Source: a virus. Taken from it: a stretch of DNA of 27,088 nucleotides. Both the position numbers and the translations under genes were made by a program. Shown one piece after another: positions 1 through 27,088 of this stretch. The stretch spans positions 1-27,088 of IMG/VR virus record IMGVR_UViG_3300017917_000476, one strand, 5' to 3'. Every line of letters starts with the position of its first letter. The stretch's first letter is position 1. The notes under the pieces are model-generated. The model did no database searches, had not been told where the DNA came from, and saw only the letters and a program-made list of their open reading frames with translations.

Positions 1-634
1 CAAAAGATGATTCAACAACATAAACAACTTTTGATGTTTTTACTCTATGTAAATTAAATAATATTTTACTCTTAGGTAGTCCTGGAGTATTTTTAAATTC
101 TTTTCCTTCTACTGTTCTAGCAACAAATCCTATTGTCATACCGTCTGGAGATTGCATAGGAATAACTACAGAGTCTTGTTTGTCTGAATATCCTAGATCA
201 AACTTAGCAACAGACTCTTTTGTAATTCTTCTTCCTTCAAAATATGACATAGCTCTAGGAGAATCTAAAGCCTGCTTATTCAATCTTCTAATCAATAATT
301 CATCATATTGAACAAAGTCGGGTGCTGCATATAAGGCCTTATTAACTACCGCCTCAAGATCTGTTTCTATCTCTTTACTCTTAATATATCTAATAGCCTC
401 AAAATATGTTCTACCAGTCATATGCATAATTAGCTCTGTTAGATTTTTAGTAGTTTGACATCCAAAACAAAAAAACAATCCAGATTCTTTAGACACTTCG
501 CCAGCAGGTGTGCGATTATTATTATGATATGGGCAAAAAATAATATAGTCTGTTCCGTATTCAGCCTCTATATCTATTCCTGCTCCTGTTAACACTCTAT
601 GTATCTGTTGTGTTGTATATATATCTTTAAGCAT
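1..634 (-). CDS. dnaG: DnaG-type DNA primase, N-terminal part (runs off the left edge)
   Basis: Read by hand from ATG at 634, open to base 1 (211 codons). The N-terminus carries a CHC2-type zinc-binding module: Cys34-x2-His37 (FCPYH) and Cys56-x2-Cys59 (CFGC). Around residues 128-170 come the usual primase core features (YFEGRRIT, FDLGYS, VIPMQSPDG, GFVAR). At the edge, VVYVVESS (about residues 203-210) looks like the first Toprim strand with its catalytic Glu208; the rest of the Toprim domain is outside the window. It makes RNA primers for phage replication, presumably with the helicase just upstream. The start overlaps the helicase stop by 8 bases (ATGCTTAA), so translation is probably coupled; only a weak GAAG-like ribosome site is seen. 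Ten of its eleven arginine codons are AGA. The family is secure; the boundary of the helicase-interaction domain cannot be seen. Confidence 0.9.
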   Translation of the reverse strand, partial: MLKDIYTTQQIHRVLTGAGIDIEAEYGTDYIIFCPYHNNNRTPAGEVSKESGLFFCFGCQTTKNLTELIMHMTGRTYFEAIRYIKSKEIETDLEAVVNKALYAAPDFVQYDELLIRRLNKQALDSPRAMSYFEGRRITKESVAKFDLGYSDKQDSVVIPMQSPDGMTIGFVARTVEGKEFKNTPGLPKSKILFNLHRVKTSKVVYVVESSF

Positions 635-1853
635 TTTTATCTTCGTAGTCTTTATATCTGTAATATCCTTTATCAAAATCTACTTGTATTAAAAAGTCTC
701 CCATAAATCCATTACGGTTTTTTCTAAACGCACACTCAATTATATCACTATTGGTCCCACGACCAAGAGCTAATACCCAGTCTGCATCGTACGCAATTTG
801 TCTTGACCATGCAGTTTGACCCAATGTTGGAACAGTGCTCATATTTGTAACATCATCTGGAGTTGCAGATGAAATTGCAATAATAGGAACCTCTTCACTA
901 ATAGACATAAGTTTTAATTCACGAGAAAGATTCTTCATGCGTACCGTCTCATTATCAGACTTTTGATTTGGAGACATAAGCTGTAGATAATCTACAACCA
1001 CAAAGTCTGGGCGGTATTGATCAATCTTTCCACGAATAACTGATGGAGTAATTTCTCCACCACTATCATTAGAAATAATGTGGAATGGTGGCCTGCCAGC
1101 AATTTTATTTTCATGCCATTTTTTCATCATATCTAGCTCAACATCGCCATTAGATATTTTACGATGTGACCACAAACCTTCACCCATAATTGCAAAGACA
1201 CGATTGCGAACTTCTGTTTCTGACATTTCTAAGCTTATAATCATTGGGGTCTTGCCTTGCTTCCATGCTTGCACTGCAAAATAAAGTGCTAACCAGGATT
1301 TACCAATACCTGGATATGCTAGGAAAATCCCCAATTGACCTGGCATAATTCCTGAAGGAAGGTAATTGTCAAACCCTGGTAGTCCTGTTCTAATACCAAT
1401 TTTACCTAATGCTTGTTGTTCTTTAACATTTTCAAAATATATTAATGCTGATTCTAAATCCGTAGCATCAACATCTCTAATAGCAGAAGTATTCTTTTTT
1501 AATTCTGAAGTTTTTGTAATTAGTTGTTCAAGAGCTTTTACTCCTTGACCACCTTGAACTTCTGTAGCAGCATTTCTAATAATATCTTTTAAACTATCAT
1601 TTAGATAATCTGCCTGTAATTCTTCAAGATGATGCTTTGTTGATCCTACCCCAGCAACTGGAGCAAAGTCTCTAAATTTTTCTACAACTAAAGATAGTGG
1701 AGGAACTGTTCCATTTGTTTCGGCATATCTTTTTATAAAATTCCATACGTCACTATGAGTTCTAAGTATGCCGTCTACATTGGCCTGAAGCAAAACGTGT
1801 ACTTGTTTATCTTCTAATACTGCACTAATAACTTTTGCTTCTGAATTACTCAC
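627..1853 (-). CDS. dnaB: DnaB-family replicative helicase
   Basis: A 408-residue RecA-fold helicase of the DnaB type. Residues 1-130 form a short helical N-terminal domain and 150-400 the ATPase. Walker A is PGIGKSW (181-187). SLEMS (207-211) holds the catalytic Glu209. Walker B is VVVDYLQLMSP (285-295). FRKNRNG (376-382) is the usual arginine-finger region. It unwinds DNA at the phage fork and recruits primase. The start is GTG at 1853, preceded by AGGAAG; it overlaps the stop of the upstream small gene by 8 bases (GTGAGTAA), the same overlap seen with the primase downstream. One oddity: the motif that usually reads LSQ reads AISSAT (326-331), so the conserved Gln seems replaced by Ser. Length is slightly short of bacterial DnaB (about 450-470), as is common in phage versions. 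Confidence 0.95.
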   Translation of the reverse strand: MSNSEAKVISAVLEDKQVHVLLQANVDGILRTHSDVWNFIKRYAETNGTVPPLSLVVEKFRDFAPVAGVGSTKHHLEELQADYLNDSLKDIIRNAATEVQGGQGVKALEQLITKTSELKKNTSAIRDVDATDLESALIYFENVKEQQALGKIGIRTGLPGFDNYLPSGIMPGQLGIFLAYPGIGKSWLALYFAVQAWKQGKTPMIISLEMSETEVRNRVFAIMGEGLWSHRKISNGDVELDMMKKWHENKIAGRPPFHIISNDSGGEITPSVIRGKIDQYRPDFVVVDYLQLMSPNQKSDNETVRMKNLSRELKLMSISEEVPIIAISSATPDDVTNMSTVPTLGQTAWSRQIAYDADWVLALGRGTNSDIIECAFRKNRNGFMGDFLIQVDFDKGYYRYKDYEDKNA

Positions 1854-2154
1854 TTAACCACTTCCTAGCCATAGCTCTGCGTTCTTCTCTTTCTTTTTTA
1901 TCTTGCTCTATTTGATCTTTCTTTTCAATTATAGCATCAGCGTAGTTTGCAAAATATTTCCAAGCAGGAGAACTTGCAACATCAAAATAATAATCTAATA
2001 GATCATAACATGCTGGTAAACCATATGATTCTATTAAGGCATCTGCAGCCCACTGTTCAACATTTAAATTGAGATTAGCTTTTTGCTCATATCTCTGCAA
2101 ATGTAATTTATTGTAGCGACTGAGCAAAGCCATTCGGTCTTTGCGATCTGCCAC
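1846..2154 (-). CDS. Small basic/acidic helical protein, candidate helicase loader
   Basis: A 102-residue protein with GTG start at 2154, chosen because GAGGAG sits 5 bases upstream; there is no ATG of similar quality. The N-terminus is basic (ADRKDR, LSRYNKLHLQRYEQK). The middle contains a tryptophan-rich helical motif (VEQWAADALIESYG, then PAWKYFANYAD), and the C-terminus is a charged helix (DQIEQDKKEREERR). No enzymatic motif is visible. Small proteins of similar size and pattern lie immediately upstream of helicase genes in many phages and are often suspected to be helicase loaders. That role is inferred from position and the 8-base overlap with the helicase, not from a diagnostic motif. 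It might instead be a small DNA-binding accessory factor. Confidence 0.8.
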   Translation of the reverse strand: MADRKDRMALLSRYNKLHLQRYEQKANLNLNVEQWAADALIESYGLPACYDLLDYYFDVASSPAWKYFANYADAIIEKKDQIEQDKKEREERRAMARKWLSE

Positions 2155-2156
2155 GA

Positions 2157-2369
2157 TTACTCCTCAGCTAATTGAGATTTTGCTTCTTGAACTTTTTCAA
2201 CAACTTTTGCTTCAACAAAGCCATATACTCTATCCATAGCTTCGTTAGTATTTTCGCCTTCACGAACACTATCAACAACTCCAAGATCAACTCTTAAAGA
2301 TTGAAAGTTTCCTAAGTTAAGTGTGTATCCAAGTGTTACAGATACCTTTGTTTCATTACGTTCTTCCAC
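2157..2369 (-). CDS. Small conserved-looking hypothetical protein, GTG start
   Basis: A 70-residue protein. An ATG lies five codons further out (2384), but the sequence AAGGAGG (2381-2375) falls inside that extension and is placed 5 bases before GTG at 2369, so GTG is the better start. No signal peptide or membrane segment is seen. The body alternates like a beta sheet (KVSVTLGYTLNLGNFQSLRV) and ends in an acidic helix (NEAMDRVYGFVEAKVVEKVQEAK). I do not recognise a characterised family, although the pattern VTLGYTLNLGNF...RVDLGV feels familiar from hypothetical proteins next to phage replication genes. It sits 18 bases after the helix-turn-helix gene and 2 bases before the candidate loader, so it is probably part of the replication operon. 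Confidence 0.75.
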   Translation of the reverse strand: MEERNETKVSVTLGYTLNLGNFQSLRVDLGVVDSVREGENTNEAMDRVYGFVEAKVVEKVQEAKSQLAEE

Positions 2370-2374
2370 TGCTG

Positions 2375-2381
2375 CCTCCTT
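2375..2381 (-). promoter_or_regulatory. Shine-Dalgarno site that sets a GTG start
   Basis: The minus strand reads AAGGAGG, then CAGCA, then GTG (2369). This is the most canonical ribosome site in the small-gene region. It lies inside the reading frame extended from the ATG at 2384, which itself has no such site upstream. This decides the start of the 70-residue gene at 2157-2369. Confidence 0.7.
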
Positions 2382-2387
2382 CATAGG

Positions 2388-2933
2388 CTAATTTATGCTC
2401 TCTCCCCAAACAGGTATAAACCTGCCATCTTCAGTTTTTGTATAAACCAGTATACCATTACCAATTTTTCTTGTCAACTCTTGGCTTGTTGGTGTTTGAT
2501 TGTTTGTTATTAAATTATCTTTTCTAGGTCTTCCATGATGAATACTTGCAAGTATATCACGTATATCTTTCACTTGCGATTCAGAATAATATGCTCTTAT
2601 TTGCCATCCTCTTGTACCGCCGACTTGTGCACCAGTTGGAACTGGAATAATACCTCGTTTAATTAAAGATGGAAAATATTTACGATGTCTATTGACAAGT
2701 CGTGCAGTTTCTGCTACAGTAAAAGCCTTTTCTCTATTTTTTCTAAAATCAGAACGAAGACACGTTTCTAACCTATCTTTTGTTATATTATAAACAGTTA
2801 CCATTCCAGTTGACCTAGAGCTATGATGTAATCTAACAAGGTCTCCATTAAGAAAATATATTGTTTTATTTCCAGGGATTACAGGCTCGTTATTGTATTC
2901 TTGGCTTTCAATTTTTCCCTTGCCAGTAGCCAT
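2388..2933 (-). CDS. Helix-turn-helix (MerR/excisionase-like) DNA-binding protein
   Basis: A 181-residue protein if started at ATG 2933, which is preceded by GGGAGAGGGA. A longer frame opens at 2984 but has no ribosome site and lies deep inside the upstream zinc-ribbon gene. From about residue 70 the segment AFTVAETARLVNRHRKYFP, then LIKRGIIPVP, resembles the helix-turn-helix and wing of MerR-type or excisionase-type domains, with SESQVKDIRDIL following as the next helix. The N-terminal part has a beta pattern (IYFLNGDLVRLHH) and the C-terminus is unremarkable. It probably binds DNA and could control the replication genes or help initiate replication. No integrase is visible in the window, so calling it an excisionase would go too far. 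Its first 55 bases overlap the end of the zinc-ribbon gene in another frame. Confidence 0.75.
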   Translation of the reverse strand: MATGKGKIESQEYNNEPVIPGNKTIYFLNGDLVRLHHSSRSTGMVTVYNITKDRLETCLRSDFRKNREKAFTVAETARLVNRHRKYFPSLIKRGIIPVPTGAQVGGTRGWQIRAYYSESQVKDIRDILASIHHGRPRKDNLITNNQTPTSQELTRKIGNGILVYTKTEDGRFIPVWGESIN

Positions 2934-3067
2934 CTTCCCTCTCCCGATTCTGCGGGTGGATGAAAAAACTTTCTTGTTCCACAAAGAATGCAGAATGTTT
3001 CTAGATGGTCAACACTGCTGTATTGACGATCTATAAACACTCTACCATTACATTTGTTGCATAACAT
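2879..3067 (-). CDS. Small zinc-ribbon protein
   Basis: A 62-residue protein with two CxxC knuckles: Cys3-x2-Cys6 (CNKC) and Cys26-x2-Cys29 (CILC), spaced like a small zinc ribbon. The C-terminal half is basic (RWLLAREKLKAK). Such mini zinc ribbons are common between phage tail and replication genes; their function is unknown, with nucleic-acid binding or regulation the usual guess. The ATG at 3067 overlaps the preceding stop by one base (TAATG), suggesting coupled translation, as no good ribosome site is present. Its last 55 bases overlap the probable start of the helix-turn-helix gene. Metal binding is well supported by the cysteines; the role is not. Confidence 0.75.
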   Translation of the reverse strand: MLCNKCNGRVFIDRQYSSVDHLETFCILCGTRKFFHPPAESGEGRWLLAREKLKAKNTITSL

Positions 3068-3261
3068 TATTCTGGTTTTTCAATTCCAACTTTGTTTGCT
3101 ATCTCCTGAGAATACTCTTTAGCCTGCTGTTCTTTTTCTTGTTTTTGATTCATAAGACTTGTAATTTCTGCCCTTAAAATAGCAATCTGTGTTTCATAGT
3201 TAGAAACTAATTCACCTATGCGTTGTTGTAGAGCAGTAATTACTAATTCTGCTTTTTCCAT
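3067..3261 (-). CDS. Small coiled-coil protein
   Basis: A 64-residue protein that is almost entirely a predicted alpha-helical coiled coil (LQQRIGELVSNYETQIAILR, then a Gln/Glu/Lys-rich stretch). No signal peptide or membrane helix is present, so it is not an obvious holin or spanin. ATG at 3261 follows a run of six G (3268-3273), which may serve as the ribosome site. A TAAAAT hexamer (3282-3277) directly follows the stop of the upstream gene and could be a weak -10 box. It is the third small coiled-coil gene in a row after the fibre genes. Function is not recognised; candidates are a fibre chaperone, a small structural part or a regulator. Confidence 0.65.
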   Translation of the reverse strand: MEKAELVITALQQRIGELVSNYETQIAILRAEITSLMNQKQEKEQQAKEYSQEIANKVGIEKPE

Positions 3262-3282
3262 TTTATACCCCCCAATATTTTA

Positions 3283-3495
3283 TTATGATAAAGAAGCTAT
3301 TTCTGCATCTAATACAGCAAGCTTACTATTTAAATCGCTAATACTTGCATTCAACGAATCAAGGGTTTCTTGATTTGGAGACTCTACAGAGTTTTCTTCT
3401 AAAATTGAAAGTTCAACCCCATATTTAGTATACTCAACAGTTCTTTTATGTTGGTTAATAATTGCGACTTTTTCTTCGTTTGTTAGTATTGTCAT
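3283..3495 (-). CDS. Small coiled-coil protein, paralogue of the next gene upstream
   Basis: A 70-residue helical protein. Its start, TILTNEEKVAIINQHKRTVE, matches the start of the neighbour at 3534-3737 (LTNQEKIDIIINKIDNLEK), and both end in a second helix with a heptad-like pattern (LNASISDLNSKLAVLDAEI here). This suggests a tandem duplication. The ATG at 3495 has a perfect AGGAGG 5 bases upstream. An extended -10 element (3511-3519) lies 15 bases before the ATG, so this gene may begin its own transcript with a very short leader. There is no membrane segment, so a holin role is unlikely. Function is not recognised. Confidence 0.7.
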   Translation of the reverse strand: MTILTNEEKVAIINQHKRTVEYTKYGVELSILEENSVESPNQETLDSLNASISDLNSKLAVLDAEIASLS

Positions 3496-3510
3496 TTTTC
3501 CTCCTAGTAT

Positions 3511-3519
3511 ATTATATCA
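3511..3519 (-). promoter_or_regulatory. Extended -10 promoter-like element (TGATATAAT)
   Basis: The 38-base gap between the two small paralogues holds TGATATAAT on the minus strand, an exact match to the extended -10 form TGNTATAAT. The last T is 15 bases before the ATG at 3495, so an mRNA starting about 7 bases downstream would have a leader of under 10 bases containing little more than the AGGAGG site. No convincing -35 box is seen 15-19 bases upstream. Confidence 0.6.
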
Positions 3520-3533
3520 TAAGGTATTAGCAA

Positions 3534-3737
3534 CTAAATGTTGCCTTCTCGTACCCCGCCAAGCTCCTCTAAAGATGCTAATAATGTAGCCATTTTAGTA
3601 TTACATATTATTAGTTTATCCTCTAGAGAATATTTATCTTTAAGTTTTTCTGCATTATCAATATACGATTGTATAACTTTTTCTAAATTATCAATCTTAT
3701 TAATAATAATATCTATTTTTTCTTGATTAGTAAGCAT
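3534..3737 (-). CDS. Small coiled-coil protein, first of a paralogous pair
   Basis: A 67-residue helical protein beginning LTNQEKIDIIINKIDNLEKV, clearly similar to the next gene downstream (3283-3495). The remaining sequence is a second amphipathic helix (KMATLLASLEEL) ending before a short Gly-rich tail. ATG 3737 overlaps the stop of the giant fibre gene by one base (TAATG), with AGGA about 9 bases upstream, so it is probably co-translated with the fibre. That coupling makes a fibre-related role (chaperone or small accessory subunit) attractive, but this is inference. No known motif was seen. Confidence 0.7.
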   Translation of the reverse strand: MLTNQEKIDIIINKIDNLEKVIQSYIDNAEKLKDKYSLEDKLIICNTKMATLLASLEELGGVREGNI

Positions 3738-6700
3738 TATACGTATCCTGACGCTGGCGAGAAACCTGAATATGCAGATGATCCAGACGAGTTATTTGCC
3801 CTTACTCTTGCTCTTGCATAATTTAAATAATTACTTCCAACTGTTTGATAAGCAATTTGATATGAAGTTCCTGTTGGATCTGGACTTGAATATAATGGTC
3901 CATATGCATTAGAACCAGCTCCATCACTAGCAAGGTAATATTCAACTGTATAGCTTGTTGCTCCAGATGATGCTGTCCATGTGACTAAACCACTACCAGA
4001 AGTAGAAACATTTGTTGGTGTTGCTGGTGCGCTTCCTCCAGATGCTGTCCATCTAGCATACATAGTAATACTTGATGGTGGATTAAAGCTTCCTCCAGAT
4101 GCAATTGGTCCATAAGTATAGTCTCCGCTAGGGGTATTATAATAACCATTAAATGTATATCCAGATCTTGTTCCTGGTGATGGTGCAGTATGAGATACCC
4201 CAACATTTTGAGTTGTTGTTCCTCCACCACTTCCACCATTAGCATTCCATGTAACTGTATATGTTGCTTGGCTAATTGTAAACTGAACTGGACTACTCCA
4301 TGAAGATATTGTTGTCGATGGTCCAGATCCAGTATTGGTTAATGCTGAAACAGATCTAACCGCAACATACCATGTTCCAGCACTAGGTCCAGTAGTATCT
4401 GTTACTGGAGAACTTGATCCATTTGCATCATATCCAGTAACTCCAGAATAGTCAGATGATGTTTGCCACCATATTTGATAGTATGGACCAGAGCCACCAG
4501 TAAAATAAACAGATAAAGATCCTCCTGGAGTAGATTGAGAAACTAATGTTATTGTGGGTGCAGTTAAATTATTTGCTGTCCATATTGCATAAAATGTAAT
4601 ATCTCCAGTTATTGTATATGTTGTTCCTGGTGTTGCAAATACTGGGTCTCCTCCAGATAGTGGACTTCTCCATGTACTAAAAGTATATCCAGACCTTGTA
4701 GCTGATGGAACAGTAAATGTAGATCCATATACTCCAGTATAAGTATATGAGGACTGACCATTACCACTGCCAGATGATAGTGTTCCTCCATTTGCATTAA
4801 ATGTTACACTATACGTAATTGCAGACCATTGTGCATATAAAGTAATATTAGAGGTTGGAGAATAGCTACCACCAGATGTACCAACATATGTACCTCCAGA
4901 TGATGCTGTATACCATCCATTAAATGTATATCCAGTTCTAGCATCTGGTGTTGGCAAAGTTACTGAGCCAGGGTATACAGCAGAATTTGACGATGGTGTG
5001 CCAGTACCACCATTATAATTATATGTAACTGTATATGTATTGGCATTCCAAATTGCCCAATATGTTCTAGCGCTTTCTAAACCAAGAGACCCAAATGTAT
5101 AATTTGTTCCAGGTGATAAGAAATATGGATCACCACCAGATTGTGGGTATCTCCAATAAAAAAGCGAATAGTGTGTTCTTGTAGCAGAAGGAGCTGTGAA
5201 ACTACTTCCGCTAAATCCAGAATATGTATATGATGTTAAGCCGTTCCCAGGTCCTGAAGATATAGTTCCGCCGTTAGCATTAAGTGTAATATCTATTGGT
5301 CCATTTATAGTTATTGTTGCATTTTGAACTACATTTCCTGGTTGAGCAATAACAGTTAAAGTATAACTAGTAACTGTAGTGTATGTATGAGCTATTGAAG
5401 CATTTACTGTAGACGTATTAGAAGTAATACTCCCAGAACTATAATTGGATGTTCCATCTCCCCAATTTATAGTATAGCTTGTTGGATAATGGCTTATACT
5501 AAAAGAAAAATTATTAGAAGCGTTTTGATTTACTGATGTTGGGCTAATTGACCCTATAGCAATAGCTTGGTCTAAAATATATGTACTAGATACAGCAGTT
5601 GCATACGATCCGTCTGGATTAGTTGCTTTTACTCTAACAAAAAGATAGTCTCCAACATATATTGAAGTATATGTTCTTGTATTTCCAATATACCCTGTAT
5701 TTTGTAATGATCCAGATGTTGAGTCTTCAAGCCACCAATCATATTCATATGTTGTTCCAGCTGAAACATTTGTCCAGGTTCCCTGAGTTGCAGTTAGTGT
5801 TGTGCTAACTGGTAAATATCCCCTATTATTTAAAGGACCAATTGTTGGAGCAACAGTGTTTATTGGTGGATTTGATAGTGTTGTAAAAGAAAGATTATCT
5901 ACTGTTTTTTGTGTTGGTGTTGCAGTTAAATACCAGCTGTCTCTTGCAACAATAACAATTTTTGCATAGTATTGTGTATTTGGAGATATAACAGAAGAAT
6001 CATTGACATATGCACTACCTGTTCCAGGTGTTATATCTACTGTTTTTACTACAACATTATCTGAGACTCTTCTAATTGTTAGTGTTTGACTTGATATATA
6101 ATCAGTGTCATTGGTTATACCGTTTACATTCCAACTAAAAGTAGCTCCGTATGATGTAATTGATGATCTAGCAAAATTAGTTATAGAAAACCCAAGTCTT
6201 GCTAGAATTGCAGCAGTTTCAAGTGGTGTTGTTCCATCTGAATTTGTTGCTTGAATTAAACCTTTAAAATAATATGATGGATATACAGCATCTTGTGCAG
6301 TAATTGTATAAGATTGATATGTATCTGATGTTGTATTTGCTAGTGTTGGTGTTGAAGATGAATTATATGTTTTATCTGCAGTGCCTGCAGTAAGATATCC
6401 AGAATTAGCATCTTGTGAATATTGTACACGTATTCTAATAGATGTAGGATTTTGCGTCCAATCTCCTCTAGTTGTTCTAATAGTGTCTCCACTATAAAAC
6501 TCTGTTTCTGAATTTAATGTGCCGTAAGTAGTTGATCCAACATATGTTTTTGAAACTGGAGCTTTTGGTTGTGGTGCATCAGTACCTTGAAAAACTAATT
6601 GCCATTTTGCTGCAATAGTACTATTAAAACGATAAATCTTTTTTATTTTTTGCCATACTGATCCATTCCATCTATAGATATTAGACATGGCCTTCCATTC

Positions 6701-6751
6701 TGGAGTACCACTATTATCGTATCCATTATCATCATATCTAAAAATTGGCAT
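3737..6751 (-). CDS. Giant modular tail fibre/adhesin with InlB B-repeats, PKD-like and fibronectin-like domains
   Basis: A 1004-residue structural protein, rich in Gly, Ser, Thr and Tyr, lacking signal peptide or anchor. Residues 1-55 look like a virion-attachment head with doubled aromatic motifs (IYRWNGSVW, IYRFNSTIAAKW). Residues 60-180, 186-293 and 296-392 look like Ig/Fn3 beta sandwiches (for example ATQGTWTNVSAGTTYEYDWW). Residues 399-483 are PKD-like, with the hallmark WGDGTSNY (430-437) and AHTYTTVTSYTLTV (454-467). Four InlB B-type repeats follow (487-570, 573-645, 647-724, 831-903), recognisable by NANGG near the start, GYTFNGW in the middle and YAQW or YARW at the end. An Fn3-like domain closes the protein (909-1004). 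It probably contacts the host surface. ATG 6751 has GGGGA upstream. InlB B-repeats are best known from Gram-positive surface proteins, so their presence in a phage fibre is unusual. Confidence 0.88.
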   Translation of the reverse strand: MPIFRYDDNGYDNSGTPEWKAMSNIYRWNGSVWQKIKKIYRFNSTIAAKWQLVFQGTDAPQPKAPVSKTYVGSTTYGTLNSETEFYSGDTIRTTRGDWTQNPTSIRIRVQYSQDANSGYLTAGTADKTYNSSSTPTLANTTSDTYQSYTITAQDAVYPSYYFKGLIQATNSDGTTPLETAAILARLGFSITNFARSSITSYGATFSWNVNGITNDTDYISSQTLTIRRVSDNVVVKTVDITPGTGSAYVNDSSVISPNTQYYAKIVIVARDSWYLTATPTQKTVDNLSFTTLSNPPINTVAPTIGPLNNRGYLPVSTTLTATQGTWTNVSAGTTYEYDWWLEDSTSGSLQNTGYIGNTRTYTSIYVGDYLFVRVKATNPDGSYATAVSSTYILDQAIAIGSISPTSVNQNASNNFSFSISHYPTSYTINWGDGTSNYSSGSITSNTSTVNASIAHTYTTVTSYTLTVIAQPGNVVQNATITINGPIDITLNANGGTISSGPGNGLTSYTYSGFSGSSFTAPSATRTHYSLFYWRYPQSGGDPYFLSPGTNYTFGSLGLESARTYWAIWNANTYTVTYNYNGGTGTPSSNSAVYPGSVTLPTPDARTGYTFNGWYTASSGGTYVGTSGGSYSPTSNITLYAQWSAITYSVTFNANGGTLSSGSGNGQSSYTYTGVYGSTFTVPSATRSGYTFSTWRSPLSGGDPVFATPGTTYTITGDITFYAIWTANNLTAPTITLVSQSTPGGSLSVYFTGGSGPYYQIWWQTSSDYSGVTGYDANGSSSPVTDTTGPSAGTWYVAVRSVSALTNTGSGPSTTISSWSSPVQFTISQATYTVTWNANGGSGGGTTTQNVGVSHTAPSPGTRSGYTFNGYYNTPSGDYTYGPIASGGSFNPPSSITMYARWTASGGSAPATPTNVSTSGSGLVTWTASSGATSYTVEYYLASDGAGSNAYGPLYSSPDPTGTSYQIAYQTVGSNYLNYARARVRANNSSGSSAYSGFSPASGYV
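4043..4261 (-). repeat. Fourth InlB B-type repeat of the fibre protein
   Basis: Encodes residues 831-903: YTVTWNANGG, then TRSGYTFNGYY, then SSITMYARW. It is separated from the first three repeats by a different beta domain (about residues 728-828). Compared with the others it has an extra glycine run after NANGG. Confidence 0.8.
4580..5293 (-). repeat. Three tandem InlB B-type repeats of the fibre protein
   Basis: Encodes residues 487-724 as three successive units of about 73-84 residues. Unit 1 (5042-5293) and unit 3 (4580-4813) share extra elements: GNG..SYTY, then SATR, then SGGDP with PGT.YT. Unit 2 (4817-5035) lacks these and has the shorter, more classical form (GYTFNGWYT, NITLYAQW). 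The alternation suggests duplication of a two-unit block or repeated recombination. Confidence 0.8.
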
Positions 6752-6761
6752 AGATTCCCCA

Positions 6762-9700
6762 CTATACTAAAGTCATATAAAGATCACCAGTAGAAAAATT
6801 GCCAGGATTAGAAGATGTATATCTAGGCACTCCACCAATATATCCTTGTGTTGCTCCAAAAGTATTATTAAATGCATATCTTGAGGTAATAGCACTTGTT
6901 GGTGTATTATTTCCACCATACCAAATTGCTCTACCAGTTACTATCTTACCATCTGGTACACCACCAAGTCCAGCTGGATTAATAATTCTTGTAACAGTTG
7001 GATCTCCTGCAGTACCGTCGTCTCCACCTGTTGTATCTGTTAAAACTAGATTAGCTCCACTAATAGTTGTGCTAGATGAAGTTCCAGTTAGTGTTCCACC
7101 ACCAAGACTAAAGGATCCAGTTGAATACCAGTAATTTGAAGAATTTACATATAAACCATCTAGTCCAGTACCGCTAGCATTATCTCCAAATTTCATACTT
7201 CCATTATTTACTGATACTGTTCCTTTTATATTGGCATCTTCTGCAGTTAAAACACCCTGTTGAGTTACTGCAAATTTTGGTGTTCCAAGAACTCCACTAG
7301 CAATTGGTCCTGCCCATATTACATATGGTGTTGTTGTGCTATCAGATTTTCCGACTTTTAATAAATAATTTGTTCCGCTTTGACTTCCATAAATTCTTAT
7401 TTCATTAGTAGTTGATGTTGAATCTATAACAAACTGACCATCTGCTGATGACATTGTTGTTGAACCAAATATCCATCCACCAATATATGCAGACTTACTA
7501 AATAAATTAATATCAATTGGAGATGTAATTGTATTTCCTCTTGGTGTACTACCACTTGATATTGGCTTTGTTAAAATTTCTGTTGTTGCTGCACCACTAC
7601 TATTAAATGCTGCTAACCCACCATAATTCGATCCATCTGCTCCTTGAATAATAACTGAATTTGCGTTACTTGTTCCAGTACCAGCAATTATTGATCCAGT
7701 TGGCTTAACTATAAAATTACCTGATATTTCTCCAGATGTTGCTTTAATTTGACCAGATAGGTTTACGCTTGACGCTGTTAGTTGTCCAGAGGTATTTACG
7801 TGGAATCCATTAGGTGATGCTGGACCAACATCAAGGGTTCCTCCAGATATTTGAATATCTTGTGCCCAAACTTTACCAGCATTATTTACTGCAAACTGAG
7901 TTGTATCTCCACCAGCTACGGTACTGCCAGCCCAAAACTTATATGTTCCAGTTGAAGATAGTCCTGCATATTTTGTGGTAGATGGATCTAGCTTTTCTAT
8001 TTTAGATGCTGATATTACCCAGTCTGCTATATTTCCATTGTTAGCAGTTATTGCTCCATTTGTAGTGTCAAGAGATACTTGATTGCTACCCTTACGAATT
8101 AGCAGACCATCTTTATTAAAAATAAACCCATCGCCAGTTAAATTGCCTGGGCTTGTTGTTACATCTCCACTATATATAGATGCTCCAGATGTTGTTAAAG
8201 ATACGTTGCCAGAAAAAGAACCTCCTCTTGCTGTAATATCTCCATCAACTGTAAATTTTGTTCCATTCCAAAGCAGATAGTTGCTAGTCGATCCACCAAC
8301 TTTTAATCTTGCACTATCTGAAGCATTTAAAAACCAATAATTACTATCATCAAAAAATAAACCACGCTTTGTTCCACTAATTCCAGTTGTGTTGCTTGGA
8401 TCTACTCCAACACCAAATTGAAAGTTTCCAGCAGTTATGTAATCAGTAATTGCTGGTGTCCCAGTTATTTCTGTATCTGTAAATGAAATATAATCTGTAG
8501 ATGTGTTATTATATTGATCATATGTTGCAATTGCTATCTTGTATGTTGCACCTACTGCTAAACCTTGAAGCTTATATGATAATGTTCCTGTTGGAATATT
8601 TGCTTGATCTATTGGATAATCTACATAAGAATAAACTGGATTAGATGTGTCAGTAGTAAACCTTATTCTGTACCCTCGTAAACTTGACTCTGTAACTGCT
8701 GCCCAGGAGATATTTATGTATCCATTAAATCCGAGTGTTCCGCTTGTATCAATTCCTGAAGATGTTGACATTCCAGTTTGAGAAACATTTCCTGGACCTG
8801 TAATATCAACAGTAACTGGAGAAAGTGGAACCACAATTTGTTCTGCAGAATAATTAGAGGCATTTTCAAAATCATCATAATATCTGATAAGCAGATATGT
8901 ATTTTGATATAAAGTTGAAGCAATATTTGCTGGACTTGTTCCAGAATATACTATTCCATATCCTGTAACTGAGCCAGATACTTGTGAAGTAAAATTATTA
9001 TTTACAGTTATTTGATTTCCAGATACTGATGTTATATATGTATTCTCTGGTATTCCAGTTCCTATTACTATATATCCAGTAGGGATTGTTGTTACTGTAC
9101 CGCCGTCATTATCAAGAACTGACGAAAGAGTAACTGTATTAGTTCCAGATGCACCTCCTGATGAATAAGATCCAGTAAATGAGTCAACTGGTGTTACTCC
9201 AGACCAGCTCGTATATTTTTGGTAAACTTCTGCGTAAACTGCTCCTGCTGGAAGTGTATATGAAACACTATATCCATTAACTAATGCGGTAGTTGTAAAT
9301 GTAGGAGTTATTCCAAGAAGTGGATTTGCTCTTTGTGCAATAGTAAAAGCAACACCGCTTGTTCTATTATCTGCTGCGTCTATACTTTTTAATACTCCAG
9401 TATATGATGAATAGTGAGATCCAAATTGTGCAAATAAATCTGCTTTGGTAATAGTATATGTTTGATTAAGAGAAGATCCAGATGGGAAAGCATAAAAATA
9501 TCCTACTGAAGAATTTGGTGCAGTTAAACCTATCTGAAACCTAGAACCTGCATCAGTTGCTGGTAAAGTATAGCTAATTATAATATTATCTCCAGACCAT
9601 GCTCCAGATACGGATGCAACCTCTGCTGGTGGTATTAAGTCTGCAGATATTGGGTTTGTTGGAGTTACTTTTACTACATTAGAGTATTGACTAAAAAGCG

Positions 9701-10529
9701 TTCCCTTATTGTTGAATCTTGCTCTTACCCATCTTGCTTCTGTTGTTGAAGTAGTTATTCTAGCTGGCTTAATAGTAGATACTCCAAGATATACCTGTTC
9801 ATATCCTGTAGTTGGTGCAGTACCAGCATCTGAAACTACCTCTTCTATTGTTACAAATTCAAAAGATTGAGAAACTGTATTCCAATCTACAGAATATCCC
9901 TGTAAAATACTTGTAACAGTAATGACTGGAGTAGGTAAATTATTTGTATATTCTGGAATATCTGTTAGTACAGCAAAATTTCCAACGTTACCAGATGAGT
10001 CTACGGCTGCAACTCGTAACTGAGCAAAATCAACCTGAAATTCTCCAAAATTATTAATATTTGCTAACTCTGAAAACTCTATTCTTTGTGATGTACCTGA
10101 CTGATTTAATATTTTACTTTCTATTAAATTTGTTGTAAATGTATTGCCTATATTAGTTAAATCATATTGAAATGACGATGCATATTTATTAGTTTCATCT
10201 GCAAAATCAAAATCAAAAGTTATTACTAGTGTTGCTCCGCCAGCTAAATCTTCCCATGTTGCCGAAAGATTTGTGATATCTCCTGGTTTTATTTCTGGTT
10301 TTGGAGTTGGTGGATCTATAACTATTTGAGCACCTGGAGCTGCATTTTTTAAATATGAAAATTGACCTGATTGAGAAATTCCATTAGCATTAACTATCTG
10401 TATTTCAGATCCAATTCTTGATGCTGTTATTCCATATTTGTATCCACGTATACGTGGGTCATTAGGATCAATAAACATGGTTTGCCTTTTACCCACAGAA
10501 AAAGGCGAATTGTATTTAGGCAATACCAT
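6762..10529 (-). CDS. Very large tail fibre/minor tail protein with fibronectin-like domains
   Basis: A 1255-residue protein. Residues 1-75 form an N-terminal module (DPNDPRIRGYKYG). Residues 80-195, 196-291, 300-400, 404-570 and 573-690 look like successive Fn3-type sandwiches. The fourth is interrupted by a small extra domain (456-526) that also occurs in the distal tail protein. From about 695 the protein changes to repetitive Gly/Ser/Thr-rich sequence with units around SNYWFLN (729-735) and SNYWYS (1131-1136), LKVGGSTSNYLLWNGTKF and ADWVISASKIEKL, typical of beta-rich fibre shafts. The C-terminus (NFSTGDLYMTLV) may be the tip. The protein probably forms a tail-tip extension for host contact. 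ATG 10529 is preceded by a weak AGGTAGGT site, 8 bases after the lectin-like gene. No enzymatic motif was seen. Confidence 0.85.
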   Translation of the reverse strand: MVLPKYNSPFSVGKRQTMFIDPNDPRIRGYKYGITASRIGSEIQIVNANGISQSGQFSYLKNAAPGAQIVIDPPTPKPEIKPGDITNLSATWEDLAGGATLVITFDFDFADETNKYASSFQYDLTNIGNTFTTNLIESKILNQSGTSQRIEFSELANINNFGEFQVDFAQLRVAAVDSSGNVGNFAVLTDIPEYTNNLPTPVITVTSILQGYSVDWNTVSQSFEFVTIEEVVSDAGTAPTTGYEQVYLGVSTIKPARITTSTTEARWVRARFNNKGTLFSQYSNVVKVTPTNPISADLIPPAEVASVSGAWSGDNIIISYTLPATDAGSRFQIGLTAPNSSVGYFYAFPSGSSLNQTYTITKADLFAQFGSHYSSYTGVLKSIDAADNRTSGVAFTIAQRANPLLGITPTFTTTALVNGYSVSYTLPAGAVYAEVYQKYTSWSGVTPVDSFTGSYSSGGASGTNTVTLSSVLDNDGGTVTTIPTGYIVIGTGIPENTYITSVSGNQITVNNNFTSQVSGSVTGYGIVYSGTSPANIASTLYQNTYLLIRYYDDFENASNYSAEQIVVPLSPVTVDITGPGNVSQTGMSTSSGIDTSGTLGFNGYINISWAAVTESSLRGYRIRFTTDTSNPVYSYVDYPIDQANIPTGTLSYKLQGLAVGATYKIAIATYDQYNNTSTDYISFTDTEITGTPAITDYITAGNFQFGVGVDPSNTTGISGTKRGLFFDDSNYWFLNASDSARLKVGGSTSNYLLWNGTKFTVDGDITARGGSFSGNVSLTTSGASIYSGDVTTSPGNLTGDGFIFNKDGLLIRKGSNQVSLDTTNGAITANNGNIADWVISASKIEKLDPSTTKYAGLSSTGTYKFWAGSTVAGGDTTQFAVNNAGKVWAQDIQISGGTLDVGPASPNGFHVNTSGQLTASSVNLSGQIKATSGEISGNFIVKPTGSIIAGTGTSNANSVIIQGADGSNYGGLAAFNSSGAATTEILTKPISSGSTPRGNTITSPIDINLFSKSAYIGGWIFGSTTMSSADGQFVIDSTSTTNEIRIYGSQSGTNYLLKVGKSDSTTTPYVIWAGPIASGVLGTPKFAVTQQGVLTAEDANIKGTVSVNNGSMKFGDNASGTGLDGLYVNSSNYWYSTGSFSLGGGTLTGTSSSTTISGANLVLTDTTGGDDGTAGDPTVTRIINPAGLGGVPDGKIVTGRAIWYGGNNTPTSAITSRYAFNNTFGATQGYIGGVPRYTSSNPGNFSTGDLYMTLV
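8952..9164 (-). repeat. Small beta domain, copy A (inside the large fibre)
   Basis: Encodes residues 456-526 of the large fibre: SSGGASGTNTVTLSS, later GTGIPENTYITSVSGNQITV, ending SQVSGSVTGYG. It splits an Fn3-like domain whose halves rejoin well if it is removed. It matches the domain at 15629-15814 in the distal tail protein. Confidence 0.7.
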
Positions 10530-10537
10530 TTTTAAAC

Positions 10538-11032
10538 CTACCTAGGCCCTACAGCTATCCAGTTTACCTTTATATTATTGTCAATTGTATATTTTGGTTG
10601 ACCGTTTTGTGTAAATATTCCAGTTCTCATTGCTCTTAGTGTAAACCCAGTAGTTGTAACGTTATGAACAGATAAAATAAAATCTAACTGACCATTTTCA
10701 GAGCCAGCTGAATTATCTAGTGTTGCTGTTATAAATGGTTTTGAAGAGAATGTTGCACCATTATAGTCAACAGCAATTTTATAAAATACTTTGCCGCCTG
10801 AAAGTGCAGAAGACATTGCAGAAGTTATTGTTTCTTTTCCATATGCCAAAACACTAGTGGCTGGATCATAAACATTTTGTGTACTATCCCCTTCCCAATC
10901 TGGTGTTTGTGTTACTCCAAATCTATTGATGAGAACATTTAAATAATCACTATGTTGATTGATAACACTAATAATTTGTTGCATTCCAGCTAAATCTATG
11001 ATTGCTGGATCTGATATTTTTACATAAGACAT
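10538..11032 (-). CDS. Minor tail protein with H-type-lectin-like C-terminus
   Basis: A 164-residue protein. Residues 1-40 are helical (ISDPAIIDLAGMQQIISVIN, then YLNVLINRFG) and may trimerise or dock to the tail. Residues 80-164 form a beta-sandwich pattern resembling H-type lectins: ATFSSKPFITATL (93-105), VHNVTTTGFTLRAM (122-135) and VNWIAVGP (156-163). The TTGF and W-x-A signatures are the useful landmarks. H-type lectins bind sugars, so it may recognise host glycans; binding was not shown here. It sits between the hub and the two giant fibres, where receptor-binding proteins are usual. ATG 11032 has GGGAG upstream, and an extended -10 element lies 20 bases before it. Confidence 0.8.
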   Translation of the reverse strand: MSYVKISDPAIIDLAGMQQIISVINQHSDYLNVLINRFGVTQTPDWEGDSTQNVYDPATSVLAYGKETITSAMSSALSGGKVFYKIAVDYNGATFSSKPFITATLDNSAGSENGQLDFILSVHNVTTTGFTLRAMRTGIFTQNGQPKYTIDNNIKVNWIAVGPR

Positions 11033-11052
11033 ACTATCTCCCTTTACCTACA

Positions 11053-11061
11053 ATTATATCA
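11053..11061 (-). promoter_or_regulatory. Extended -10 promoter-like element (TGATATAAT)
   Basis: Found in the 37-base gap between the hub gene and the lectin-like gene, exact TGATATAAT on the minus strand, 20 bases before the ATG at 11032. It could start a separate transcript for the lectin-like protein and the fibres. No clear -35 box is visible. Confidence 0.6.
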
Positions 11062-11069
11062 TTAGCCAC

Positions 11070-14000
11070 TTAGTAATCTACCCCGCTATCAATCATATTT
11101 AAGCTAATACTGGTTGACAGCCCAGAATCAAAACTATGAGATATAGAATGAACTAGGTACTTCTGTTGGTTAAGTCCTGGCAGATTATAGCTGACCTCAA
11201 CAACATCCCCCACCTGAATCAATGGATTGCCAAATATTTGTAATGAAACATCTTTTGAAAAATTATCTATTCCTTTTGCTATAGTATTTACCAATTTATT
11301 TGCAGACTCTTTGGACTGAATCCATATAGAGTCTAGCTGGACAGATTCCGATAGGTTAGTTGGATCTGTTATTTTTTCTATAATTTCTGGATCTGATGGT
11401 GCAATAATTTCTTGCGTCCAAAGATTTAAAACAACGCTTACTGGCATAAGGTCTGTTGGTTCTTTTTTCAAAAATACCATATGTGATGTATTATTAGCTA
11501 TAGCAAATTTTGCCCTAAAGCCAGTATTTAAAATAGTTGAATATGACAAAGAATATTCATCTACTTCTTTCTTTTGTAGATATTTTTGATCCACTACTTC
11601 AGTACCTGGGAAATATTGAAGCAAATATTCTACTGGCAGAACATTAGCAGATACCGCTGCTGGAGTTGTATATTGAATATCATAAGTATTAATTCCAATT
11701 ACCTCTGGTTTAGTTTGCATTATATAAGACTTAGACTTTGAAAATATATTTTGATTTTGTATCATTCCATTCAAAAATTCTCTATCTTGGAAATAATAAT
11801 TAACACTTCTTTCAATCAAAGGTTTATATGTTGCATAAATTTCTCTAACTCCTCCAGCTGCTATTCCAACTTGTGATGGATAAGTTATTCCTGCAATAGC
11901 TACTGGATCAGTAGAAATAAAAGAACCAAAAATAGAACCACTAGAAATATTATGAGAAAAACTAATTCTTTTTGGAAGACCTGTATTCTCATTAATATCT
12001 AATGGAACCCACGCATTGTTAGAGTATTGTTTCCATCCAGAAATCTCTCTATTATTTAAAAATACAGAAAATAGATTTGTTACAGAATTATTTTCTCCAT
12101 CATCTCCAGTAGATTTATATGTTGACACACGGAGATTAAATGATGCATATCTTGCATCTACTGTTGGCGTATATGTTGTTTCAGTACCAGTCCCAGATTT
12201 AACTAGTACTTTTTCAAAATTATTAATAATATTATTAACTACAGCCGTAACATCTGAATAATACATTGTGCTAGCATTGTTTCCATTAACTCTATAAAAT
12301 GCAAGAGCATAATTATATTTTGCAGGAGAGTTCCAGTTATTAGAACTATCCTTAGTATTATATTTTACAAGTTCAACAAAAAAGGCATCATTAGCAGATG
12401 TTTCGGTGTGTGCTAAATTAAAGAATACTCCTCCAGAAGATCTTTGAAGATTATCAACAAGATTAAACTTTGCAGAATATGTTCTATAATAATCAATTCC
12501 AGTATCAGTTGTTACAGAGCTTCTTTCTGTTGTTGGATAAAATAAAGTTTTTCCTGTGTTTTGTGTTACTGCATCAAACTGATTATTTAAAGTTGTTGTT
12601 GTACCGTTTCCAGTTATGTTATATGAAGAAGAAAGATTTTTGCATGATATATTCTTTGTTGCAGCATTAGTTGGGCTTAATACTGTATGATCAGAAACTT
12701 TAGTTCCAAACATTCCACGTTGAACATTTGTTATTTTACCAGTGGGGCTAATTACTGTATTATATTCTGACTTTGTTGTACCGTCGCTTGTCTGAAGTCC
12801 AACCTTATACTTTTTATTAAATCTATCAATTTCGCCTGCTAACTCTATATCATTTTTTACATTTACCAAAACAGTATTATTGCTTTGATCTTCAAGAGAA
12901 TATTGTTTATACACAAATGAAACAATTTCATTTTCAATAGCAGCATATCCATTTGTATTTAAATTATATGTATGAAAAATATCTAATGGATCATTTTCAT
13001 CTAGCATAAAATAATTTTGCGTATCATTCATGCTTTGATTTAAATAGTTCATTCCAACTGAATCTGAGTTTTGCTGTGACCAAAGCACATCATTTGATGT
13101 TGTATAGATAAATGATGGAGAGGTACCCTCTAACAATAAATTTTGCAATGCAAGCGTTTGCTTAATTTTAGGTGATTGGTATCTTAAAGAAATCTTTCCT
13201 GGCTTTGCTTTATTTACAACAGTGTACCCATCTTCTACAATATCTGTTTCAGATATACTTATGTCTGCTTCAGTATTTCCAAGAATATCTGAAAGACTTA
13301 AAAATTTCATAACTCCGTACTCATCAATATATGCACCAATTTGATATGGCAAAAATATTTGATCCAACGCATCTACTAGAGTTGTATCTTTTGAGTTAAC
13401 ATAAAAATACGCTAAATCTAATGGCATATTTTGATCATGACAAACAGTATATAAAGAATCATAGTCATAATCAGTAAATCCAGATAGGTCTAGCATATTA
13501 GATATTACATCTATTACTGTTCTTAAGTTAGATACATAGTCTGCTACTTGAGTTGATTGCAAGTACCGCCCATTATCGTAAAGTTGAACAGATACCTCAT
13601 TAATATCCGATTCTTCCCATGTGTCTGAATAAAATACTCCAGCTGGGATGAGTTCTTCTGGTGTAACAAAAGACTTAGTGGTATCATTAAAATAGTTTTC
13701 TAAATAAAAGTTGGTATAAAATTTAATATTTTTTCTCAACATACCACGAAGCTTGGTGGCAGCATTATTACTTTGATTTGAAAATATCTGCACTGGCGAA
13801 GATATATTTCCAAGCGGTATGCCAGAGAGAGTGACTGAAGCATCGTCTGCATTTATTGAAGATATTGGTAGATATGTATCTTTTCCATCTAATGACTTAT
13901 TGACTGAAAATGATGTAACATAATTTGTAAGATCAAGTTCTACTCTTGGAGATACTTCAATTACTTGCATTCTTAAAATATCTGAATCAAATAAATCTGA

Positions 14001-15191
14001 AGTGTATGTAGAAAATGAATTTCTTATTGTTTGAGATGTTTGTGTTACTGTTATTTTATTAAGAGTTGTTATCTTGCTGATAGATCCATCTGAATTAAAT
14101 GATGGCATACTAGACCATCTTGATCTTGTCCATGCAGTACCGTTCCAATATAGGACTAGTACGCCAGAATCTTCCCTGATTCCACCATCTTCTTTAGCAA
14201 TATTCGCAGACAAGTCAATAGATGTAGATCCATCAACAGAAATAGCCGTGCCATCTATTAATATATTAATTATTGGGGTTGACATTAAAGTATTAAATTT
14301 TATAACTAACTTATTTAATATAATTCCATCTTTATCATATAGTCCAGTAACAGACCTATTGGCTGTATCAGATACAAAGTATTTGTATGGACTCATATCA
14401 TTAAGTAGTCCGTTTTTATAAAGAGGTACTGGTGCAGCGACATTGATAAAAGATGGGTTTTGAATAATTGGGCTTATAGGCATATAGATATCGTCTGTAT
14501 AGCCGTCAATTAGGCTTTGACTTATTTTTCTAAAATCTGCAGGAAATGAAAATTTTGAACTTCCTGTATTTACATATGACTCTCCAGGTCTAAAGCTTGT
14601 AAATATTGAGTCTGATGGCCAAACAGAGTTATACTGATAATCAAAATAACTTACAGCATAAACTTCTGGAACTGTAAAAATTACTTCTGGTAAATCATCT
14701 TCTGTACTAAATCTATTTAAAACAACTCTATATGTAAACTCCGATATTACATCAGTTGGTGACTCTCCACCAATATATGTTTCTACTTTAATCCACCCAA
14801 AAGAATTAATCTCAACACTGGAAGATCCAAATTGACCAAAAGCACCTTGTGCAGATATATTTGCCATTATTGGATTATTTTTATTTGTTTTAAAATATGT
14901 AATTATTTTAAATGCACTGCTTTGTTCAGCTGGTGTAACAGTGTATGAAATATCTTCTTCGTCATCTGTCATTGTATATTTTTTAGTATCAAATCCAGGC
15001 TTAGCTTGTGAACCAGTTACATCTACTAGTGATAGTGTATTTGGCTCTACATCTGTTTCTAGTATTCCCTCGCCAGCAACGGTAGCATAAGGAGCATTAA
15101 AAATATTTTGATTCCACTCAGCAAAAATTGCTGGTGTCAATTTAATAGATTTAGAACTAGAAAAAATACTAGAGTCAACATTCGTTAACAT
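11070..15191 (-). CDS. Tail hub/tail tip protein with carbohydrate-binding-like insertions
   Basis: A 1373-residue protein. The central part (420-680) shows the hub-like architecture of siphovirus tail tip proteins: FSVNKSLDGKDTYLPIS (428-444), then LDLAYFYVNSKDTTLVDAL (591-609) and IGAYIDEYGVMKFL (618-631). VQRGMFGTKVSDHT (823-836) matches the RG-x-FGT-x(n)-H pattern I know from tail hub proteins. The C-terminus (1325-1368: IQVGDVVEVSYNLPG, YLVHSISHSFDSGLSTSISL) is the usual closing domain. The N-terminal part (36-175) looks like a jelly-roll module and residues 868-1098 resemble a concanavalin-A-like lectin fold, apparently inserted between hub segments. It would plug the distal tail and help host binding. 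Start ATG 15191 overlaps the previous stop (TAATG). Family is probable; the lectin folds are judged from pattern only. Confidence 0.82.
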   Translation of the reverse strand: MLTNVDSSIFSSSKSIKLTPAIFAEWNQNIFNAPYATVAGEGILETDVEPNTLSLVDVTGSQAKPGFDTKKYTMTDDEEDISYTVTPAEQSSAFKIITYFKTNKNNPIMANISAQGAFGQFGSSSVEINSFGWIKVETYIGGESPTDVISEFTYRVVLNRFSTEDDLPEVIFTVPEVYAVSYFDYQYNSVWPSDSIFTSFRPGESYVNTGSSKFSFPADFRKISQSLIDGYTDDIYMPISPIIQNPSFINVAAPVPLYKNGLLNDMSPYKYFVSDTANRSVTGLYDKDGIILNKLVIKFNTLMSTPIINILIDGTAISVDGSTSIDLSANIAKEDGGIREDSGVLVLYWNGTAWTRSRWSSMPSFNSDGSISKITTLNKITVTQTSQTIRNSFSTYTSDLFDSDILRMQVIEVSPRVELDLTNYVTSFSVNKSLDGKDTYLPISSINADDASVTLSGIPLGNISSPVQIFSNQSNNAATKLRGMLRKNIKFYTNFYLENYFNDTTKSFVTPEELIPAGVFYSDTWEESDINEVSVQLYDNGRYLQSTQVADYVSNLRTVIDVISNMLDLSGFTDYDYDSLYTVCHDQNMPLDLAYFYVNSKDTTLVDALDQIFLPYQIGAYIDEYGVMKFLSLSDILGNTEADISISETDIVEDGYTVVNKAKPGKISLRYQSPKIKQTLALQNLLLEGTSPSFIYTTSNDVLWSQQNSDSVGMNYLNQSMNDTQNYFMLDENDPLDIFHTYNLNTNGYAAIENEIVSFVYKQYSLEDQSNNTVLVNVKNDIELAGEIDRFNKKYKVGLQTSDGTTKSEYNTVISPTGKITNVQRGMFGTKVSDHTVLSPTNAATKNISCKNLSSSYNITGNGTTTTLNNQFDAVTQNTGKTLFYPTTERSSVTTDTGIDYYRTYSAKFNLVDNLQRSSGGVFFNLAHTETSANDAFFVELVKYNTKDSSNNWNSPAKYNYALAFYRVNGNNASTMYYSDVTAVVNNIINNFEKVLVKSGTGTETTYTPTVDARYASFNLRVSTYKSTGDDGENNSVTNLFSVFLNNREISGWKQYSNNAWVPLDINENTGLPKRISFSHNISSGSIFGSFISTDPVAIAGITYPSQVGIAAGGVREIYATYKPLIERSVNYYFQDREFLNGMIQNQNIFSKSKSYIMQTKPEVIGINTYDIQYTTPAAVSANVLPVEYLLQYFPGTEVVDQKYLQKKEVDEYSLSYSTILNTGFRAKFAIANNTSHMVFLKKEPTDLMPVSVVLNLWTQEIIAPSDPEIIEKITDPTNLSESVQLDSIWIQSKESANKLVNTIAKGIDNFSKDVSLQIFGNPLIQVGDVVEVSYNLPGLNQQKYLVHSISHSFDSGLSTSISLNMIDSGVDY

Positions 15192-15880
15192 TAGATCTCC
15201 GTAAATTCTATATCTATATCTACAAAGTCTGTTCCTGTAGTTCTCTTAAGTATATTTTTGGAAAAGTTAGTAATGAATACCTGATATACCTTAGATCCAG
15301 TTGATGCTGAAACGTATGTGCTATTATTTGGTATTTGACCAAGTGATGGATCTGTATGCTTTGATGCAATTATTTTAATATAAATAGGATTTCCAACATT
15401 AGCATTATAAAAAGATGTTAACCATGATCCGCCATAGTTTCCATCAACTATTGGAGACTTGCTTGTAGAAGAAGTTGGTAAAAATTTCCATGATGTAGAA
15501 ATAATATCTTTTTTACTAATAACAAACTTTCTTAAAGTTCCATTTGCCATTCTTTGTTCTTTTTCTATAAGAATTGGGCTAACTTGAATCTCAGACCTAT
15601 TGTGGTCTGTTAATTTATACCATGTAGTACTAAATGTGATAGTGCCAGAAATCTGAGCAGTGGCTGCTGGAGTAAAATTAACAGTAGTTCCAGATACGCT
15701 AGTTACCGTCGTATTTGCCGCAAAGCCAGTTCCAGTAATTGTCTGACCGTAGGCTATATTAGAGTTAACTGCTGCAATAACTACAGAAGTTGCTCCAGAG
15801 GCTCCCCCAGAGGCACGTGTGGCCGTTGTGGGGGTATTGTTAAGAGCTATAGCAATTCCAGAATCTAATGAATACGCCAT
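15191..15880 (-). CDS. Distal tail (Dit-like) minor tail protein with an inserted domain
   Basis: A 229-residue protein between tape measure and hub, the place of Dit-type proteins. The part after residue 86 (WYKLTDHNRSEIQVSPILIE, RKFVISKKD, then ISTSWKFLP) and the C-terminus (KVYQVFITNFSKNILKRTTG) look like a beta-rich tail-ring protein ending with VDIDIEFTEI. Residues 23-84 form a small Gly/Thr/Val-rich beta domain that looks inserted near the N-terminus, related to one in the large fibre. ATG 15880 overlaps the tape measure stop by one base, with GGTGGG upstream, so translation is coupled. Position is the main argument for Dit; no direct match to a characterised Dit motif was seen. Confidence 0.75.
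   Translation of the reverse strand: MAYSLDSGIAIALNNTPTTATRASGGASGATSVVIAAVNSNIAYGQTITGTGFAANTTVTSVSGTTVNFTPAATAQISGTITFSTTWYKLTDHNRSEIQVSPILIEKEQRMANGTLRKFVISKKDIISTSWKFLPTSSTSKSPIVDGNYGGSWLTSFYNANVGNPIYIKIIASKHTDPSLGQIPNNSTYVSASTGSKVYQVFITNFSKNILKRTTGTDFVDIDIEFTEI
15629..15814 (-). repeat. Small beta domain, copy B (inside the distal tail protein)
   Basis: Encodes residues 23-84 of the distal tail protein: ASGGASGATSVVIAA, GTGFAANTTVTSVSGTTVNF, then AQISGTITFST. It matches copy A in the large fibre and has visibly more G and C than the surrounding gene, which suggests recent acquisition. Confidence 0.7.
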
Positions 15881-18800
15881 TATTTATTACCCACCTTATT
15901 AGTCTTATTGTTTTTATTTTCTAAAACTTTAAGTTTTGATATAACCTTATCTGCTATTTCACTAGGATTATCTCCCGTGATATTCATGGTTACAGTATAC
16001 ATTGTACCGCCAATTGTAGTTGTAGATCCAGAGAAGCCTAGAGCTCCTTGATTAAATCCAACTTTAGGTGTAAGCGGTAGTGGCGAAATACCCTCGTAAT
16101 TTCCAGCTCTTAATTGACCAAGCAAAGCCGTGTCTGTTGCAGTAAGCTTTTTGGTATCTGCAACTATTCCACTTCTTTCTTGTGCTAAACTAATTATTCT
16201 GTCTAATTGAGTTATTCCACTTTCACGAGTAAACTTTGCTCCTTCAAACATTGCCTGTTGTTGCAAAGAAGCTGCTTCTAAATAGTTACCAGATATTTTT
16301 GCCTTAGATGCTTGATTTAACAAGTCCATTTGCTTCATTTGATATTGAACCTGACGATCCATCTCATCACTTATATCTTTAAGGGTGTCTCGTTTTTTAT
16401 CTAATAACTTTAGTTCTTTTTCATATGGATTTACAAATTTACCATCGCCAGCTCCGCTACCTACTCCTTTACCATTTCCAGAAGTGTTTTTTGCACCAGG
16501 GATAACCTTTTTTGATGCTTGTATATCAGCAAGAGCTTTTTCTAATTCTCTTTTTTCTAAAGTTAATTCTGCAACTTTTCTAGCACCGTCTGGACCAGAT
16601 ATTTTTGATGCTACCTTTATTTCTTTATCAAGAGATTTTAGTCTATCTGTAATGTCTCCTTCTAACATTCCAGCTCCAACTCCAGCATCAGCTAATATTT
16701 TTATTGCAGCAGTTACTGTTTTGCCATTTATTTTATCTAAAAGCTCTGGTATTTTTGCAATATCAAGAATTGTCATGCTACCCTGTGCATAAGCCATCAT
16801 AATGTCAACTTGTGCATTTTTATCAAGAGTTTCTAATGAACTTGCAATCTTTTTAAATAACTCAGGGTTTGATTTCTTTAGCGCTGCAAATGCTTGATTA
16901 CCCATATCTTTTAGTGCAGCAGCAGACATTTCTCCACTAGAATCAACCTTATCTAATTCAGCTATTAAATCTTTTGTTGATGATCCAAGTTTAGAGAAAT
17001 TATCTGAAGAAATAACCATTTGTGCATCATATTGTTCTTTTGTTATTAATCCATCATCATATTGTGCATTAAGCAATCCCAATGCTTCTGTTTCCTGAGC
17101 ATATGCCATAGAGAGTTGTGTAGTAGCTGATTGTACAGTTAATTGAATTTGATTATATTTATTTAACTGATCCTGGAATCTTTTTCCAAATGTTCCAGTG
17201 GCTATATCTATTCCATATGCCTTAGCACTTCCAGCTATTCCACCCTGTTCGGAAGCTTTATTTCTAGATGCCTGATATCCAGCAGCCCTCTTTAGCCCAG
17301 CAAAATCTGTACCTAAACCAAGTGGACCAAACTCACCAATGTTAATTTTTGATACATTTTTAATTGCTGTACCAATACTCTTAATTGTGTCGTCTGATTG
17401 TTTCTTTAAAAATTCCATTCTTGCTTTAATAGTTAATGGTTCTTTTGTAATATCTTTACCATCTGGAGCTAGTATTGACTGTACCGCCATTTTTAGTTTA
17501 ACTTGATCTGCACCAATAAGATCTGCTGCTGCCTTAATATTTGCTGCAATATCAGCAGGACCTAGTCCAAAAATAGCTGCTCTCTGTGCAACATCTATTG
17601 CTGCTGCCTGAATTCCAGATTGTGGGCCTTTCATTGCAGCCTGGTTTATAACTGCTGTTGATCTATTACCCTTTTGTCCATAAAACTCTGCAAATCTTTT
17701 TACTGCTTCTCCACTAGCAGAAATTAATAGTCTATTATTTCTACTAAATTCTCTAGCACTTGGTAAAGATCTACCTGTAAACTGTGCATACTCCTCTATA
17801 GCACGAGTACTTCCATATCTTGCCTCTGCTTCTTTTTTGGCTGTATCTGCTAACTCTTCTGCAGCTTTTTTTGCAGCTTTATTAACAGCATATATTCCAG
17901 CAGCCATTCCTACAAGCAGTGTTGGTATTGGCCCTATAACATTTCTTAACATTGCAACTGCTTGTAAGGCAAAAACTGCTGGCATTATAGATTGTGCTAA
18001 CTGCCCAAATTTTCCAGGTAACATTGACAATGCAAAAACTAATCCTGAAAGTCCAAAACCTCCAACAGATCCACGCATTCTTCCAAATCTTTTAGCTCTT
18101 GTCTTTGGCTGTTGATCATCTGGTATGCTTGGTGGCATTTCTGGCATACCTAAAAATACTGGGCTTCTTCCTCCAGCCATTCCTGCTACTTGTGAACTAC
18201 TAACCCTACTCATATTTGCAATATCTTGTTGTGTAAACGGTCTGCCAGTTTTTGGATTAATTAATGAAGATCCAACTGATCCTGCAGATCCCTTGCTTGC
18301 TGCTAGTAATTGAGTATTTACTGCCTTAGAATATGCAGCAGCATCATCTCTGCCATCTCGTGATGCCATAGGATGTGGGCTTCTTCTTTCCCTGCTTGCT
18401 AAATAAATATCTTTTGTATTTTTTTGAACTACTTGCTCATATGTTTCTGCATCTTTTTGAGCTTGTTGTCTTAGAACTTGTGCAGATCGTATTTCTGTAG
18501 CACTATATGCTTGTGATGCTAAAGCACCCTTTGCATTTATAGCAGAAATCAATCTTGCTCTTTCTTGTTCTGACATTGCTCCTGGAGCCATTCCGCCACC
18601 AGACATTGGCATTACTGAACCAAGAAGTCTTGCTTCATTAACGTGAGCATATGTTGTTTTTAATCCAGATAGTTTGTCTTTACCTTTTGTTAAATATTTC
18701 CACATTCCTTCAACTGGTCCCTGGAATGGAGAGTTTCTTAGTCTTCTCATGGAAATAGCGGATGGTTTATCTCCAACCTTTCCTGAAGGAGCTCTTACTT

Positions 18801-21441
18801 CACCTAATGGTCCAGTAATTTCTGACATTCCTGGGAAGAATCCGTGCTTTTCAATAGCTTCTGCTGCTAGAGCTGCTTTACCACCAGCATTTCTCATTCT
18901 TGCAAAAATATCAGATAGTTGTGTTCTTGATTGTCCTATAATCTTTGATATAGTTAGTGATTCATTTTGCATACCGCCCATATTTTTAGCAGTAGCTCTT
19001 AATTCAGAAACTATTTCTTCTGCATAAACCTGTAAGTCATCAGCATATTCTTTTCTAACAACATCAGTCATTCTCTTTCTTGTTTCTGTTCCAGCAGCTT
19101 GACCTAACTTGAATGATCCTCCGCCAAGCGCAGATAACATAGATGCAATAAATCCTTCTCCTTCTGCAAAGAAAGATCTTTCCATTCCAAATTTATTTGA
19201 AGCTGTATTTCCTGGTGCTGGCAAAGCAAGACCACCATAAAGAACTGATTGTCCTCCAGTTATAGATGGTCTTCCAACTCTACTATTTTCAAATCCTGGA
19301 ATATTATCTGCAATAATTCCTTGAACTAGTGGTGCATATTTTTTATTCATTGCTGTTGAAATAATTGCTTCTCCTGGAGATACCATAGCTGGTACAACAT
19401 CTCCAGCACCTTTTGGACCAGGGACACTGACTATTCCATTAGCGTATCCTTTTACCTTAAATCCTGGTTGCATCATTCCTGGGAATCTTGTTGCTGCAGC
19501 ATTTTGTGCAGCAATCATTCTTTGATATTCTGCAATTAATTGTCTTACTGCTCCAGCTTCTCCTGTAAATGCCTGCTGTAATCTCATATGTGATTGTTCT
19601 AAAGATGCAGCAGCTGCAACTGCACTTTGCTGTTCTACTGTAAGATAATTAGTTTGTTCTCCAAGAATCTTTGATTGTCCAGTTAGCTTTAAGAATCCAG
19701 TTCTTAAAAGTAGTAGTCCCTTGACACCATTAGCAACAAAGTTAGCCATCAAACCTATTGTCATCAAAATAACTGGCGCTAGTCCACCTAGATATAAAAC
19801 AACCTTAGTTAAAACTTTTTTACTTGTATCAGATAGGCCATTAAACCAATTTAACAAAGAATTTAATTTATCAAGTAGTGGTGTTATAACTTCTAAAAAT
19901 GCTTGTCCAACTGGAACAAGGGCAACCTTTAAATCTTCAACAGCTTTTCTAAACTGATTCATTGAGGAGTTAGCAGTAATACCTAATTCTTTTTCTGCTA
20001 AAGATGCAAGGTCTTCCATAGATGCTGAAGCTAAATCAAGAACACGTGAGGCTTGATTTCCATCTCTAATTACATTATCAAATAATGCAGACAAACGTGC
20101 TTGCTGGAACTTACCAAATAATTGTTCGATTGCTCTTTGTCTCTGTAGATTAGATAATCCATCAAGAGCTTTAGCAAATTCTATAACTGTTGCTTTAAGG
20201 TTTCCAACATTTTTTTCAACTATTTGATCAATATTAATACCCATATCAGAAAGCATTCCTTTTGCTTTATCTGTTGGGTTAATAAGAGATGCAAGACCAG
20301 ACTTAAGTGCGTTTGCACCTTCTGATGCATTAATACCGCCTTCTTTCATGGCAGCCATAAAGAATGCTAAATCTTTAACATCTCCACCAAGTTCTTTAAC
20401 AATCGGTGCTGCTTTTGGAATTGCAGTTGTAATATCGTCCAGGGAAACAACAGTTTGGTTTTCAACTGCGTTTAAAAAGTTAATTGCATCTGTGAGCTCA
20501 TTTGAAGAAATTTTAAATGCGTTTTGCAAAGATATTGTAGTTTCAAGAGCTTTCTGTTGATCAATTTGTCCAAGAACTTGAAGTCTTGTTGCTTGTGTAA
20601 CTTGTGCTTGAAGATCTGATCCACTAAAGCCTGCTGCTGCTGCTTCTGCTGCCAAACTTACAGTATCTGCAACTGCTATTCCATATTTAGTAAATTCTTT
20701 TCCAAGAGCCTGAATTGACTCTAAAGCAAATTGTGTTTCTTCTGCTGGAGTAAATAAATCTCCATATACCTTTCTAAATTTGATTGCAGCAGTTTCCATA
20801 TCCATGAATGTTTTTGTTGCTACTGAACCAAGCCCCATTAATGGAATAGTAAAACCAACCATGAGCTGACGACCAGCCCACTGAGTATTTTTACCAAAGT
20901 TTAATAGATTTGTAGATCCTTGTTTTACAAGCTGATTAAAAATTGCTTGTTTTTGTGCTGCTAATTGAGTTTGAGTGCTAAGATTAGTCATATCAAGCTT
21001 TGTTGGCATAACTGCAATAGCTCTCATGGCACCGTTTGCATCACGGCCCATCTTTATATATTGTGTCTGTAATCTCTTTACATTTTCTACAGCTACTTTA
21101 TTTATAGTATCAAATTCAGAACGGAAGAATCTTCCAAATGATTTTGTAGACGCCCCAGCATAACGGAAGTACTCCCGCATTGAAAACTTATTACGTTCTA
21201 ATGAATCTGTAAAGTTTTCTGCTGTTGTTTTTACTGTTCGTAATTCTGCAGAGAACCCCTGAATAGCATTTACGCCATTTATGAAGTTCTTCTGCAGATC
21301 ACGTTGTGCTAATGCAGCTGCGTCACTGCTTTTTGCTACTGAGGCATGAAATCTTGCGATCTCTCTTTGTAATGCTTTAAGCTGTGCTAATGCACCAGAC
21401 GTATCTATATTTACGCCAATTTCGGCATTTACATCAGCCAA
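15880..21441 (-). CDS. Tail tape measure protein
   Basis: An 1853-residue protein, the largest in the window, in the expected place between chaperones and distal tail. Residues 1-190 are helical and coiled coil. Residues 200-520 carry the TP901-type tape measure core (MDMETAAIKFRKVYGDLF, LAAEAAAAGFSGSDL, MKEGGINASEGANALKSGLA, QLFGKFQQARLSALFDNV). Hydrophobic segments lie at about 547-580 and 1128-1186. GYANGIVSVPGPKGAGDVVP, then AMVSPGEAIIS (665-695) recalls a motif seen in several tape measure proteins. A long region of unknown role covers 700-1110, and the C-terminus is coiled coil. The usual relation of about 0.15 nm per residue predicts a tail near 280 nm. The start is TTG (21441) behind GAGGTG; a TATAAT hexamer at 21461-21466 directly follows the upstream stop but lacks the TG extension. 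Confidence 0.95.
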   Translation of the reverse strand: MADVNAEIGVNIDTSGALAQLKALQREIARFHASVAKSSDAAALAQRDLQKNFINGVNAIQGFSAELRTVKTTAENFTDSLERNKFSMREYFRYAGASTKSFGRFFRSEFDTINKVAVENVKRLQTQYIKMGRDANGAMRAIAVMPTKLDMTNLSTQTQLAAQKQAIFNQLVKQGSTNLLNFGKNTQWAGRQLMVGFTIPLMGLGSVATKTFMDMETAAIKFRKVYGDLFTPAEETQFALESIQALGKEFTKYGIAVADTVSLAAEAAAAGFSGSDLQAQVTQATRLQVLGQIDQQKALETTISLQNAFKISSNELTDAINFLNAVENQTVVSLDDITTAIPKAAPIVKELGGDVKDLAFFMAAMKEGGINASEGANALKSGLASLINPTDKAKGMLSDMGINIDQIVEKNVGNLKATVIEFAKALDGLSNLQRQRAIEQLFGKFQQARLSALFDNVIRDGNQASRVLDLASASMEDLASLAEKELGITANSSMNQFRKAVEDLKVALVPVGQAFLEVITPLLDKLNSLLNWFNGLSDTSKKVLTKVVLYLGGLAPVILMTIGLMANFVANGVKGLLLLRTGFLKLTGQSKILGEQTNYLTVEQQSAVAAAASLEQSHMRLQQAFTGEAGAVRQLIAEYQRMIAAQNAAATRFPGMMQPGFKVKGYANGIVSVPGPKGAGDVVPAMVSPGEAIISTAMNKKYAPLVQGIIADNIPGFENSRVGRPSITGGQSVLYGGLALPAPGNTASNKFGMERSFFAEGEGFIASMLSALGGGSFKLGQAAGTETRKRMTDVVRKEYADDLQVYAEEIVSELRATAKNMGGMQNESLTISKIIGQSRTQLSDIFARMRNAGGKAALAAEAIEKHGFFPGMSEITGPLGEVRAPSGKVGDKPSAISMRRLRNSPFQGPVEGMWKYLTKGKDKLSGLKTTYAHVNEARLLGSVMPMSGGGMAPGAMSEQERARLISAINAKGALASQAYSATEIRSAQVLRQQAQKDAETYEQVVQKNTKDIYLASRERRSPHPMASRDGRDDAAAYSKAVNTQLLAASKGSAGSVGSSLINPKTGRPFTQQDIANMSRVSSSQVAGMAGGRSPVFLGMPEMPPSIPDDQQPKTRAKRFGRMRGSVGGFGLSGLVFALSMLPGKFGQLAQSIMPAVFALQAVAMLRNVIGPIPTLLVGMAAGIYAVNKAAKKAAEELADTAKKEAEARYGSTRAIEEYAQFTGRSLPSAREFSRNNRLLISASGEAVKRFAEFYGQKGNRSTAVINQAAMKGPQSGIQAAAIDVAQRAAIFGLGPADIAANIKAAADLIGADQVKLKMAVQSILAPDGKDITKEPLTIKARMEFLKKQSDDTIKSIGTAIKNVSKINIGEFGPLGLGTDFAGLKRAAGYQASRNKASEQGGIAGSAKAYGIDIATGTFGKRFQDQLNKYNQIQLTVQSATTQLSMAYAQETEALGLLNAQYDDGLITKEQYDAQMVISSDNFSKLGSSTKDLIAELDKVDSSGEMSAAALKDMGNQAFAALKKSNPELFKKIASSLETLDKNAQVDIMMAYAQGSMTILDIAKIPELLDKINGKTVTAAIKILADAGVGAGMLEGDITDRLKSLDKEIKVASKISGPDGARKVAELTLEKRELEKALADIQASKKVIPGAKNTSGNGKGVGSGAGDGKFVNPYEKELKLLDKKRDTLKDISDEMDRQVQYQMKQMDLLNQASKAKISGNYLEAASLQQQAMFEGAKFTRESGITQLDRIISLAQERSGIVADTKKLTATDTALLGQLRAGNYEGISPLPLTPKVGFNQGALGFSGSTTTIGGTMYTVTMNITGDNPSEIADKVISKLKVLENKNNKTNKVGNK

Positions 21442-21466
21442 TTACTTCACCTCATTTTAAATTATA

Positions 21467-21790
21467 TTACTCTGCTGTACCAAGAACATCAGGCATAGCA
21501 TTTAATGTTGCTCCAGAAGCTGCTTCGACAATTTTGTAAACTGTTGGTAGATCTAATAGTTCTTCCAACTTTGCAATATCATCTGCAATTTCTGGCTTAT
21601 ATTGCTTCATTGCAATTTGAGCACATTCAACAAGAAGTGTCATTGACTTCTCATTATCTTCCGCCACTGCCGCAACTCCCTCAAACTTCTTCAAAAATGG
21701 ACGAAGAAGAGAGATCTTTAGAGGACGAACCTTAATTTCTGTTCCATCAATAAGAACAAGGCTTTTTTCCTCATGAATTGTTGTTGCCAT
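21467..21790 (-). CDS. Short tail assembly chaperone (G-like), paralogue of the longer one
   Basis: A 107-residue protein similar end to end to the N-terminal half of the gene at 21834-22526. Both begin MAT-I, then share LIDGTEIKVRPLKI / LFDGTEVEISPLKI, the stretch LVECAQIAMKQYKPEI / LAECVRIAMKQHYPEI and MPTVY/LPTVYKIVEAASG. It ends just after that domain and lacks the C-terminal T-like part. In lambda-like phages the short G protein comes from the same gene as GT by frameshifting; here a separate gene supplies it. It should coat the tape measure during tail assembly. ATG 21790 has GGAGGG upstream, and an extended -10 element lies 28 bases before the ATG. Its place just before the tape measure supports the call. 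Confidence 0.85.
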   Translation of the reverse strand: MATTIHEEKSLVLIDGTEIKVRPLKISLLRPFLKKFEGVAAVAEDNEKSMTLLVECAQIAMKQYKPEIADDIAKLEELLDLPTVYKIVEAASGATLNAMPDVLGTAE

Positions 21791-21818
21791 TATTTTCCCT
21801 CCAATATAGGTTATATAA

Positions 21819-21827
21819 ATTATATCA
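21819..21827 (-). promoter_or_regulatory. Extended -10 promoter-like element (TGATATAAT)
   Basis: Exact TGATATAAT on the minus strand in the 43-base gap between the two chaperone genes, 28 bases before the ATG at 21790. It would let the short chaperone and tape measure be transcribed independently of the long chaperone. No clear -35 box. Confidence 0.6.
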
Positions 21828-21833
21828 TAAAGA

Positions 21834-22526
21834 CTATGTTAAATCCTCATAGTCTAATCCCATGCCAATACCAAAGCCATATCTTTGAGCATTTTGTCCT
21901 TGTAAAGATAATATATCATTTGAGTCTTTTGCCTTACCTCCACTAAATACCCTGGCCTTAAGGTCTTCCCATTCTTTTTGGCCACGGTCAGAGTTGCTGT
22001 CTAGGTCTACTCCTTGTATTGCTGCCAAAAACTTTTTTTCTTCATAATCTAATTCTCTTTTACTTGACAATATTGCCATTAATTCTGGCATAGATATTGA
22101 CTTTTCTAAATCATCATAATTTTTCCATATCCCCAAAGTAAAAATTTCTGATTCTAGTTTAACCAAGTCTATCTCATCCCATGAGTTTTTTGATTCATTT
22201 TTTTGTGCCTGATCTGATACGGACTCTTCTGACTCTTGGTTTATTTTTATTCCCGCAGATATTTCTAGAACTGAATATACTGTTGGCATATCTATATTAT
22301 CTTCAATATCTGCTATAGATTTTGATATTTCTGGATAGTGCTGTTTCATGGCTATTCTTACGCATTCTGCTAAAATCATTAATGATTCATCATCATTTTT
22401 TGATTTACTAATTAATGCAAACGTATCCATAAATTGACGTAAATATTTTATTTTTAATGGAGATATTTCTACCTCTGTACCGTCAAATAAATAAATATGT
22501 TTAGTTGAATATATTTTAGTTGCCAT
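21834..22526 (-). CDS. Long tail assembly chaperone, in-frame fusion of G-like and T-like domains
   Basis: A 230-residue protein. The frame opens at a TTG (22538), but ATG 22526 follows GGGGG and aligns exactly with the start of the short paralogue, so it was chosen. Residues 1-95 are the G-like domain (LFDGTEVEISPLKI, LAECVRIAMKQHYPEI, MPTVYSVLEISAG). Residues 96-118 are a charged linker (ESEESVSDQAQKNESKN). Residues 120-230 are T-like, with SISMPELMAILSSKREL (143-159) and DYEEKKFLAAIQGVDLD (160-176), a signature I associate with the frameshifted half of actinophage chaperones. Here the halves are in one continuous frame. Two A-tracts in the linker (22186-22191, 22198-22204) are potential slippery sites that would shorten the product. 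A terminator and promoter-like element lie just upstream. Confidence 0.88.
   Translation of the reverse strand: MATKIYSTKHIYLFDGTEVEISPLKIKYLRQFMDTFALISKSKNDDESLMILAECVRIAMKQHYPEISKSIADIEDNIDMPTVYSVLEISAGIKINQESEESVSDQAQKNESKNSWDEIDLVKLESEIFTLGIWKNYDDLEKSISMPELMAILSSKRELDYEEKKFLAAIQGVDLDSNSDRGQKEWEDLKARVFSGGKAKDSNDILSLQGQNAQRYGFGIGMGLDYEDLT
22185..22205 (-). other. Two potential -1 slippery heptamers in the chaperone linker
   Basis: Within the linker, reading the minus strand in the coding frame, CAA AAA AAT contains the heptamer A-AAA-AAT (A7 tract 22198-22204) and TCA AAA AAC contains A-AAA-AAC (A6 tract 22186-22191). A -1 slip at the first meets TGA at once (22197-22195). A slip at the second meets TGA after CTC ATG GGA. 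Either would give a G-like protein of about 110-118 residues. Whether slippage occurs is unknown. Confidence 0.35.
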
Positions 22527-22540
22527 GTTGTCCCCCAACT

Positions 22541-22549
22541 ATTTTAGCA
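22541..22549 (-). promoter_or_regulatory. Extended -10 promoter-like element (TGCTAAAAT)
   Basis: Minus-strand TGCTAAAAT, one base from TGNTATAAT, placed directly after the terminator tail and 14 bases before the ATG at 22526. A transcript starting about 7 bases downstream would have a leader of only about 7 bases containing the G-run ribosome site. Confidence 0.5.
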
Positions 22550-22552
22550 CAC

Positions 22553-22579
22553 AAAAAGCCCACCTCTTTCGAGATGGGC
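22553..22579 (-). terminator. Intrinsic terminator after the major tail protein gene
   Basis: The minus-strand RNA reads GCCCAUCUC, a GAAA tetraloop, then GAGGUGGGC, a 9-base-pair stem with one G-U pair, followed by UUUUUGUGU. On the plus strand the same position is a C-A mismatch, so the structure is better on the coding strand. It lies 22 bases after the major tail protein stop and would insulate that gene from the chaperones. Confidence 0.9.
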
Positions 22580-22601
22580 CCTTATGTCTAATTATTTAAA
22601 A

Positions 22602-23237
22602 CTAGCTAGCTGGTGTCCAGGTACGATCTACGATCTTACCATATGATCCAGTTGTGTCTTCAGGAAGAAGACGGAATGAAACTTCAAACATTGAAGGTTC
22701 GTCACGCTTTGCTGATACAGTTACGTTTTCAATTGAAAGAGCACGGTATGCTGTATAAACACGTTCTACGTATGCGGAATCTTCGCAATCACCAGTTCCA
22801 GGTCCAACAGCTACGATTCCTCGTTCTACTGGACATTCTCCGATTTCACCTGCAGAAAGATTTAGAGTTCTTCCTGCTGATGAAGCTTTGCTTCCTGAAA
22901 GTTGATTGTCATTGTATGCTAGAGCCAAGAGAAGGTTCTCAAGTGTAGCTTCAGCAAAAGCAGTTGCAAGATTTACCTGCATACCTTGCTTATACAACTT
23001 AGCAACGTCAAGAACTTGGTCAACCTGTACTTCACCGAAGTCAGGCTGGAACTGAAGTTCTAGACCATTCATGGTATAACCTACGTTTGTATAATCTGCC
23101 TCATCTGCCAAGGTTTCCTTGAATGATTCAGCGGTTACAAACGACTCCAATGTGCTTGGAGTTAGGGTTGTATCTGCTACAAAAAGTGCAGCAGCACCAA
23201 CGATAATGTTGGTCGACGTACCACGAGTATATGCCAT
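22602..23237 (-). CDS. Major tail protein (tail tube subunit)
   Basis: A 211-residue protein located between the tail terminator and the chaperones. The N-terminus (AYTRGTSTNIIVGAAALFVA) and ADYTNVGYTMNGLELQFQPD (47-66) are typical of siphovirus tube proteins, followed by VQVDQVLDVAKLY and LENLLLALAYNDNQL. The C-terminal strand reads FEVSFRLLPEDTTGSYGKIVD. It polymerises into rings to form the long tube around the tape measure. ATG 23237 has GAGGTG upstream. The gene is framed by its own promoter-like element (23294-23302) and an intrinsic terminator, fitting high expression. Its arginine codons are mainly CGT (6 of 8), and it has more G and C than most neighbours, as in the capsid gene. Confidence 0.9.
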   Translation of the reverse strand: MAYTRGTSTNIIVGAAALFVADTTLTPSTLESFVTAESFKETLADEADYTNVGYTMNGLELQFQPDFGEVQVDQVLDVAKLYKQGMQVNLATAFAEATLENLLLALAYNDNQLSGSKASSAGRTLNLSAGEIGECPVERGIVAVGPGTGDCEDSAYVERVYTAYRALSIENVTVSAKRDEPSMFEVSFRLLPEDTTGSYGKIVDRTWTPAS

Positions 23238-23293
23238 TTTTTCACCTCTACTTTCATAGAATATATTAAGTTTTGGCGGGTTTCCTCACCATA

Positions 23294-23302
23294 AGTATAT
23301 CA
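23294..23302 (-). promoter_or_regulatory. Extended -10 promoter-like element (TGATATACT)
   Basis: Minus-strand TGATATACT, one base from TGATATAAT, in the 71-base gap upstream of the major tail protein. It is 56 bases before the ATG at 23237, a longer leader than at the other such elements. No clear -35 box. Confidence 0.5.
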
Positions 23303-23308
23303 GTGTTT

Positions 23309-23917
23309 TTATATTGTTATTTTATCGTCGCCAGACAATTTTGGCTCTGGTGACCATGTATTGCTAGTAAGATCTGGCATTTGATGGTAATCAAAATCAA
23401 TAATGATCTTATTACCTCCGTAGGTGCGGGCTGTTCCGAAGTCAATAATATCTCGTGTTTCTTCTAATTGGTATACCTTGAAATCATGGAAGTAAAACAT
23501 GCAGTCTACCTCTGAGCCATCGTCAAGCCTTACTCTTCTATTAGAACACCAGTTATTTATTTCCTCTGCTGTTTCATCAAGTCTATCCATTAATCTAAGA
23601 ACTTCTTCTTGAACCTGTATCATTGTTATTTTTGAATCTTCTCCAAGACCGTAAAAATAATAAAGAATTTGTTCACATTTAATATGTGGAAACTTAGTCC
23701 TATTCATTTTAATTAATCTATCCCAAGTTCCTGCAACAGCATTGCTAATTGGTGTATTTGTATTATTTATGGTCATCCATTTTTCTGTTAAATCTTCAAT
23801 ATTAAATGGAGATGGCGGGAAAAATGGTGTTACATACCCAAGTTTGCTTGCTAACTTAGCTTGTAAATATTTATTAATCCAGAGTACTGGTGTATTTAGT
23901 GCACTATCGTTTGCCAT
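23309..23917 (-). CDS. Probable tail terminator / tail completion protein
   Basis: A 202-residue protein directly before the major tail protein, the usual place of the tail terminator that caps the tube and joins it to the head. The N-terminus is helical (INKYLQAKLASKLGY, with PFFPPSPFNIEDLT), the middle has IKMNRTKFPHIKCEQILYYF and a helix with RLMDRLDETAEEINNW, and the C-terminal half is beta-rich (FYFHDFKVYQLEETRDIIDF, KIIIDFDYHQMP). I do not see a diagnostic motif; the call rests on order and the alpha/beta layout. ATG 23917 overlaps the preceding stop by one base (TAATG). Confidence 0.65.
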   Translation of the reverse strand: MANDSALNTPVLWINKYLQAKLASKLGYVTPFFPPSPFNIEDLTEKWMTINNTNTPISNAVAGTWDRLIKMNRTKFPHIKCEQILYYFYGLGEDSKITMIQVQEEVLRLMDRLDETAEEINNWCSNRRVRLDDGSEVDCMFYFHDFKVYQLEETRDIIDFGTARTYGGNKIIIDFDYHQMPDLTSNTWSPEPKLSGDDKITI

Positions 23918-24594
23918 TATTTATTTACCTTCGCATTCACTATCCATGCATACCCTGTAGATATTCCAGCAGCCTTGCCTGAAGTTCTTCCTTTTTGTAA
24001 ATTTTTCTTATAGACTTTAGGATTATTAAAGTAATCATATAATCCACTAGTTCTTAAAAATGCCTGAGTAAAATATCTACTAAAAAATAAATTTACAGTA
24101 TTTTGAAAACCATTTTGTACTGCAGGCCCTCCTGGATTATCAACATTAATTGGTCCCTTTGTAAAAATAGTTTCTCCGTCTTGTTCAAATGCCAATACAG
24201 AAGATCTTTTAGGAACTATTGTAACTGGTATTCCATTTTCCATAATCTCTGCCTTATTATAAAATGGAACAGATGATCCATTTTTAATAGTAGTAGACTG
24301 TCTAAAAGAAGAATAAAATGAAAGACCAACATTGCTTACTGTATATCTAATATCAAATAGTCTTGCATCTGGACTTCCAGTGCGGTACCACTCGTATACG
24401 TGATGCAATGTTTGTGGATTAGATCTAGCATTAGAATCTATAAAAGCTTCTAATATGTGCTGTACTGAAGAGCCAAGATTGTTTAAAAATATAGATTTTC
24501 CTTTTTGTACGCCGTTAATAAAACCAAGCGAGTAATCAACAATATTATTTAAATCTTTTATTAGTTTTGACTGATTTAGTTTTACTGTAATCAT
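23917..24594 (-). CDS. Neck protein, HK97 gp10-like (tail completion)
   Basis: A 225-residue protein between stopper and tail terminator, where HK97-gp10-like neck proteins are common. The N-terminus has helices (LIKDLNNIVDYSLGFINGVQ, LNNLGSSVQHILEAFIDSNA); then HHVYEWYRTGSPDARLFDI (64-82), which resembles the HVY.W...G...RL core often seen in these proteins. A beta-rich part follows (LSFYSSFRQSTTI, PVTIVPKRSSVLAF), and the basic C-terminus ends KAAGISTGYAWIVNAKVNK. ATG 24594 overlaps the stop of the preceding gene by 4 bases (ATGA), indicating coupling. The role in head-tail joining is inferred from position and pattern. Confidence 0.7.
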   Translation of the reverse strand: MITVKLNQSKLIKDLNNIVDYSLGFINGVQKGKSIFLNNLGSSVQHILEAFIDSNARSNPQTLHHVYEWYRTGSPDARLFDIRYTVSNVGLSFYSSFRQSTTIKNGSSVPFYNKAEIMENGIPVTIVPKRSSVLAFEQDGETIFTKGPINVDNPGGPAVQNGFQNTVNLFFSRYFTQAFLRTSGLYDYFNNPKVYKKNLQKGRTSGKAAGISTGYAWIVNAKVNK

Positions 24595-25037
24595 AGGTCT
24601 GTAGCCTGATTTTCTGATCTACGAATTACTAATTTATAATAATCTATATCTCCAAATGGTCCAACTATTGGTTCATTAGATGCTATTTCAAAAATAGTTG
24701 ATTTTCCAGATCTTGGGCCAGCTGTTTCTAAATATACTGGAGTATTAGAGTGTGTTCTAATGTTTGTAATTATTACATTTGTAACTGATTGTTTTGATTC
24801 TGATGACATAATTCTTACATCTTTTTTAGTTCTACCCAAAAGAACAACATCCATATTTATTTTTACATTTGGCTTAACTTCTTCTCCACTTGCTGTCCCA
24901 GCTGGCTCAAAATTACAGGTTACTGTTCTATCTAGAACCCACTGCTTTTGAATATTACCATATGCACCCTGTTCAACAATAGGATAAAAAATATCTGCTT
25001 TTAATGGATACATAAAATCTGTAGAATCGCATAGCAT
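24591..25037 (-). CDS. Probable head-tail stopper protein
   Basis: A 148-residue beta-rich protein. Landmarks are ADIFYPIVEQGAYGNIQKQW, then RTVTCNFEPAG, and further on LLGRTKKDVRIMSSE and VIITNIRTHSNTPVYLETA, similar in layout to small stopper proteins that close the connector after packaging. No catalytic motif was seen. The ATG at 25037 overlaps the upstream stop by one base (TAATG), and the gene sits between adaptor and neck genes. It could be swapped with the neighbour in role; the assignment is positional. Confidence 0.6.
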   Translation of the reverse strand: MLCDSTDFMYPLKADIFYPIVEQGAYGNIQKQWVLDRTVTCNFEPAGTASGEEVKPNVKINMDVVLLGRTKKDVRIMSSESKQSVTNVIITNIRTHSNTPVYLETAGPRSGKSTIFEIASNEPIVGPFGDIDYYKLVIRRSENQATDL

Positions 25038-25948
25038 TAAATCATACCTATCTTGGTAATATTTTTAGTATACTTACTTAAAATTTTATCTACAATCATA
25101 TTTCCTGTACCGTCTAAAACTGATTTATCAAACTGAACTCTAAACTGATCAGTATTATAAGATGTTGTATATCTCTTATAATAATCAAGCTTTCCACACT
25201 TTAAGTCTTCAATTAATAATTTAGTCGCATACTCAATGTCTGGCGGAACAGCCTTATATCCAACATCTAATACAAACAAGAAGTCACATAGTTTAGGAAA
25301 TGCTGTTGTTAGTCCACCCATATACCCAAGATCTCCAACTGCTCCTGGAAGATCAAGTGGTGCTGATTGTAATCTATCAAATTTTTCATCTTCAACACGA
25401 ATAATTGCAGAATTATCTAATGTAACAGTATATGTTGCTTCATTATCTTCTGGATTTTCTGCATCAACATCGTAAATCAATACGTTGTCACGATATACCC
25501 TAAGAACCTTATTTAAATCTTCCCATATTGGCATATAATCAGCACCATTGCCTGTTGTCTCAACAATATGCTTCTCATTATAAAAGCCGTCAGTTACTAC
25601 AGAATCAATGAGTCCTCTTGCTACCATTTCTAAAATTTTATATTCTTGTATTTCAGATGCTGTTGTGCCCAATGTTCTGTAGTCAATATAGGGACGTAAA
25701 ATATCTAGATTACTATCAAGAATAATAGTTCCAGACATACTTAAAATTCTAAATAAAAATTTTCTATCAAATTGAGCTTTTGCCTGTTGAATAGTATAAG
25801 TAATTTGTGAGTTTGAATCTGATGTAACTGTAAGCTCTTCTACAGAGTGATCAACAAGGTCTTCAATATAAAGCTTATACTGAGTGCTAGGAGCAGGAAC
25901 ATCCCACTTTGTATCTATTGGATATGGCGGTAAACGTAATACTTCCAT
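25037..25948 (-). CDS. Head-to-tail adaptor-like connector protein
   Basis: A 303-residue protein. Residues 1-85 look like a beta-rich N-terminal domain (STQYKLYIEDLVDHSVEELT). Residues 86-150 contain the helical adaptor-type pattern (YIDYRTLGTTASEIQEYKIL, ARGLIDSVVTDGFYNEK). The C-terminal third has PPDIEYATKLLIEDLKCGKL and SYNTDQFRVQFDKSVLDGTG, then KILSKYTK, like adaptor proteins that dock under the portal. An inserted beta segment (about 155-195) separates the helices. ATG 25948 overlaps the previous stop by one base (TAATG), with only a weak AAAGAAA site, so coupling is likely. The length is above that of minimal gp6-type adaptors (about 100-150). Confidence 0.7.
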   Translation of the reverse strand: MEVLRLPPYPIDTKWDVPAPSTQYKLYIEDLVDHSVEELTVTSDSNSQITYTIQQAKAQFDRKFLFRILSMSGTIILDSNLDILRPYIDYRTLGTTASEIQEYKILEMVARGLIDSVVTDGFYNEKHIVETTGNGADYMPIWEDLNKVLRVYRDNVLIYDVDAENPEDNEATYTVTLDNSAIIRVEDEKFDRLQSAPLDLPGAVGDLGYMGGLTTAFPKLCDFLFVLDVGYKAVPPDIEYATKLLIEDLKCGKLDYYKRYTTSYNTDQFRVQFDKSVLDGTGNMIVDKILSKYTKNITKIGMI

Positions 25949-26304
25949 TATTTCTTTTTACGGTAAAACTTGGCTACCTCGTCTGGAGTTGCTATTCGCA
26001 CAGACTTATTGGCTAACCATTTTTCCGAATCCTCCTTGCTTAGAATATTGTAACCTCTTTCAAGCTCTCCTACCCCATTCCAATGAAGATTTTTTTCAGA
26101 ATACACTGCAATTTTTTCTGTTGGCTTATCTTTATTTTTTGCTTTTTGAACTTGATGTGGTGTAGGTAAAAAAGAAAAAATAACTTCTAATATTTCTGCT
26201 TTTGTACTAACTCCAAATAAATCTATATTATTTTGTTTTGCATAAGATTTTAGTTGTGGTACTGTTTTATTTTTTAATTCGTCTACTGTTGTCTCTAGTA
26301 ACAT
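25948..26304 (-). CDS. Capsid-adjacent small protein with N-terminal HeH/SAP-like domain
   Basis: A 118-residue protein directly after the capsid gene. Residues 8-42 (ELKNKTVPQLKSYAKQNNID, then STKAEILEVIFS) match the helix-extended loop-helix pattern of HeH, SAP or Rho-N type domains. After a basic linker (KAKNKDKPTEK) comes a second module, VYSEKNLHWNGVGELERGYN, then SEKWLANKSVRIATPDEVAKFY, which I recall as a common hypothetical family next to actinophage capsid genes. It may be a capsid decoration, head fibre or head-tail accessory protein; this is inference. ATG 26304 has GGAGGA upstream and an extended -10 element before it. Confidence 0.7.
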   Translation of the reverse strand: MLLETTVDELKNKTVPQLKSYAKQNNIDLFGVSTKAEILEVIFSFLPTPHQVQKAKNKDKPTEKIAVYSEKNLHWNGVGELERGYNILSKEDSEKWLANKSVRIATPDEVAKFYRKKK

Positions 26305-26322
26305 ATTATTTCCTCCACTGCT

Positions 26323-26331
26323 ATTATATCA
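26323..26331 (-). promoter_or_regulatory. Extended -10 promoter-like element (TGATATAAT)
   Basis: Exact TGATATAAT on the minus strand, 12 bases after the hairpin that follows the capsid gene and 18 bases before the ATG at 26304. It would start the connector operon. No clear -35 box, since that position falls in the hairpin arm. Confidence 0.6.
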
Positions 26332-26343
26332 GAATGTGAATAA

Positions 26344-26369
26344 GGAGGGTAGTTTTTACGCTACCCTCC
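26344..26369 (-). terminator. Hairpin terminator after the major capsid gene
   Basis: Perfect 9-base-pair stem: GGAGGGUAG, an 8-base loop, CUACCCUCC on the minus-strand RNA, followed by UUAUUC. The U-tract is imperfect, so termination may be partial. It lies 22 bases after the capsid stop codon. Confidence 0.75.
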
Positions 26370-26391
26370 AAATTCTATTATTTAATTGTGA

Positions 26392-27088
26392 TTAGGAATC
26401 AGATGCTGCATCTGCATAAGCAACTGCATCAAGTTCTTCCCATTGTAGACCAAAGCGTACGAATACTGTGTATTCAACTGTATCCTTCTTTGGCTTGTAT
26501 TCACGGTTTACTGTGATATCACGCTGGAAGCCCCAAACACGGTTTGCAGGGAATGTCAAATCGACATAATCTGCTGGGTAGTAAGGTACTTCCATAACAT
26601 CAACACCAAGAACACGTGTTGTACGTGCTCCACCAAGTGTCTGTCCGACGCCGTCTAGATAGTTCTGACGGTTAGCCTGTGTGCTGCCTGGAGTCATTCC
26701 AGCAATTGCTTCTGCTACTGCGTCAGCAAGTGTACCGTTGTTTGTAACGATACCCTGGAATGCATCTGTACCTGCATAGAACTTAAGATTGCTCTTAATT
26801 GCACGGTACTTACGTGGCATTGCAAGAATAATATCCTGCATTACGTTTGGTGTCCATTCATTACCAGTTACAGTTACTACTGCTTCATGAGCATCAGAAC
26901 CGCTTGTAACCTTGTTAACGAAACCATCCATAATTGAAAGGAATGCGCCTGTTGTACCATCACCATTGATAGCGAGATCTTCGATATCATTAGCAAAAGC
27001 GTTTGTCATAAGACGAACGAGATGGTCTTCAAGTGCACCTCCTTCAATATTGTCTTCAAGAGACTCAGTAGAAACTTCCCAATCAAGA
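26392..27088 (-). CDS. Major capsid protein, C-terminal part (5' end outside the window)
   Basis: An open frame of 232 codons reaching the right edge without a start; an internal Met at 27009 is not the true start because coding continues upstream (LDWEVSTESLEDNI and beyond). The sequence reads like an HK97-fold capsid C-terminal half: NAFANDIEDLAINGDG, then NEWTPNVMQDIILAMPRKYR, KFYAGTDAFQGIV, TRVLGVDVMEVPYYPADYVD, FPANRVWGFQRDITVNREYK and a C-terminal strand VEYTVFVRFGLQWEELDAVA. It forms the icosahedral shell. Nine of ten arginine codons are CGT and one is CGC, unlike the AGA-rich replication genes. The stop is followed by a terminator hairpin. Confidence 0.88.
   Translation of the reverse strand, partial: LDWEVSTESLEDNIEGGALEDHLVRLMTNAFANDIEDLAINGDGTTGAFLSIMDGFVNKVTSGSDAHEAVVTVTGNEWTPNVMQDIILAMPRKYRAIKSNLKFYAGTDAFQGIVTNNGTLADAVAEAIAGMTPGSTQANRQNYLDGVGQTLGGARTTRVLGVDVMEVPYYPADYVDLTFPANRVWGFQRDITVNREYKPKKDTVEYTVFVRFGLQWEELDAVAYADAASDS

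Follow-up and report, generated by a model that had tools for sequence, protein, structure and literature searches.

A fused tail assembly chaperone gene and a separate G paralogue probably take the place of ribosomal frameshifting in a large group of uncultured phages

In most tailed phages, a short and a long tail assembly chaperone are produced from one gene by a ribosomal frameshift, and few recoding events in phages are conserved as widely as this G/GT frameshift. In lambda, where G forms a coat on the tape measure protein and T attaches to the major tail protein, the G:GT ratio of ~30:1 is crucial, indeed essential (PMC5009743), and a permanent G-T fusion in TP901-1 leads to particles that look normal and are not infectious (PMC4493119). 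How, then, could a phage whose long chaperone is encoded in a single uninterrupted frame balance the two products? This question is evoked by an IMG/VR virus record of 27,088 bases, analysed here in its entirety and referred to as the window, in which a long gene with G-like and T-like halves is accompanied by a separate, short G-like gene. An earlier note on this DNA had proposed that the G:GT ratio is set by two genes rather than by recoding. The comparisons described below support this proposal; the ratio itself is a quantity that we infer, and it would be set, with a probability that we place at roughly 85%, by the promoter strength, initiation mode and codon usage of the two genes.

The long gene (21834..22526, minus strand), a fused tail assembly chaperone of the GT type, encodes 230 residues from an ATG at 22526, and a TTG located 12 nt upstream of this codon could lengthen the protein to 234 residues. 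Its G half (~22206-22526) and T half (~21837-22178) lie in one open frame, and the coordinates, strand and continuity given in the earlier note were all right. The family phrog_10504 is matched by residues 1-107 of the long protein and by the short protein along its length, and phrog_10474 by residues 133-193 of the long protein, within the T half and in the same frame as the G half. The short gene (21467..21790, minus strand, 107 residues), which had been proposed to be a paralogue of the G half, is indeed one: in a BLASTP alignment with that half, 43 of 97 residues are identical (44%) and 66 of 97 are similar (E=2e-29), far above chance. Its product, G2, would be the abundant tail assembly chaperone. 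This homology also answers the concern that the short protein could turn out to be unrelated. The first PDB match of its structural model (pLDDT 56) is the HK97 tail assembly chaperone 2ob9, at a TM score of 0.47 and E=1.3, which is not significant, and the resemblance of such a low-confidence model is at most suggestive. Foldseek with the long-protein model and a sequence profile search of the PDB gave nothing significant.

The gene order on the minus strand is major tail protein, long gene, short gene and tape measure protein. The major tail (tail tube) protein gene, upstream of the pair (22602..23237; phrog_2175, 1.6e-32; phrog_885, 4e-4), occupies the same place as the annotated major tail proteins of phage records, and the tape measure protein gene (15880..21441; phrog_10030, 8.6e-104) lies downstream. 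This order fits tail assembly chaperones, and the pair displays the traits of the G/GT type: a position between major tail and tape measure proteins, an N-terminal domain common to both products, and homology to annotated tail assembly chaperones. Neither Rfam families nor tRNAs were found in the window. Downstream of the tail genes, two long proteins of 1004 and 1255 residues (3737-6751 and 6762-10529) have no PHROG match; the former reads as repeats of a GYTFNGWY-type motif, and both are probably tail-tip or adsorption proteins. Adjoining the head genes, a small protein (25951-26304) has a Rho_N/SAP-like N-terminus (Pfam E=2e-4, below its cut-off), and its gene is preceded by the TGnTATAAT motif discussed below.

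Searches by tblastn yielded 124 phage records for the short protein and 132 for the long one, all of them from Streptomyces or Rhodococcus phages and many annotated as tail assembly chaperone. The long protein matches these cultured phage records in two pieces: in cultured Streptomyces phages, the phrog_10504 and phrog_10474 families are separate ORFs, which many records annotate as tail assembly chaperones. In the phage records examined, G and T lie in different frames, with T at -1, and a joined CDS is annotated in three. Since tblastn reports one place per record, it revealed no second G copy in cultured phages. The loci were surveyed with G and T profiles built here and run on every stop-to-stop ORF of IMG/VR loci and phage records; the input consisted of the best 80 of several hundred matches per scan, and the clade is larger than this sample, the counts not being a census.

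Among the matches listed, 265 loci were surveyed, 209 of which carry a fused G+T ORF and one separate G ORF, while 52 have a single G and carry T in an ORF of its own, or 51 once L116, a fused locus cut at the contig start, is excluded from the frameshift class. L116, three fused loci that lack the short gene (L020, L035, L266) and one short gene standing alone (L147) were considered as exceptions and rejected, all five being cut by contig ends. This leaves 260 complete loci among the matches listed, 209 with fusion and short gene and 51 with frameshift and single G, and none of them presents a mixed arrangement, be it a fusion without the short gene or a frameshift with a paralogue. The distinct DNA sequences among the matches listed number 200 (158 fused, 42 frameshift). 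Fusion and paralogue are strictly coupled in every uncut locus of this set. The earlier note had considered that its proposal would suffer if relatives had a conserved frameshift and no short paralogue; close relatives have no conserved frameshift in the long gene, and the short paralogue is always present where the contig suffices. It is in more distant relatives (Stanwilliamsviridae, Rhodococcus phages and metagenome contigs such as L200, L203, L208, L214, L245, L257 and L261) that a frameshift without a paralogue occurs, as is expected if duplication replaced recoding.

The breadth of this survey also bears on whether the single open frame could be an artefact, an indel introduced at a slippery run by sequencing or assembly, since long A-runs are prone to error in some sequencing methods. 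The same fusion, however, is present in 209 loci with 149 distinct protein sets, and the linkers differ by whole codons; this conservation refutes an indel origin, whose probability is negligible. A scan of GTDB genome contigs found no relative, so that the host is not identifiable from a prophage; the known relatives, together with the start signals described below, make an actinobacterial host likely.

In every frameshift locus among the matches listed, T lies at -1 relative to G. A canonical in-frame heptamer is located within the overlap in 19 of 27 frameshift representatives, namely GGGAAAC in the nearest contigs (L200, L208, L245, L261), CCCAAAC/T in others and GGGAAAA in Rhodococcus phages. 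In the remaining eight, of the Coruscant/Paradiddles/Karimac type, the overlap is present and the canonical heptamer absent. These eight Streptomyces phages (L083, L085, L092, L095, L097, L099, L100 and L105), with a -1 overlap and no canonical X XXY YYZ, share a conserved GCTGGGA-like stretch directly before the G stop, and the slip site of this type may be non-canonical. The window and the 209 loci, by contrast, do not have the combination of T in the -1 frame, overlap and slippery site that defines a programmed -1 frameshift, as their two halves share one frame.

Recoding could nevertheless still set the ratio if, as happens in dnaX, a -1 slip at A-rich heptamers of the fused gene were to stop translation early and so add to the supply of G, to which the short gene would be a supplement. 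The G-T linker of the window does hold two such heptamers, A AAA AAT and A AAA AAC (22185..22203, minus strand), which are possible, unconserved slip sites; A AAA AAT is followed by TGA in the -1 frame, with A AAA AAC nearby. These A-runs are absent from most fused relatives, however, only 7 of 60 fused representatives having a linker heptamer, and heptamers are not enriched in fused linkers (8 in 1619 codons vs 85 in 11974 elsewhere in the gene). Slippage on the A-runs of the long gene was rejected on both counts, and a ratio still governed by recoding is very improbable.

When did the fused arrangement arise? Neighbouring genes were employed for the tree because a tree of T alone, in which T1 needs three changes with weak support, is too short to decide. 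In the resulting trait-independent tree of 61 loci, built from the major tail protein and the N-terminus of the tape measure protein, the fused loci form one clade (SH-aLRT 98) that is nested among frameshift loci, the closest of which are L245/L261, L208 and L200. Frameshifting is thus ancestral here and was lost once, and no reversal to frameshifting is seen in the 61-locus tree. The tree of G domains, which the earlier note had envisaged as a means of dating the duplication, places the fused copies in one clade (98/97) and the short copies in another (99/85); the nearest frameshift G proteins stand beside the short copies, while the fused copies sit on a long stem of 0.83, and the short copy is the slowly evolving one. 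The data do not reject a constraint that groups the fused with the short G copies (p-AU 0.21), so that the duplication may have happened at the root of the fused clade or a little before it.

The two genes also differ in the signals from which they would be expressed. The short gene is preceded by an extended -10 element, TGATATAAT (21819..21827, minus strand), whose exact form TGnTATAAT occurs in 60 of 60 representatives at a median of 26 nt before the start; of random 60-nt stretches drawn from the same loci, 1.4% contain it. Its copies in related loci number 115 on the coding strand and four on the other. In the window, minus-strand copies lie at 26331, 21827, 11061, 3519, 1936 and 747, mostly 24-30 nt before a gene start. 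The motif looks like the extended -10 promoter of this phage group. A Shine-Dalgarno sequence, GGAGGG (21797..21802, minus strand), completes the start region of the short gene, at -10.4 kcal/mol in the window and a median of -10.2 in the 60 representatives.

Upstream of the fused gene lies a degraded extended -10, TGCTAAAAT (22541..22549, minus strand), 14 nt before the ATG. Among representatives, TGnTAnnnT is present in 58 of 59 and TATAAT in only 9 of 59, and the median distance from the end of the -10 to the start codon is 7 nt (<=10 nt in 51 of 59). Shine-Dalgarno pairing has a median of -2.9 kcal/mol and in 58 of 59 cases is weaker than its counterpart before the short gene (paired p=3e-11). 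In the window this contrast is smaller than in the clade, a possible weak ribosome-binding site, GGGGGA (22531..22536, minus strand), reaching -8.4 vs -10.4 kcal/mol for the short gene; this element is confined to the window's own subclade, and with it and a gap of ~14 nt the window and its closest relatives would have a short leader rather than none. In bacteria, a TA-like signal ~10 bp before the start most probably denotes a leaderless gene, the type lacking a Shine-Dalgarno sequence and having TANNNT ~10-12 bp ahead of the start, and predictions put the average share of leaderless genes in actinobacteria at 19% (PMC3160421). This pattern fits 51 of 59 fused representatives (TGnTAnnnT at <=10 nt, median Shine-Dalgarno -2.9), but not strictly the window (14 nt, -8.4), and the fused-gene mRNA is probably leaderless in most of the clade. 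Seven frameshift metagenome contigs have G genes with starts of the strong type (TATAAT in six of seven, median 29 nt, Shine-Dalgarno -9.6), which identifies the short gene's start as the ancestral kind and that of the fused gene as weak.

A terminator-like hairpin with a T-rich tail (22550..22579, minus strand; z=-6.6 on folding) separates the major tail protein gene from the fused gene; such an element precedes the fused gene in 57 of 59 representatives and lies between the two chaperone genes in 6 of 59. A generic sigma-70 scan showed no excess and, combined with a terminator scan, was uninformative; it took comparison between relatives to reveal the promoter-like elements, and folding to reveal the hairpin. 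The earlier note's promoter-like element for each gene is therefore borne out by conservation across relatives and not by a consensus scan. As to the INDEPENDENCE of the two genes, locus L062 carries an insertion of ~730 bases between them (L062:5697-6470), with a methyltransferase-like ORF, and its short gene keeps its own TGCTATAAT and AGGAGG despite the insertion, the promoter being intact. In L035, the same interval (5700-6223) holds an unrelated ORF with its own TGCTATAAT and strong Shine-Dalgarno start, before the contig end. Within the tail module, the gap between fused and short genes is a place where accessory genes are inserted.

Codon usage differs in the same manner. Codon adaptation, scored against the major tail protein, is 0.63 in the short gene and 0.51 in both the fused G half and T, the respective values in the window being 0.71, 0.48 and 0.47. 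ATA accounts for 53% of isoleucine codons in the fused G half and 41% in the T half, for 7% in the short gene and 3% in the major tail protein; in frameshift contigs, the shares are 7% for G and 28% for T. The poor codons of the fused G half are thus those of a scarce product.

These observations suggest a scheme in which, in an ancestor with -1 frameshifting, the G gene was duplicated and one copy was joined in frame to T, with loss of the slippery site. The unfused G2, with a consensus extended -10, a leader and a strong Shine-Dalgarno sequence as in frameshifting relatives, would yield abundant G to coat the tape measure protein. The fused G1-T, which follows the terminator of the major tail protein gene and has poor codons and a weak -10 that nearly touches the start codon, would yield little GT, which would recruit the major tail protein through T. 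Since fusion alone is non-infectious in TP901-1 and the ratio is crucial in lambda, free G has to come from elsewhere in a phage whose long gene is fused. It could be supplied by the short gene, given that promoter, initiation signal and codons agree in indicating abundant G and scarce GT; such proxies would indicate the direction of the imbalance, not a number for the ratio.

The short paralogue could alternatively have another task, for instance as a regulator or a tape-measure-specific chaperone, leaving the fused protein alone as the tail assembly chaperone, a reading with which the separate clades of the two G copies, and their identity of ~44% in the window, would be compatible. It is nonetheless the short copy that evolves slowly, groups with frameshift G proteins, bears the start signals and codons of the ancestral G, and is never lost where the genes are fused, among the matches listed; moreover, a fusion on its own gives no infectious phage in TP901-1 (PMC4493119). 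Such a division of tasks is improbable, and a short gene that provides free G is to be preferred. In going beyond the earlier note, the analysis adds a systematic difference in start strength, a leaderless-looking and codon-poor fused copy, and a single switch. It seems likely, on balance, that duplication replaced an ancient and near-universal recoding event once only and without reversal, with a weak, leaderless and codon-poor GT and a strong, Shine-Dalgarno-led G as the outcome.

A large clade that lacks the frameshift shows what the frameshift is for, since a second copy of G is found in every complete locus of it among the matches listed, with start signals and codons in the two copies that point to the same imbalance. 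The ratio is separable from the mechanism that sets it, and the ratio required could thus be tested with two independent start regions. For annotators, the absence of a frameshift from a long chaperone is not in itself a sign of error.

Chaperones made without frameshifting are already known; in the open-access literature searched, no report was found of G and T fused in frame alongside a separate G paralogue, of divergence between their start signals, or of duplication replacing the chaperone frameshift. The chaperones of T4-like phages, which are unrelated myoviruses, are reportedly made without frameshifting, according to the title of Vladimirov et al. 2022 (Virology 566:9). Some Microbacterium cluster EA phages, like the window, have no evident frameshift between two chaperone ORFs, but these are described as two separately expressed ORFs, with no in-frame G-T fusion and G paralogue reported (PMC7302621). 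Stanwilliamsviridae (Streptomyces phages Coruscant, Paradiddles and Patelgo) and the Rhodococcus phages Dorin, NiceHouse and Trina have homologous G and T domains, and their chaperone genes also lie between those for the major tail and tape measure proteins; they have overlapping -1 frames and one G gene with no paralogue, whereas the window has a fusion and a separate G. Finally, lambda G/GT and the window have in common a short and a long chaperone that share an N-terminal domain and precede the tape measure gene; in lambda both proteins arise from one gene via -1 frameshifting (~30:1), whereas in the window they are encoded by two.
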